NCBI GenBank assembly: GCA_039707465.1
Contig: CM077651.1
Span: 18,069,519-18,133,518 of the forward strand
Reading direction: 5' to 3'
DNA length: 64,000 bases
DNA from: Rhabdophis nuchalis
Taxonomy: Eukaryota > Chordata > Lepidosauria > Squamata > Natricidae
Below the pieces are notes generated by a model. It did no database searches, was not told where the DNA came from, and saw only the letters and a program-made list of their open reading frames with translations. Shown one piece after another: positions 1-64,000 of this stretch (positions are counted from its first letter, which is position 1; each line of letters starts with the position of its first letter). The position numbers were made by a program, and so were the translations under genes.

Positions 1-1110
1 TAAGCCTACGCTTTTTCCACCTCTCCAGATTAATGAATCCTTCATCAAGGTGGGCCCTCGTTAGAACGGAGGGCCAAACCTGCGAGAGCGGGGACTCCCG
101 CAGTCGTAACAAGTCTAGCCTATCATACATGACATAAAGAGCAGTTCAAATACATAAAAGCATAAAGCATAAAAGCATGGGTCATGAAGGTTTTAAAGTG
201 CATCGTTAGCCGCATTTAGATGATGAAATGATGTTAAAAATGATAAATAGATGTTAAAATATCAGTTCCATTAATAGGTTAAAGTGCATCGGTAGGAGTT
301 CAGTTCAGCTAAAGCGTTCAGAGTCTTCTTTCCCTTGGGAGGGTTAAAGATCTTAGAAAGATGTCCATGGTCGGAAGATCTTAGTGGTTGCTTTCAATTG
401 AGCAACCATCCCCAGGGCACCAACCTCCGTTTTGGCTCTCTCACAGCCATCTCCACCTCTGACGTGCCACTGGTCTCCGCTGGTCTTCATGGCGGCCCTC
501 TCACCGCCGCCTCCGCACCTAAGCCCATCCTCCTGGTCCTCCAGGCCCTCCAGGCCCTCTGGCTCTCCGACATCAGGGCTTTTTTCAGGCTCTCTCACAG
601 CCATCTCCGCCCTCAAGCCGCTGATCTTCACGGCGGCTCTCTCACCGCCGCCCCCGCACCTGGGTTTGTTCTTCCGTCCCTCCGGGCTCACCAACCTCCA
701 GGCGCACAGCCGACTTCCAGCGCCATCCCAGGGACGCCGGGGAATGCCAGGGAATGCCAGGGACGTCAGGGGAGCACCAAGGGAGCACCAGGGAAACACC
801 ATCCCAAGGACGCCAGGGGAGCGTCAGGAAACGCCATCCCAGGACGCCGGGACGCCGGGGAAGCCGACTTCCGGCCCGACGCTCACACCGCCGCCGCCGT
901 CGCCGCCGCCGCCGCCGCCGCCGCCGTCCACCCAGCCGCCTCAGCGAAGACCTCACCCTGTGTCCAGGTGGGTCCCTCTCCGATCCCAGCCCTCAAAATA
1001 GTAACTAGAGGGCTGGGGCACTACCAGAGCGGCTAACGAGCTCCATGGCCCAGCAGAGCTCTGAGCTAGACCGCCATCTTCCTCGCCAAGGAAGATGGCG
1101 GTCTAGCTTC
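1..1110. other. CpG-rich repetitive block, unclassified
   Basis: The GC-rich core (about 400-1110) contains an imperfect duplication: GGCTCTCTCACAGCC occurs at 434 and again at 588, and both copies run into an ACCGCCGC-CCGCACC segment ending at 520 and 660. From about 740 to 870 the motif GGACGCCGGG/GGGAATGCCAGG recurs. A GCC run follows at about 888-930. The reading frames here are low-complexity Pro/Ser/Ala/Arg products on both strands and look non-coding. Read on the minus strand from about 1100, the block starts with AAGATGGCGG, a YY1-like motif common at retroelement 5' ends, so a LINE or LTR 5' region entering from the right is possible. A host CpG island cannot be excluded. Positions 1-330 are AT-richer and carry no recognised feature. 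Confidence 0.4.
1065..1110. repeat. Inverted repeat containing an AAGATGGCGG motif
   Basis: The arm AGCTAGACCGCCATCTTCC is followed, after a spacer of about six bases, by its near-exact reverse complement (GGAAGATGGCGGTCTAGCT). The result is a roughly 19-bp stem. It sits at the border between the CpG-rich block and the SINE to its right, and may mark the end of a retroelement or a foldback insertion. Confidence 0.7.
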
Positions 1111-1143
1111 AGGTCCCGCCTCCCCGCGGAGGGGAGCGGTCTA

Positions 1144-1385
1144 GCTTGTCCCAGCTTCTGCCAACTTAGCAGTTTGAAAGCATGTAAAATATTTTCTGTG
1201 GGACCACCATTGGTGGGAAGGTAATAGCATTCTGTGTGCCGTCGACATTTAGTCATGCCAGCCACATGACCACAGAGAGGTCTTCAGACACAGCGCTGGC
1301 TCTTTGGCTTTGAAATGGATATGAGCACCACCCTCTAGAGTTGGAACAACTAGCACATATGTGCAAGGGGAACCTTTACCTTTTA
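1144..1385 (+). repeat. tRNA-derived SINE with CCTTTA-type tail
   Basis: The segment follows a reptile SINE pattern I recognise: an opening near CCCAGCTTCTGCCAAC, a B-box-like AGTTTGAAAGC, a middle GGTGGGAAGGTAATAGC, then GCTGGCTCTTTGGCTTTGAAA, ACTAGCACATATGTGC and a terminal AACCTTTACCTTTT. It is a 5'-truncated, moderately diverged copy. I do not know the exact family name. Confidence 0.65.
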
Positions 1386-2200
1386 ACATTAGGTGGTGAC
1401 TTTCCCCCCCTTCAAATATTACCATTGTTTTAACATGCCACTGTAAGCCTTCAATTTAATTCAGAAAATAATTCTGTCTGGATGGATATATAACGTTATC
1501 AGAGAGCTGAATTTGTGGACAGAGCTGAAAGTTTAAGGAATCTTCCATTTTTCTATTTTAGGAGACATCTCAACATTTTTCTATTGAGGATTTGATCAGC
1601 TGAGAATAAGCAATGGCCAATTTAACTTTCAGCGTAAAATAGGAAAATTAGAGTTAGTCATTGATGTTTAATGGAATTGTTACAAATGCTGTTACTTTTT
1701 CCAAATATCTCAAGATTACTGGAGTTTGGTTGCAGGCTTTACAATCAATCTGATTTACATTATTAAATATATCTTATTTCCTAAGCAAAAAGACCAACAA
1801 TTACTTGTTGTGATGAGAAAAGGCAACCTTCAAGAAATTACAAGGACTCAACACTCAGAAAGTTCTGATCTTTAAGCACTTTATAATGCTCAGGTGCTGA
1901 GATGAGTCATTATTTTGGTTATTGAATGTTACATCTTTAACCAGGGTTGGAAGGGGTATTAGATAATAGGCACATTTCCCCCATTAAGTAGCTCATTAAA
2001 CTTAGTTAATTGCTTAAATGTAATAAAGTACTTCATTTGTCCATTGATCTCATTAAGGAATATGCATGTTCAAGCAGCAAACTTCCATATGTGCACACCT
2101 AGTTGGGTTAAGAAAGAAAAGCACAAATAAACAGGCTGTATTATTTCAAGGCATTTACATGGGCGGCATGCATGCCAAAATGAGAAAGAACCAATCAGCT
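1386..2200. other. AT-rich unique sequence, nothing recognised
   Basis: No repeat family, RNA gene or credible coding frame is visible. Frames are short and interrupted. Confidence 0.5.
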
Positions 2201-2507
2201 CAGTGGTGGGATTCAATTATTTTACAACCGGTTCTGTGGGTGTGGCTTGGTGGGCGTGGCATGGATTGGTAGGCATGGCTTGGTGGGCATGGCAGGGGAA
2301 GGATACTGTAAAATCTCCATTCCCTCCCCGCTCCATGGGAGGTTTACTGCAAAATCCTCATTACCTCCCAATTAGCTGGGACTCGGGAGGCAGAGAATAG
2401 ATTGGGGCGGGGCCAGTGAGAGGTGGTATTTACCGGTTCTCCAAACTACTCAAAATTTCCACTACCAGTTCTCCAAACTGGTCAGAACCTGCTGAATACC
2501 ATCCCTG
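2201..2507 (+). mobile_element. hAT-type MITE, CAGTGGTGGG family
   Basis: It begins CAGTGGTGGGATTCAA and runs through the family landmarks ACCGGTTCTGTGGGTGTGGC, TACTGTAAAATCTCC and TTCTCCAAACTGGTCAGAAC, then ends near CATCCCTG. The flanks AATCAGCT and AATCCTCT match at 6 of 8 positions, an eroded 8-bp target duplication typical of hAT transposons. No transposase is present, so it is non-autonomous. Confidence 0.7.
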
Positions 2508-2563
2508 AATCCTCTATATGAAAAGGAAAATGCATATCTGGAAGGATTCTTCCTCATCCCATC

Positions 2564-3232
2564 ATGTTTCCCCCAAAATAAGACCTATCCTGAAAATAAT
2601 TGATTGATTTTTAGCTTGATTTTTACACATGTGTCCAAAATAAGCCCTTCCCCAAAATAAGTCCTAGTTTTTTTTTTTAATTAAAATTTTTATACTGTTT
2701 TACAATATATCACCCAGTGCTGTACAAAACAAAAGGAAGAGTTGGTTTCAAGTATCATCTAAGTCCTAGTTAAGAGTCCACCCAATCTATGGTGCATGGG
2801 TAGGGCAAGGCACACAGGTAAAAATTAAGCTAGGGTGGAGATGGGGTGGTGGAACTGCCCTACTACTTACTTTTAACAGTTGCAGCCAGGCCTTGCACAC
2901 CCCAAACCTGCCTTCCCTTCCCAGCCTACTTCTTCTGAGGTCGCCAGCTGTAACGTATGCCATCGCCCCCAGCTTCCATTTTGCTATTAGAGGCCTTCAA
3001 GAATGGCCTCTGCAGCTAAGAAATGGGGGTCTGGATTGACACATGCAAGTGATGGCAAGCAGTCACCAAAGAAGTGGGCCAGCAGCAGGCTTCTGTTGGG
3101 CAGGGCTATCAGTGGCAGGGCTATCAGACTGCTGCAAGGTGAGTCAGTGCTAGTCATCCCCCGAAAATAAGACCTGATGCCTTTTTCAATGGCAAAAAAA
3201 TATAAGACCGGGTCTTAATTTCAGGGAAACAT
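2564..3232. mobile_element. Non-autonomous element with AAAATAAGACC-type inverted ends
   Basis: The left end ATGTTTCCCCCAAAATAAG mirrors the right end (CTTAATTTCAGGGAAACAT). The AAAATAAG motif repeats just inside both ends (about 2572, 2635, 2653 and 3164). No transposase frame is seen. It is split by a short retroinsert at 2670-2760. A foldback DNA transposon derivative is likely; the superfamily is not assigned. Confidence 0.55.
2658..2771 (-). mobile_element. Short retroposed insert with 12-bp target duplication
   Basis: TAAGTCCTAGTT occurs exactly at 2658-2669 and 2760-2771. Between the copies lies a T-run followed by about 80 bp of AT-rich sequence, i.e. a poly(A)-tailed insert on the minus strand. 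This is the signature of LINE-machinery insertion, here into the 2564-3232 element. The source family is not recognised. Confidence 0.7.
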
Positions 3233-3239
3233 AGTAGAT

Positions 3240-4560
3240 TATTATCATTATATTTGTCTGGTCTGATTTATCTCTTTGCAAGAGATACTTTCCCTTTTTA
3301 CATGATACAGAAAATACTGATATATTTCAGTTGATTGTGCATTCTTACCCCCAAAAAATCAATATTGTTTTCACAGCAACAACACTGGAGAAAAGTTTTT
3401 ATTTAATTGCATTCTTTCCATCTTCTTTCAGTGTTGTATGTTACTAAATGCATACATCCTATTTCCTTTTCTTTAACAAAAAATGGCATTTGGGGGTGGG
3501 TGGGATAAGAATAGTGTCTGCAGAACTGACAACAATAATTCCTAAGATGTAAATAATATGATATTTTTTTTCGTTATTGGTATTGTTCACATACAAAATA
3601 GGATCAAGAACTATAGTTTCTGTCATGGCAGGATATTTCTTTCTTTCTTTCTTTTTTGCAGCTAGATGGCTCTTTATCAAAATGCCTTTCTATTCCTGGT
3701 GTGTTTTTCCCCCCCTGTGCCCTAAACAACAATATAACATTCAAATTTATTTCAGCAATGGCAAGATTGTTTTGATAATGGGAAAACCACAGTCCAAGTT
3801 AAAAGATGGAGCCTGACTCACTGACTTTCTCCATTTATCTATTCTGTGGCTCACATAATTATCCACCCTAGCTATTTTTTGTACACATTCTTCAAACTAT
3901 CAAAAAAGCCTCAGTCAAAAATCCTTTCTTATTATACATGAGACAGACAGTCTAGGGCACAGTATTTATCCCCTGGAATAGTTGGTATGGCAATTTCTTT
4001 CTGTGAAATCATCAGAGCCATGTCCCACATGGGCTTATGCACACACAAAGTCCTTTTCTAAGGCCTTTTGTGTTTTTCCAATCCCCCAAACATTAGCTGG
4101 GTGTTTAACATTGTCAACCTTTCACCTCATTATGGCTAAAGTTAGCTTTTAAATAATGCTTAGCATTAAACCGGCTGTATCTGGGGGAAGTTATTTAGGT
4201 TTTAGTGCCATTGAAATCTTATTAGGATCTCTGAGGCAGGCAGAAATGGTCTTAAAATATTTAGAGGGAAATCAGCATTGGGGAGAGGGGGAACCCAAAG
4301 GAAACAATGTGGTGAGATCACATAGGATGGATTCTTGTTTACTAAAAGTAGAATTGATGGATCTGGACTTATACAGTATGTTTGCTGATCTGTAAAGATT
4401 TGGTCGTTAAAGTTGTGATTTGCTTTTCCCCCCATACAGACTCAGCATGTTGTGTGAGGACAACATCCCAAACTACATGATTTAGTCAAGTAAAATGCAG
4501 CAAGTGAAGAGGAGGGGAAAATAAGAATAAGAGAAATTGATTCAAGGACAAGATTCAATG
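3240..4560. other. AT-rich unique sequence, nothing recognised
   Basis: Only short interrupted frames and small homopolymer runs are present (a TTTC run near 3638, a C run near 3708). Confidence 0.5.
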
Positions 4561-4569
4561 GCTGGTAGG

Positions 4570-5198
<629 letters not shown>

Positions 5199-5206
5199 CT
5201 ACCTAT

Positions 5207-5950
5207 CATATCTCAAGACCTAAAATGGACACCTAACATCAAAAATGTCATTAAAAAAGCACAGCAAATAATGTTCTTTCCACACCAACTCAGAAAGCTC
5301 AAACTGCCCAAAGAGCTGCTGATTCAGTTCTACAGAGGAATTATTGAGTCTGTCATCTGCACCTTTATAACTGTCTGGTTTTACTCTGCAATCCAACAAG
5401 ACAAACACAGACTTCAGAGGATAATTAGAACTGTAGGGGGAAAAAAACAATTGCTACCAACCTGCCTTCCACTGGGGACCTGTATACTGCACCAGTCAAA
5501 AAGAGGGCTGTAAAAATATCTGCAGACCCCTCACATCCTGGAGATAAATTGTTTCAACTCCTACCTTCAAAATGATGCTATAGGGCACTGCACAGCAGAA
5601 CAACTAGACACAAGGACAGTTTTTCCCAAATACCATCACTCTGCTAAACAAATAATTCCCTCAACACTGTCAAACTATTTACTGCCTGCATTAAATTACT
5701 ATTAATCTTCTCATCATTCCTATCACACATCTCCTCCCACTTATGACTGTAACTTTGTGGCTTGTATCTTACAATTTCTATTGATTATTTCCTAGTATGA
5801 TTTTATTGCTTATTTGGATCCTATGACTATCATTAAGTGTTGTACCTTATGATTCGTGATTAATGTATCTTTTCTTTTATGCACACTGAGAGCCTATGCA
5901 CCAAAAACAAATTCCTTGTGTGTCCAATCACACTTGGCCAATAAAGAATT
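5207..5950 (+). mobile_element. LINE ORF2 C-terminal and 3' end (L2/L3/Rex-like), broken
   Basis: Translation in shifting frames gives a degenerate post-RT region: KKAQQ, LRKLKLPKELLIQFYRG, IIESVICT, ITVWF, RLQRIIRTVGG, followed by KYLQTPHILEINCFN and FPKYHHSAKQIIPSTL with stops and frameshifts. The 3' end (CACTTGGCCAATAAAGAATTC) runs directly into an ATTCT/TACTC array. Related sequence in the opposite orientation is found at 35354-38360. The copy is 5'-truncated and inactive. CR1-L3-type elements with pentanucleotide tails are known from snakes; exact clade placement is inference. Confidence 0.65.
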
Positions 5951-6078
5951 CTATTCTACTCTACTCTACTCTACTCTACTCTACTCTACTCTACTCTACT
6001 CTACTCTACTCTACTCTACTCTACTCTACTCTACTCTACTCCACTCCACTCCACTCCACTCCATTCCATTCCATTCTC
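5945..6078 (+). repeat. (TACTC)n/(CCATT)n pentanucleotide array on a LINE 3' tail
   Basis: TCTAT TCTAC, then a long TACTC run, then CCACT and CCATT variants extend the LINE 3' end without a break. This is consistent with microsatellite seeding by the element tail. Confidence 0.85.
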
Positions 6079-6980
6079 AAATCAGAATGACTATGCTTAG
6101 AATATCATTATTTTCTCCAATCCCATAGCCTCTTAATAAAAATGTGGATGGGTCCCGGGGAAAGGTTCTATAATTCTAGCATTTTGCATTAAGCTACTTT
6201 ATTGTTGTTGGCTCTCTCATTTTTCTGAACTGTATTTGGTAGCTGACATGGTTTAATATCTGTTTTATCACATGCAAAGAACAATCTGTTGTTCTATTTA
6301 CTTCTACAACACCCTCCAATCAGTAAGTCGATCACATTCAAGAAGGGGCATTATCTCATCCATTACAAGTAATACCTCATCCCCTTGTAAAGCTTCTCCT
6401 AATGTACCTGTTTAACATTGAGTAAAAAGCATTGTCTATAAAAGAGATCATTAGCACTGGAAATTTCATTGTCTTCTGTACTAGGACAATAAAGTTACAA
6501 GCATGAAGATTGTTACAAATACCTGCACAGATGTTTATGACATTTGGCATAATTCCCTTCTTAAAACATCAGCTTGCTTCCATTAGACTGAGAAACAAAA
6601 TAAACCCCACAAAAACCTTATAGCTAGTATAAAGAAATGCAGGTAGTACGTGATGACAATTATGCCTGACATTTTGATTGCTAAGTGGTGTGGTCATTAA
6701 GCAAGTCATCACATGATCAGGCCCAAGTGTATGACTATTTTTAACATGGCTGTAAAGTGAATCAACTCAAAATCATTAAAAGAATGGAAGAATGAAATAA
6801 ATTCATTAAAGTTTAGTAAACAAATCTGCCTTCTCCCATTGATTTTGCTTCTTGGACAATTTGGAGGGTCACAAATTATAGTCACCTGTCTCTAGGGTGC
6901 TGCAACCATCATAAATGTGTGTCCATTGCAAAGTAATCATGATACCACAGAGGTTGTACAATAGTCATAACTTCAAGCAT
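6079..6980. other. AT-rich sequence; possible MITE remnant near 6670-6780
   Basis: The stretch is mostly featureless. Segments such as GCTAAGTGGTGTGGTCATTAAG resemble the interior of the element at 13004-13331, suggesting an old fragment. Confidence 0.4.
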
Positions 6981-6990
6981 GGGTTGCAAG

Positions 6991-7367
6991 CAGTGGTGGG
7001 ATTCAATATTTTTTTTTACGACCAGTTCTGTGGGTGTGGCTTGATGGATGTGGTGTGGCTTGATGGGCATGGCAGGGGAATGATACTGTAAAATCTTCAA
7101 TTCCTCCTGATCAGCTGGTGCTCGAAAGGCAGAGAATATATGGGGGCGGGGCCAGTCAGGAGTGGTATTTACCGGTTCTCTAAACCAGGGGTCTCCAACC
7201 TCTAAACCAGGGGTCTCCAACCAAGCAAAGCTGGCTGGAGAAGTGTAGGAGCTGAAGTCCTTCAGACTTAAAGTTGCAAAGGTTGGAGACCCCTGCTCTA
7301 AACTACTCAAAATGTCCGCTACTGGTTTTCCAGAACTGGTCAGAACCTGCTGAATACACCACCGCTG
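6991..7367 (+). mobile_element. hAT-type MITE with perfect 8-bp TSD, containing a nested MITE
   Basis: The element starts CAGTGGTGGGATTCAA and ends CACCACCGCTG, flanked by exact GTTGCAAG repeats at 6983-6990 and 7368-7375. Family landmarks (CCAGTTCTGTGGGTGTGGC, TACTGTAAAATCTTC, GGTCAGAACCTGCTGAATAC) are present. A second, shorter hAT element is inserted at 7186-7295. Confidence 0.9.
7186..7295 (+). mobile_element. Short palindromic hAT-type MITE with a duplicated left end
   Basis: The core element 7208-7295 starts CAGGGGTCTCCAACC and ends GGTTGGAGACCCCTG. The 8-bp target CTCTAAAC is present three times (7178-7185, 7200-7207, 7296-7303), because a 22-bp unit made of the left terminus plus target is repeated in tandem at the left side (7186-7207). 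The right half is related to 12504-12617. Confidence 0.85.
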
Positions 7368-7391
7368 GTTGCAAGTCACATTTTTCAGTGT

Positions 7392-7704
7392 TGTAGTCCT
7401 CGACTTGCGACCTGTCCGCTAAGTCCTTGACTTACCACCAGACGCAAATCCTCGGTCCTACAACTGACAGCTAGCAACAGCAGTTGTGTCTGATTGGCCA
7501 AGAGGCGACTGGCTGAGGTTAGTTGCTGGGGCTGTCTGATTGGTTCCCTGCCTGACAGCTGATATATAAATAGCTGTCAGGCACGAAGGTCCCTGTCTAC
7601 CATCTACTGTGTACATACTTACCATTCATGTGTTATTCTTCAATAAAGACTGTTATTTAGCCTACCTCAGCTGCCTCGTCTCTCCTTAAGACCAAGCTTC
7701 TACA
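7392..7704 (+). mobile_element. Solo-LTR-like unit
   Basis: The 313-bp segment begins TGTAG and ends CTACA. It contains a TATA-like GATATATAAATAG, then, about 75 bases on, a poly(A) signal in TTCAATAAAGACTG, the order expected for U3-R-U5. No convincing flanking target duplication or internal retroviral sequence is seen. The opening TAGTCCTCGACTTGCGAC resembles the end of the element at 13004-13331, so a composite origin is possible. Confidence 0.45.
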
Positions 7705-8590
7705 TTCAATACTGTCAATTAATAAATGGTCATAAATTGATATATCTACCTGCATATAGATGTGATAGTTTTTAGGGGGTCCCCCCCCCATCCTAAAATC
7801 TCATTCCATCTTCTTGATATGATCCAGATCAAATCAGGCCATTACTAGATCCTTGGATTAGGGCTTTCAAAACAGATTAGGAGGTCTTTGGACCTGCCTA
7901 ACATTTGCTCTCTGAATATGTTACCTGGATATCCATGTGAAAGCACCAACATTTTCACCTCTAAGCAGCTACTTGTTCCCAGTTCCGATAAACTGCTCCT
8001 TATAGAAATTGACACCAATGTTTAAATCCCTAAAGCAAAGGCCCACGGGCTAGTTAACAGTGAAGACAGTTATTGTTACACTCCAAATAATATGTTGTTT
8101 CAGTAGGACAGTTACAAAGTGGCTTGAAGGTGACAGGGCTTTCTTTCTTGTTGAAATATATGAAACCAATATGAGTCTAATTTGAACTAACAAGCCTAAT
8201 TTGTCAAATTACTGGAAGGCATTAAGCAAATGACACTTGCTCTGCTTTGCAACAGCCTCATACATCTTTGGCATAGACCTTACATAACTGATCTATGGGT
8301 GGTGACTGCTATGAGGAAATAAGCATTAGTCTCCAGGTAATCTTTTATTTGACATACTGTCATTAGAACGCATGTTATGTTTACCTGAGAAACATTAGAT
8401 TATGGGCGTAGGAGGGATCCGCCTTTTTCAAAATACTTTCTTACTGAAGCTATTATCACTTTTGGATTAAAAAGGAGGACATATTTTCTGAGGTGAATAT
8501 TAATGATCAGATATTACTAGTGTAACTAAAGGAAATGTGGTTTCACAAAGCTGTGGCTTTCAGGTGCTTAAGTTCACAGACTTCAGTCTA
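7705..8590. other. Unique sequence, nothing recognised
   Basis: No repeat landmarks or usable frames; AT-rich. Confidence 0.5.
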
Positions 8591-8593
8591 ACG

Positions 8594-9122
8594 GGGAAAT
8601 TCAATTTTTTTTTACTACCGGTTCTGTGGGCGTCACTTGGTGGGGGAAGGATACTGCAAAATCTCTGTTCCCACCCCACTCCTGGGGGGAAGGATACTGC
8701 AAAATCTCCATTCCCACCCCACTCCTGGGGGAAGGATATTGCAAAATCTCTGTTCCCACCCCACTCCCGGGGGGAAGGATACTGCAAAATCTCCATTCCC
8801 ATCCCACTCCTGGTGGAAGGATACTGCAAAATCTCTGTTCCCACCCCACTCCCGGGGGGAAGGATACTGCAAAATCTCCGTTCCCACCCCACTCCCGGGG
8901 GGAAGGATACTGCAAAATCTCCATTCCCATCCCACTCCCGGGGGAAGGATACTGCAAAATCTCCATTCCCATCCCACTCCTGGTGGAAGGATACTGCAAA
9001 ATCTCCATTCCCATTCCACTCTGGGGCCAGCCAGAGGTGGTATTTGTCGGTTCTCCAAACGACTCAAAATTTCTGTTACCAGTTCTCCAGAACCGGTCAG
9101 AACCTGTTGAATTTCACCCATG
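8594..9122 (+). mobile_element. hAT-type MITE with expanded internal minisatellite
   Basis: Family ends are recognisable: ATTCAATTTTTTTTTACTACCGGTTCTGTGGGCG on the left (written here as landmarks ATTCAA and ACCGGTTCTGTGGGCG) and GGTCAGAACCTGTTGAATTT with CACCCATGG on the right. The middle, normally one AAGGATACTGCAAAATCTCC segment, is amplified to about nine copies of a 42-44 bp unit (8645-9020). Open frames across it on both strands are products of the repeat phase and are not genes. Confidence 0.75.
8645..9020. repeat. Minisatellite, about nine copies of a 42-44 bp unit
   Basis: Each unit reads approximately AAGGATACTGCAAAATCTC, then CATTCCC or TGTTCCC, CACCCCACTC and a short G run. Unit variants differ by CTCC/CTCT and ATCCC/ACCCC. 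Confidence 0.9.
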
Positions 9123-9207
9123 GTTCAGCTGCCTTTCTTGGCCATTAAGCAAGTTTGGAAAAGCTTGAATTAAAATATTAATTAATAGTATTAATGAAAA
9201 TATGAAT

Positions 9208-9930
9208 TAATTAAGAACTAAAGAGAAATTTCTTAATGGCGAGAACAATTAGCCAATGGAATGGCTTGCCTTCAGAAGTCATGGTTGCTCCAACACTGGA
9301 GACTTTTAAGATGAGACTGGATAGCCAATTGTCTGGAATAGTCTAGGGGTGTCAAACTCATGGCATCATGTTGTCGTCACGTGATGTATTGTGATTACCT
9401 CCTCCCCTTTTGCTAAAACAGGGTGGGTATGGGCAGCATATGATGCAAAGGTGGTATTCAGTCGGTTCTCTCCAATTTGAGCAAACTGGTAGTGGCAGCT
9501 GCAGGAGGCTCTGCCCACCCACCCTGACATAATGCGTGAGTTCTGTGCATGTGCAGAAGGTGGTGCACATGCACAGACACGGTGTGTACACTCACGTTTG
9601 CAAACTGGTAGTGAAGGTAAGTGAATCCCACCACTATAGAGGTGGGTTGCTCCACGTTCAGCCCAGATTGGGCAAACCGGTAGTTGTGGTGGTGGGAGGC
9701 TCCGCCCACCCACTTGGATGCTTCTATGTATGCACAGAAGTATTGCACGTGCACACAAGCACATGTACACGAGCGAACCAGTAGTAAAAAATAGAAACCC
9801 ACCACTGCACCACTGGTATGATGCATCTGACCCCCGGCCCATGAGTTTGACACCCCTGGTCTAAAGGTGAGCAAAAGATTGGACTAGAATACCCCCAAGG
9901 TCCCTTCCAACTTTGTTATTCTCTGATTCT
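9208..9930 (+). mobile_element. CR1 LINE 3' end, split by a MITE insertion
   Basis: The left part (to about 9346) reads AGAGAAATTTCTTAATGGC, GAACAATTAGCCAATGGAATG, ACACTGGAGACTTTTAAGATG, matching the CR1 ORF2 C-terminus. The right part (about 9861-9930) reads TTGGACTAGAATACCCCCAA and TTCCAACTTTGTTATTCT, the CR1 3' UTR. The two halves join logically across an inserted DNA element. Confidence 0.8.
9347..9860. mobile_element. hAT-type element with GGGGTGTCAAACTC ends, itself containing two MITE-like segments
   Basis: Ends AGGGGTGTCAAACTCATGG and CCATGAGTTTGACACCCCTG form inverted repeats; the flanking GTCTAGG/GTCTAAAG looks like an eroded target duplication. Inside are two members of the GGTGGG family (about 9446-9640 and 9644-9807), each with GTGCATGTGCAGAAG-like sequence and ending near CCCACCACT. 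This makes a three-level nest within CR1. Confidence 0.65.
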
Positions 9931-10460
9931 ATATTATATTTGATGAGTGCCAAATAGTGTTCCAGAGTTGCAGTAATTTAATCCAAAAATTGAGCAAATA
10001 AACTAATTATTTAGTAAGAACTTCACCTTTGTAACTAAATCTAGTTGCCAATTTTTTTAAAAAAACCAATAAGTTCTATAAATTTTGTTAACCTCGTAGA
10101 AGACCTTCTGCATAGCATCTGGATAAGGGTTAGGTTACTCGTTATTAATTTCAATTTTCCAGGCAAGAACAGCTTTGCTAGGTTATTCATGTACTAGTAA
10201 CCCATCATTTCAATAATTGCAATGTACTTTATATAAGACTATCCCTAAATGTGTCTAAAAACATTGAATGGAATTGTGAGATTTAATGGGGGAACTGTCA
10301 TTCCCATATACTCTCCTCCCTTCCTCCTCATTTTTAGTTATAACATATTTTATTGTGATTTTAATTTGATTTTATATGTTTATTCATATAATTATTGTTT
10401 CATTTTAATATTGTAAGCTGTCCAGAATTATCTTGTGGTGAGACAGGAGGCAAACAAATT
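9931..10460. other. AT-rich sequence, nothing recognised
   Basis: Low-complexity AT-rich DNA leading into the tetranucleotide array. Confidence 0.5.
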
Positions 10461-10461
10461 A

Positions 10462-11217
<756 letters not shown>

Positions 11218-11325
11218 TCTACTACACCACTTCACTGGTCATTCACAGAAATAAGATTATTTCAACAATTTTCAGTAAAACCTTCATTGTTGAATATTTG
11301 TTCCAGGCATGAAATGCTATCATCT

Positions 11326-11492
11326 TCGCTACTGGTTCAGAACTGGGAGCACACACACGTGGCACTTCTGTGCATGTACAGAACCTTCTGCACAAGTACA
11401 GAACATCCATGATGGTAGGCAGAGCCTCCCGTCCCAGCCCCCATCCGTTTCCTCAAACCGGGGTGAACTGGCAGAATACCACATCTGATTTT
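11326..11492 (-). mobile_element. MITE fragment (CAGTGGTGGG group, variant with CTGTGCATG core)
   Basis: CTACTGGTTCAGAACTGGG, ACTTCTGTGCATGTACAGAA, GGCAGAGCCTCCC and GGGGTGAACTGGCAGAATAC are shared with the segments at 9644-9807, 20031-20205 and 60917-61072. The ends are not clear. Confidence 0.45.
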
Positions 11493-12265
11493 CCCCCCTG
11501 GAAAGTTCTCTACTTCTGAAATCACCAGGGTGCCTGCCTATAATGTACTCCTTTAGTATTCTAAAACCTACCTGTCTTCACTCAGCTTTCTCCGTATCTA
11601 CTCAGTTTTAGTTATCTTTTCCATTCTCTCTTTAACTAACTTGTTTGTATATTTATGAGAGTTGCAGCGTGCTTTGCTTTGCTTCTGATAAGCAAAGTCA
11701 ATGGGGAAGTTGGCAAGGAGTTACAAGCCATGTTCACATAACGTCCTACTTAATGACCTGCGGGGATTTGATTAACAATTGCAGCCAGATTGTAATGTTG
11801 GCAGGGACATATGACACTTCATTTAACAACCACATGACTTAGTGATGGAATTGCCAATTCCAATTGCAGTGAATAAGTGAGCACTATCTGTGTGAGTCTA
11901 TAAATGCATTCATTTGTTAAACAGATTATCAGTCTGGCATTCATTCATCAAGGATTCTCTTCTGTTCCACCCAAGACGTAAACATATATTTTGTAAAGCC
12001 CATAAAAGAAACAGTTTCATGCAGCAGTTCACACTTTTATCTGTCCCTTTTTCTGTTGACGCTACCAAAGTGAGAAACTTTAATGTATGTATGCATACTG
12101 TTCTATCAGGATGAATGGTGTAGCCTGGTATGAATGCAGATCTGCCACTCTTAATTAATAGACTGAAGTCACCTGTTTTGAATGGAATAAAGGAAAGGCT
12201 AATAGAAGTTAAGAGAAGACAAAAGCGAAAAGAATCAGAGAAAAGCAAATAACTAATATAATAAA
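11493..12265. other. Mostly unique; possible old DNA-element interior near 11720-11880
   Basis: TTAATGACCTGCGGGGATTT, CATTTAACAACCACATGACTTAGTGATGG resemble (in shorter landmarks) the interior of a hAT-like family also seen near 13004-13331. The rest is unremarkable. Confidence 0.35.
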
Positions 12266-12768
12266 TACCATATTTGCGGAGTATAAGACACACCTTTTCC
12301 CCACAAAAAGAGGGTGAAAATCTGGGTGCATCTTATACACTGAACAGAGCATTTTTGGCCTACCGAAACCTCGCCCCCTTCACAAAAATGGATGTGCAGA
12401 GGGTTTGGGAGTCCTGCAAATTGCTCCTGGTCGCTGGGGAGTGAAATATAGGCCATTTTGTTTGCTCGTTTTTGCCCCCCCAGATCCCAGGAGCACTCTA
12501 CAACAGGGGTCTCCAACCTTTGCAACTTTAAGTCTGAAGGACTTCAGTAAAGCTGGCTGGAGAAGTCTGGGAGCTGAAGTCCTTCAGACTTAAAGTTGCA
12601 AAGGTTGGGGACCCCTGCTCTACAAGCCTCCCAAAGCCTATGCATACCCTGTTCCTTGCAAAAAATGAGGCCTGCAGAGGGTTTGGGAGGCTTGCAGAGT
12701 GCAAAAACCTTTTTTAAAATTTACCTCTTCAAAATCTTGGTGTGTCATAGAGTCCAAAAAATACGGTA
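12266..12768. mobile_element. Foldback DNA element with TACCATATTTGCGGAGTATAAG ends, interrupted by a MITE
   Basis: The left end TACCATATTTGCGGAGTA and the right end (CCAAAAAATACGGTA) are inverted, as are the inner TATAAGACACACC and GGTGTGTCATAGAG. Subterminal palindromic TTATA/GACAC motifs recur at 12320-12345. No transposase is seen. The element is split by the hAT MITE at 12504-12617. Confidence 0.6.
12504..12617. mobile_element. Palindromic hAT-type MITE with perfect TSD
   Basis: The 114-bp element starts CAGGGGTCTCCAACCTTTGC and ends with its complement GTTGGGGACCCCTG. The arms, including AAGTCTGAAGGACTTCAG and CTGAAGTCCTTCAGACTT, are largely self-complementary. The target CTCTACAA is repeated exactly at 12496-12503 and 12618-12625. 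Confidence 0.88.
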
Positions 12769-12789
12769 CATTCCCTTGAGGCAGAGGTG

Positions 12790-12920
12790 TCCATCCTTCC
12801 AAGGTGGGTAAATGAGGACTCAAATTGTTGGGGGCAATATAATGAATGTGCAAACCATTGAGAGAAAGGCTGTAACACACTGCAAAGCGGTATACAAGTC
12901 TAAGTGCTATTGCTATACAA
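12790..12920 (+). repeat. tRNA-derived SINE, 3' part, CTATTG tail
   Basis: It reads TCCTTCCAAGGTGGGTAAAT, GAGGACTCAAATTGTTGGGGG, CAAAGCGGTATACAAGTCTA and AGTGCTATTGCTA. This is the 3' two-thirds of the SINE seen complete on the other strand at 14509-14753. Confidence 0.75.
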
Positions 12921-13003
12921 GCCATGGGAAATGCCCCAAAGAAACTTTGCAATGATTCCAAAATTCTTGGGCATGGCAGCTTTTTAACTAGGCCTTGCAC
13001 TGT

Positions 13004-13331
13004 ACAGCAGTCCTCGATTTACAAACACAACTGAGGCCAAAGTTTGTGTTGCTAAGCAAAACATTGGTTAAATGAGTTTTGCCCCATTTTACGGCCTTCC
13101 TTGCCACAGTTGTTAAGTTAGTAACCCAGTGGTGAAGCGAAGCTGGCTCTCCCATTGGTTTGGTCAGAGGGTCACAAAAGTATGAACCAATTGCCAAGCA
13201 TCTGAATTTTGATCACACGATCATGGGAATGCTGCAAAGGTTGTAACTGTGAAAAACGGCCGTAAGTCCCATTTTTCAGTGCTTTGTCACTTTGAATGGC
13301 CACTAAATGAACTGTTGTAAGTCAAGGACTA
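13004..13331. mobile_element. DNA-element-like repeat with CAGTCCTCGATTTAC ends
   Basis: The left end GCAGTCCTCGATTTACAA and the right end (TTGTAAGTCAAGGACTAC) are inverted copies. The interior contains GTTGCTAAGCAAAACATTGG, GGTCACAAAAGTATGAACC and AACTGTGAAAAACGGCCGTAA (given as short landmarks). No target duplication is clear. Confidence 0.5.
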
Positions 13332-14025
13332 CCTCTAGTTCAGAGATAGATCCTTATTGCAATTACAAGTCTGAAAAAAATGCAAACCAAGCTCACAAGA
13401 TGAAACTAGAAACTGGTAAGTTGGGGGGGAAAAATACCAGTAACTAAGATTTGTTGGCTTAAAGACCATTATTTCCTACGGATCCAATCCTCATTGTTCT
13501 ACATACCAATTTCAGTCTCAAAATGTTACGGTCTCATATTTTATCAATAGACCTAACGCTGAAGGAAAAAAAAAAGACTAATGGAATCAATTTTTTTTCT
13601 TGTGGAGCTTTTTACTTTATGTATCAATAAAGAAAAAAATATGAAAATAATTCTTAATGCAATTATTCACCTTAAACTAAATAGCTATCAGTTATTTGAC
13701 TGCAGTACAAGATTAGCAAGTATGTAGGTGGGTACTGTAAATATTATAATGGTTGGTTAAACATAACTCAATTATCAGCTAATAAGAAAACTTGGCACCA
13801 TTGGAAGACCTGAAAAACAGGTTAGGGATAGGTCATCATGGAGAAAACTCTTTGATGTGGTCACTAGGAGTCGAATGCAGCTTGAGACCATATAAACAAA
13901 GCTTAACTAAGCTAAGCAAAGCAACACAATGCAATGCATCGCAACACAACACAACGAAATGCAAAATTGGATCTAAGAATCTTTAGCAGAAAACAAGCAC
14001 ATGGCAGTGGTTACTATATGCTATA
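13332..14025. other. AT-rich unique sequence, nothing recognised
   Basis: No recognised repeat; a short CAACACAA-like simple stretch occurs near 13920-13960. Confidence 0.5.
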
Positions 14026-14027
14026 CT

Positions 14028-14148
14028 GATTTCTCCTCCTCCTCCTCCTCCTCCTCCTCCTCTTCCTCCTTCTCTTCCTCCTCCTCCTCCTCCCTCTCCT
14101 CCTCCTCCTTTCTTCTTGTTCTTTTTCTCCTTCTCCTTCTCCTGCTTG
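14028..14148. repeat. (TCC)n/(TTC)n polypyrimidine tract
   Basis: An imperfect CTC-CTT run. Ser/Leu and Gly/Lys homopolymer frames across it are artefacts. Confidence 0.9.
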
Positions 14149-14508
14149 GTGCTGCTGAGTTTTATTTCTTTACCATTCTCATTATTTCCAGCTAAATTCT
14201 GCACATTGCACTTATTATCGATCAGCTGATCATAAGGCTCAAATCCTAAAATCCTCCTAAATACTTAGTCATTGCATTTTCCTATAGTGGGAAGCTGTCT
14301 TGCACCAGGTAGTCTGTTAGCTTACCAAACACATTGTCTATTTTATCCTACTTTTGGTATAACCTGCCCTGTGAAATGACTGGAAATACCAAGGAGTCAA
14401 CCCTAGTCATTTTGCAGTTTGCACTAGGCCATATGTTTTCTACAACTCTCCTTTGCTTCCTGTATTTTCCGTAATAATAATCAGTCTACAGGGGTAATCC
14501 ACTGTACT

Positions 14509-14753
14509 AATCAAATAGCAATAGCACTTAGACTTATATACCGCTTCACATTGCTTTATAGCCCTCTCTAAGTAGTTTACAGAGTCAGCCAGCATTGCCC
14601 CCAATAATCTGGGTCCTCATTTTACCCACCTTGGAAGGATGGAAGGCTGAGGCAATCTTGAGCCTGGTGAGATTCAAACTGCCAAATTGTAGGCAGTCGG
14701 CAGAAGTAACCTGCAGTACTGCATTCTAACCACTGCACTACCATAGCACCTCA
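14509..14753 (-). repeat. tRNA-derived SINE, near full length
   Basis: On the minus strand it starts GAGGTGCTATGGTAGTGCAG (A-box region GTGGTTAGAATGCAG) and has a B-box-like AGTTTGAATCTCACC about 45 bases on. It continues through CCATCCTTCCAAGGTGGG, GAGGACCCAGATTATTGGGG, and ends AGTCTAAGTGCTATTGCTA. This is a common snake SINE. The tail resembles LINE-derived tails. Confidence 0.75.
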
Positions 14754-15332
14754 AATGTCCTGAATCAGGAAAGGACAAATCAATAAACATAGAAATATTT
14801 AACAGAATATACCTAACTATCACAACAGAAAACGAATATTCAGGATTGGGTCTTTATTCCAAAGTGTCACCTCTTTGGGCCAAGTCAGCAATTTGGTTGA
14901 AAAGTTTAAAATAAATGATTATCAGTTAGTGCTTACTGAAGTGATTAATCCTGTGGAGATGCAGTTTTCAACAGGGAAAAAGAACAGGTTTATTCTCTAT
15001 GCAAAGGAATGCATATCCTTAAAATAACAAAGACAACTGGCAAATGGTAATCACAGCTTAAATTGCAGACTTCATTCAGCGGTTATAATGCTTCAGATGC
15101 TCAGTTGAGAACTCTGAGAATGGCCTTAAAATTTCCACAAATAGTTACAACAGAGCAAATGGCAAACTGTTTGCTGAAGTAAGTCATTAATCTTTCACAG
15201 TGGCATTATTCAACTCAAAATGAAATTATATTTGAAAATATTCAAAAGTGCTCCTAAACTGTCTGCTTTTGTAACTCAAGTTTTGAACATGATGTTTAAA
15301 AGTTAAAACTCACAAGAACAAGTCAGAGTTTT
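14754..15332. other. AT-rich unique sequence, nothing recognised
   Basis: No family landmark seen. Confidence 0.5.
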
Positions 15333-15337
15333 AAAAG

Positions 15338-15916
15338 TGTTGTGGCCCACCAGCAGCCGGTGGAGTTGGCAAGCAGATTCGGTCAGTGAAGAGGTTGGGG
15401 AGGAACATGGGCCAGTCCTGGAGTTTGGGGAACGCTCTGATGAGGGCTCTGTGTCGGAGGCAGGAAGGGGGCCAGGGCCGTATGCCAGTTATCAGCTGCC
15501 TTCAGAGTCAGACATCAGTAAGGCAGACAAACAGCTGGAGCCTGTTCCCAGTGTGCACATGTGCAGAGTTGCCAGACAAAGGGAACAGCTAAAGAATAGG
15601 GGTTGACTTGGGAGTAAGGCCACAGGTAGACAATGAATGGCCCCTCCCAGAGGAAATAAAAGAGGAGTGAAAGGAGAGTGGAGCTTGCAAGAGACAATTA
15701 AGTTCACTTAATTGGTTCATGACTCTGAGACTCTTTGCCAAGTTTTGCAAATATCAGCCTGTCAGCTCTCCAAGCCAGATAAGGTCTGTGACTGTAAATC
15801 CTCCTTTGAAAGACTTTGGTGGATGTGAATGAGCAGAATTCACAGTCGATTAATAAAAGGGTTTTTATCGGGACAAGGACTTTGATTTATGCCCCTGGGA
15901 AGCCTCGATCAGAATA
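15338..15916 (+). mobile_element. Solo LTR (579 bp) with 5-bp TSD
   Basis: The unit starts TGTTGTGGCCCACC and ends near CGATCAGAATA, flanked by AAAAG on both sides (15333-15337 and 15917-15921). It contains an AAATAAAAGAGGAG TATA-like box at about 15655, a polyadenylation-type TTAATAAAAGGG at about 15850, and CCCCTGGGAAGCC. Full-length relatives lie at 34734-35310 (minus) and 44828-45294 (plus). Whether the source was an endogenous retrovirus or a Gypsy-like element is unknown; no internal coding region is present. Confidence 0.75.
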
Positions 15917-15921
15917 AAAAG

Positions 15922-16320
15922 TGGTTGCTTCTAATTTATTGGTACTTCCCAGTTGTTTCTTAGAAATCAATAACGAAAAATTTCAGAAATGTCCATTTGT
16001 TGTTACACAATAGCCTTGATTGGTCTAGAATGATGATAAGACCTTTGTACTGTTAACAGAACATTCTGAATCAGTTTCAGGCATGTACAGCTCTTTGATA
16101 CATTTGAGTGGATGTTAGGGTTGAAAGAGACTCTCAAAACCACTGAAAAACAATTTCCAGGGAAGAAATATTGGATGAACATGTCTATGTACAAAGGTTT
16201 AGAGATGAAAACTATTTAAACACATGTATTTAATCAGGCAGGATGTGCAGGAAAATAAAAGCAAAACAAACAAACAAAAATCGGAACTCTTTGCTATTGG
16301 AAATACAATGAAACCCAGAA
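15922..16320. other. AT-rich unique sequence, nothing recognised
   Basis: Short interrupted frames only. Confidence 0.45.
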
Positions 16321-16329
16321 TAAATAGAG

Positions 16330-16580
16330 AGGTACGTATTTATTTAATTATTTGCATCCCACCTGCATTATTTTTTGCAAATAAATCAAGGCAGCAAATG
16401 CATCCAACACACCTTTTTCCTCCTATTTTCCCCAGAATGACAACCCTATAAAGTAGATTGGGCTGAGAGTGAGTGACTGGCCCAAAGTTACTTATTTGGC
16501 TTTCGTTGCTAAAGGGATTAGAACTCACCATCTCCCATTTTTTATCCTGGTGCCTTAACCGCTAGACCAAAGTGGCTCAT
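16330..16580 (-). repeat. Sauria-like SINE, full length
   Basis: Minus strand: GAGCCACTTTGGTCTAGCGG gives the tRNA-like A box and GTGAGTTCTAATCCC the B box. Then follow TGGGCCAGTCACTCACTCTC, AGCCCAATCTACTTTATAGG, GGGGAAAATAGGAGG and a 3' end TGATTTATTTGCAAAAAATA with an AAATAAAT tail. This matches the tRNA, conserved central and BovB-like tail arrangement of squamate Sauria SINEs. Confidence 0.8.
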
Positions 16581-17110
16581 GTATTCCCCCAGCAATTAAA
16601 TTAAATTCCAAGAAATTTCCTAGAAAGCTGAAGTTTGTGCTAAGTGTGACATTATGAATCACCAATGTGACAATTGTTTATGATGAAAAAAAAAATCTTT
16701 GAATTGAGTTTGTAAAAAAGATAAGTCAGCTTTGAAAAAAATGTCTCCATCATGAGGATCACAACCTTTAGAGAAGCATTGGAATAGCAGGACGTATTCT
16801 TGGTAATCCTAGTTTCTTTTGGCAATGCCTTATAGCTATTGGGTTTTCTTTTTAGCTTTCCTTTCAGTCTTGTAATCTTCTTAAACCCATTGGCTCAAGA
16901 GATTGTTCTGGATTCTATTTTAATGTTACATGATTCCATCCAACACAAACCCCTTTTCTAGTTTCTAGACTAGAATCTGCAAAACTTCTTTTTCAAAAGT
17001 AAGATAGATGGATAGTATCAAATCACATGAAATATTAATACTATGTATGTATGTATGCATGCATGTATGTATCTATGTATATATACGTGTGTGTGTGTGT
17101 GTATGTGTTA
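16581..17110. other. Unique sequence ending in TATG/TG simple repeats
   Basis: A (TATG)n run at about 17041-17080 and a short (TG)n run at about 17087-17102; otherwise nothing recognised. Confidence 0.6.
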
Positions 17111-17111
17111 C

Positions 17112-17247
17112 ATTTTGTGCTGCTAAATAAATAAACAAGGGAGACTAGTATAGATCTATTTCAAGCTATTTAGCTCTCATCAGCTAGCCATACCTTTACT
17201 GGGATTCGAACCATGGGAAGTATTACATGTAAGGCAGTTGTAATTGC
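17112..17247 (-). mobile_element. tRNA-like ribozyme unit C (subfamily A), 5'-truncated
   Basis: On the minus strand it reads ACTGCCTTACATGTAAT, a B box GGTTCGAATCC (17202-17212), then AGTAAAGGTATGGCTAG and the hammerhead domain, ending with a TTTATTTATTTAGCAGCAC tail. The A-box half is lost into the adjoining (TA)n tract at 17248-17284. It lies immediately downstream, on the same strand, of the subfamily D units. Confidence 0.7.
17143..17189 (-). ncRNA. Hammerhead ribozyme, type I, copy C
   Basis: The 47-nt motif in order: stem I 5' strand GGCTAG, core CTGATGA, stem II GAGCT-AAAT-AGCTT, core GAAA, stem III TAG-AT-CTA closed by A15.1-U16.1, H17 = A, stem I 3' strand CTAGTC. All invariant core nucleotides are present. 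Predicted cleavage follows the A at plus-strand position 17149. Sequence is identical to copies A and B in the 25.6-26.0 kb locus. Confidence 0.85.
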
Positions 17248-17284
17248 ATATATATATAACATATATATATATATATATATATAT

Positions 17285-17440
17285 AAGTTAGATTTTTTAA
17301 GGGCTGAAAATAAAGAGACCAGGATGGATCCATTTCAGGCTTATTAGCCTTCTTCAGCTGGCCATACTCCTTCTACTGGGATTTGAACTGGTGCTTTCCA
17401 GCATATGAGACAGGCTTCTCTATGCCTTGATATATCAGCC
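17285..17440 (-). mobile_element. tRNA-like ribozyme unit D (downstream monomer of a tandem pair)
   Basis: Minus strand: CAAGGCATAGAGAAGCCTGT, ATGCTGGAAAGCACC, B box AGTTCAAATCC (17379-17389), CAGTAGAAGGAGTATGGCC, hammerhead, then CTCTTTATTTTCAGCCCTTA. Compared with unit E its A-box region has lost about 17 bases (GATATATCAAGGCATAG). The left flank is a (TA)n tract. Confidence 0.75.
17317..17363 (-). ncRNA. Hammerhead ribozyme, type I, copy D
   Basis: 47 nt: stem I GGCCAG, core CTGAAGA (N7 = A is allowed), stem II AGGCT-AATA-AGCCT, GAAA, stem III TGG-AT-CCA with A15.1-U16.1, H17 = C, stem I CTGGTC. Relative to copies A-C, one pair in each helix changes by a double substitution (stem I T-A to C-G, stem II A-T to G-C, stem III A-T to G-C). 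Predicted cleavage lies between plus-strand 17322 and 17323. Confidence 0.88.
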
Positions 17441-17600
17441 AATTTACAGGACTCTTAAATGAGAGATAATTATCACAGCTCCTGTTTCAGGGTCCCTTTA
17501 AGGGGAGGAGACTCAACGTCATCCCTCTCTGCCCTTCGACTCATCCTAGAGATCAACCAGACAGAGAACCAATTAGATTACTGCTGTGTGACATTTTTTA
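17441..17600 (-). mobile_element. Inter-ribozyme spacer of the E-D tandem pair
   Basis: On the minus strand this joins the tail of E to the tRNA-like start of D. It contains CACACAGCAGTAATCTAATTGG, GATGAGTCGAAGGGC, TTAAAGGGACCCTGAAACAG (landmarks) and TGTAAATTGGCTGATATATC. Together with the flanks it completes a 321-bp ribozyme-to-ribozyme unit. No coding frame is convincing. Confidence 0.6.
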
Positions 17601-17770
17601 GATATGTGTTAGATTTTTTAAGGACTGAAAATAAAGAGACCAGGATGGATCCATTTCAGGCTTATTAGCCTTCTTCAGCTGGCCATACTCCTTCTACTGG
17701 GATTTGAACTGGTGCTTTCCAGCATATGAGACAAGCTTCTCTATGCCTTGAGCTATCCAGTATCCCTGAT
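17601..17770 (-). mobile_element. tRNA-like ribozyme unit E (upstream monomer)
   Basis: Minus strand: CTGGATAGCTCAAGGCATAG carries a good pol III A-box-like sequence (TAGCTCAAGG), followed by AGCTTGTCTCATATGCTGG, B box AGTTCAAATCC (17700-17710), then the hammerhead and CTCTTTATTTTCAGTCCTTA. The A-to-B box spacing is tRNA-like. A short plus-strand copy of the ribozyme 3' half abuts upstream at 17786-17822. Confidence 0.78.
17638..17684 (-). ncRNA. Hammerhead ribozyme, type I, copy E
   Basis: The 47-nt motif is identical to copy D: GGCCAG, CTGAAGA, AGGCT-AATA-AGCCT, GAAA, TGG-AT-CCA, T, C, CTGGTC. Predicted cleavage is between plus-strand 17643 and 17644, 321 bp from that of copy D. Confidence 0.88.
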
Positions 17771-17785
17771 ATATCAGGGATATAT

Positions 17786-17822
17786 CTGAAATGGATCCTG
17801 AAATGGATCCATCCTGGTCTCT
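17786..17822 (+). ncRNA. Partial hammerhead (3' half), inverted orientation
   Basis: CCTGAAATGGATCCATCCTG with GTCTCT repeats the GAAA core, stem III and stem I 3' strand of subfamily D. The CTGAAGA half is missing. It faces away from unit E, so the locus has an inverted component like the one at 25.89 kb. Confidence 0.7.
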
Positions 17823-17908
17823 TATATATATATTTGTTTTCGTAGATTTTCACGGGTGTACGTATGCTGGCATAGCTGGCTTCGGGGATTTTCCTGTGTA
17901 TAAGGCAT

Positions 17909-18464
17909 AGAAATGTTATTGCAACGTTTCGACAAGATCTCTCTCGTCATCATCAGGCAGGCTTCTGTCTGTGACTGTGACTGCGGAGGCATCGCCCCTC
18001 TTTAAATCTTGGTGGGGAGGGTGGAGTGCTGTCTATTGTTGTGAGTGGGTTGATTGGCTGTGCAGCTGCATCATGACTGGTAGATTGATGCTGATTGGTC
18101 TCATTTGTATGTTTCTCCTTGTTTTGAATTTCAACGGCTGGGGTGGAGGGTGGGGCTCGTCTGCTGGTCAATGCTGGCTTCCAGATGTCTGGTAGGCGGG
18201 AGGTATCATCACGTTTGTTCATGCTGTTAGATTGTTTCTCTATTTCAATGGCTTCTCTGATTATTCTCCTGTTGAGCTGTTCCGCCTTGGAGATCATTTT
18301 AGTTCCTTGAAAGTCAATGTCATGTCCTATAGTTTTGAAATGTTGATAGAGAGATGAGGTATTAAGATGATTTTTTAATGCATTTTTATGTTCAGCAATA
18401 CGTGCACTAATCCTTCTGTTGGTTTGTCCTATGTAAGTGGCAGGGCAACTTTTACATGGAATTT
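17909..18464 (-). repeat. PLE left inverted arm (GIY-YIG end and 3' terminus)
   Basis: It pairs with 19426-19975 over about 550 bp. On the minus strand it encodes the GIY-YIG region including TYIGQTNRRISARI and a 114-codon open frame (17953-18297) with SKAEQLNRRIIREAIEIEK. The end holds CTGATGATGACGAG, CTTGTCGAAACGTTGC, a degenerate hammerhead-like pattern. Confidence 0.85.
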
Positions 18465-18863
18465 TGTAGACTCCTTGGTTTTCTAGCTGGATCTTGTCTT
18501 TCGGGTTCCTTAGGATATTGGTTATTTTTTGGTCGGTGTTGAAGGCTGTCTTGATGTTGTGCTTGTGGAGAATTTTGCTGATTTTGTCTGTGGTACCTTT
18601 AATGTATGGGATGAGGGCAATGCCATTTTCCTGTTCTTTGTCTTGGTTCTTGGGGCGTGTCTCTTGTTGGATTAGTTTGGAGATTGTTTTTCTTCGGAAT
18701 CCGTTGAATATTTATGTATTTGTGAGGAAGTGTATTTCGGTTTTCAGATGGTCTTTGTCAGCTAGGCGTTTGGTTCTGTGTATGAGGGTTTTGGCTACAG
18801 AGTTTATCTGTGCAGGGTGGTGATGGGATTGTGCATTTAGGTAGGGTTGGTGTGTGGTTTTTT
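18465..18863 (-). pseudogene. PLE linker/thumb region, frameshifted
   Basis: In mixed frames on the minus strand it reads as PLE sequence: HTNP, HNPITTLHR, KTISKLIQQE-like and SAKFSTSTTSRQPSTPTK segments, with several stops. It joins the RT core to the GIY-YIG arm. Confidence 0.6.
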
Positions 18864-19425
18864 TCAGTAGATGGTGTGTCTCAGGGAGCCATTAGGTTTT
18901 TTGTAGATTAAGACATCTAGAAAAGGGAGTTGGTTGTTGGCTTCTATTTCCATGGTGAATTGTATTTTGGGGTGTAGGGAGTTGAGGTGTGTGAGGAAGT
19001 TGTCCAGTTTTTCTTTCCCATGTGGCCAAATTACAAAAGTGTAATGTACATATCTGAGCCAGAGTTTGGGTTTGTGTTCAGATTTGTCTAGGGCGTTGGT
19101 TTCAAAGTGTTCCATGTATAGGTTTGCGATGACCGGTGAGAGGGGTGATCCCATGGGTGCTCCTTCTATCTGTTTGTATCTTTGGTCATTGTGAATGAAG
19201 TATGTGTTCGTTAGACAGTGGTTGGTCAGATCCAGGATGTGCTTGGGGGGGTTGTATTTATTCTGGATGACTGTCAAGGCTTCTTTTATAGGCATTTGGG
19301 TGAAGAGGGATATGACATCAAAACTCACGAGTAGATCGCTGGGCTGTAGATTTTGTTTTTTTATTGTTTCTATGAAGTGGAAAGAATTTTGTACATGTGA
19401 GTTGATGGATTCTGCGTAGGGTTGT
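18864..19425 (-). pseudogene. PLE reverse transcriptase core, inactivated
   Basis: The minus-strand frame shows RT motif A (SFDVISLFTQMPIKEA), motif B (GAPMGSPLSPVIANLYMEHF) and, at the motif C position, YVHYTFVIW where a YVDD-type sequence is expected; both catalytic aspartates are replaced. FLDVLIYKKPNGSL follows, typical of PLE RTs. The enclosing open frame continues to 19502, but its first residues translate the antisense of the inverted arm rather than RT. The N-terminal RT region is missing. Confidence 0.8.
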
Positions 19426-19975
19426 AAATTCCATGTAAAAGCTGCCCTGCCACTTACATAGGACAAACCAACAGAAGGATTAGTGCACATATTGCTGAAC
19501 ATAAAAATGCATTAAAAAATCATCTTAATACCTCATCTCTCTATCAACATTTCAAAACTACAGGACATGACATTGACTTTCAAGGAACTAAAATGATCTC
19601 CAAGGCGGAACAGCTCAACAGGAGAATAATCAGAGAAGCCATTGAAATAGAGAAACAATCTAACAGCATGAACAAATGTGATGATACCTCCCGCCTACCA
19701 GACATCTGGAAGCCAGCATTGACCAGCAGACGAGCCCCACCCTCCACCCAAGCCGTTGAAATTCAAAACAAGGAGAAACATACAAATGAGACCAATCAGC
19801 ATCAATCTACCAGTCATGATGCAGCTGCACAGCCAATCAACCCACTCACAACAATAGTCAGCACTCCACCACCCCCCACCAAGATTTAAAGAGGGGCGAT
19901 GCCTCCGCAGTCACAGTCACAGACAGAAGCCTGATGACAAGTGAGATCTTGTCGAAACGTTGCAATAACATTTCT
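19426..19975 (+). repeat. PLE right inverted arm
   Basis: It starts AAATTCCATGTAAAAGCTGC, directly abutting the 5'-truncated RT core. It encodes TYIGQTNRRIS and a 98-codon frame (19593-19889) almost identical to the left-arm frame (MNKCDD against MNKRDD, PSTQAVE against PSTPAVE). Its 3' end lacks about 8 bases relative to the left arm near GCCTGATGACAAG. Confidence 0.85.
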
Positions 19976-20030
19976 GCCCCCTTTAATATTCCTCAAAATA
20001 CTTCATTCTTCTAGGAAGGTGGGTGCTGAC

Positions 20031-20205
20031 CAGTGGTGGATTTCAATTTATTTTACTACCAGTTTGCTCATGTGTGCACGTGCACACTTCTGTGCATGCG
20101 CAGAAGCTTCTGCACATGCACAGAGGCATGCGGGTGAGCGAAGCCTCCTGCCGCCGCCACTACTGGTTCACCCAATCTGGGGTGACCTGAAGAAACTCAC
20201 CTCTG
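20031..20205 (+). mobile_element. hAT-type MITE, CAGTGGTGG family, short variant
   Basis: Starts CAGTGGTGGATTTCAA, ends AAACTCACCTCTG. Flanks GTGCTGAC (20023-20030) and GTGGTGAC (20206-20213) match at 7 of 8. The core carries TTCTGTGCATGCGCAGAAG. Confidence 0.75.
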
Positions 20206-20870
20206 GTGGTGACTTTCTACAATATAGTATCAGGTCAAAGCAAATCCATGCAAGTAATACATATAATGTATGTCCCCAATATGTAACCATGAATTTTCTG
20301 GATTGTCAACCCCTCATTCCTTTTCTGAAGGAAGGTATGCAATAAAATTCCATGGAGTGATACTTTATTTCTGGATCCTAGTGTTGACCCTATATCCCAT
20401 TGCTGTGAAGAAAATCCTCTGATTCATTCCCATAACATAATAAAGATTTGCTGGCAAATATCAACTCCTAAAACTTTCATCTTTGCCATCAGCAAACAAA
20501 GAAACAGTCTTGTACAAACCTTTCAGTATTAAAAAACATCAAATAATGTGATCGACTTGTTCCTGTAAAACAGCAGTTTCCCTTTGAGTAACCCACTGAT
20601 AGACTGGAATAGCTCACCAACCTTAAGCAAAACTCATGGGTTACTGTCATAAATCACTACATTTTTGATTACACAGCCCAGCTCTTCCTTATTTACTTTT
20701 GTCTCAATGCTGCAATTTACTCTCTTCAGCATAATTATCACCATTAAAAAAAAACTTCATTTAGCAGTGAATTTTAATTGTACGAATCCGCTAGAGAAAA
20801 AGCTAAAGGTTCCCCTGTCCAGTTATACCTAGTAGTGCTCAACTCTATTTCCTAGCTGAGGGTATCCATT
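20206..20870. other. AT-rich unique sequence, possible SINE remnant near 20805
   Basis: GCTAAAGGTTCCCCTGTCC may be a short minus-strand piece of the SINE seen at 1144-1385. Otherwise nothing. Confidence 0.35.
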
Positions 20871-21288
20871 CAATGGTGGGCTGCTACGGGTTCACCCAGT
20901 TTGAAACAACCCATAACTAATGTTATGGCTGGTCCAGAGAACTTCCAAATCCCACCCCTTGCTAGTCTGCCCCGCCCCTCCCAGGACTCTCCATGTACCT
21001 ATTTTGGATGTAAAGTAAGTGCAGGGCCCGCACTGAGGCTCAGGGAGTGGGAAAAATGGAACTCCTGAAAGTTCTGGAAGGCTAGAAAGGTTTTCAGCCT
21101 CCAGAGGGCCTCTGGAGCCTGGGGGAAGCAGTTTTCATCCTCCCAGAGGCTAGAAGAAAGCCTTCGGAGCCTGGGGAAGGCGAAAAAGCCATGATGCAGG
21201 AGGCCAACTAGGCCAGACCCACCATGGCCACATCCACCCAGCAACCAGGCAGAGAGCCCATTGCTGGAATTTTTGAAGGCTATCCCTG
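20871..21288 (+). mobile_element. hAT-type element, CAATGGTGGG variant
   Basis: Begins CAATGGTGGGCTGCTACGG and ends CTATCCCTG. Flanks TATCCATT and GATCCAGT match at 6 of 8. The interior is GC-rich with repeated CCTCCAGAGG and GAGCCTGGGG motifs. Confidence 0.5.
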
Positions 21289-22000
21289 GATCCAGTGTTG
21301 TCAAAAAATGATCATATGGCTCACATGAGTACAGTATATGTTGAAGCATATGGAACACTGTTACCTTATTACCGAAGTGGTACCTATTTATCAACTTGCA
21401 TTTGCATGCTTTCAAACTGCCAGCTTGGCAGAAGAGGAACCCTTTAGGCAATTAAAATTCAGTCACAGGATGTTGCTTAGACACTGATGAGTAATTCTTG
21501 CAAACTTCTATTTCATGTCTCTTTTTCTCACAGCAACCCTGTCAACTGAAGTGAAAGAACAGATTTAAAGAACATGTCAGAGCTTCTAGCAGATCTATTG
21601 GTGACTTGAAACAGTGACAATATTCGGCCCTCATAACCGCTTCAGGCAAGGTTCAGATTCACAAAAGGGATTCAAGGAAGACATATTCAGGTTTACAGTT
21701 GAAGTATATTTTTGTTGCAATAGTCAATAAGCTTTGTTGAAGTAAATCCTATTCTTTGATATGTTCACCCTGGTGACTGTATTGTTAAAATATGCTTATA
21801 ATTCATTGTCATAGTTTTCTACGGAATTTTACATACCAATATTTCTCTTCTTTTAAACAAACATTGTTTAAATGTTATTTAAACATTGTTTTTTTCAACA
21901 ATATTTCTTAAATTTGATGGCAAACAGCGTTCATCACAGCCCTGGATCATGAGAAAAAAAGTTTTTTTTTTTCAAGATATCATTGTGTCTTGTGGTAGAA
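21289..22000. other. AT-rich unique sequence, nothing recognised
   Basis: No recognised repeat or gene. Confidence 0.5.
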
Positions 22001-22423
22001 CAGTGATGGTGAAACTTTTTTGGCTTGCGTGCCAAAAGCGGTGGGAGCGCAGGGGGGTTGTGCGTGGGTGTGCCACACCTATAAAGCTTTGCACATGACC
22101 CCAATGCGCATGCGTGCATGACCAGTGCTTCCCCCCATTCCCTCCCCAGGCTTCAGAGGCTTGATAGGAGCCTGGGGAGGGCAAAAACAGCCTCCCCTCT
22201 CCTGGAGACCCTCAGGAACATGAAAAACTGGCCGTATGGGCTAACTGGAAGTTTGGGAACAGACTTCCAGTTTGCCTGTAGGGCCGGTTTTTCGCGCTCT
22301 GGAAGCGAGGGCAAAAAATGGCCTCAAAAGGCTGAAATCAGCTGACAGGGCAACGCCTCACATGCCCTGACAAATGGCTCTGGGGGCCCCCTGTGGCACG
22401 CATGCCATAGGTTCGCCATCATG
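22001..22423 (+). mobile_element. hAT-type MITE with CAGTGATGGTGAA ends
   Basis: Left end CAGTGATGGTGAAACTTTTT, right end (GGTTCGCCATCATG) inverted. GTGGTAGA occurs exactly on both sides (21992-21999, 22424-22431). The interior includes GGTGGGAGCGCAGG and GCCTGGGGAGGG. Related to 32038-32415. Confidence 0.8.
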
Positions 22424-22431
22424 GTGGTAGA

Positions 22432-22644
22432 ATATTGAAATCATTTGTAAATTGAGTGCATCTTTCAACTAACTGATTTATACTGCAGTTCTTTTAAAGG
22501 ATTTGTTAGACTGATAGCTGTTTATACACATGCATCTTTGTGAGATTCTATCAATATTGAAATAAATAATTTCCAGCAACGTAGCCTTGCATGTGTTCTG
22601 ACAGCCAGTTACTAAATCTCTTTACATTGAATGACCATTATACG
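22432..22644. other. Short unique spacer
   Basis: Nothing recognised. Confidence 0.4.
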
Positions 22645-23099
<455 letters not shown>

Positions 23100-23261
23100 A
23101 TTATACGTATTTACCACCAGAAAGCCACAAATGGCTTCTACAATGTTTTTATAAATTTCATTCCAAATTCTGAATATATATTTTTTAATTTAGCCACAAA
23201 GAATAACATGGGGTGAAATTTTCATGGATCAGTGCCTTTTATTGTTAGTTAGAAATTATAT

Positions 23262-23712
23262 CATAGAATAACAAAGTTGGAAGGGACCTTGGAGGTCTTG
23301 TAGTCCAACCCCCTGCTTAGGCAGGAAACCCTATACCACTGGTTATCCAACATCTTAAAAACTTCCAGTGTTGGAGCATTCACAACTTCTGGAGGCAAGT
23401 TGTTCCATTGATTAATTATTCTAACTGTCAGGAAATTTCTCCTTAGTTTTAAGTTGCTTCTTTCCTTGATTAGTTTCCACCCATTGCTTCTTGTCCAGCC
23501 CTCAGGTGCTTTGGGGGATAGCTTGACTCTCTCTTCTTTGTGGCAGCCTCTGAGATATTGGAACACTGCTATTAGGTCTCCCCTAGTCCTTCTTTTCATT
23601 AAACTAGACATACCCAGTTCCTGTAACCGTTCTTCATAGGTTTTAGCCTCCGGGCCCCTAATCATCTTTTTTGCTCTTCTCTGCACTCTTTCTAGAGTTT
23701 CTGTGTAATGGA
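23262..23712 (-). mobile_element. CR1 LINE ORF2 C-terminal fragment
   Basis: The minus-strand frame contains ETLERVQRRAKKMIRGPEAK, YEERLQELGMSSLMKRRTRG, DLIAVFQYLRGCHKEE, WKLIKERSNLKLRRNFLTV and IINQWNNLPPEVV, the conserved CR1 post-RT region. It is 5'-truncated and ends in the usual TTGGAAGGGACCTTGGAGGT 3' UTR read in reverse. Confidence 0.9.
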
Positions 23713-23764
23713 GGACAAGGCAGAAGGAAGAAATATAACAACACTCTTTGCTCTCTTTAGGCAT

Positions 23765-25435
23765 CCCTTGAAAGCATTTTGATGAAGAAGCTATTTTGCA
23801 GAAGAAAACATTTGGGAGATGGGATTTGGCACACTAATCGCAATAACGTTCAGATAATATGATGAACATTTAAGCAAAGTTCTATTTTGGAATATGAATT
23901 TTCATCTGTTAGCATTTTTTGAAAACTTTTTGAGGAAAACAAATATTTATTATTTTAGTGCTATGCAGAGCAAAGGAAGTTTTCCCATCGTTTTCTTGAG
24001 CACTCATATAAGGATTTTTCCCCCCAAGAAGGAAGATTAATGAAGGAGGAACAGCAAGTATTTGAGTAGGAGGACAACTTGCCTTAATGATGCTTTGCTA
24101 AAATAACATTTCTTATATTTACAAAGCAATTCTGTAATTATTTCTTCCTTTTCAGTGGTCTCTCAAACAAGCCAGGACCTCATGAGTTACCAAAATGTAT
24201 CATATGCTGAATATTTTTATTTCGAAAGATGATTAGGTTCAGTGAAGCATTTTACAGAACTCCTCTGTGCAATAAATTATATGATTGAAGAAACTGTTTC
24301 CTTGGCTCCCTTCGTTCTGTCCACACCTTTGCAGCACAAAATCCTTTGTTACTGCAATTATTTTCAGGCAAAAAGAAGGCTATCATTATCAAAACAGAAA
24401 TGTAAATATTAATACTGGAAGAGTTAGCCTGTAGCCTTATAACAACATTATTTTTATTCATTACATTTTAACGATTTCATTCCCCCCCCCCCCCCAGTTA
24501 ATTAGGAATATTTTAGCTTTAATGGAGAGCAACGTCATGGGAAAAGATTTTATTTCCCCAAATTTGTGCAGGAAGTGAGTGTAACAAAGCTGTAGAATTA
24601 CCTTTTTTCCTCTCTCTGATCATTCAATAAAATCATTTGTGAAAGATAATGGAAATAGTTTTACATTGATTACATTGATTACATAATCAAACTGTGAAAG
24701 TTATAAGTATGAGATGTGAGGCTGGGCACCAGTTTAGAATGCTTTAAAAGGAAACTCACACTCCAAAGAGCTATCTGTCTTAATGTCCATTTATGACTTC
24801 CTGAGTCATAAACATTAATTAAATATTATGGGACTACATACTGAGCAAAGATTTAAATGTTTGCTCTCCTTATATTTAACCTTTATGTAGAAATTGGCTT
24901 TCTGTGCAGAAGCCTCAGCCAGAATCTTCAGATTGATTATTTACTGCAGACAAGAATAAAGACTACTGCATGTACCAGTGTATGTACTAGTGTATACTTC
25001 ATAGTTTTAAGACTTGGGTTTTTCATTCCAGCCTTTTCAAGTCGATCGATATTTAGCCTTGATAGCCTTGAAAATCCTTGATTTGGGTAGACTTAGTGGT
25101 TTGGTTGAACCTGGGAACTTTTGGTTCCAATCTTACCAGCTTAATTCTTTATGAGTACCATCTTTGGAATGAAGTTCCAAAGAACTTCTGGTAAAGTTCT
25201 TCTAAGTCTTTCTAAGTTTCTTGAATGACTCCACAATGACATGTGCAAAAAATATGCCTAGTGGAGTTCTTCTGTACTCCATACCCAAAATTTTAGTTTC
25301 CTTCTGAGGTCTTGCCTGTCATGCCTTGTGATTGATTTCCATTTCAGTTTCCAGTTAAATATGCTTACAGGATTGCTGTTGTTTTTTTGTCCTCATTTCC
25401 ATTGTAAAGTGGTGAATATGGAAAGCAGAAAAGAA
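23765..25435. other. Mostly unique AT-rich sequence
   Basis: A C run at 24482-24496 is the only simple repeat. No credible genes. Low repeat content leaves room for conserved noncoding elements. Confidence 0.45.
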
Positions 25436-25545
25436 ACTTATATATTTGGAGATATAGAGATAGATGGAGATAGATGGATGGATGGATGGATGGATGGATG
25501 GATATAGGTATAAGTATAGGTATAGATGATATTGATATGTGTTGA
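25436..25545. repeat. (GATA)/(GATG) simple repeat
   Basis: GGAGATAGATGGATGGATGG units, then GGTATA variants. Confidence 0.8.
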
Positions 25546-25572
25546 ATTTGTGCTGATAAATAAATAAAGAGA

Positions 25573-25619
25573 GACTAGTATAGATCTATTTCAAGCTATT
25601 TAGCTCTCATCAGCTAGCC
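25573..25619 (-). ncRNA. Hammerhead ribozyme, type I, copy B
   Basis: 47 nt: GGCTAG, CTGATGA, GAGCT-AAAT-AGCTT, GAAA, TAG-AT-CTA, T, A, CTAGTC. Identical to copies A and C. Predicted cleavage is between plus-strand 25578 and 25579. Confidence 0.87.
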
Positions 25620-25871
25620 ATACTCTTACTGGGATTTGAACCTGGACTGTTTTTACATGTTAGGCAGTTGTATTAGCTACTAAGCCACAAGCTCTCCTCC
25701 CTTATCAGCTGAGCCAAGGAAATAAGTAAGTGTTATGTCAAAGCACGTGGTATGCCCAAATATGGGAGGGAGCATACTGCTTCCCTTTTTGCCTTTCAGC
25801 TCCACCCTAAGAGCCTTCCAGGCAGGAAACCATTTTTGTGTTGCATTTGTGATGATAAATAAATGAAGGGA

Positions 25872-25890
25872 GACTAGTATAGATCTATTT
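25872..25890 (-). ncRNA. Half hammerhead (3' part) at inversion junction
   Basis: Only AAATAGATCTATACTAGTC (minus strand) remains: the end of the GAAA core, stem III, the cleavage position and the stem I 3' strand. The 5' half is replaced by the oppositely oriented unit beginning ACTTACTTATGTCC. Confidence 0.75.
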
Positions 25891-26192
25891 ACTTACTTAT
25901 GTCCTTGGCTCAGTTGAGAAAGGAGGAGAGCTTGTGGTTTAGTGGCAAATACAACTGCCTAACATGTAAAAACAGCCCAGGTTCAAATCCCAGTAACGGT
26001 GTGGCTAGCTGATGAGAGCTAAATAGCTTGAAATAGATCTATACTAGTCTCCCTTTATTTATTTATCAGCACAAATGCAACACAAAAATGGTTTTCTGCC
26101 TGGAAGGCTCCTAGGGTGGAACTGAAAGGCAAAAAGGGAAGCAGTATGCTCCCTCCCATATTTGGGCATACCAGGTGCTTTGACATAACACA
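25891..26192 (+). mobile_element. Ribozyme unit A (plus strand), inverted partner of unit B
   Basis: ACTTACTTATGTCCTTGGC, then a tRNA-like region: A-box-like GTGGTTTAGTGGCAAAT (about 25934), B box GGTTCAAATCC (25980-25990), CAGTAACGGTGTGGCTAG, complete hammerhead, TTATTTATTTATCAGCAC tail and linker X, ending at GACATAACAC where a (GATATA)n run begins. Linker X here is the reverse complement of 25730-25848. Confidence 0.8.
26003..26049 (+). ncRNA. Hammerhead ribozyme, type I, copy A
   Basis: Stem I 26003-26008 with 26044-26049 (GGCTAG/CTAGTC, one G-U). Core CTGATGA 26009-26015. Stem II 26016-26020 with 26025-26029, loop AAAT. Core GAAA 26030-26033. Stem III 26034-26036 with 26039-26041 plus A15.1-U16.1 (26033-26042). 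H17 is A26043, with predicted cleavage after it. All invariant core bases are intact, so self-cleavage is plausible; activity is not shown. Confidence 0.88.
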
Positions 26193-26333
26193 GATATAGA
26201 TATAGATATAGATAGATATAGATAGATATAGATATAGATATAGATATAGATATAGATATAGATATAGATATAGATATAGATAGAGATAGAGATAGAGATA
26301 GAGATAGAGATAGAGATAGAGATAGAGATAGAT
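26190..26333. repeat. (GATATA)n and (GATAGA)n hexanucleotide array
   Basis: About 90 bp of GATATA units followed by about 55 bp of GATAGA units, starting where linker X of unit A ends. Confidence 0.9.
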
Positions 26334-26556
26334 CAGATGTGGGTTCCTACTGGTTTGGAACAGTTAGGCTGAGTAGGTAGTAACTTGTCCTGCCATGCCC
26401 CCAAACCGGTTCTCTTGGTGGTGCCTATGCTGCCACTATCTTGTTTTTTGCTTCTGTGTATGTGCAGAATTATTTTTTTAGTACTGTGCATACATGCGAA
26501 GTGTGCCTGCAGCATGCCCCTCAGGGAACAGACAGTAGCAGCAGCTGGAACCCACC
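26334..26556 (+). mobile_element. hAT-type MITE variant (CAGATGTGGG)
   Basis: Starts CAGATGTGGGTTCCTACTGG, ends GGAACCCACCC, and sits inside GATA-type repeats so that flanking GATAGAT/GATATAGAT cannot be used as proof of a target duplication. Core CTTCTGTGTATGTGCAGAA. Confidence 0.5.
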
Positions 26557-26559
26557 CGA

Positions 26560-27295
26560 TATAGATGATAGATTATAGATGTAGTTGATATAGATACCGA
26601 TGCACAACTTATGCATTCTAAGCAGCACAGCCATTACTTTTAGATCTCCACAGATATTCCAGTTGTACATGGATGTGTTTGAACAGCATTTCATTTTTTT
26701 TCATGTGTGAAGCATAGCCAATAGGTGTTTACATTGCCATTGTGTTAAACACAAGACAAAAATTCTATAAAGGCATATGGTAGGTCAAATTACAGGTTAT
26801 TTTCATGATTAGCACCAAAAATCTATACGACACATGCAAAAGTGTTTAGAAACAAAAATTGTCTTGTCCAGTGAACTTGATGTACCTTTATTTTCAATCA
26901 ACCTGTAAAACTGTCTGCATGTTGGTTTTGCTAAGCTTCCGAATTCATGCTAAACCATGCACTTGGATTTGAAATATCAATATTTTAATCTGCCCTACAT
27001 GATTTGCTATAATAATTTAGATTCTTTTCTAATGCTTCTCTCCTTGTTACACTCTACTTTGCCAAGTAATAGAAGAAGACACCAAAATCCACATTTCTTT
27101 TTCTTAGAGATAATGATCGCTTTCTAAATAGATTGCTGGATATGAAGCACCTTCATTACTGAGGAGAAGAAAGAAGTAAGTAGGTAATTAACAATAATTT
27201 GCAACAACCACAAAGAAGCACTATATATTTCAGCATTAAAAATTCTTTCCACTTAGATCATTTCCATTAAACACAGAGGGGTAGGGAGGGAGGGA

Positions 27296-27377
<82 letters not shown>

Positions 27378-28090
27378 TTTTAAAGTAGGTATTTTCAAAA
27401 CTTCAATATTACAGAGTTTTAAAAAGTAATAAATTCAAAACTTCAATAGAATTGGCCAGAAGACATGATAGAGAGATGGTTATAGATAACTAGTTATAGA
27501 TAAATCACAGTTATAGACAGAGACATACAGACATAGTCAAAAAGACATTTTCCCAAGCAAGTCAAAAGCAGAATTTTCTGCTTTGATGAACAAATTGCCT
27601 GTTGAAAATAGAGAACAGACCAAACCTTTGCACCCAAAGAAAAATTGCCATTCTAAAAAAAAGGTGGTATGCTATTCTCTAAAAACTTTCATTCTATAGT
27701 ACATTCTATACACAGAACAAAAACTAAATGCAGGCATCAGGAACCTATGGCTTGCAATGTTGTTAGATTATAACTTTCAGAATCTATTGAGCAAGAAAGC
27801 TGTGTTTTTGGGAGATGAGTATAAGATCTCTAAACCCAGCATCGCATCCATGAGAGAGACAAGGATAAAGAAAGTTATAAAGTGCGTGAAGTTATCATGT
27901 AAATGATGACTTTTTAAAAAAAACAAATGCTGTTAACCACTCCAGTGTGTGAGTTAGACAGCCATATAAATTTGTGTAATAAACAAATTGAGGAAAAAGC
28001 TCTCTTTTTCTTTCTGACAAAGCTACTATTAAATGTTGAAAGAATGTCAGAATCCACATGTGGCTGTCCCACCATGTTTCAGCCAGGTTT
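26560..28090. other. Mostly unique; AAAG microsatellite at 27298-27376
   Basis: An (AAAG)n run of about 75 bp. No gene or repeat family otherwise recognised. Confidence 0.55.
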
Positions 28091-28094
28091 TTTT

Positions 28095-28265
28095 TTTTAC
28101 CAGTGGAATGGTTTGGCTTTAAGAGTTGTGGTTGTTCAATCACTGGAAGCTTTTAAGAAGAGACTGGAGTGCCACCTGTCTGAAATTGTGCAGGGCCTCC
28201 TGCTTGTGCAGAGGGCTGGACCGGAAGACCTCCAAAATATCTTCCAACTCTGTTATTTTGAAATT
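28095..28265 (+). mobile_element. CR1 LINE 3' end
   Basis: CCAGTGGAATGGTTTGGC, CACTGGAAGCTTTTAAGAAG, GGGCTGGACCGGAAGACC, CTTCCAACTCTGTTATTTTG: the CR1 terminal codons and 3' UTR, diverged. Confidence 0.75.
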
Positions 28266-28925
28266 AAAATCCAGTAGGAGAAAAGGTTGGGATCATTGAG
28301 AACATTGGTGCTGCTGTGAATTCAGTTTGTAAACAATATCCAATTATATTTCCTGACAACATTCTGACTCTGACGCCATCCTCATTAGAGACTCATAGGT
28401 TGAAGCAGGAGTAGGCCAACGAATATTATTGTTCTCAGTTAGGCCTCACCTGGTACACAAATACCAAACACTGGTTGCTGAAAAGACACAATAGTGTGAA
28501 AAGTTGCCACTGAATAGGAATTTTCCATTATTAGAACTTTTGCACAAACTGTGTGCCCTGATAGTGTTAACACCCCCAGGAACGACACGAAGAACCTTAT
28601 TTCATGAAAGGCAATATCAACATGGGGATAATAGAAGCCCAAAGGTTAAATATCAAAGTGAGATCAACAGCAAAGTCCAGTGCAGTGCACTAGACATGAA
28701 TGAAAAGTATCCTTATGTGACTTGCTTTGAGTCTACTATACATGTTTCTAACTGTCCTTAAATAAATGTGTTTGTGGTATAAAATCAATAGATTTCAAGA
28801 TGTGTACTTTATCAAACGCCAGCAATGAATATTATCATTTACTGCTCTTTATAAAGTTTTGCTGAGAGAAAACTACCGTACTTATGGATGAGTAGAATTA
28901 TTGTAGGCAAAAATTGCCTATAGAT
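28266..28925. other. Unique sequence, nothing recognised
   Basis: Short interrupted frames only. Confidence 0.45.
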
Positions 28926-29026
28926 CAGTGTTTCTCAACTTTGGTGACTTTAAGTCCTGTGAACTTCAACTCCCAGAATCCCCCAGGCAGCATAGGACTT
29001 AAATTCGCCAAGGTTGAGAAACACTG
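28926..29026. mobile_element. Palindromic hAT-type MITE with perfect TSD
   Basis: 101 bp, CAGTGTTTCTCAACTTTGG to CAAGGTTGAGAAACACTG, flanked by exact CTATAGAT at 28918-28925 and 29027-29034. Confidence 0.92.
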
Positions 29027-29034
29027 CTATAGAT

Positions 29035-29679
29035 AAATAGTTTAATGCATAATAGGCATTCTAAATAGTTTTGGAAATAGAATAGTTTCTCAAGACATAA
29101 TTAACTCCTACCTAGTCAACTTCCTGTTTCCCACAGTGGTTGTATATATGGGAATCCCTTAAACAGGACATGAGAATCATAGGGTTCGTCTACATTATTT
29201 TTTCCCCAAGGGACTGGTATTATTCAAATGTACAGAATATTGCCTCTCATTTTGGAGGAAAGTCCATCAGCAGTAGTAGAAATAATAGTCACTGATCATT
29301 TACTGCACAGGAATTTATGTAATCTCATTTTAGAGGCTTAAAAATACATCACCGTACATAAAATGCATTTTATTATGCTCTATTTCCTGTTTATTTCTTA
29401 TAAAAATATTTTTTTTAAATGCCTGACTTAGACTGGGAACTCCACGCAATATTCTTTTCTCTGTCTTCAGTTTTTTCATTGTTAGGAGGGAAATGCTCAA
29501 ATTTAAAAAAAAAGGCTATTTTTAAAAATAAATAAGTAAATAAATAAATGCTGGGGGGAGTTTGGGAGCTTGGGGGCTAAAAGAATGTTTCCTTTTGCTT
29601 TTTAACAATTATTTCTACTGTTGTATTTTAGTTATTAAGATAGAATTATAAGGAAGGAGAAGCTAGTGACATGGTCATG
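29035..29679. other. AT-rich unique sequence
   Basis: An A/T simple stretch (AAATAAATAAG type) near 29525; otherwise nothing. Confidence 0.45.
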
Positions 29680-29687
29680 ATCTAGTT

Positions 29688-29996
29688 CAGGGGTGTCAAA
29701 CTCAATTTCTTTGAGGGTCGCATCAGGGTTGTGTTTGACCTCAGGAGGGTGGAAAGGCATGGCCAAGGGGGGCATGGCCAGCTCAATGTCACTCATTGAG
29801 GCTCCATTTTTGGCCACAACAGCCTCCTGCAACAGCCTCCTGCCCTCTGCCAGCAAAAATGGAGCTTAGGGAGGCTGCACGCAGCCCGCCTGGGTGCCAT
29901 TTTAACTGACAGAGGCACTGCGGATAGTCCTTCACTGTTCATAGGGAAGGCCTGTGGACCAGATCCAGCCTGCGGGCCTTGAGTTTGACAGTCCTG
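29688..29996. mobile_element. hAT-type MITE with CAGGGGTGTCAAACTC ends and perfect TSD
   Basis: Left end CAGGGGTGTCAAACTCAA, right end (CTTGAGTTTGACAGTCCTG) inverted. ATCTAGTT occurs exactly at 29680-29687 and 29997-30004. Same family as 9347-9860 and 46057-46390. Confidence 0.9.
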
Positions 29997-30004
29997 ATCT
30001 AGTT

Positions 30005-30435
30005 GCTTACAATTTGAAAATACGATGAATAAGAGAGTAGAGCTGTATAATACAGGGAGCAAGTGCCTATTTTGTTTTTAGGTATTGTATTGGCCAAACT
30101 AGCTGCTTGTAGTGAAATTCACTATTTTGCAATGCACTGTGTGAAGAAACATTATTTTCTGTTTTCAATTTAAATGATTCAGCTTTATAAAATAATGGGA
30201 ACTCTAGTGTTATACCATCATGACAAATAAATATTTGCGTACCTGCAATCATTTCTAAATAAGGTTTAGATGAAATCAGAAACTTAAACCAACCATAAAT
30301 CAAAGATTGTGTTGTGTATTAATTGTTTTCCAGTTCAGATTTCCAGATGCTTCATTGATATACCGTGTTCATTTTTACATTTTAGAAATAGATAATATTA
30401 ACTTAAGTATTAAGAAGCATATAACTCAGTGTCTT
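30005..30435. other. Unique sequence, nothing recognised
   Basis: AT-rich, no landmark. Confidence 0.45.
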
Positions 30436-30910
30436 GGTAAGGACACACTTGGAATACTGCATTCAGTTTGGTCGCCACAATGTATGCTGAGATTCAAGAG
30501 TGCAGAGAAGAGCAGCAAAGATAATGAGGGGACTGGAGGCTAAAACATATGAGGAACGGTTGCAGGAACTGGGTGTGTCTAGTTTAATGAAAAGGAGGAC
30601 TAGGGGAGACCTGATAGCAGCGTTCCAATATGTCAGGGGCTGCCACAAAGAAGAAGGAATCAAGCTATTCTCCAAAGCACCTGAGGGTAGAACAAGAAGC
30701 AATGGGTGGAAACTAACCACAGAGAAAAGCAACTTAGAACTAAGGAGAAATTTCTTGACAGTTAGAACAATTAATCAGTGGAACAACTTGTCTCCAATGC
30801 TCCAACAATGGACGTTTTTTAGAAGATGTTGGATAACCATTTGTCTGAAGTGGTGTAGGAGGTTGTACTAGAAGACCTCCAAGGTCCCTTCCAACTCTGT
30901 TATTCTAGTC
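30436..30910 (+). mobile_element. CR1 LINE ORF2 C-terminal fragment
   Basis: Plus-strand frame: QRRAAKIMRGLEAK, TYEERLQELGVSSLMKRR, GDLIAAFQYVRGCHKEEG, SNLELRRNFLTVRTINQWNN, then the 3' UTR CTAGAAGACCTCCAAGG and CTTCCAACTCTGTTATTCT. A small deletion has shifted the frame after INQWNN. Confidence 0.9.
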
Positions 30911-32030
30911 TAATGCTATGACCCTTTATGGAGACAAATAACAAAAACCAGACAGCTTCTTTATATCTCAATGTATCTTATTTGAAGTAACCCTTTTTTC
31001 CCCCTTACAACAGATGGAGTGGAGAACTTTTTGTAATGGAAAACTTCTTAGGTTAGCATTACTCAAAAAGTAAGAACAGAAGAGAAGAATCGAGGCTTGA
31101 TAGACATTCAAACATTCATGCTATCATCTGGACAAGGAGAAGAGAGACAAGTCCCAAGTGCCAGTGAAAAGCAACTTTATTAATCAGGCCTGAAGCATTT
31201 CAAATAAACCTTTTTTCCCCTTCATTAGAACTTGCATCTCTGCTCACTCTCTTTTAGCTTTAGGAGGTTTATTGCCTGTTCTGTTTTTCTGCTTTTATCA
31301 TCTGAATAAAGTCATTTTGTTTGCTGAATATTTTAGTGAGTCAAAGTAAGTCAATATAGGGTTACTACATTTAAATCCCCATACATTTCTCCAAACAGCA
31401 TTTTTAAGAGCTAGCTTGCTTGCTTTGCTGGATTCTTTGTTTATTTGCTTATTTATTTATTGCAAGTTTTAGAAGTTCTGAAGTAGGAGAAGCTTTCCCT
31501 ATCTTGCTTATCCCAATTACCAATATTTTTGAAGATTAAGTTAGAATTTTTGTGTGGTATGCCTTACCGAAAGCAAGCAATGAATCTGTCTTTAGAAACT
31601 AACATTTCCTACCCTATGCTTATAAATCAGGTTATGGGAAATCACACAATGAATAGAACATTTTCTTCTTCTGTAGCTCCAAATTATTGCTATGAGATTA
31701 GCTGCTAACTGTGATCTAAAGGGCAATCTTGATAAACGAATTCAATTTCAGTTTGGTACTGTTGGGGAAAGCATTTCCAATTTATACCAGATCAGGGTCT
31801 TGGCCTGCTGAAAAAGTTGCCCTATTCTTAGTGACCTTAGCAAAATATCATGGCAGGGGGTGGGGGCAGAGGGCAGGAAATCTGCAAAAAACTATACAAT
31901 TATTTTTAAATGTAGAATTAAGGATCTCTCCTATCTATTTCAGATGGATAGAGTAATGGTATTGGGGAGGAGAAATACATGATTAAAGGTAGACTTCTGG
32001 TACACTATTGACTACTTATGTTCCTATGAT
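30911..32030. other. Unique AT-rich sequence
   Basis: A (TTTA)n-like stretch near 31440-31460. No gene recognised. Confidence 0.45.
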
Positions 32031-32037
32031 CTCATAT

Positions 32038-32415
32038 CATGATGGCGAACCTATGGCATGTATGCCTGAAGTGGCACACGGAGTCCTGGAGGCTGACACG
32101 TGCGCCGACACTATTCCTCTTCTGGGTTTCTGGCACGCATGCACGCATGATGATCAGCTAGCCTTTGTGCATGCAGCAGTGCCAGAAATTGGAAGAGCTG
32201 GTTTTCCGTTTTCCAGTGTGAGCATGCATACTGATTGTCGTGTGCACGTGCACACCAGTAACCAGAAGACTAGCTTGCTGGTGCATATGCAGCACCAGAA
32301 ATGGGAAGTTCATTTTCAGGCACGTGCATGGCCTTTGGGCAGCTCCTCTTCTGGGGTGCGGCCCTGATGAGCACTCATGCCTGCTCCGTATTCTGCACTT
32401 GGTTCGCCATCACTG
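32038..32415. mobile_element. hAT-type MITE with CATGATGGCGAACC ends
   Basis: Left CATGATGGCGAACCTATGG and right (TTGGTTCGCCATCACTG) inverted. Flanks ATCTCATA (32029-32036, one base away) and ATCTAATA (32416-32423) are near matches. Related to 22001-22423. Confidence 0.7.
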
Positions 32416-34733
32416 ATCTAATATCTTTTCAGAAAAAGAAACACCTGTTATATCTGCATACAACATAAATCTAACTACTGTTCCAGATATTTTTTTACTA
32501 GTAAGGTATTAGTAATTTTACTAGTAAGTTATTCATATTTGCTTATTATTCAGTGAAATCCTTTATATTAAATATTATCTGCCTTGGAATTAATATCTAG
32601 AAAATGAGCACGAGGAAGTGATAGAGAGAATTCAAAATGAGGATACAAAGAATACCAATCAAGGAGAATATCTGTAGCTTAGGATTGAAATAAGGGGTTT
32701 TCTCTGAGCATGGTTGTTTTCTTGCAGATGTTTCATTACCCAAACTACAGTAGGTAACTATCCAAACTTGGTAGTGTTATTAGTGCTAGACTAGACTAGC
32801 CCTGATGATGTTGCCTAGTTTGGGATAATGGAATGTCTGGGAGAAAATAACTCAGAGAGCACCAAGGACCCCTTGTAGAAGGAATACATCATGTGACTCT
32901 CTGTATGCATTCTAGCATATGTACAGTAAATCAATTGCTTGAAGTCTAAGACAAGCAATGTATATACCATCTACTCTGCCCCTAAGTTCTGATGTGCTAC
33001 TTCATCATGGCAGGAGGGACGTTCATGTGAGAAAGAGCAAAGAACACCAAGAGAAATGATTTTCCGAAATGATCTTCACATGCAAGATGATCTCAGCTGC
33101 CCAGATGAAGCAAGCAGACACCTATACCAGGAAGTAACAAGTTAGGTGTAAGATTTCCTAAAAATACCCTAATTGATTCATGAGTATCGAGTTAAGTTTC
33201 AATACAAAACTAGTCATTTATTAGGAGCATCATAGGCAAGATCTTTTTGCAATCAGGTCTGAGCTTTGTTTGATTTATGGCTGAACTTTACCCCTGTTCC
33301 TCCCCTCCCCTCAGTCTGTGTCATAAATCACATTCCCCTATGAGATGCACCCCTCTCAAGCCTGCTGCAGTAAACTGAGACAGTATGCGTGGAATGCACT
33401 CCCCCTCCTTCTCTTACTATGACAATGTTGGGAGTTGACATTAGGAAGATTCTGGAAGCAGATAATTACTTTGTGACCATGACTAAAGTATTACTTCATA
33501 CCATGCAGGAGAAGGCAGTGGGAAACCATTCCTGTATTCTTTTTTAACCAAGAAAACTGCATTGATTTGATGGCATATAATCAATTAAAAACCACCTTCA
33601 TGTCAATAAATGGGCATCTAAGAGCTTGAAAGGCAAATTAAAGTCTAAAAAAGAAGAAGATTAATAATAAATCCTGCTCATGCTTTTGGCTTTTGGGTTA
33701 TTCAGATAATTGTACCTGCAGCATAATTATTAAATATATTTATAATCGAACTTCAACATGAAAATGAGAATATATTTGAAGTGGAGTTAACATTCAGAGA
33801 GAGGCAGGGAGTGAGGCTGATATATGTGCCTGTTCTCCATCTGAGCCCTCATATGAACCTAAAAAATAAGTACTATGGCTTACAAAATATTCTTCATTTT
33901 AAAAATGATATAGGATCCTTCAAGTTTAAAAAGAATTGTACTAAGTTATATTAGCATTAGCAGCTTTCTGCTTTTGTTAAAGATTTTCCTTTGGTCACCA
34001 CATTTATTTAAGCCTGATTTTCCCCCCCCTAATGACATTCCTATAATTACCATGTCAAGATATCTGTGTACATAATTGTGTCATTGCTCTGTGGGATAAA
34101 GCAGAATGACAGCAAAGCTTCATTTTCTTTTATAAAGGAAAATGGGGGGAAAAACCATCATATTTCAAAACCATATAATATTCAGGAAAATTCATATAAG
34201 ATGAATTTAGGGTGAAATAAATAAGGAGGAAAAGGGTGGCTTGATAGAGGGTAAACATACGATTGCATCCGGCTTTAAAGATGTGAGGACTGACCGGGAT
34301 CAAATATTATTGAGAGGAAGAAAAGTGTTGATGGGGAAATTAAAGATCCACATTGAGTAATTAGATGTTTATTTGGATCATTTCGCTAATGGCAAAGGCT
34401 GATTCCCCCTAACCAAGCTATTATTTGGTTTGAAAGAGATGGCTTAAAACTGCCCTCCCAAATCTAGCTCTACTTCTATAAATAGATGCTGAGCCTCGTA
34501 GGAACTATGCTATTTCCCTGGGCTCTGTTTCCTATTTGCATGGAACAATGGCAGTATGAGAATGAACCTTCTCCAACTCATTTAAAAATGTAAATTAAAA
34601 GTATCTTTCCCTCAACTCTGAAAAAGCTATAATATTTGCGTGGGGAGGCTGACGTGAAATATATATTTTGCTTCTTTCCAATGCCAATGATAATGCATCC
34701 TAAAAACTTTAAGTTACCATAATGTAACAAACG
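32416..34733. other. Long repeat-poor unique stretch
   Basis: About 2.3 kb with no recognised mobile element and no credible frame. It is the most repeat-poor block of the window, together with 48.0-49.9 kb. Parts such as 34060-34140 and 34420-34520 could be conserved noncoding DNA, but this is only a guess from low repeat content. Confidence 0.45.
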
Positions 34734-35310
34734 TGTTCAGACCCAGGCTTCCTTAAAAAGCAAGAAACAAAGTATTAGTCCTGACAAAACCTCTTTTATT
34801 TATACGACTGTGAATTCCTTTCATTCACAGTCAGCAAGGCTTTAGCAAACAGTCTGTCAGATGAATGTTTAGCCACATGCACCTTATGTCGTTTAGAGCG
34901 CTGCCAGATAACTAGTTTCCAAACACAGGGCAAAGCAAAACTTGGCACAGATTCTCTTATAATCACAAACAGAACTTTCCAATTGTTTCCTGCAAAAGTC
35001 CACTCCCCGTTCATTCCTTCTTTGTTTCCTCTGGGATGGGCAGTCACCTCCAAGGTGTGTCTTTACTCTTAAGTCGACCCTGCTTTCTTGGTTGTTCTTG
35101 TCTTCTGACATCTCTGCGCATGCGCGCACACATGTTGGGAACAGGCTCCAGCTATTCTTCTGCCTCCCTGCTGTCTAACTCCCTCTTTGCCTTCGATGCA
35201 CACCCCCTGTCTGAGCTTTCCTCAACCCCCAGGAATTGCCCATGTTCCTCCTCAACCACCTCAATTCCGACTCTGCTGCCAGCTCCACTGGGCGCTGCCG
35301 TGCCGCAACA
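34734..35310 (-). mobile_element. Solo LTR (577 bp), minus strand
   Basis: Minus strand starts TGTTGCGGCACGGC and ends GGGTCTGAACA. It shares GAGGAACATGGGC, GGAGCCTGTTCCCA, CCCAGAGGAAAC and an ATAAATAAAAGAGG signal with the LTR at 15338-15916, and has nearly the same length. The flanks do not give a clear target duplication. Confidence 0.7.
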
Positions 35311-35610
35311 AAATTCTTCAGCTTTTAGAGGTTAGCAACCAATGCTTGGTATATTGGAATTGGAATATTCTTTATGGCCAAGTGTGATTGGTATTTGTCT
35401 CTCATAAGCTCTCAGTGTACATAGAAACAACAGAGTGATGTCATAGATCGTAAATCATATGGTGCAATCATGAATCATAAAATACCAATAAGAAAAGATA
35501 GTAGGAAAGGTGAAAAGATGAGGAAGAAGAGGCAAAGAAGAGAAGGATAATAGCAATACAGCCCTTCTACATGGGTAAATATCTTTAGGCATAAGACAGT
35601 ACTGGTGCAG

Positions 35611-36473
35611 ACTTCCGGTTCCGGCTCCGGCGGCGACGGGCGAACTTAGGGTTCGCTCGCCGCTTTGATCCTTTTCCTGCCCCCCCACGGGGGCGAGAAG
35701 CCCCTTGTTTGGGGCTTCTCCCGTAAAGCCGGCTCGACAGGGAAGCCCCCCCCCCACGGCAGTGGGGAGAGCGACCCTGCTCCTCGGCTTAGGCGGAAGA
35801 GGACATGCTGCGGGGGGTCTTCCCTTCGCCAAAGGTTGGCGGCACCATTTAACTCCATGAAGAGAGAAGATCGGAAGAGTCGGGAGGCTTTTCGGGACCT
35901 CAGCTGCGAGCGGAGAGTGAGCGTTTAAAACTTTTTTTTTGTGTGTACTGTCAGCCGGGCTGAAAGGGACTGGAGGGGGGCGTTTGTTTAAAAAAAAAAA
36001 CCCTTGGACTAAAAGCGGCACTCGGAAATGCCTCGTTGTGAGGAATCGGAAACTTTTAATCTGGATGGTCTTTAACAAGGGAAAGTACTTTGTGGCTTGT
36101 CTGCAATTATGTCTCGAGGTCTGGCTGAAACAGTTTCTTTTTTGCTTTTTAACCGCTTTCTCCCTCGGGCTCTGAGTTTGGGCGGAAAATGGCTTCTCTT
36201 TGTCCCCGACTGACTATGACCTATGGAAAATTACCAGTGTCTCTTTGCAACTTGGACTTCCTCTAATTATTGATGAAGAATTTTCTTTTTTTGGATTTGT
36301 GTTTTCCTTTCTGGATTGCCTTCGTTATTATACCTATGGAGTTGGAAAAGCGTTTCTCTGTTGGTTTCTGAATTTTGCAGCTGTACAACTTTGAAAACTC
36401 TGGACTCCTGATCTGCCTTACCAGCCCCACCCTAAAAACGCCATTTTACTGGCACGGATTTTAATAGCTAAAC
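35611..36473 (+). promoter_or_regulatory. Presumed 5' UTR and promoter region of the half-L1
   Basis: GC-rich start (GGCGGCGACGGGCG near 35628) followed by an AT-richer, T-rich second half. Because the insertion begins here (TSD edge), this is probably the transcription start of the source element. Small frames within it show no homology I recognise. Confidence 0.55.
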
Positions 36474-37322
36474 ATGGCACAAGAAGCAACGCTCGCAAGC
36501 CTTGAACAAAGAATGACCGCCCTTGAAACTGTTATACAAAATTTGGTATCAGAAATTAAGGCCCAGAGGGCAGAAAATGTCAACTTTAAAAAGGAACTAT
36601 TGGATACTCGAAAACAAGTGCTTGAGAATACACAGAAGAATGAAGAATTGAAAGGGGGGCTGGAGGGGGCTAAGGGAGAGATTAAAAATGTTTCTAATGA
36701 GGTTGTGGAAATAAATGCGCATGTGACTAGGATTGATTTGGAAAGGATGACATATTTTTTGAGATTCCAGAATGTTTCTGAGATGGATGGTGAATGTCTC
36801 CCTGATCTTATGAGTACAATTATTGCAGACTATTTACATAAACCTAAAGAAGAGATCAGAGGGGACATTGACCTAGTCTACAGAATAAATTCTGCATATG
36901 CTAGGATGAATGAAGTACCCAGAGAGATACATGTAAAATTTGTTAGAAGGTCAACCAGAGAGGAAATCTTGAAGGCGCAAAGAGGGAGTCCTATGATTTA
37001 CCAACAAAAGGAGATTACCATCTTGAAGCAGATTCCAAGAAAAATTAGAGCAGCCAGAAGGAAATTTTCCTTCTTGTCTAAAACATTGTTTGATCATGGG
37101 ATCTGGTTCAAGTGGGTGATACCCGAAGGGATGCTGGTGTTCTGGGAAGGAGGTAGAGTAAAGATTAAAACAGTTGCTGAGGTGGAAGCCTTTCTTAAAA
37201 AACATTCCTCTGTCCTGGGAGAAGATCCAGGGGGGGCAGGGGGAGCCATGGCCCCGCCCGCTGGGGGCCCGGGGGAGAAGGGGGAAGATACAATTGCCAA
37301 GAGACTTAGATCTAAAAAATAA
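36474..37322 (+). CDS. L1 ORF1p-like RNA-binding protein (282 aa), intact
   Basis: The product should be the nucleic-acid-binding chaperone that packages L1 RNA. Residues about 5-95 form a heptad-rich coiled coil (LEQRMTALETVIQNLVSEI onward). The middle (about 98-165) fits the RRM: YFLRFQNVSE, DLVYRINSAY and REIHVKFVRRSTREEILKAQ. The C-terminal domain (about 175-245) fits Transposase_22: ITILKQIPRKIRAARRKF, FKWVIPEGMLVFWEGG and VAEVEAFLKKH. The tail is Gly/Pro-rich, ending RLRSKK. The ATG at 36474 lies in AACATGG, precedes the coiled coil directly, and the frame is uninterrupted. Length is in the usual ORF1p range. No ORF2 follows. Confidence 0.88.
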   Translation: MAQEATLASLEQRMTALETVIQNLVSEIKAQRAENVNFKKELLDTRKQVLENTQKNEELKGGLEGAKGEIKNVSNEVVEINAHVTRIDLERMTYFLRFQNVSEMDGECLPDLMSTIIADYLHKPKEEIRGDIDLVYRINSAYARMNEVPREIHVKFVRRSTREEILKAQRGSPMIYQQKEITILKQIPRKIRAARRKFSFLSKTLFDHGIWFKWVIPEGMLVFWEGGRVKIKTVAEVEAFLKKHSSVLGEDPGGAGGAMAPPAGGPGEKGEDTIAKRLRSKK

Positions 37323-37600
37323 CTTTGCCCTGGTTTTTCTTTTGAGTAATATTGTATGATATTTGTAATCTGGATTTTTGCAATTGACTGACAGTATATA
37401 ACTGAAAAATTTAGGAATATGTACTTGCTCCCAGCTTGTAGTGTTATGTGAAATGTTTCTTTTCTTTCTTTTTAATAATGTAATTTGAGGTTCCGGAGGA
37501 GCCGACGACTTTGACGTGACCACTCTCAAAATTTCTATGTAACCCTTACCCTACCCCACAAAAAATGTAAACTCAATAAAACTTTTTCAATAAAAAAAAA
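37323..37600 (+). other. 3' UTR and poly(A) tail of the half-L1
   Basis: 278 bp. TTCTTTTCTTTCTTTTTAAT is a polypyrimidine stretch. GAGGTTCCGGAGGAGCCGAC is GC-rich and echoes the element's 5' GGTTCCGG. The end is CTCAATAAAACTTTTTCAAT followed by an A run that meets the TSD. Confidence 0.75.
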
Positions 37601-37748
37601 AAGACAGTACTGGTGCAGTTAGGTGTTTAATGCCCTATGGTGGCATCCTGAGGGGAGAAACTGTAACAGTTAATGTCCAGGATGTGAAAGGTCTGCAGAT
37701 ATTTCCTTAGCCCTCCTTCTGACTTATGCAGTATACAGATCCTCAATG

Positions 37749-37892
37749 ACTTACACTTAGAATAACTTTATTGTCACTTGAATGTACACTAATCGGCATA
37801 CATTAAAACGAAATTTCACTGCATACAGCTTTCAAAGGGTCACCACCTCCTATATACACTACATAAACATGACAAAATAAACGAATAATTAA
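37749..37892 (-). mobile_element. Short 3'-end-like insert in the host LINE
   Basis: ACTTTATTGTCACTTGAATG at the left (minus-strand CAATAAAGT end) resembles LINE/SINE 3' termini. It interrupts the host LINE between GATCCTCAATGA and ATGGAAGGCAGG. The source is unrecognised. Confidence 0.4.
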
Positions 37893-37937
37893 TGGAAGGC
37901 AGGCTGGTTGCAATTGCTTTTCTTCTGCAGTCCTAAT

Positions 37938-38225
37938 TAGTGGTGGGATCCTGCCGGTTTAACAACTGGTTTGGTGATTGTGTGTTTTGCGTGTATGCGC
38001 AGTTTTAGCAAACTTCCCTTCCATGTTAGTTCTGGGGAGTAGCTCAGCTAAGGTGCAGCACTCTGCTCTGCTGCGTGAATCAGCTGAGAGGATATAGGAA
38101 AGTAAAGCACAGGGGTGGGCAGGTGGACCCACCTGATTGTTGGAGTGAACCAGTTTGCTCCCCATTTGATTGCCGGAGCTACCGGTTCGCCAAAGATGAT
38201 CCGAACCGGCTGAATCTCACCCCTG
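37938..38225 (+). mobile_element. hAT-type MITE in the host LINE
   Basis: Starts TAGTGGTGGGATCCTGCCGG, ends AATCTCACCCCTG. Flanks GTCCTAAT (37930-37937) and GTCCTAAC (38226-38233) match at 7 of 8. Confidence 0.8.
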
Positions 38226-38363
38226 GTCCTAACTATCCATTGAAGTCTGTAGCTGTCCTGTTTGGTTGCTGTGCTAAACTAGACAGTTACAGAGGTGCGA
38301 ATGACAGACTCCATGATTACTCTGTAGAACTGTATCAGCAGATCCTTTATCCCTATCCATGAT

Positions 38364-38800
38364 AGGGAAGTATCAGAAGGAACTGGAAAGCCTACTACAA
38401 CCATTTCTTTTGTCTGGGAAAAAAAAACCCCTAGCATTCTTCATTTAAACCCAACTACAAACTTATTTTTGTTGTTTTCATATGTGAAAAAAATAGTACA
38501 ATGAACAGGAGTTGTTGTTTCATTTTGAGCCTAAAGAATATATTTGTTTTTCATAATGTCATTTCTTTCAGCAACTCAGTAGACGTTCAGTGGTTCTCAT
38601 TGTTCTGCAAAGGAAGCTTTGGCGAAGAGCAACTCATGAATGAGTGAAAGAAAGAGAATGGGAAGTTGGAGGAAGGTTACTACTATTATCATCTTAATAA
38701 CTTCTTTGTTCTGAATTGTGATCCGCGGCACGGATGGAAACTCATTTTAAAAGCTGCCAAAGTATATACATAATGACAAGTGTGTACAATGTGTTCAATG
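38364..38800. other. AT-rich unique sequence
   Basis: Nothing recognised. Confidence 0.45.
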
Positions 38801-38806
38801 AAGCTC

Positions 38807-38935
38807 TCCCTCCCTCCCTCCCTCCCTCCCTCCCAACCTCCCAACCTCCCTCCCTCTCCCCCTCCCCCTCCCTCTCCCTCCCTCCTTCTCTCCCTCCCTC
38901 CTTCTCTCCCTCCCTGCCTCCTTCCTCCCCCCGTC
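38807..38935. repeat. (CCCT)n polypyrimidine microsatellite
   Basis: CTCC-type run with CCAACCTCC and CTTCTCT interruptions. Ser/Pro frames are artefacts. Confidence 0.9.
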
Positions 38936-38939
38936 TCTC

Positions 38940-40095
38940 TGGTGTTTCCTGTTTTTATGTGAGAAACAAATGGAGATGCCAGTTAGAGCAGGAGGAGGAA
39001 ACATACCCCATACTTCTCATCTTGTTTTCCTCACTATAGATCTCTTTGGCACAGTTTTAATCAAAACCAGCATTTGTGAGGTAGTTTTGTGACTTTTAGG
39101 AGTGGCTTTTGTGACTGTAGGCTTGCAAGGTTTTGAGTTAATGATGTATTATGCTCTAAGATTCTTACGTGGATGCTTCACTCTCATGGTGACTGCTGTT
39201 CAGGCAGAGTTCAAGGCGCAGTTTTCTGAAGTCTTTATCCTATTAGTTTTTTCATTAGTTTCACATTTCAGAAACCCTTTTGTGCCTCGAACATCAGAAG
39301 GCCTAAAGCATATGGCAACCACAAATCCTGGAAACGACGCGGAGCTCTCCAGATGAAGCATATGTATTACAAATGGTATAGAATATCTCCCTTTCATGTT
39401 TTATGGAACAGTTTTCTTGTTTGAGCTGAAACAAGAGGGTAAAAATTGTATGTTTATAGCATTGGAATCCTGGCATAGCCTCAAGCATGTGCTGCCTTAT
39501 CTCGTCCCTCCGTGAGCAAATGAATCTCACCTTGCAATGCCTACAAGAAATCAGAGAGAGGTCAAGCAAACATCTTTTTTTAGAGAAGCAGCCACAGAGT
39601 ATCTTTCTACAACTAATGATGGAAAAAAATAAACTTTTCTCTACCAAGAGTTATTTTCTGAACAGAAGGGTCAGTTCATGTAATTCTATTTTTACAATGT
39701 TGACGTACAGGACAGGCAAAGCATAACACAAAGAATAGGTAGAATACTGTAGGTAACACTTCTTAAAATAAGTAAGAAACGACATGCAAATGCTATAGTA
39801 AAATGAAGACCGAGGCAGGCAAGTTTCGAATGTACATGTTCTGACCCAGTTCCCAAACATGACAACCACACATTTTTTTAACTAAACATTCCCTTTATTA
39901 AGAGTGCCAACAACCCCAGCAAAGAATTTCTCTCCCTCAGCAGGCTAACGAAGTCTCATAAGTGCCTGCGGAAAGCGAAGCTCGCTCCCCTTCCCCCGGC
40001 TAGGGCTCCAACACACCAGGGGTCTCTCTCACTCACTCACCACCATCATCATAATACAAGTTCTGGAAGGTGTGCCCACTCTTTTTTCCAGTAAT

Positions 40096-40134
<39 letters not shown>

Positions 40135-40955
40135 TACACACAAACACACTGAAGGTGTGCCCTACTCTCAGTGCCACAGATTTCAAGAAAGAAGTCCGAT
40201 ACAGGATTCAGAGCTAACTGAGACAAATAGTTATCTGCCACACCTATTCATCTCTGCCCTCCGCCTTTTATCTCCAGGGGCTTAGCTAGCAGCAGTGGCT
40301 CTTCTGTCCCAAGGACCATCCCATAGAGTCCCGCTGCTCTCCTCTCCTCTACCTTCTGCACATCTGTGCATCAGGTGTGCACACTCACATTTGTGAACTG
40401 GTAGAGAACATAAGTTGATTTCACCTTTGCCCAGTGTATAAAGAATCCAATATTCCAGACACATCTTAAGAGGCTTTATGACTATAAAAAGGATATTGTC
40501 CACATGCTGGGATTGTTCTTTGCACCATAGCTTATATTGTTGGTCAGGGAGCAAAGTTTCTTGTCTTGTTTTCTCTTGTATACGCTACATGAGCTACACA
40601 CAGTTTATTCATTTATGTGGAAAAGAGTAAAAGGGAGCAGTCTGATAAGATTAACATGTCTAACTTATCCCAAAGTCCCACCACTTATGAAGGACAGGAA
40701 CAAACATGTTGTCCTCAGCTCATTCTGAGCCAGAAGCTAATGCAACCTTTATTCATTTTTAATGCCTCCGTGTCAAAAGTAATGTTTTCACATTGGCCCA
40801 AACTGAGCTGTCCAGTTTTTGTGATGTACTTATAACAGTGTCCTCTGTGCTGGGTAGGTCATGCTGAAAAAGAAATAGATCTATAAAGGAATATTATTGC
40901 AATAGATGGCAAGTGATTTTTTTTTTGAAAAATATCAAAGATACACAAACATTAA
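38940..40955. other. Mostly unique; (CA)n at 40096-40150 and possible MITE fragment near 40330-40430
   Basis: The (CA)n tract is clear. GTGTGCACACTCACATTTGT and GAACTGGTAGAGAAC near 40375-40410 resemble the CAGTGGTGGG group. Frames in 39100-39870 are unsupported. Confidence 0.5.
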
Positions 40956-40958
40956 GTC

Positions 40959-41305
40959 TATGGAGATTCTCAGTCATCCAGGTCATGGTTGTCCCAAAGG
41001 TGCTTTTTCAGGAGGCTACTGGACTTTCTTATTTTTTTTCTTTTCAAGACATTTTGCTTCTCATCCAAGAAGCTCTGACTGTATGGAGAGGAATGGAAGG
41101 ATTTATGTTCCTTACAGACAGCTGGCCATTTGCATTCTTTTAGAGAGTTATTGAGGCCACTTGGAGATTTATCTGTGTCCTCAGGATCATCTGAGTAGTG
41201 CAAATGGGTGTTTGAGCTGAAGAAGCTTCTTGGATAAGAAACAAAACATCTTCAAAAGAAAAAACAAGAAAGTACAGTTGCCTCTTGAAAAAGCACCTTT
41301 GGGAC
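40959..41305. mobile_element. Small inverted PLE-type element with 17-bp TSD
   Basis: TACACAAACATTAAGTC occurs exactly at 40942-40958 and 41306-41322. The left end reads TATGGAGATTCTCAGTCATC in minus sense. The right end runs in plus sense through AGCTGAAGAAGCTTCTTGG, ACAAAACATCTTC, AGTACAGTTGCCTCTTG and AAGCACCTTTGGGAC. The same two ends occur at 60413-60536 and 63486-63617. The centre encodes (minus) LKECKWPAVCKEHKSFHS. Inverted 3' ends suggest a Penelope-type insertion product. Confidence 0.7.
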
Positions 41306-41322
41306 TACACAAACATTAAGTC

Positions 41323-42170
41323 ATGTAAAAAATATATATTCACAGATAAGAGCAGAAATACACCTTCCAAAGGGGCGGAGAAAGCACCAAAGTAGCAAAC
41401 ATTGTTTGGAAACAGAAAGTCTTGCATAGAGACTAGGTAGAATACAAAAGTCAAATTTGACCCTGTAATTATTGTATTTGGTACTGGATCAAAGCTATTT
41501 TAAATATTTCAGATGTCTCTAAATATTAGACAATGCAAAAGAAAAGTCTTCATTGCTAACAGGAAAATGCATTCACTGTAGAAAAGAAAAGAAAATTAAC
41601 AAACATTCTACAACTGAATATGTAGAGTGTAGATGGGAATTTGATTCCCTCCAGAGCAGTCTTTATACCTATTAACATGACCTCGTTGTGTGGGCCAAGA
41701 ATAAGGAATCTGTTTTTCATCAATTAAACTAATGGTTGTATAATGTTTGCTCCATAGCAGACATAGTTAAAATTAACTGCATCTTGACATGTAAGAAATC
41801 CTGTGTATAAATGAATTTTAAAAGACCACAAATGTCCTTTGTAATATAAAAGCTTACAAATGTAAATAAGACATTAGTAACAATAATGAATTGTATTTTT
41901 TTTCTGACATGGATTGGTTTATTATGTTTATGCTGTTTGGCCTTTAAAAAAAAAAAGCTACTATTGTGAGTGGTATTATGTTAGTATTTAATCATACAAC
42001 TCATTGTCTACCCAAAAATCTCCCTCTATATGCCATGAACACAATGCTGTTTGTAAAAAGATCTGGCTGGAATTTTAAGGTGGAAATTTCTTCCCTATCC
42101 AGTTATATTGATAGGTTCTGCATCATCCACAGATTTCAAAGGAAACTCAAGGAAATCTGTGTTTGTTTTC
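41323..42170. other. AT-rich unique sequence
   Basis: Nothing recognised. Confidence 0.45.
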
Positions 42171-42178
42171 AATTAACT

Positions 42179-42424
42179 CAGGGCTCAGCAACCACGGGTG
42201 TGGAGCCGCATGTGGCTCTTTCATCCCTCTGCTGCAGCTCCCTGTCACCGGTCGGCTCCACAATTGATAGGGCTTGTAGTTAGGACAGGCAGATGAAAAA
42301 GGATGCCACACTAGGAAGAGACTCTGGTGGGTGAACCGGACTCCTGTTCGGCTCCCGAATTGAATGGGGGGCTTCTGGTTAGGACCTTTGTAGCTCTTTG
42401 AGCATTTAAGATTGTTGACCCCTG
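42179..42424. mobile_element. hAT-type MITE with CAGGGCTCAGCAACC ends
   Basis: Left CAGGGCTCAGCAACCACGG, right (GATTGTTGACCCCTG) inverted. Flanks AATTAACT (42171-42178) and AATTATCT (42425-42432) match at 7 of 8. Interior has GGTCGGCTCCACAATTGA and GTTCGGCTCCCGAATTGA as internal repeats. Confidence 0.8.
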
Positions 42425-42432
42425 AATTATCT

Positions 42433-43290
42433 CAATGCAATTGAGATATTTCCTTTTTTTAACCACATTTCTGTATGTCATCTGTTCTCATCATTTTAGA
42501 GAACTTACACTAAGCTAATAAAATAGCAAGGAAATGCTCATAATTTGATTAAAACCAATATATGCTATGAATAAAAGATTAATCAAATCTGTCAATAAAA
42601 TATTGCTGCTAAACAGGACTCTGGAGGACTCTTTCATCTTTTTGTGAAGCATCAAGATAGGGGCATATTTAACCTTGAGAATATCCATTCCAGAGAGACG
42701 AGTACTGCTGAATATATTATTCTTCTCATGCACCTAGCTTTTTTTTGTTTGTTGTTGCAGTGTGGTTTCAACAATTTATGGATAGGATCCAATTTGTGTC
42801 AGTCACCAAGTATGAAGTTCTGCTAGAGAGAAGGTCCCTGAGGATTGGCTCCAGCACAAGTCTGAAAGCTTAGAAGACTAAACCTCTGGTCTCAGTGATC
42901 AATCCAGTTTGCATCTTGCAATATTATCCTGGGATGTGTATATTCACCTTCAGTTTATGTATACTTCAATAAAGTTTTGGTGAGCAAAGCTGATAGAAAA
43001 ATTGAGAGAAGGTGAACATGGAACTTTTCAAGGTGATTCATTATCTCCTATGCTTTTTATAAGGTACTATCAATATTCCCATTGATAATTATTTTGAACA
43101 ATGCAAATTGGCTAAAAAAATGAGCAAAGACTGAATTGGATATGAATTGGTTAAAAAATGATAAAAAGATTGAATTTTACTCCACATTTAAAGATCTTTT
43201 GAAGAATGAAAGCTGAACTGGATTCCTTGCTAAAAAGTACAAAAGAATTCAGCAAAGATATTGGAAGAGCTTGGCACTGACTATCGGCTA
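42433..43290. other. AT-rich unique sequence
   Basis: Short frames only. Confidence 0.45.
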
Positions 43291-43294
43291 TGCA

Positions 43295-43925
43295 ACCATT
43301 TATTTATTTATTATTATTGATTTATTATTGATTTATTTATTTTGTCAAACATGTACGAGATAACATGTATAAGTATAAACTTGGACATGAACACAGGAAA
43401 TGGGTATGAATAAATGGGAACAATAGAACAGCGACAGTAGGCATGCTGGTGTACTTATACACGCCCCCTTACAGACCTCTTAGAAAAGTGGTAAGGTCCA
43501 TGCTAGATAGTTTAAGGTTAAAGCTATGGGGGTTTGAGGATGTAACAACAGAGTTTGGTTGTGCATTACAGGCATTGACCACTCTGTTGCTGAAGTCATA
43601 TTTTATGCAATTGAGTTTGGAACAGTGTACCTTGAGTTTGTATCTATTGTTTTCCCGTGTATTATTGAAGTTGAATCTGAAGAAGCCATTGGCAGGTAGG
43701 ACATTGTAGCAGACAATTTTGTGTACTACGCTTAGGTCAGACCTTAGTTGGCATAGTTCTAAGTTCTCCAAGCCCAAAATTTCAATCCTGGTGGCATAGG
43801 ATATTCTGTTGTGAGTAGGGGAGTGGAGTACTCTTCTCATGAAGTACCTCTGGACTTTTTCAATTGTATTAATGTCCAAAATACAATGTGGATTCCATGC
43901 AGATGAGCTACATTCGAGAATTGGT
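43295..43925 (-). mobile_element. Non-LTR retrotransposon ORF2 C-terminal fragment (not CR1)
   Basis: Minus-strand frame 43469-43879 reads IEKVQRYFMRRVLHSP, ATRIEILGLENLELCQLRSD, LSVVHKIVCYNVLPANGFF, YKLKVHCSKLN and FSNRVVNACNAQPNSVV, the post-RT region of an L2/Crack-like LINE family. The left end has AATAAATAAA-type tail and CGTACATGTTTGACAAAAT. 5'-truncated. Confidence 0.75.
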
Positions 43926-44094
43926 TTGGCAAATGTTTTGTATTCCTGTAAAGAGAGGCAAAATTGTTAAAAATGGTGAAGGCAGTAGCAGCAAGAGAGA
44001 GCTACAAATATTTGGGATTTTTTATTTATTACAGAACTAATTTTTCAACAAGTACTTTTGCCAAATTCTTCTTTTCAATTACTGTTATATCAGA

Positions 44095-44825
44095 GAAGTG
44101 GTGAACACACCATCAAAGCAATCAATACCTGGAGAGTTCCCATTATATGTTCATCCAGCAGTAATTGTTGACTCAACCCAGATGGAACATGCATCGGGAA
44201 ACAAGAAAACTAATGACAATATAACATGTTCTACACACAAAAACCTCTATCTGCAAAAGGGAGCAGAGCATTCCTACAGGTGAAATAAACTGTGGAGGAA
44301 GAAAAAACATGGTATGAATGATAGTGTTAAGAAAAGTGAAGAATCCTTAATGAAGGAAAGCTTTTGAAAACGACAAAGGTGAAGGCTGATTGTAGAAAAG
44401 AAGCAATTGAAAACTCATTTATTAATCGGAAGTACAAGCTAATGTCAATAGTCAATAGTTGAAGGATATTGGAGGAAAAGCTGATAAAAACTTCACATAG
44501 AGCTCTCTTTAAAATGAGGAGTGTTAAAGAAAGAAACAGAAGACATTATTTTAGTGGGTCAAGAACAAGCATTGCAACTAATTGCATGAAAATAAAAATT
44601 CACCATGTAGCAAACAATGGGGGATGTAACATTTGTAGTGACAAGGGTAAAACGATTGGCCATTTGATCAGTATCTGCAGCAAAATTGTACAAGCTGAGT
44701 GTTATGACCAAGTTGCCACAATTTTTCATTGGAAACATTGCCAGAGGTTTGGATTTAAATGTAGCAAGGGACAGTGGAAAATGGGTAGGTTAAGATCTTC
44801 TGGGATTTTAAAATCCAGATAGACA
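44095..44825 (+). mobile_element. Degenerate LINE fragment with C-terminal zinc-knuckle (R4/Dong-like?)
   Basis: Across shifted plus frames: AINTWRVPII, CSTHKNLYLQKG, FLQVK and TVEEEKTW, then in frame 44469-44822 a CNICSDKGKTIGHLISIC segment with AECYDQVATIFHWKHCQRFG. This follows the C..C...H....C knuckle and HWxLCxKYG pattern of some RLE-type LINEs. It is heavily mutated; the clade is uncertain. Confidence 0.5.
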
Positions 44826-44827
44826 GG

Positions 44828-45294
44828 TGTTGTGGCCCAGCCAGCTCCGGATGAGCTGCTGATGGACTCCTCTAGTGAGGAGTCCTATGAGTCTGCTCTA
44901 GAGAAGGAGGCCGAGAGTGAGAGAGCAGAGAGCCCGGCTAGGCATCAGGAGGCACCTGGGGCTTGGTGTAGTTGGGAGGAAAAAACCCAGTTTGTCCCTG
45001 ATGTCAGGCTAAGAAGGATTGAGAGGAGGCAACATCAATTAGCAGAAAGACACAACCGGAGGAGATAATGACTATCAGTTGCCTAATTGACCAGCCCCTC
45101 CCAAGAGGCTTTAAAAGAAATCCTCTGTGAAGAGTAGGTTTGCAGGAAACAACGTATCATCTGAAGAGTCAAAGCTTTCGTGTGTGTCAAGTTCTTTCGT
45201 TAAGAATCTTCAGGCCTAGTCAAGGTCAGTCCAGGCAAGCTGCCAAGTATCAGTCAGTTTAGTCATTTGTCTTGTGAAGGAGTGAGTCAGAACA
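44828..45294 (+). mobile_element. Solo LTR (467 bp) with 6-bp TSD
   Basis: TGTTGTGGCCCAGCCAGC to GAGTCAGAACA, flanked by GACAGG at 44822-44827 and 45295-45300. It shares CCAGCCCCTCCCAAGAGG and the TG/CA ends with the other two LTRs but is about 110 bp shorter. The 78-codon frame inside it is not considered a gene. Confidence 0.75.
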
Positions 45295-45392
45295 GACAGG
45301 CATGTCCGATATAACAATAATTGAAAAGAAGAATGTCTGGTTCATTGATGTTGCTATAATGGGTGATGTTTGCATTAAAGAAAATAAATTGT

Positions 45393-45680
45393 GCCCCCTC
45401 CTAACCATAACAACGGACACCAAATCCAATGGCAATGTCCATTTTGCTCATTGTATTCATGGGAAGCTAACCCTAACCCTAAGTAAAATTTCCCTGAATG
45501 GGATTTTCACTTGTACTTTGCCAGGAAATGTACATAAGGCTGGCTCAAAAGGCATGCCCCCTCTTAATCATACCAATAGACTCCAAATCCAATGCCAATG
45601 TCAGTTTTGCTCTGTGAATTCATGGGGAGTTAACCCTAACTCTAAGTGGAATTTTCCGCGATAGGATTTTCCCATGTACC
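45393..45680 (+). repeat. Tandem duplication, 163-bp period, with CTAACCCTAACCCTAA
   Basis: GCCCCCTCCTAACCATAAC at 45393 and GCCCCCTCTTAATCATACC at 45556 start two copies. Each has CCAAATCCAATGGCAATGTC or close variants, TTTTGCTC, ATTCATGGG and a CTAACCCTAACYCTAA telomere-like stretch. It is probably a fragment of a dispersed satellite. Confidence 0.75.
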
Positions 45681-46056
45681 TAAGTGTTTTCTGCAGCTGA
45701 AAAAGATAACTTCTTATATGTATTTGTAATCAACAAGATCAAGTGAAAGACTCAAAGAAGAAACGATATTCTTGTTTCATACAGCTGAAATATAAACGAA
45801 GATGTAAAGAATTGTGTAAGAGCACAATTTGTTAATGATTTACAGCTTGGTAAAAAAAAAGCTCCATTGTTTGTTAATATCCTCAAATGTCAAAGGAAGA
45901 AGTATAAAGAGTTCCATATGTTATGAAACATGAAAGCATATAACTTCTGAATTAAAAGAAACATAGTTCAAGATTTCTTTCGATTTCTTGTTCTTAAGAG
46001 AACATTAACACTATATATAAATCCTAAGATTCTGTGGGATTTTTGAATCTATCTGA
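45681..46056. other. AT-rich unique sequence
   Basis: Nothing recognised. Confidence 0.45.
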
Positions 46057-46390
46057 ATTCGGGGTGTCAAACTCAAGGCCTGGGAGCCGGATCTGGTGCA
46101 CGGGGTGCTTAGATCTGGCCTATGGGATCAGCCTAAAATGCTTCTGCCAATGAAAATGGAGTTCGGGAAGGCCACATGCAACCCTACATTCCCAAGTTCT
46201 GTTTTCTGTGGCAGATGGTTGCAGGAGGCTGTCTCAGCCTAGAAGAAAGTTTGGGAGCTCATTTTTGCTGGTAGACTGCTCAGGCCACCATAGGTGTCAC
46301 TGACATGAGTGACATCAAGCTGGCCATCCCCCCCGAGGTCAAACACAACCCTGATGCGTCCCTCAATGAAATGGAGTTTGACACCCCTAC
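46057..46390. mobile_element. hAT-type MITE (GGGGTGTCAAACTC family)
   Basis: Left CGGGGTGTCAAACTCAAGG, right (GGAGTTTGACACCCCTA) inverted. Interior GGGAGCCGGATCTGGTGCA and AGGTCAAACACAACCCTGA matches 29688-29996. Target duplication eroded. Confidence 0.7.
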
Positions 46391-46935
46391 ACTAGCCAAT
46401 CAGTTAGACATCATAGTAGTAGACAAAGACCAGAAGACAGTGGTGGAGTGGTGCAAGTGAAAGCAACATCAGGAGGAAGGATGAGAAGCAGAAGAAGTAC
46501 CAGGATTTGATGGAGGAACTGCAGTGGATGTGGAAAATAAAGGGCAGGGTGCTCCTAATAAAACCACTTGAAGCTGTGACTCCTAAGCTGGGAGAATGGC
46601 TCCAACAGATTCTCTCTTTTTCAGGATGCCATCCACTCCATCCAATAAAACATTCTCAGACTTAACCATTTCTTGGTGACTTAAAATCTGATTGCATGCA
46701 CCTTGCCTGACCTGTGCTCTCCAAATTTTGCTCATAGTCACTTTTGAGATACTTTTCATCAGATACTTTTCATCAGAATGCATTAACACCAAACAATTTG
46801 GCTGTTTTCCTGCAGACATTCCATTATCCAACAAGGTACCATCTTCAGTGCTAAAAGGGAGTGTGGTTTGCTCTGTGTTAATATACAATAGCTTGCGTTA
46901 AGGCTCCAGAATACAAACAGAGAGAAAACCCCATC
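46391..46935. other. Unique sequence
   Basis: Only short frames; nothing recognised. Confidence 0.4.
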
Positions 46936-46943
46936 CTTCTAGC

Positions 46944-47191
46944 CAGGGGTGAACTCCAGCAAGTGAAATCCAGAAAGATTTGACAGTTTCTGGAGAACTG
47001 GCAGTGGAAATTTTGAGTAGTTCGGAGAACTGGCAAATGTCACTTCTGGCCGGCCCCAGAGTGGGGTGGGAATGGAGTTTTTGCAGTATCATTCCCCTGC
47101 CAAGCCCGCAAAGCCATACCCAAAAAGCCACACCATGCCCACAAAGCCATGCCCACAGAACGGGTAGTAAAAAAAATGAATTTCACCACTG
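46944..47191 (-). mobile_element. hAT-type MITE, CAGTGGTG family, minus, perfect TSD
   Basis: CAGGGGTGAACTCCAG to AATTTCACCACTG, flanked by exact CTTCTAGC at 46936-46943 and 47192-47199. Contains TTTTTGCAGTATCATTCCCC and GCCATGCCCACAGAACGGG. Confidence 0.9.
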
Positions 47192-47499
47192 CTTCTAGCA
47201 CTGAAGGTGACATCTTGTTGAGTAATGAAATGCCTGCAGGAAAACAGCCAAGTTCAGACATCACCAAGGACTATATATTATCACCAAATGCAATGGCAGA
47301 ACATTGAGGGAGATCTGCACTTCCTTACTTGTCAAAAAGGCTCCATCCTTGTTACAGAAATTGATAAAAACTTTGAATTAAGGGATACAGACATTTTGCT
47401 TAAAGGCATTTTTAAATCCTTTATTTTTAAAATTTAAATTTCCCCCTCTATGTTAATTTAATAAACAGTATGTCTGTTTTGCTGCAGTAACAATTTGCA

Positions 47500-48040
47500 T
47501 TAAAAACCATTTGTAGCAAGACCCCATTTGGAATACTGCATCAAGTTCTAGACACAACAACATAAAAAAAAAAGATACAGAGAGTCTGGAAAGAGTGCAG
47601 AGAAGGGCAGCAAGAATGATTAAGAGGCTGGAGGTTAAAACACGGGAAGAACAGTTACAGGAATTGGGTATGTCTAGTCTAATGAAAAGAAGGACTAGAA
47701 GAGAAATGATAGCAGTGTTCCAATATTTGAGGGGCTCCCACAAAGAAGAGGGCATCAATCTATTTACCAAAGCACCAAAAGGCAAGATGAGAAACAATGG
47801 ATGGAAACTAGCCAAGGAGAGAAGCAACCTAGAACTAAGGAGAATTTTCCCACAAGTGAGAACAATCAACCAATGGAACAGTTTGCCTTCAGAGGTTGGG
47901 GTGCTTCATCACTGGAGGCTTTCAAAAAGAGACTGGACAACCATTTATTTGAAATGGAATAGGGACTCCTACTCAAGTAGGGGCTGGGACTAGGAGACCT
48001 CCAAGATCCCATCCTACTCTATTATTCCATATTCTATGTT
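47500..48040 (+). mobile_element. CR1 LINE ORF2 C-terminal fragment
   Basis: Plus-strand frame QRRAARMIKRLEVKTREEQL, QELGMSSLMKRRTRREM, IAVFQYLRGSHKEEG, SNLELRRIFPQVRTINQWNS, then GGACTAGGAGACCTCCAAG and a CTATTATTCC tail. Some upstream CR1 sequence is present from about 47506 (ACCCCATTTGGAATACTGC). Confidence 0.9.
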
Positions 48041-50060
48041 CTAAACCAAGCTGTTCATTGTCAGGAACGGGACTTTTTTTTAATCAAATAGGATTTTATA
48101 CCAAATGCAAGAGTTCACAGCGTGCTTAAATGTTTGTTTGTCTGCAAGTAATACTCTTGCTTGCAGAGATTCCAGACTTCTCATTAACTTTAATTTACTT
48201 TGCAATGTAAACTGTAACTAGAAATAGGATTATTTCCTACTTTTTGTTTATACTTTATTGTTCTACAATGAATTGTGTTTACTGTGGTTAACTGTACAAC
48301 TGTCTAGCGACTGTCTACAAAATCTGCCTTATATATAATCAGGTTTAAAAGTTGGTGTGGTCAGTGTCCTATTTGGGGGGAATTAAAGAAAACAAACGTT
48401 TTATTAAAAAAACATAGGTTGATTTTCATCCTGTGGAAAAATCTATCCAAGAGCTATGCAATAGTTGAAATAATCGGAGAACCATCAGTTCAATTCTTTC
48501 CTAAGATCTATCATTCTTTCTCGATCTCCAAAAAAATGTTGTTGGATGAATAAAATGAAAGTCATGTCACATAAACCATTTTCTGTTCCCAGAGAAAAGG
48601 TAAGAGAAAGAGAAATGCATGCAAAGTTTTGATAGAGAAATATATATATAGTTATTTTTTGTCTTGCCGTCGCATTTCCAATCTTCTCCCAGGTCAGATA
48701 TTAAACATACAGAAACATTTTAAAGCTCTTATGTCCAGGTCTGATGCATTATGCCCAATTTAATTCCAAATGCACTCCAAGAAGAACATCTTGAAGATTC
48801 AAGTACAAAGTTTCTTTTTTGAGATTACAAGAAATGTGGCTTCATTCCAACCAAACAGTCTGTTTCAAAGAAGAATGTATTGGCTTTCCTCTCTGATGCA
48901 ATTTAGTCTCTGGTATGAAGAAAATGTTTTGCCACTAAGTTCATGAGATGATTTCACTTTAAAGTTCTGGTGAAGTAAAGACAATTAATTAATGCCAGAT
49001 TTGGAATATTTTAATTGGGATGGAACTTCTTTGGTTGGATTCTGCTGAAGGCAGTATTTATTCTAGGAAAATACTTACCTCTGTGTATGACTCAGAAATC
49101 CCCTGTCAGTGAACTTATTTTACAGCCTCAGATGTTACAAAAAAGACTGACAGGTTATAATTTCTTGAAACTTTTGTGCTAAAAGTTGGTACAAGATAAA
49201 TTCAAAACAAGCTAATATAATGTTGTTTATACATCATAACTTAAGACAGAGATGTGTTATAAACACACCCACTCAGTATTCTTAATATTTGCACATGCTA
49301 ATTACCATTGTTAAGCTCAATGCAATCTGATATATCAATCTAACAATCAAAGTTAATTCAACATAAAAAAGAATCTCTTTGGAGATGGAGAAAAACTTGC
49401 TTCCTTATAGATTGCTACTCTTGAGAAGTAGAAAACATGGTCTCTGGTTTAATTTATGTACAGTACCTAGAGTCTTGGTCACTGTCTCTACTGCTTAAGA
49501 TCACTGAATCTATTACAGCTTAACATGAGCTTGGCTGATGCATCACATTATGACTTAATGTGATTGCTTATATTTTGGCTTAATTTTAATTTATTGTGGT
49601 AAACTATAATGTATGTATGTGTGCAATTAATTATTTATAGACCATTCACTTTTAGTTAGCTTGCATTTGAACAAAATCACATGACAAAATCAGATGTAAC
49701 TGAAACAAGTCAAGCAGAGTTTTCTACCAGCAGCATACCCAACATTGTGGAAATTTTGTTGTTATTTAAAACCTTCAGGCCATTCCCTATCTTGGGTAAA
49801 AAAAAATGTTCTAACCTCTGTCACTTGTACCTTCCTCAGTGACCAATGGGCTGTGTTTGGGTGAAAAAGTTGATCCTGTATTTATCTAAATGCCAAGTAA
49901 TGAAGATCTGTAAAGATGATAATCAGCATCTATTCTATTCTATTCTATTCTGCTGACTATGCTCAGATATTATATTATTTTCATATATACTGACTGAAAT
50001 TGGTCACTTAATAATTATTTTGTATATGTTTTGTTTTGTTTTTCTCATCTGTCTATTATC
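48041..50060. other. Long repeat-poor unique stretch
   Basis: About 1.9 kb with only a short ATTCT run near 49930. No gene, CR1 or MITE landmark. Candidate for conserved noncoding DNA only because it is repeat-poor. Confidence 0.45.
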
Positions 50061-50065
50061 CTCTG

Positions 50066-50146
<81 letters not shown>

Positions 50147-50192
50147 TCTATTCTATTCTATTCTATTCTATTCTATTCTATTCTATTCTACC
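50061..50192. repeat. (CTAT)n then (ATTCT)n compound microsatellite
   Basis: About 85 bp of CTAT followed by about 45 bp of ATTCT, ending CTACCTATC. The ATTCT unit equals the AATAG repeat associated with snake LINE tails, but no LINE body is seen here. Confidence 0.9.
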
Positions 50193-52195
50193 TATCTATC
50201 ATCTAGCTAGCTAGCCAACTATCCATCTAGCTATCTAGCTGAAGATCTCATTCCTATCTTTCCCTAAAAAGGATGCTAAAAATCCTTAATACAGCTGCTG
50301 GATGTGGGTTTAGAGACCCACAAGATCAAAAAGAAAAGGGATCTTGGGTGCTCTTAAGAAGATGTTATACTCACAAATATGGCTTATAGCTGTGCCACCC
50401 TGATTTACTCTTTTCTTTTCTTCGCCATCATTCCAGAAGTCTCTTCATTGGTTTAGTTTTACATGTATATTAAAGAAATATTTCTTCAACAAACAAGCCA
50501 CACATTAGTGTAATGTTGGAATTGTGTCAGTCCTATCAAGTAGAACCATACTAAGAAAGACACATTGTATAGATCTAAGCTACTTTTATTGGAACAGTTT
50601 AAGAAACAGAACCTTGCACATCTGAATATGTTACCTTTCTTGGTTCTTTTGTCTGTGAAAATGAGGGGTATCTCTCTAAGGCATTTTTGCAAAGTATCGT
50701 CTTGGCCTGGGGTCAGTTTCATTTATCTGATTATTGTCTTGATAATGGTTCTTCCTCATTCATCAATTCCATCCTCTTTCTTCACTACAAATGTAGACAA
50801 TTTCATTTTAGATCCTTATTGGAGTAGATCAATAAATATTGGCTTGCATTAGAACCATTGGACCCATTGATGTTAACTTGGTCCATATTAATTGTGTGCT
50901 GTAAAAATTGCTAAACCTAAGTCTAATTTATTAAATTGTTTGGTGGCTAAAGGATCCAAACTGGAACAAAATGGATTTTCATCTTTTTTAAATTTTGGGG
51001 GGAAGCTTGTATAGCATTATTAAAATGGTACACAATGGAAAGCTAATACTGTATTAAAATGTTAATTCAGAATATGCCCATAAAGTTTACCTTTCACATA
51101 AACTTAAATGTTATGATTATTGAAATTGCTTTACAAGATTAACTTGGATAATATTTTAACATACATGTGCAAATTTAGGATTATAACATCTGGCCACACA
51201 TAAACATTAAATTGCGGTCAGCGGTGTAGTCTGTTTTTCTCCCTCTCAGACTAAAACAACAAGATCACTTTGGATTTCATCTAACATTTTGTCTTTGAAA
51301 ATCATTTTTAAATGCAGTGAATTGTCCCTTGAATATGCCAGTCACAGCTTTCCCATCCAGTCTTTAAAGCAGTCTTCAAAAGCTATGCATAGAACAAAGT
51401 TAAGAAGCTAGGTATTTTCTTTTCTTTTGATTATCGACTCTAAAATGGAGAGAAAAATAGATTCAATAGAGAAAAAAGAACACTGCAGCTGCTTGTAGTT
51501 CTACTTGTTCCAGAAAATATGTTAGGTGGTGGGCTTAATAGGAAGTCAGAAAGAGAAAGGCTTCTTCAGAAAGCACTACAAAGTATGTTAGGGAAGCCAG
51601 TCATTGCATGGATTTGCAAAAGAAGTCCCAATAATAATTTAACCTTGACACTCCTTTTTGTCCTCAGCAGAATCCACTTCAGGAAGCCAAAACCAGTTGG
51701 TTGGCATTATGTTCCCCCAGCACACAGGCCTTTGCATAAAGGAGTAGAGCAATTCATTTGCAGCATTGCCAGATGGGTTCATTCCCATCCCAGGAGTTGG
51801 GGGGGGGAAATTCACCTGCTTTGCTTTTTTCTTTTCTTCACGATCATAAAAGGATCCAATTTAGGAAGACTTTCAAAACCTCCTATTGTAAAAGTATCTG
51901 CATGGTATATGGGGAAAAGATCAAATTATATGTAGCTTTCCCCACAACCCCAGCAGAGAACGTGCTGGATAATCAGGACAGGGATACTTATGGGATGATA
52001 TGGAAAAAAATAAAGATGACAACTGAGATAGAGTATTCAAAGTCTTGTCTCTCGTTAATGTGTGTCGCAAATATATGTGTATCTCACAAATGGATTGTAA
52101 TATATAACCTCAATTTTTGTTTGGCAGTTGCAGGAAATAATGGAGGAAGCAATGGCATAAGTACAAATATATTTCATTGCCACTGCCACCTTCTC
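50193..52195. other. Mostly unique AT-rich sequence
   Basis: No recognised elements. Frames at 50565-50852 and 51519-51935 are not supported by any motif. Confidence 0.45.
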
Positions 52196-52222
52196 CTCCT
52201 CCTCCCCTTCCCTCCTCCTTTT

Positions 52223-52264
<42 letters not shown>

Positions 52265-52350
52265 TTCCTCCCTCCCTCCCTCCCCTTCTTCTTCTTCTTC
52301 TTCTTCTTCTTCTTCTTCTTTTTCTTCTCTCTCTCTCTCTCTCTCTTTCT
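52196..52350. repeat. Polypyrimidine tract: (TTTC), (TTCC), (TTC), (TC)
   Basis: Consecutive simple-repeat blocks; Phe/Leu/Ser and Lys/Glu/Arg frames are artefacts. Confidence 0.92.
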
Positions 52351-52455
52351 CTCCAATCTCACTACATTTACATACTATATGACAGAGGACAATTGTCCAT
52401 TTCTAATACGATGACTCTTTTCTGCTGAGCATGTATCTGCACAGTATCATACTTG

Positions 52456-52525
52456 GTTAATTTTATTTTTATTTTATTACATTTATATCCCGCCCTTCTC
52501 CGCAAAGGACCCAGGGCAGTTAACT
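52456..52525 (-). repeat. SINE/LINE 3' end fragment
   Basis: TTTTATTTTATTACATTTAT followed by ATCCCGCCCTTCTCC and GGACCCAGGGCAGTTAAC, the reverse of a common squamate 3' end (GGGCGGGATATAAAT). Confidence 0.6.
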
Positions 52526-52529
52526 TACT

Positions 52530-53095
52530 CATGCCATAATTATTATTCCAAGAACTGGGTTCTTACACTGCATAAACTATAAATGGGCAAATGAATCACA
52601 AAATACTATATTAAATGGTAGTTGGCTAACTTGTAATTCAATGTAGCTGTCAAGGTTCCAAGTAACACCCCCAACACAAGAAGACTCCAAGGTTAGAAGT
52701 TCCTCAAAGTTCCATTTCAATATATTATTTTTCCCCCATTTACAACTCAGTGTGATTGAATTGTATTATAAAAGTTTGATCAGTCCTATTACAAGTCCTG
52801 GAAGAGAGAGAGAGACAACCAACCATTATTTTAAAATGAACTAAAAGTTTGATGAAGGGAAGGAACAGATAAGTTTATTCTGTTCCTTCTTTGGGCTGCT
52901 GTGACTTCAAAGAGCAATAAGAGAAAGTCAACCAGATGATTTCTAGATATTTAAATTACAACTCCCAGAATCTCCCATCAGTGAATGTGCATTTGGAAGA
53001 CTTCTAATTCCTTACTGCTGAGAAAGATTTTACTGTAACAATTGTAAATCTTACTGCATCTTTTCAATTGCAGCCATATTGCTTGTGTACGTTCA
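52530..53095. other. Unique sequence
   Basis: Nothing recognised. Confidence 0.45.
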
Positions 53096-53096
53096 C

Positions 53097-53097
<1 letters not shown>

Positions 53098-53143
<46 letters not shown>

Positions 53144-53182
53144 GAATGAATGAATGGATGGATGGATGAATGAATGAATGAA
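53098..53182. repeat. (TTGA)n/(TGAA)n microsatellite
   Basis: About 40 bp of TTGA followed by TGAA/TGGA variants. Confidence 0.9.
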
Positions 53183-55495
53183 AATAGACCCCAAATAAGT
53201 AAATCACTGAAATCTATACAATAATTTAGGGGCAGGAAACCATTGACATTCATAGCTGGTATATACATAGGAGACTATGATAAGTCAAGACCAACAGAAT
53301 TTCATAAAGCTTATCATGGTTGGCAAACTCCTGCAAAGAAATTAGTGAAAAAAATAATAATCAGACATGGAAAAGTATTATAGTACAAGTGAAACAAACA
53401 AAATGTTCAAAAGTTATGATATTTATGTATTTACATACCAAACAAATTATATCTAAATTATATTAAAGTAACCAAAATATATTTACAATCCCCAAGGTTT
53501 GTCACAACTTTTGAGCACTCCTAAGGTTTGGAAATGAAAAGTTTAAAAATTTGACATTTCCTATGACACGAAAAAAAAAACAGAATCCCATACTTAATTG
53601 TACAGCAAATCCATTGGCTTCTGATAGCCCTTGCAATTTTCTTGACTATTTCACTACATTGAATTTTCAGTAGCTATCATTGTGGTAGGTGAGAAAGATT
53701 GTTAAATAAACTCAAGTTATCATCATAATACAATATAAGGAATATTTAAATAATATGTACTATCGCCACCAGTTCAGTATCTGAGCACACATAGAGGCCA
53801 TTCTTACATGGCATGTTATTGTAGCCACCTCATGTCATCAATTGGGTCAGAAGACTATTATAAAAATATGTACGTATAATGAAATAAACCACCACAGTCT
53901 CAAAGCAGTGAAATGTAAATATTTCAAACTTTTTTTGTGTGCAGTCCTAATTTTAGCAAATACTTGATCTCTCTCTTCGCAGTAGTTCGGATTATAAGAT
54001 AAGTACAAAATTATAGATACATCAAGCTTCAAAACATAATACACAAATGTTCAAGCACTTGCATGATGAAGGCAATATTTGACATCAATTTAATAATACA
54101 ACATGTGAAGAAAATGGGGCAATCCAGTGGCTTCTGCCTTTGTGACTGTGGTGACATGCACACAACACATACTTGCCCTTTGTGTCTTGATGAGTGTACA
54201 TTTGAGAACTTCATGGTGTCATGATAGAATGAAAATAATGTTGTTAGTTTCAGGGCAAGATTTGCTTAACTTGTACATATGTTAATTTTATATTTTAAAT
54301 TTTATGTTGTGTTAAATTATGTTAAATTTTATTTTATGTTTTATGTTATGCCTTCTTTTAATTATGTTTCCTGATAATAAACAAACATGTAAAGAAGCAC
54401 CATCATTTACTTTAGAGCTTTTCCTGGATTGTCTCTTCCTATGATAATGCAGATAATCATAACACTTTTGGACATACATTTTTGGAGTTCTAGAATTGAT
54501 GAGCTCAATTTTATCTACCAATGAAAAAAAAAGTTATGAGTATCTGCCAGGTAAAATTGTGCTCACCAATTCTGGAACACAACATTCCATAAAAGGTCTT
54601 GGAACTATTTGTTTCAACTCCAGACCAAGATGGATGTCCTCCTGGACCATGACTTTGTGGACTTGGCAAGTAAATTGTCCACATTAGAAGAAAGTTAAAG
54701 TAACCTAGATGTTTTGTTTCAGGAAAAGCGGTCACTTGTGTTTGGGAAGAAAAATACATCAGAATGTTCCATAGTTCTATTCCTAATGACAAGCAATGGA
54801 AAGAGAAATTATCCAAAATACATGGGAGAAATCACAAAGCAACAACACTGAAAGGGGACCTGAATCATCCAATTGATAAAGCTTCTCCCAAATTGTAGGA
54901 TTAAAAGTGGGAATGGGTAGGCTGTCTAAAAATGAAGGAATTCCTTAATGCTAGAGTATTTGCTAACAAATTCATTGATTAGGAGCCAGGAACTTAAGCG
55001 TCTCTCCAAATGCATGTAGCTAAGCTGAAAATGAGGTGATATCAGGCACTAAAAGTGATTTGGCTGCAATCAATTTCTTTCATTTCAACTTTTGTAATGT
55101 GGCCAGCTACAAATGTTAAGTTCCCATTCTCCTGTTTTAATGTACATATACATAAGCAGGAAATTCCTATATATTGCAATGCTGGTTCTGCAAACACAAC
55201 TGGGAGTTCTGTCCAACATTTAGTACTCTGAATATTGGCTCAAGAGGGAACAGTCCAATAATATGTACTCTTGGATCAAATCTTTCCTTTATATTATGCG
55301 TGACTGCAGCAGGTTTAATTCTCTCCACCTTCAAAGGCATGACTCTGAGCCAAGTTTAAATTGACAGGTGCTGGTTTAATCATTTTCAGAACAGGGGGTG
55401 ATTAAAAATATCAAAGCCACTTGCTGGGTTCCAGAGCCTTTTCTTATGATTCTTTTGCAGAACTAGTTACTTACTTTGCTAATTACCAACAAAAA
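53183..55495. other. Long AT-rich unique stretch
   Basis: No recognised repeat family over about 2.3 kb. Frames are short. Confidence 0.45.
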
Positions 55496-56035
55496 TAGAA
55501 TAGAATAAAATAGAAGAGAAGAGAAGAGTTGGAAGATATCTTGGAGGTCTTCTAGTCCAATCCCCTGATTAGGCAGGAAACCCTTCACACTTCAGACAAA
55601 TGGTTATCCAAAATATTCTTAAAAACTTCCAGTGTTGGCACAACTTCTGGAGGCAAGTTGTTCCATGGATTAATTGTCCTGTCAGGAGATTTCTCCTTAG
55701 TTCTAGGTGGCTTCCCTCCTTGATTAATTTCCACCCATTGCTTCTTGTCCTGTTCTCAGATGCTTTGGAGAATAGCTTGACTCCTTCTTCTTTGTGGCAG
55801 CCCCGGAGATATTGAAACACTGCTGTCATGTCTCCTCTAGTCCTTCTTTTCATTAAACTAGACATACCCAGGTCCTGCAACTGTTCTTTGTATGTTTTAG
55901 CCTCCAGTCTCCTAATCATCTTTGTTGCTCTTCTCTGCACTCTTTCTAGAGTCTCCACCTCTTTTTTATATTGTGATGACCAAAACTGGATGCCGTATTC
56001 CAAGTGTGGCCTTACCAAGGCATTATAAAGTGGTA
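55496..56035 (-). mobile_element. CR1 LINE ORF2 C-terminal fragment with AATAG-like tail
   Basis: Minus frame 55569-56018: MVRPHLEYGIQFWSSQYKK, ETLERVQRRATKMIRRLEAK, LQDLGMSSLMKRRTRGDMTA, VFQYLRGCHKEEG, WKLIKEGSHLELRRNLL. The 3' side abuts AATAGAATAGAATAAAATAG. The longest CR1 ORF remnant upstream in this window (it reaches VRPHLEYGIQFW). Confidence 0.92.
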
Positions 56036-56925
56036 TTAACTCTTCACATAATCTTGATTCTATCTCTCTGTTGTAGGATAATGAAGGATGTACTTAGAAA
56101 GAACCATGCATGCTAGCCAGCTATGTCTAACCCCTGACTTCAGATCAGAATAAAAAAAGAATCCAGTGTTTCCATTTTTAAGCGAAGAAGCAACAGCCTT
56201 TTTTCCAAAAAGGTGACATTTTAAAGTTTGATTTTTTACATTGGTGTAGGGCTATGCATTTCTTTAGTCTCTTTGTTAGACACCAAACTTTAGCATATCT
56301 TTTCTTCAGGTCTGCTACCTCTGCTTTAAAGGAGAATATTTTTTTAAAAAAAAACTATTGAAGGCATAAGGTGAATCACTGCAGAGTTCGTGAAGGTTTA
56401 CAATTCCTGCTACTTTCATGTCAATTTGTCCCAAAATGAAAAAAAAAAGTTTTAATGATACCCCATTATAGCATATGGATTTTTTTCCCTCCTTAAATTA
56501 AATTTCAAGAAGCATCAGTCAAAATGGATTGCCCTTGAATCTCAAACTGCTAACTCAGATTGAATCAGGCTCTTTTTTAAAATTTTAATCTCTAATTCAA
56601 ACTGGATCAGATCCAAGTCTATTGTTTTCTTCTTAATGATACTGGTATACTAAAGATGGTTTAATTTACTTTATTGCACAGAGGCCATTACATCTTTCTG
56701 TGCATTGTTAAAAGCTGTCAATCTTTCTAGGCCAGCAGTCATTATATCTTGCATACATAAATCCCTGAAGTTACTGGACAGTTTCAAACATCCCATTTCT
56801 CCAGTGGGTGATCTGAAAGTGGAAAGCTCACAGTTTAACATTTCGAGATGATCTGTACTGACTATCTGCAGCCCTTTCAAATGGGAGATGGGATAGAAAC
56901 AACTTTGTTAGGTAACTTATGTCTG
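56036..56925. other. AT-rich unique sequence
   Basis: Nothing recognised. Confidence 0.45.
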
Positions 56926-56929
56926 AAAT

Positions 56930-57850
56930 GGATGAGGAAGTTCAGTTTCAATTATCTTTTTGGACTGTGGCACATTTTGTACCATCAACCATAGAAACTT
57001 TCTACTTGGCAGATAAAACTGCTGGTACCCTGAAAAAATTGGTTTAAAATCTTTATGACTAGGAGATTGTTCAGGACTCCATTTTGGACCTGTGTTTTCC
57101 CACCACTGAAACCACTGAGGGTATCAGCCAAAGGTTTGAAGTTGAGTATCATTTTGTGCCAATAAATCTCATTTCCATTGGCACTTCCAAGGAAGCAGAT
57201 GCTATCCTAAATTCTATAATAGGCTGGATGAGAGTGAATAAGCTGAAATTATACCCAAATAAGATGTCATTAGAAGTATGAAATTACATTTCCATATTAT
57301 CTTTCAGCCTGCTTGTACATAATAGCCCTTCTGCTAAATGTTTGGCCCTGCCATTTGCTAGTGTTCTTTGAGGCTGAACTATTACTAGATTCAAAGCTGG
57401 AAACGTTTGCTCCATAAATCAAGGGATGACCCAGAGGTAGTATTCAGCAGGTTCTGACCAGTTCTGGAGAACCAGTAATGGAAATTTTGTGTAGTTCAGA
57501 GAACCGGGAAATACCACCTCTGACTTCCTTTGCCCCCATCTATTCTCTGCCTCCCAAGTCCCAGCTGATCAGGAGGAAATGGGGATTTTGCAGTAACCTT
57601 CCCCTGGAGTGGGGAGGGAATAGAGATTTTACAGTAACCGTCCCTTGGAGTGGGGAGGGACTGGGGACTTTATAGTATCCTGCCAAGCCAAGCCACGCCC
57701 GCCAAACCATGCCCATAGAGCTGGTAGTAAAATTTTTGAATCCCACCACTGGGATCACCCAGTAAGTCAGATTTGGCAAAAGTGATCCTTGACTTGATTA
57801 TTTCACATCTTGATTATTGATCTTAGAAACATTTCTGAAAGTTGAAATTA
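56930..57850 (+). mobile_element. Degenerate LINE RT fragment (L2-like), interrupted by a MITE
   Basis: In plus frames: SKEADAILNSIIGWMRVNKL and KLYPNKM resemble the WMRxNKLKLNPDKT region before RT domain D. Beyond the MITE, ILDLIISHLDY resembles the VTSRLDYCN region. Order and direction agree. It is heavily mutated. Confidence 0.5.
57432..57751 (-). mobile_element. hAT-type MITE, CAGTGGTGGG family, minus
   Basis: CAGAGGTAGTATTCAGCAGG to TTGAATCCCACCACTG, flanks GGATGACC (57424-57431) and GGATCACC (57752-57759), 7 of 8. A mid-region AGTGGGGAGGGA motif is duplicated (about 57610 and 57650). Confidence 0.82.
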
Positions 57851-57851
57851 C

Positions 57852-58670
57852 TTACCAATCACATTTTAAATATTTTTATTAAACTCTCTGGTCCTAAATA
57901 ACTTATGGTCAGACAATCTAGGAGCACATCTCCTCTAACAAGCTTGTTTAATCTTTAAAGACAGTGGAAGAAACCTTTTGAAGATGTCCAGTTCTCACAG
58001 ATTTGCTTGTCTGACACATGAGCCTTCTCATCGCACTTAGATATGAAATGCTGCTCCTAGGGAATTTCTCTATCTCCGTTTTTAGAATGTATTTTTGCAA
58101 GCTTTTAATAGTTAACTAATATTAATATTTCATAGTACGCATTTCATACTTTGCATAGTTATTGTCCTTGAGTGCTCATCTAAGCAAAAAAAATGTGGAC
58201 ATTAATCGCACATCACTTAAATACAATGTGTATGAGACTGAGATCTTGATATATCAGCAATTTCATCCTTCTCATTTCTTTAATTTTTTTATTTTCTTCT
58301 TTCAGCTATGAGTTGGTTTTGGTATCAATGGCCATGAATTTGGGGATTCTGCCAAACAATGTTCTCGCCCTTTGGCCATTTATAATAGTTTCTGTTTATG
58401 TAATAAAGTAGACTGATGGAAATGTTTATGGCCAAATGCTGGGAAAGGTGCTATAGCTGTATTTCTGTAAATATTATAAGGTTTAGAGGGTAAGTATGTT
58501 TTACAGGTGTTATTTTTTTGTTATTCTAAATACATCAATTCTAAATATATTTACTATATTGATTTTTCATAATTTTAACTGCTATTTAATTTTTTAAATA
58601 CCATTGGGAGATACGTTTTAAATAAAATTATTAATTTATTTGAATTAGAAGATAAATCAATAGAATATAA
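57852..58670. other. AT-rich unique sequence
   Basis: Nothing recognised. Confidence 0.45.
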
Positions 58671-58675
58671 AACAT

Positions 58676-59062
58676 TAGAGTTAGAAGGTCTTCTAATCCA
58701 ACCCCCTGTTCAAGCAGGAGACCCTATATCATTTCAGACAAATGGTTGTCCAGTCCCTTTTTGAAAGCCTCCAATGATGGAGCACCCACAACTTCTGAAG
58801 GCAAGCTGTTCCTTTGATTGATTACTCTAACTATTAGGAATGTTCTCCTTAGTTCTAGGTTGCTTCTTTGGTACTTTGGAAAATAGTTTGACCCCATCAT
58901 TTTTGTAGGAGCCCTCAAATATTGGAAGACTGCTATCATGTCTCCCCAGTCCTTCTTTTCATTAGACTAGACGTAGTCAGTTCCTGTAAGGGTTCATCAT
59001 ATGTTTTAGCCTCCAACCCACTGATCATTCTTGTTGCTCTTTTCGGCATTCTTTTCAGAGTT
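58676..59062 (-). mobile_element. CR1 LINE 3' fragment, minus
   Basis: Minus frames: SGLEAKTYDEPLQELTTSSL, MKRRTG, MIAVFQYLRAPTK, SNLELRRTFLIVRVINQRNS, LPSEVVGAPSLEAFKKGLDN, with a deletion near the NGWKL region. Left end AGGTCTTCTAATCCAACCCC. Confidence 0.88.
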
Positions 59063-59124
<62 letters not shown>

Positions 59125-59152
59125 CAACAACAACAACAACAACAACAATAAT
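59063..59152. repeat. (AAT)n/(CAA)n microsatellite joined to CR1
   Basis: About 55 bp of AATAAT then ACAACA units, directly at the 5' truncation point of the CR1 fragment. A LINE 3' end (CTTTATTGTCATTGTACTTG, minus) follows at about 59153-59185. Confidence 0.9.
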
Positions 59153-59189
59153 AATCTTTATTGTCATTGTACTTGTTTAAAATAAAATT

Positions 59190-60405
59190 GGTTGATAAAT
59201 ACGAGCTTATATGAATCTGTGCATGATAATATATCAAAAGATTAATTAATTAATTGCTCAATTAATCTTTTGGTATATTATGCATTAATCAATTTATCTG
59301 TCTAGCCTTCTGAGGAGAAATAAGAAGAGGAATATGGACCACTTTAATATATACTTCAGAACACTTTCATCAAATCTACTGGAAGAATGAATTTGGCTAA
59401 GAAACAAATAAAAACAAAGATTGTACAGCAAAGATATGAATTAAAGTACGTAAATGTTTCTGACAATTTACGCAAAATGGACATTTGAGGAATCACAAAT
59501 GCTTTCAATTAATAACAGAACAACTGCACAGCTTGCTTATAACCAATTGGCCATGTTTTAGTCCATTTCATAAAGGGGGAAAATGTTAAAACTCAATCCT
59601 TAAGTAGTGAGATAATGGAAACTGATGGAAAACCATAAAAAAGCATCTTCTTTAATCATAATGATATTAAAAGTAGTCCCAAATGATGATACACACATTT
59701 CCAAATGGAGTGCCAATCTTGGTAAAGATTTACCCCTGATATATCTGCTTTGATATTTTACTTAGATGCATATGTTATCTTACATGAAAGCTAAAAGCTA
59801 TGAACAGCTTGAAATAGATGTCTTTCCATTGAATTTTTAGAGATCGAGCTATTTTATACCATGCAAAGTGCATGTTAAATCATTAATTTAAACAACACAA
59901 ATAAATAGATAATATCTACTGTAAATCTATAGTCACATATCTGACTATTCATATTAAAATGTAAACAATCCATACTGGATGACACTGTTTCAATCAGTCT
60001 AAATTGTGCTTTATTGTTGAAATCTATTATCAGGGTTCCAAATAGCATCCTCCCAAAAATAAAAGTCCAAGGCTAGAGTTTCCTTAAAGTTCCAATTTAT
60101 TAGAAGAGCCATGTTTGCACATATGGGAAAACCCAAATCTGAAAGCTTCCAGGTTTTCCCCACCCAGTTGAAAGTTGAAGACTCTGCCCCAGCATCCACA
60201 TGTCCATCATATGCCCAATCAGCCACTCTCACGAAGGAAGATTCCTCCCATCAACGTTAGTCCAGGTGCAGGGAACAAAATGGTCTTGATTCTCTGCAAA
60301 AGAATGTTATTATGGCTACATATCTCCAATGCTCCATACAATCTCCCCTCCCAGTTTTCCACCATAGAATATAATTGAAGATGGCTTCCAAGCCTGACAC
60401 TATGG
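59190..60405. other. AT-rich unique sequence
   Basis: Short palindrome TTAATTAATTAATTG near 59240; otherwise nothing. Confidence 0.45.
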
Positions 60406-60412
60406 AGATTCT

Positions 60413-60536
60413 CAGTCATTCAGGTCATGGTTCTCCTAAAAGTCTTTTTTCTGAACAATCTTCTTATCCAAGAAGCAAAACGTCTTCAAGGAAAAACAAA
60501 GAAAGTCCAGTTGCCTTTTTAAAAAAGCACCTTTGG
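60413..60536. mobile_element. Small inverted PLE-type element
   Basis: Left TATGGAGATTCTCAGTCATT in minus sense, right CCAAGAAGCAAAACGTCTTC, AAGTCCAGTTGCC and AAAGCACCTTTGGGAC in plus sense: a shortened version of 40959-41305. No exact target duplication. Confidence 0.6.
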
Positions 60537-60884
60537 GACTCTGTTGTTGAAAGTGTCTTAAGGGAGGCAGTTTTTCAAAAATGCTTCCCTTGTAGATCTA
60601 CCAAGTATCTATTCTGATCATGGCAGGTTATAATACTATAGTCATGCTACTGGGTTTTCCTGAAAGTAAGATCTATCATAAGGAATATATGAACAAACTT
60701 TATACATAGCACTGGAGAGAAGTATTTGTTTCTTTATTTTTTTTAATGTACTGTGTTACAATAATTAATATATATTGCATTCATCTTTAGGACAAAAATG
60801 TCTACCCACTTCCCCTCTACTGTAGAATTACCTACTGCAATTATATATAATGAACATAGGAAATTTGAGAGACTCTTTTCCCTC

Positions 60885-60885
<1 letters not shown>
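60537..60885. other. AT-rich unique sequence
   Basis: Nothing recognised. Confidence 0.45.

Positions 60886-60886
<1 letters not shown>

Positions 60887-60916
<30 letters not shown>
60887..60916. repeat. (CA)n microsatellite
   Basis: About 14 CA units. Confidence 0.9.
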
Positions 60917-61068
60917 CAGAAGTGGGTTGCAAATCCTGGTGCCTAGTTTAGTTTTGCATGTGTGTGATGCTTCTGCGCATGCGCAGATGTGTCAGGGCGG
61001 GTGGGCAGAGCCTCCTGCTGCCGCCACTACCAGTTCACCCGATCTGAGCTGAACCTGAAGCAACCTAC

Positions 61069-61072
<4 letters not shown>
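60917..61072 (+). mobile_element. MITE fragment between two microsatellites
   Basis: CAGAAGTGGGTTGCAAATCC, TTCTGCGCATGCGCAGA, GGCAGAGCCTCCTGCTGCCG, AACCTACCTCC: CAGTGGTGGG group, short variant as at 20031-20205. Confidence 0.6.
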
Positions 61073-61152
<80 letters not shown>

Positions 61153-61245
61153 CCTCCCTCCCTCCCTCCCTCCCTCCTTCTCTCTCTCCCTCCCTCTCTC
61201 TCTCTCCCTGTCTCTCTCCCTCCGTCCCCCCCCCCTCTCTCACAC
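61073..61245. repeat. (TC)n with (CCCT) blocks
   Basis: About 78 bp of TC dinucleotide then CCCT and mixed CT blocks, ending in a C run and CACACACA. Confidence 0.92.
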
Positions 61246-61680
61246 ACACAGTCCTAATTTGAAAGCAACCTCAGTCCAGCTTGGAAATAGAAAAAATATA
61301 ACTATATAAGGAATATAAAGAGATCTTACTCAGAGTTATTAGCATTTCATCAGCAGCCAGCCAGGATAACAACTACAGAGACAAAGATTTAGATATTGCT
61401 GTTTATTGTGAAGTTCTTTTTCCTTCCATTCCTTCTAATGCAAATAAATGAAGTAGTTCAGCTCTTGCACTGACAATTTTCCAGTGCTGTCTGGGGTTAA
61501 TGAGTATGCTAATAGACTTAAATATTAAGCCATTAATTATTAAATGTTTGATCTAGTTAGACAGATATATAAGAATTAATGAATATAAATGTATTTGCCA
61601 TAACTTACTATTGCTTAACATTGTGAAAACAGAGAAGAGATGTTTTGGAATCCTACCCAGTAACATGAGTGCTGTTCTAA
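61246..61680. other. AT-rich unique sequence
   Basis: Nothing recognised. Confidence 0.45.
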
Positions 61681-61684
61681 ACTT

Positions 61685-62094
61685 TAGGAATAGAATAACG
61701 GAGTTGGAAGGAACTTTGGAGGTCTACTAGTCCAATTTTCTGCTTAGGCAGGAAAACCTCTACCATTACAGACAAATGATTATCCAACATCTTCTTAAAA
61801 ACTTCAAGTGTTGAAGCATTCCCAACTTCTGGAGGTAAATTGTTCCACTGATTAATTGTTCTAACTGTCAGGAAATTTATATTTAGTTCTAAGTTGCTTC
61901 TCTCCTTGATTAGTTTCCACCCATTGCTTCTTGTTCTACACTCAGATGCTTTGGAGAATAGTTTGACTCCCATTTCCTTGTGGGAATTCCTGAGATATCG
62001 GAACACTGCTATCATGTCACCTCTAGTCCTTCTTTCAATTAAACTAGACATACCCAGTTCCAGCTGGGTTTTAGCCTCCAGTCCCCTAATCATC
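61685..62094 (-). mobile_element. CR1 LINE ORF2 C-terminal fragment, minus
   Basis: Minus frame 61677-62093: MIRGLEAKTQLELGMSSLIE, RRTRGDMIAVFRYLRNSHKE, SNLELNINFLTVRTINQWNN, LPPEVGNASTLEVFKKMLDN. A short deletion has removed the YEERLQ segment. Confidence 0.9.
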
Positions 62095-62665
62095 TATGAA
62101 ATGGACTTTCTCTCAGCAATTCTCACAGAGCAAGATTTTGTTGCTTTCCTCTAGGTGATCTTTAAGGTATCTGCTAGAGGGAACAATATAATCGGCATTC
62201 CTCTTCTGGTTCCTGATGATTAAAAGAGACATGATCAAATATTATGTTGTATATGGAGCTTAGCGTGGTGCATGGCCACTGAGAATGGTTCCTCCAACAT
62301 CCCATTAGTGTAAATTTTTGAAGTGGCTTGAGGTCCACTTGTAGGTCAGGATAACAAATCTGCTGTATTTTCACAGAAATAGCTTTGCCACAGCCAATTG
62401 ACATCAAGTATTGTGAAGAAAATCTTCAGAAACTCAGACTGGAATTGATTTCAATTAGACATGAAGAGAAAAAAAAAGCAAGGGTTGAGGAGGCCAAAGT
62501 ATATATGTTTTCTTTAGGAAAAAAAGAGCCAATATTTTGAGTCACCTTTGAGCTTCAGGTAAAGTCACACCTGCTTCCAGTTGTAATAACGAACTAAAAA
62601 GACATGTGGGCACCTGGAAGAAAATATTTTGGAATATTGATTGCTCAGCTTTGGGGGGCACATTG
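62095..62665. other. Unique sequence
   Basis: Nothing recognised. Confidence 0.45.
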
Positions 62666-62673
62666 AGCTAGGC

Positions 62674-62808
62674 CAGGGGTCTGCCAAGTTGGCTCTTTTA
62701 AGATTGGTGGACTTCAACTCCCAGAATTCCCCAGCCAGCTTGGCTGGCTGGGGAATTCTGGGAGTTGAAGTCCACCAATCTTAAAAGAGCCAACTTGGCA
62801 GACCCCTG
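62674..62808. mobile_element. Near-perfect palindromic hAT-type MITE with perfect TSD
   Basis: 135 bp. The two halves (CAGGGGTCTGCCAAGTTGG onward and its complement) are essentially exact inverted copies meeting at CCAGCTTGGCTGG. AGCTAGGC flanks exactly at 62666-62673 and 62809-62816. Confidence 0.93.
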
Positions 62809-62816
62809 AGCTAGGC

Positions 62817-63290
62817 AATATGGACAGAGAGTATCAAGGATTTAATAGCTGCCAGTTGATGAAAAGTTGTAAGCTATAATCAGTATGCTGATGAATGTAA
62901 ACCAAGACTGATACAATGAGGCTGATTCATTGCATCTATGGTATAACCCTTTTAAGACTCTGATGGGAGATCCACACAAGTGTGTGTGTATGTGTGTGTG
63001 TGTGAATTAGAAGGTTTTTCTCTCTCAGCATTTATTCAATTCTGTCCTTGTGTTTATCATGAATGGTAAGGGATTTTATCTCCTGCATGTGTTGGCCTGC
63101 ATATGTTTGTAGATAAATCACTGTTAATTGTCTTAAAGACTCTGTGTGCTGTGTTATGCTCCTGGGTTTATCACATAATACTAGCCACACTGCCAAAATT
63201 CTGACAGAGAGGATGGCTATTTTGCAAGTGGGGTTAAAGAGGCCAGCTGTGTCAAAATTGAACAGCCTTCTCTCAACAGAGGGGGAGGGA
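62817..63290. other. Unique sequence; short (GT)n at 62983-63004
   Basis: Nothing else recognised. Confidence 0.5.
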
Positions 63291-63369
63291 TATGACACCA
63301 TCTATCTCCAATCTAAGACACAGTCCTTTCAACAATTCCAAGTAGGCACCACAACAATTTGTACCACTC

Positions 63370-63625
63370 TGGTGACCCTGAGGGCACAGCTAAATCTCCA
63401 GGTGGCCTTAGTGGTCTGCTAAAAGAATGCGAATATCCAGCTGTCTGCAAGGAGTATAAATCCTTCCATTTCTCGCCATCCATTCAGAGCTGAAGAAGCT
63501 TCTTGGATGAGAAGCAAAACATCTTCAAAGAAAAACCAGAAAGTCCAGTTGCCTCTTGGGGAAAAAAATCACCTTTGGGACAACCATGAGCTGGATGACT
63601 GAGAATCTCCATAGACTCCAACATT
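63370..63625 (+). mobile_element. PLE-type 3' end, plus orientation
   Basis: CTAAAAGAATGCGAATATCC then GAGCTGAAGAAGCTTCTTGG, ATGAGAAGCAAAACATCTTC, AAGTCCAGTTGCCTCTTGG, ACAACCATGAGCTGGATGAC and TGAGAATCTCCATAGA. Its 3' part matches both ends of 40959-41305. It has a GATGAGAAGC-AAAAC pattern close to, but not matching, a hammerhead core. Confidence 0.6.
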
Positions 63626-64000
63626 GAGTATCCAGGGTGCTGGACCTCAATTCTTTTAAACCAGGTTATCATGTCCTGAAATGAAATTCTGAGATATTGA
63701 AACTGCCTGCCATCCTTTATATTGATGCCAACAGTTTTCTGGGAATGACAGATGATTGATACAACCCTTTGAAAGTACTACAAGGTTTGAGGAAAGTGGT
63801 GTTTTGTTTCTTGTCATAATTTATGATTCAGTCAGAAACATAAAAGTTAGCATAGCAACAAAACTACAAGGATTCTACACATTTGTTTTGCCTCTGAATT
63901 CAAGGTATTACCTTTAGGATATAAAATGTAATAGAGGACAAGGCTGAGCCAAAAGGAGGGGTCCATTGCATCATAAAGCATGAGTCCCTGCACTCCCACA
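63626..64000. other. Unique sequence
   Basis: Nothing recognised to the window end. Confidence 0.45.

Follow-up and report, generated by a model that had tools for sequence, protein, structure and literature searches.

The 64,000-nt stretch of Rhabdophis nuchalis DNA analyzed here (the window) contains short segments that resemble hammerhead ribozymes and lie next to tRNA-like promoter motifs, which raises the question whether they form a mobile family, what part the ribozyme plays in it, and which enzyme copies it. Our reading, with a probability of roughly 0.77, is that they are non-autonomous retroelements (units of about 299-345 nt) composed of a tRNA head, a type I hammerhead and a non-coding body, and likely moved by a Penelope-like element (PLE). 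In our view, this is a retrozyme with a tRNA head that travels like a SINE as the passenger of a PLE. The main addition to the earlier note on this DNA is the insertion signature of the best-matching copies and its resemblance to that of PLEs.

The core-plus-helix scan of the 64-kb window yields exactly five complete type I hammerheads. Three of them are minus-strand segments of 47 nt that had been described before, and each is indeed a complete core; the remaining two, near 25.6 and 26.0 kb, come from the scan and are absent from the earlier note.

17143 to 17189, minus strand: hammerhead core, subfamily B; cleavage predicted between 17149 and 17148
17317 to 17363, minus strand: hammerhead core, subfamily A; cleavage predicted between 17323 and 17322
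17638 to 17684, minus strand: hammerhead core, subfamily A; cleavage predicted between 17644 and 17643
25573 to 25619, minus strand: hammerhead core, subfamily B
26003 to 26049, plus strand: hammerhead core, subfamily B

An origin of these matches by chance is rejected, as shuffled windows seldom yield one: in 300 dinucleotide shuffles the mean number of hammerhead matches scoring at least 13 is 0.017, and the top shuffle match scores 14, the five real cores scoring 14-15. Nor are the five hammerheads independent events, being copies of one repeat. Subfamily A (17317, 17638) has the core CUGAAGA and the cleavage site AUC; subfamily B (17143, 25573, 26003) has CUGAUGA and AUA. The three B copies in the window are identical in the 47-nt core and differ in 10-14 of 67-69 flanking positions. 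BLAST within the window finds no additional full copy, and a covariance model adds one more truncated copy and two weak matches (E 0.8 and 3.7).

Rfam hammerhead models, by which the ribozymes had been proposed to be checked, give a mixed answer. At gathering thresholds there are no Rfam matches in the window; at lax settings the three B copies at 17.1, 25.6 and 26.0 kb are matched, all below the cut-offs (22-23 bits, cut-offs 34-52), with both A-type copies at 17.3 and 17.6 kb missing from the list. An A-type copy at another locus (L012) reaches 26.7 bits, the cut-off being 52. Since neither the window nor 20 family loci contain an Rfam hammerhead at its cut-offs, default library searches overlook the family. 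The folding energy of the three 47-mers is no better than that of shuffled sequences (z about -0.5 each). Helix III of the ribozyme consists of three pairs only, with a palindromic GAUC loop.

Comparison of copies provides further evidence for the ribozyme. In the genome (1.92 Gb), there are 7,459 exact matches to the 31-nt core pattern, and none to the reversed control. Subfamilies A and B differ in 11 of 47 core positions, yet the hammerhead is valid in both: the changes are confined to N7, loop 2, H17 or base pairs; each helix has one compensatory pair change, and in one pair G-U has become A-U. Among 1,000,000 trials of random 11-nt changes, the hammerhead stays valid in 9 (uniform) or 88 (transition-biased), in a comparison that is partly unblinded, as the A and B copies were picked up through their fit to the motif. 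In a set of 82 copies (the window plus 28 of the first 30 best-matching loci, L001 and L003 being omitted as duplicates), CUGANGA and GAAA are kept in 70, and all 14 pairs are formed in 59 of those, which, judged by sequence, are predicted to be type I hammerheads with a valid core and helices. Covariation over the 82 copies is 0.272, compared with 0.135 in shuffled alignments and at most 0.094 in slid controls, the alignment having been fitted to the hammerhead structure and thus biased in its favour. Pairing covaries in all three helices; six pairs vary on both sides, a count equalled by 20 of 500 shuffles.

Inactive-looking variants of the core are also observed, each at two loci, namely CTAAAGA (L004:1909-2028, L012:1101-1216) and CTGAAAA (L010:206-320, L025:1843-1956). 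As each predicted-inactive variant occurs at two separate loci, broken ribozymes may spread, or the changes recur.

Upstream of the ribozymes there are motifs resembling the internal promoter boxes of tRNA genes. In the window, the B boxes were identified by motif search, and one of the A box-like sequences by eye.

17202 to 17212, minus strand: B box GGTTCGAATCC
17379 to 17389, minus strand: B box-like AGTTCAAATCC
17700 to 17710, minus strand: B box-like AGTTCAAATCC
17744 to 17755, minus strand: A box-like TAGCTCAAGGCA, 33 nt ahead of the B box
25632 to 25642, minus strand: B box GGTTCAAATCC
25676 to 25687, minus strand: A box-like TGGCTTAGTAGC, 33 nt ahead of the B box
25935 to 25946, plus strand: A box-like TGGTTTAGTGGC (by eye), 33 nt ahead of the B box
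25980 to 25990, plus strand: B box GGTTCAAATCC

The first three of these B boxes confirm the motif reported just upstream of each of the three ribozymes first described. Matches to the B box alone occur in the window at near-chance frequency (8 observed, 5.4 expected); their weight comes from the constant placement ahead of the ribozyme, not from mere occurrence. In particular, a B box (with at most one mismatch) is found upstream of 82 of 91 distinct ribozyme copies, compared with 17 of 2000 control stretches, so that the layout of upstream B box plus ribozyme holds for a genomic family, as had been anticipated. An A box (at most two mismatches) precedes 77 of 91 copies and 646 of 2000 controls, and the commonest spacing between the A and B boxes is 33 nt (48 of 91 copies).

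The tRNA itself is recognized rarely, by ARAGORN in one of 59 loci and by Rfam in one match in 20 loci. The Rfam tRNA match (L010:897-961, minus strand, 31.2 bits, cut-off 29) lies five bases ahead of a ribozyme at 845-891 whose core is altered (G12 to A). The ARAGORN call, a tRNA-Met(cat) at L012:856-930 (plus strand), lies three bases ahead of a valid ribozyme at 934. The two programs do not support each other here: ARAGORN misses the L010 head, and Rfam misses the L012 head even at E of at most 1. Neither program, Rfam included, calls a tRNA in the window copies. Boxes and the two single-program calls taken together support a candidate tRNA-derived leader in the family. The description of the units as tRNA-promoted in the earlier note therefore holds as far as signs of such a leader are concerned (two copies, each called by one program); transcription by pol III from the tRNA head is what these signs would imply.

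The borders of the copies in the window, obtained by sequence comparison and repeat annotation, are as follows.

17104 to 17247, minus strand: single subfamily B copy, 5'-truncated (sequence comparison)
17248 to 17285: (TA)n at the 3' end of the A pair (repeat annotation)
17278 to 17777, minus strand: head-to-tail pair of subfamily A (about 1.5 units), with its 3' end near CTAAC and (TA)n after it
17797 to 17823, plus strand: inverted 27-nt subfamily A piece, head-to-head partner of the A pair, followed by a TA-rich stretch
25538 to 25890, minus strand: 353-nt copy of subfamily B (1.18 units) with 3' end CAACACA; forms the left half of a head-to-head pair
25891 to 26191, plus strand: subfamily B copy of 301 nt, one full permuted unit, right half of that pair; begins and ends at CATAACAC
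26192 to 26330: (AGATAT)n following the plus-strand B copy at its 3' end (repeat annotation)

The right border of the A pair, 17777, was taken from the query start common to many genome copies. Measured from cleavage site to cleavage site, the unit length is 299 nt in B and 321 nt in the A pair of the window. The latter distance agrees with the head-to-tail spacing given in the earlier note, while the proposed 321-nt monomer is not the standard unit: the downstream A unit lacks 18 nt of the upstream copy (the missing stretch holds much of the A box), and undeleted A units elsewhere have 339-340 nt. The two A-type units are 96% alike over 159 nt; A and B units align over their full length, weakly in the body. 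The units (299 and 340 nt) are non-coding, with a GC content of 42% and a longest stop-free stretch of 69 codons.

Longer arrays exist as well. At L025:4-1148 there are four tandem units of a diverged subfamily with valid ribozymes and a spacing of 333-345 nt, and beside them a three-unit A array in the opposite orientation, with a changed middle core. Among other repeats of the window there is a 43/85-bp tandem array at 8641-9026 (about nine copies of a 43-bp unit, with open frames in several phases). Open fragments at 23261-23833 and 55569-56093 (both minus strand), similar to 30491-30871, 47517-47993 and 61677-62093, we presume to be LINE-like; Pfam gives no match for the first two.

The genome searches scored 40 candidates each of 1368 (A), 3403 (B) and 2314 (PLE), the loci used were the best of these, and the results describe the best-matching copies. 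Copies are found on at least fourteen contigs, which, together with the core matches counted above, establishes the interspersed and partly tandem genomic family that the earlier note had expected. It is a real and abundant family, and probably a recently active one, as the best A copies are 98-99% identical to the query. A pattern search of viral_contigs gave no matches.

The ends of copies were mapped at 58 best-matching loci placed on the units (60 were retrieved; L001 and L003 were dropped), with each head-to-tail array counted as one segment. Among adjoining segment pairs at these loci, 33 of 37 are head-to-head, two tail-to-tail and two head-to-tail, and a head-to-head pair is present at 30 of the 58 loci. 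This inverted arrangement is absent from the earlier note. In the first 100 core sites of contig C1, a sample selected by similarity to the core only, pairs within 600 bp comprise seven head-to-head, six head-to-tail and one tail-to-tail; five of the six head-to-tail spacings are 305-339 bp.

The 3' ends of copies are concentrated at two sites downstream of the predicted cleavage site, at about 40 nt and at 148 (B) or 189 (A) nt. Among the best-matching loci, A copies end at position 189 in 23 of 57 cases and at 39-48 in 12 of 57, and B copies at 143-151 in 24 of 49 and at 39-47 in 8 of 49, while 5' ends are scattered in both subfamilies. The B query ended at 148 (its site 2), so that loci covering 148 are favoured; the A query ended at 45, hence the A site at 189 was not imposed by it. 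At the same loci, (TA)n follows 22 of 40 preferred A 3' ends (3 of 57 at 5' ends), and (AC)n follows 20 of 32 preferred B 3' ends (1 of 49 at 5' ends). Of the 33 head-to-head pairs, 14 have preferred 3' ends on both outer sides, 14 on one and 5 on neither, and in 31 the halves have overlapping sequence (local alignment of at least 23 nt). A target duplication of at least 7 nt other than a simple repeat is found in none of 58 composites, where flanks of simple repeat can mask duplications; in metazoan retrozymes, such duplications exceed 4 bp when they occur.

As regards the cleavage site itself, 80 of 95 segments at the best-matching loci run across it, and the 5' end falls within 2 nt of it in only 2 of 95. 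This rules out ribozyme cleavage as the border of inserted copies, and the family cannot be called ribozyme-delimited, as it had been before. Cleaved linear monomers thus are not the usual template, and uncut multimers or closed circles remain.

Within the window, four of five 3' ends lie at AACAC (P about 6e-6, calculated after the fact). A general AC-rich start site was considered and rejected, as the commonest A site genome-wide is CTCAT|TTA, and only three of the four sites are AC-rich. The A start site reads CTCATTTAAGAG inside arrays (37 times) and CTCATATATA at ends, which argues against simple slippage as the origin of the (TA)n found there and is better explained by priming on (TA)n DNA ends. 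Slippage is a possible source of (AC)n at B ends.

A candidate for the driving enzyme lies next to the A pair: a PLE, absent from the earlier note, starts 12 nt beyond the right end of the A-type insert.

17836 to 19425, minus strand: PLE, 5'-truncated, with reverse transcriptase and GIY-YIG frames (Pfam, protein matches)
19426 to 19975, plus strand: inverted partial copy of this PLE, 97% identical, head-to-head with it (sequence comparison)

The reverse transcriptase frame matches Pfam RVT_1 with 38.9 bits (cut-off 29.6), and the GIY-YIG frame scores 18.1 bits, under its cut-off of 22.6. The GIY-YIG frame has 44 protein matches, of which the six with vertebrate names all come from lizards or snakes (68-78% identical), in keeping with a squamate host. 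Other named relatives of the frame at 17953-18711 (minus strand) are mostly from beetles, e.g. the fireflies Aquatica and Pyrocoelia (40-56% identity), which may hint at horizontal transfer or a wide PLE clade. A minimal hammerhead-like motif, CTGATGATGACGAG...CTTGTCGAAACG, is also seen in the PLE (about 17925-17956, minus strand), beginning about 120 nt upstream of the 3' end of the element.

PLE copies of the same genome served as the yardstick for the insertion signature. The PLE set comprised the 30 best-matching loci, reduced to 28 by dropping L061 (the window) and L067 (the same place as L063), with segments of at least 88% identity. At the 28 loci, 12 of 15 adjacent PLE pairs are head-to-head, three head-to-tail and none tail-to-tail, and PLE 3' ends fall at two sites (30 of 52 and 7 of 52). 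With all 30 loci, duplicates kept, no identity filter and gaps of up to 25 nt, the counts are 19, 3 and 2, respectively. At the main PLE site, 14 of 30 ends are followed by a simple repeat (the flanks of the other 16 not being simple repeat), and at the second five of six, compared with 7 of 52 at 5' ends. The retrozyme copies carry this PLE-type signature: head-to-head inverted copies, preferred internal 3' ends and scattered 5' ends.

Moreover, the two kinds of elements cluster. Among best-matching loci, 24 of 57 retrozyme loci have PLE pieces no farther than 1.5 kb away (19 of 28 A-seeded and 5 of 29 B-seeded loci), and 21 of 28 PLE loci have retrozyme pieces nearby. The control, 20 tiles of the window, which itself carries both a PLE and a retrozyme, gives 2/20 and 3/20 (Fisher 0.007 for PLE near retrozyme, 4e-5 for retrozyme near PLE). 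At ten junctions, PLE and retrozyme are no more than 6 nt apart, and in five of these they overlap by 1-8 nt; examples are a PLE tail passing into a same-strand retrozyme (L007, L064) and a retrozyme head to head with a PLE (L089). Four of the ten depend on short pieces (28-49 nt). A common target preference and nesting of insertions could also account for the clustering and the junctions. The retrozyme units show no similarity beyond chance to the 3' 1.6 kb of the window PLE; the feature shared with the driver may possibly lie in other PLEs or in a structural signal. Against the PLE link stands the low number of B-seeded loci with PLE pieces given above, and against PLE drive via an AC-rich start, the most used A site, which is not AC-rich.

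The pattern fits what is known of PLEs elsewhere. The PLE protein of the anole extends both DNA strands and prefers AT-rich DNA, and its reverse transcription starts internally, downstream of the hammerhead, in an AC-rich stem-loop, ribozyme cleavage not being needed in vitro (PMC11167929); inverted repeats of rotifer Penelope are mostly head to head, with simple AT-rich targets favoured (PMC3846280). Poseidon of Anolis and Penelope of the rotifer Adineta resemble the family described here, according to these reports (PMC11167929, PMC3846280), in a hammerhead upstream of internal reverse transcription starts, two alternative 3' ends, head-to-head inverted copies, and AT-rich or simple-sequence targets. 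Unlike PLEs, which encode a reverse transcriptase and an endonuclease, the family carries a tRNA head, is without coding sequence and has no sequence in common with the PLE tested. Some rotifer PLE inserts are described with target duplications of 8-10 bp (PMC3846280), while none were detected in the 58 composites here.

In the scheme that we infer, pol III would start at the tRNA head and read through one or more units. The hammerhead could then separate the units of the transcript by cleavage, probably more efficiently as a dimer or with a protein, because helix III has only three pairs with a palindromic GAUC loop. Weak axolotl ribozymes are reported to cleave far better as dimers (PMC7229834), and since helix III here resembles theirs, the same may be true of dimers in this family. 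Uncut, multimeric or re-ligated circular RNA would be captured by the PLE reverse transcriptase/endonuclease, as suggested by the shared signature. Copying would begin at one of the two preferred sites downstream of the ribozyme, on (TA)n or (AC)n DNA ends, and often both sides of a break would be primed, giving the observed pattern of two 5'-truncated copies that meet head to head. Self-cleavage, circles, PLE drive and microsatellite priming are accordingly put here as predictions. We would give even odds to a more specific form, a SINE driven by a PLE and not by a LINE, in which the hammerhead and the downstream start serve as a ticket for the telomerase-related PLE reverse transcriptase, priming occurs on dinucleotide microsatellite ends from both sides of a break, and the RNA start site chooses (AC)n or (TA)n.

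Among other explanations, the classical retrozyme cycle fares best: double self-cleavage frees a unit, tRNA ligase closes the circle, and reverse transcription goes round it, leaving permuted or tandem copies. This route, combinable with PLE drive, we regard as possible and rather doubtful. The plus-strand B copy at 25891-26191 looks like the product of one trip around a circle, as it is a single permuted unit with CATAACAC at both ends; however, its start lies 15 nt ahead of an A-box-like motif (25906-25917), where pol III could start. For nine arrays, the differences between units number 0, 8, 4, 1, 12, 2, 1, 9 and 0 in 174-177 positions. Four of them, with 0-1 differences in about 177 nt, are compatible with one circle, but four others differ at 4-12 of about 175 nt, and divergence within arrays (mean 2.3%, biased upward relative to the comparison, since one unit per locus was chosen for similarity) is about that between loci (2.0%), so that a single circle was not the template of those arrays; one array is ambiguous. 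In the axolotl, circles arise from units of about 330/350 nt (PMC7229834). The frequent spanning of the cleavage site fits a circle and an uncut transcript equally, while the rarity of 5' ends at it speaks against this cycle. A circular fold exposing the ribozyme was also considered and rejected: the minimum-energy circles of A (321-nt form) and B lack the hammerhead, and enforcing it costs 3 (A) and 7 (B) kcal/mol.

SINEs moved by LINEs also have a tRNA head, variable 5' truncation and a fixed 3' end that carries a tail of simple repeat, and twin priming yields head-to-head inversions. An ordinary tRNA SINE moved by a LINE, with the hammerhead in its body and inversions by twin priming, would therefore be expected to show the tRNA head, fixed 3' end, repeat tail, 5' truncation and inversions seen here. 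We consider it unlikely, since 14 of 33 head-to-head pairs have preferred 3' ends on both outer sides, the halves overlap in nearly all of them, no composite has a non-simple target duplication, and PLE copies, the only yardstick here, are also head-to-head and joined to retrozymes. Tandem satellite DNA spread by recombination, with the ribozyme as a relic, would account for the tandem units and the arrays of 3-4 units in L025, but is highly improbable and largely excluded in its pure form by the interspersed copies, the dominance of inverted pairs with ends at preferred sites, the thousands of core matches with none in the reversed control, and the core that is still valid between diverged subfamilies.

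By its structure, i.e. a hammerhead and short tandem non-coding units with a GC content below 50% (the limits applied for metazoan retrozymes being units of 150-450 bp, tandem, GC below 50%, non-coding), the tRNA-headed family that we propose appears metazoan-retrozyme-like. Newt and axolotl satellites have been recognized as metazoan non-LTR retrozymes (Cervera and de la Pena 2020, PMC7229834), and as described there they share with it the type I hammerhead with a very short helix III and a palindromic tetraloop, non-coding tandem units of about 300-350 nt, many copies, and PLEs in the genome. Compared with that description, the features peculiar to the present family are the tRNA head, the many inserts of 1-2 units joined head to head, the preferred 3' ends with (TA)n/(AC)n, and the squamate host. 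The Sm-alpha element of schistosomes is likewise SINE-like and combines a type I hammerhead with tRNA-derived sequence (PMC2770079, PMC8490949); it is set apart, by description, through its tRNA-Gln-TTG and flatworm hosts, one copy here being called as tRNA-Met and the host being a vertebrate. Helenus and Ajax TRIMs are also small non-autonomous elements with small-RNA-gene sequence, but are LTR retrotransposons, and the portion of their description available to us mentions no ribozyme (PMC10886601). The open-access literature yielded no paper on squamate retrozymes; a known SINE entry (Repbase) whose ribozyme went unnoticed is possible.

The evidence extends from the motif, its covariation, the boxes and two tRNA calls to copy number, architecture, PLE-like scars and clustering. 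As the enzyme that moves animal retrozymes, PLEs have been named a strong candidate on account of tandem copies, co-existence and shared type I hammerheads (PMC7229834). In the one genome analyzed here, a retrozyme is tied to a PLE by insertion scars, clustering and junctions, and as an active lizard PLE protein already exists in vitro (PMC11167929), the question of PLE drive is directly testable. Like schistosome Sm-alpha, the family combines a tRNA head with a hammerhead, here in a vertebrate, and its scars point to a Penelope-type enzyme that may copy it.
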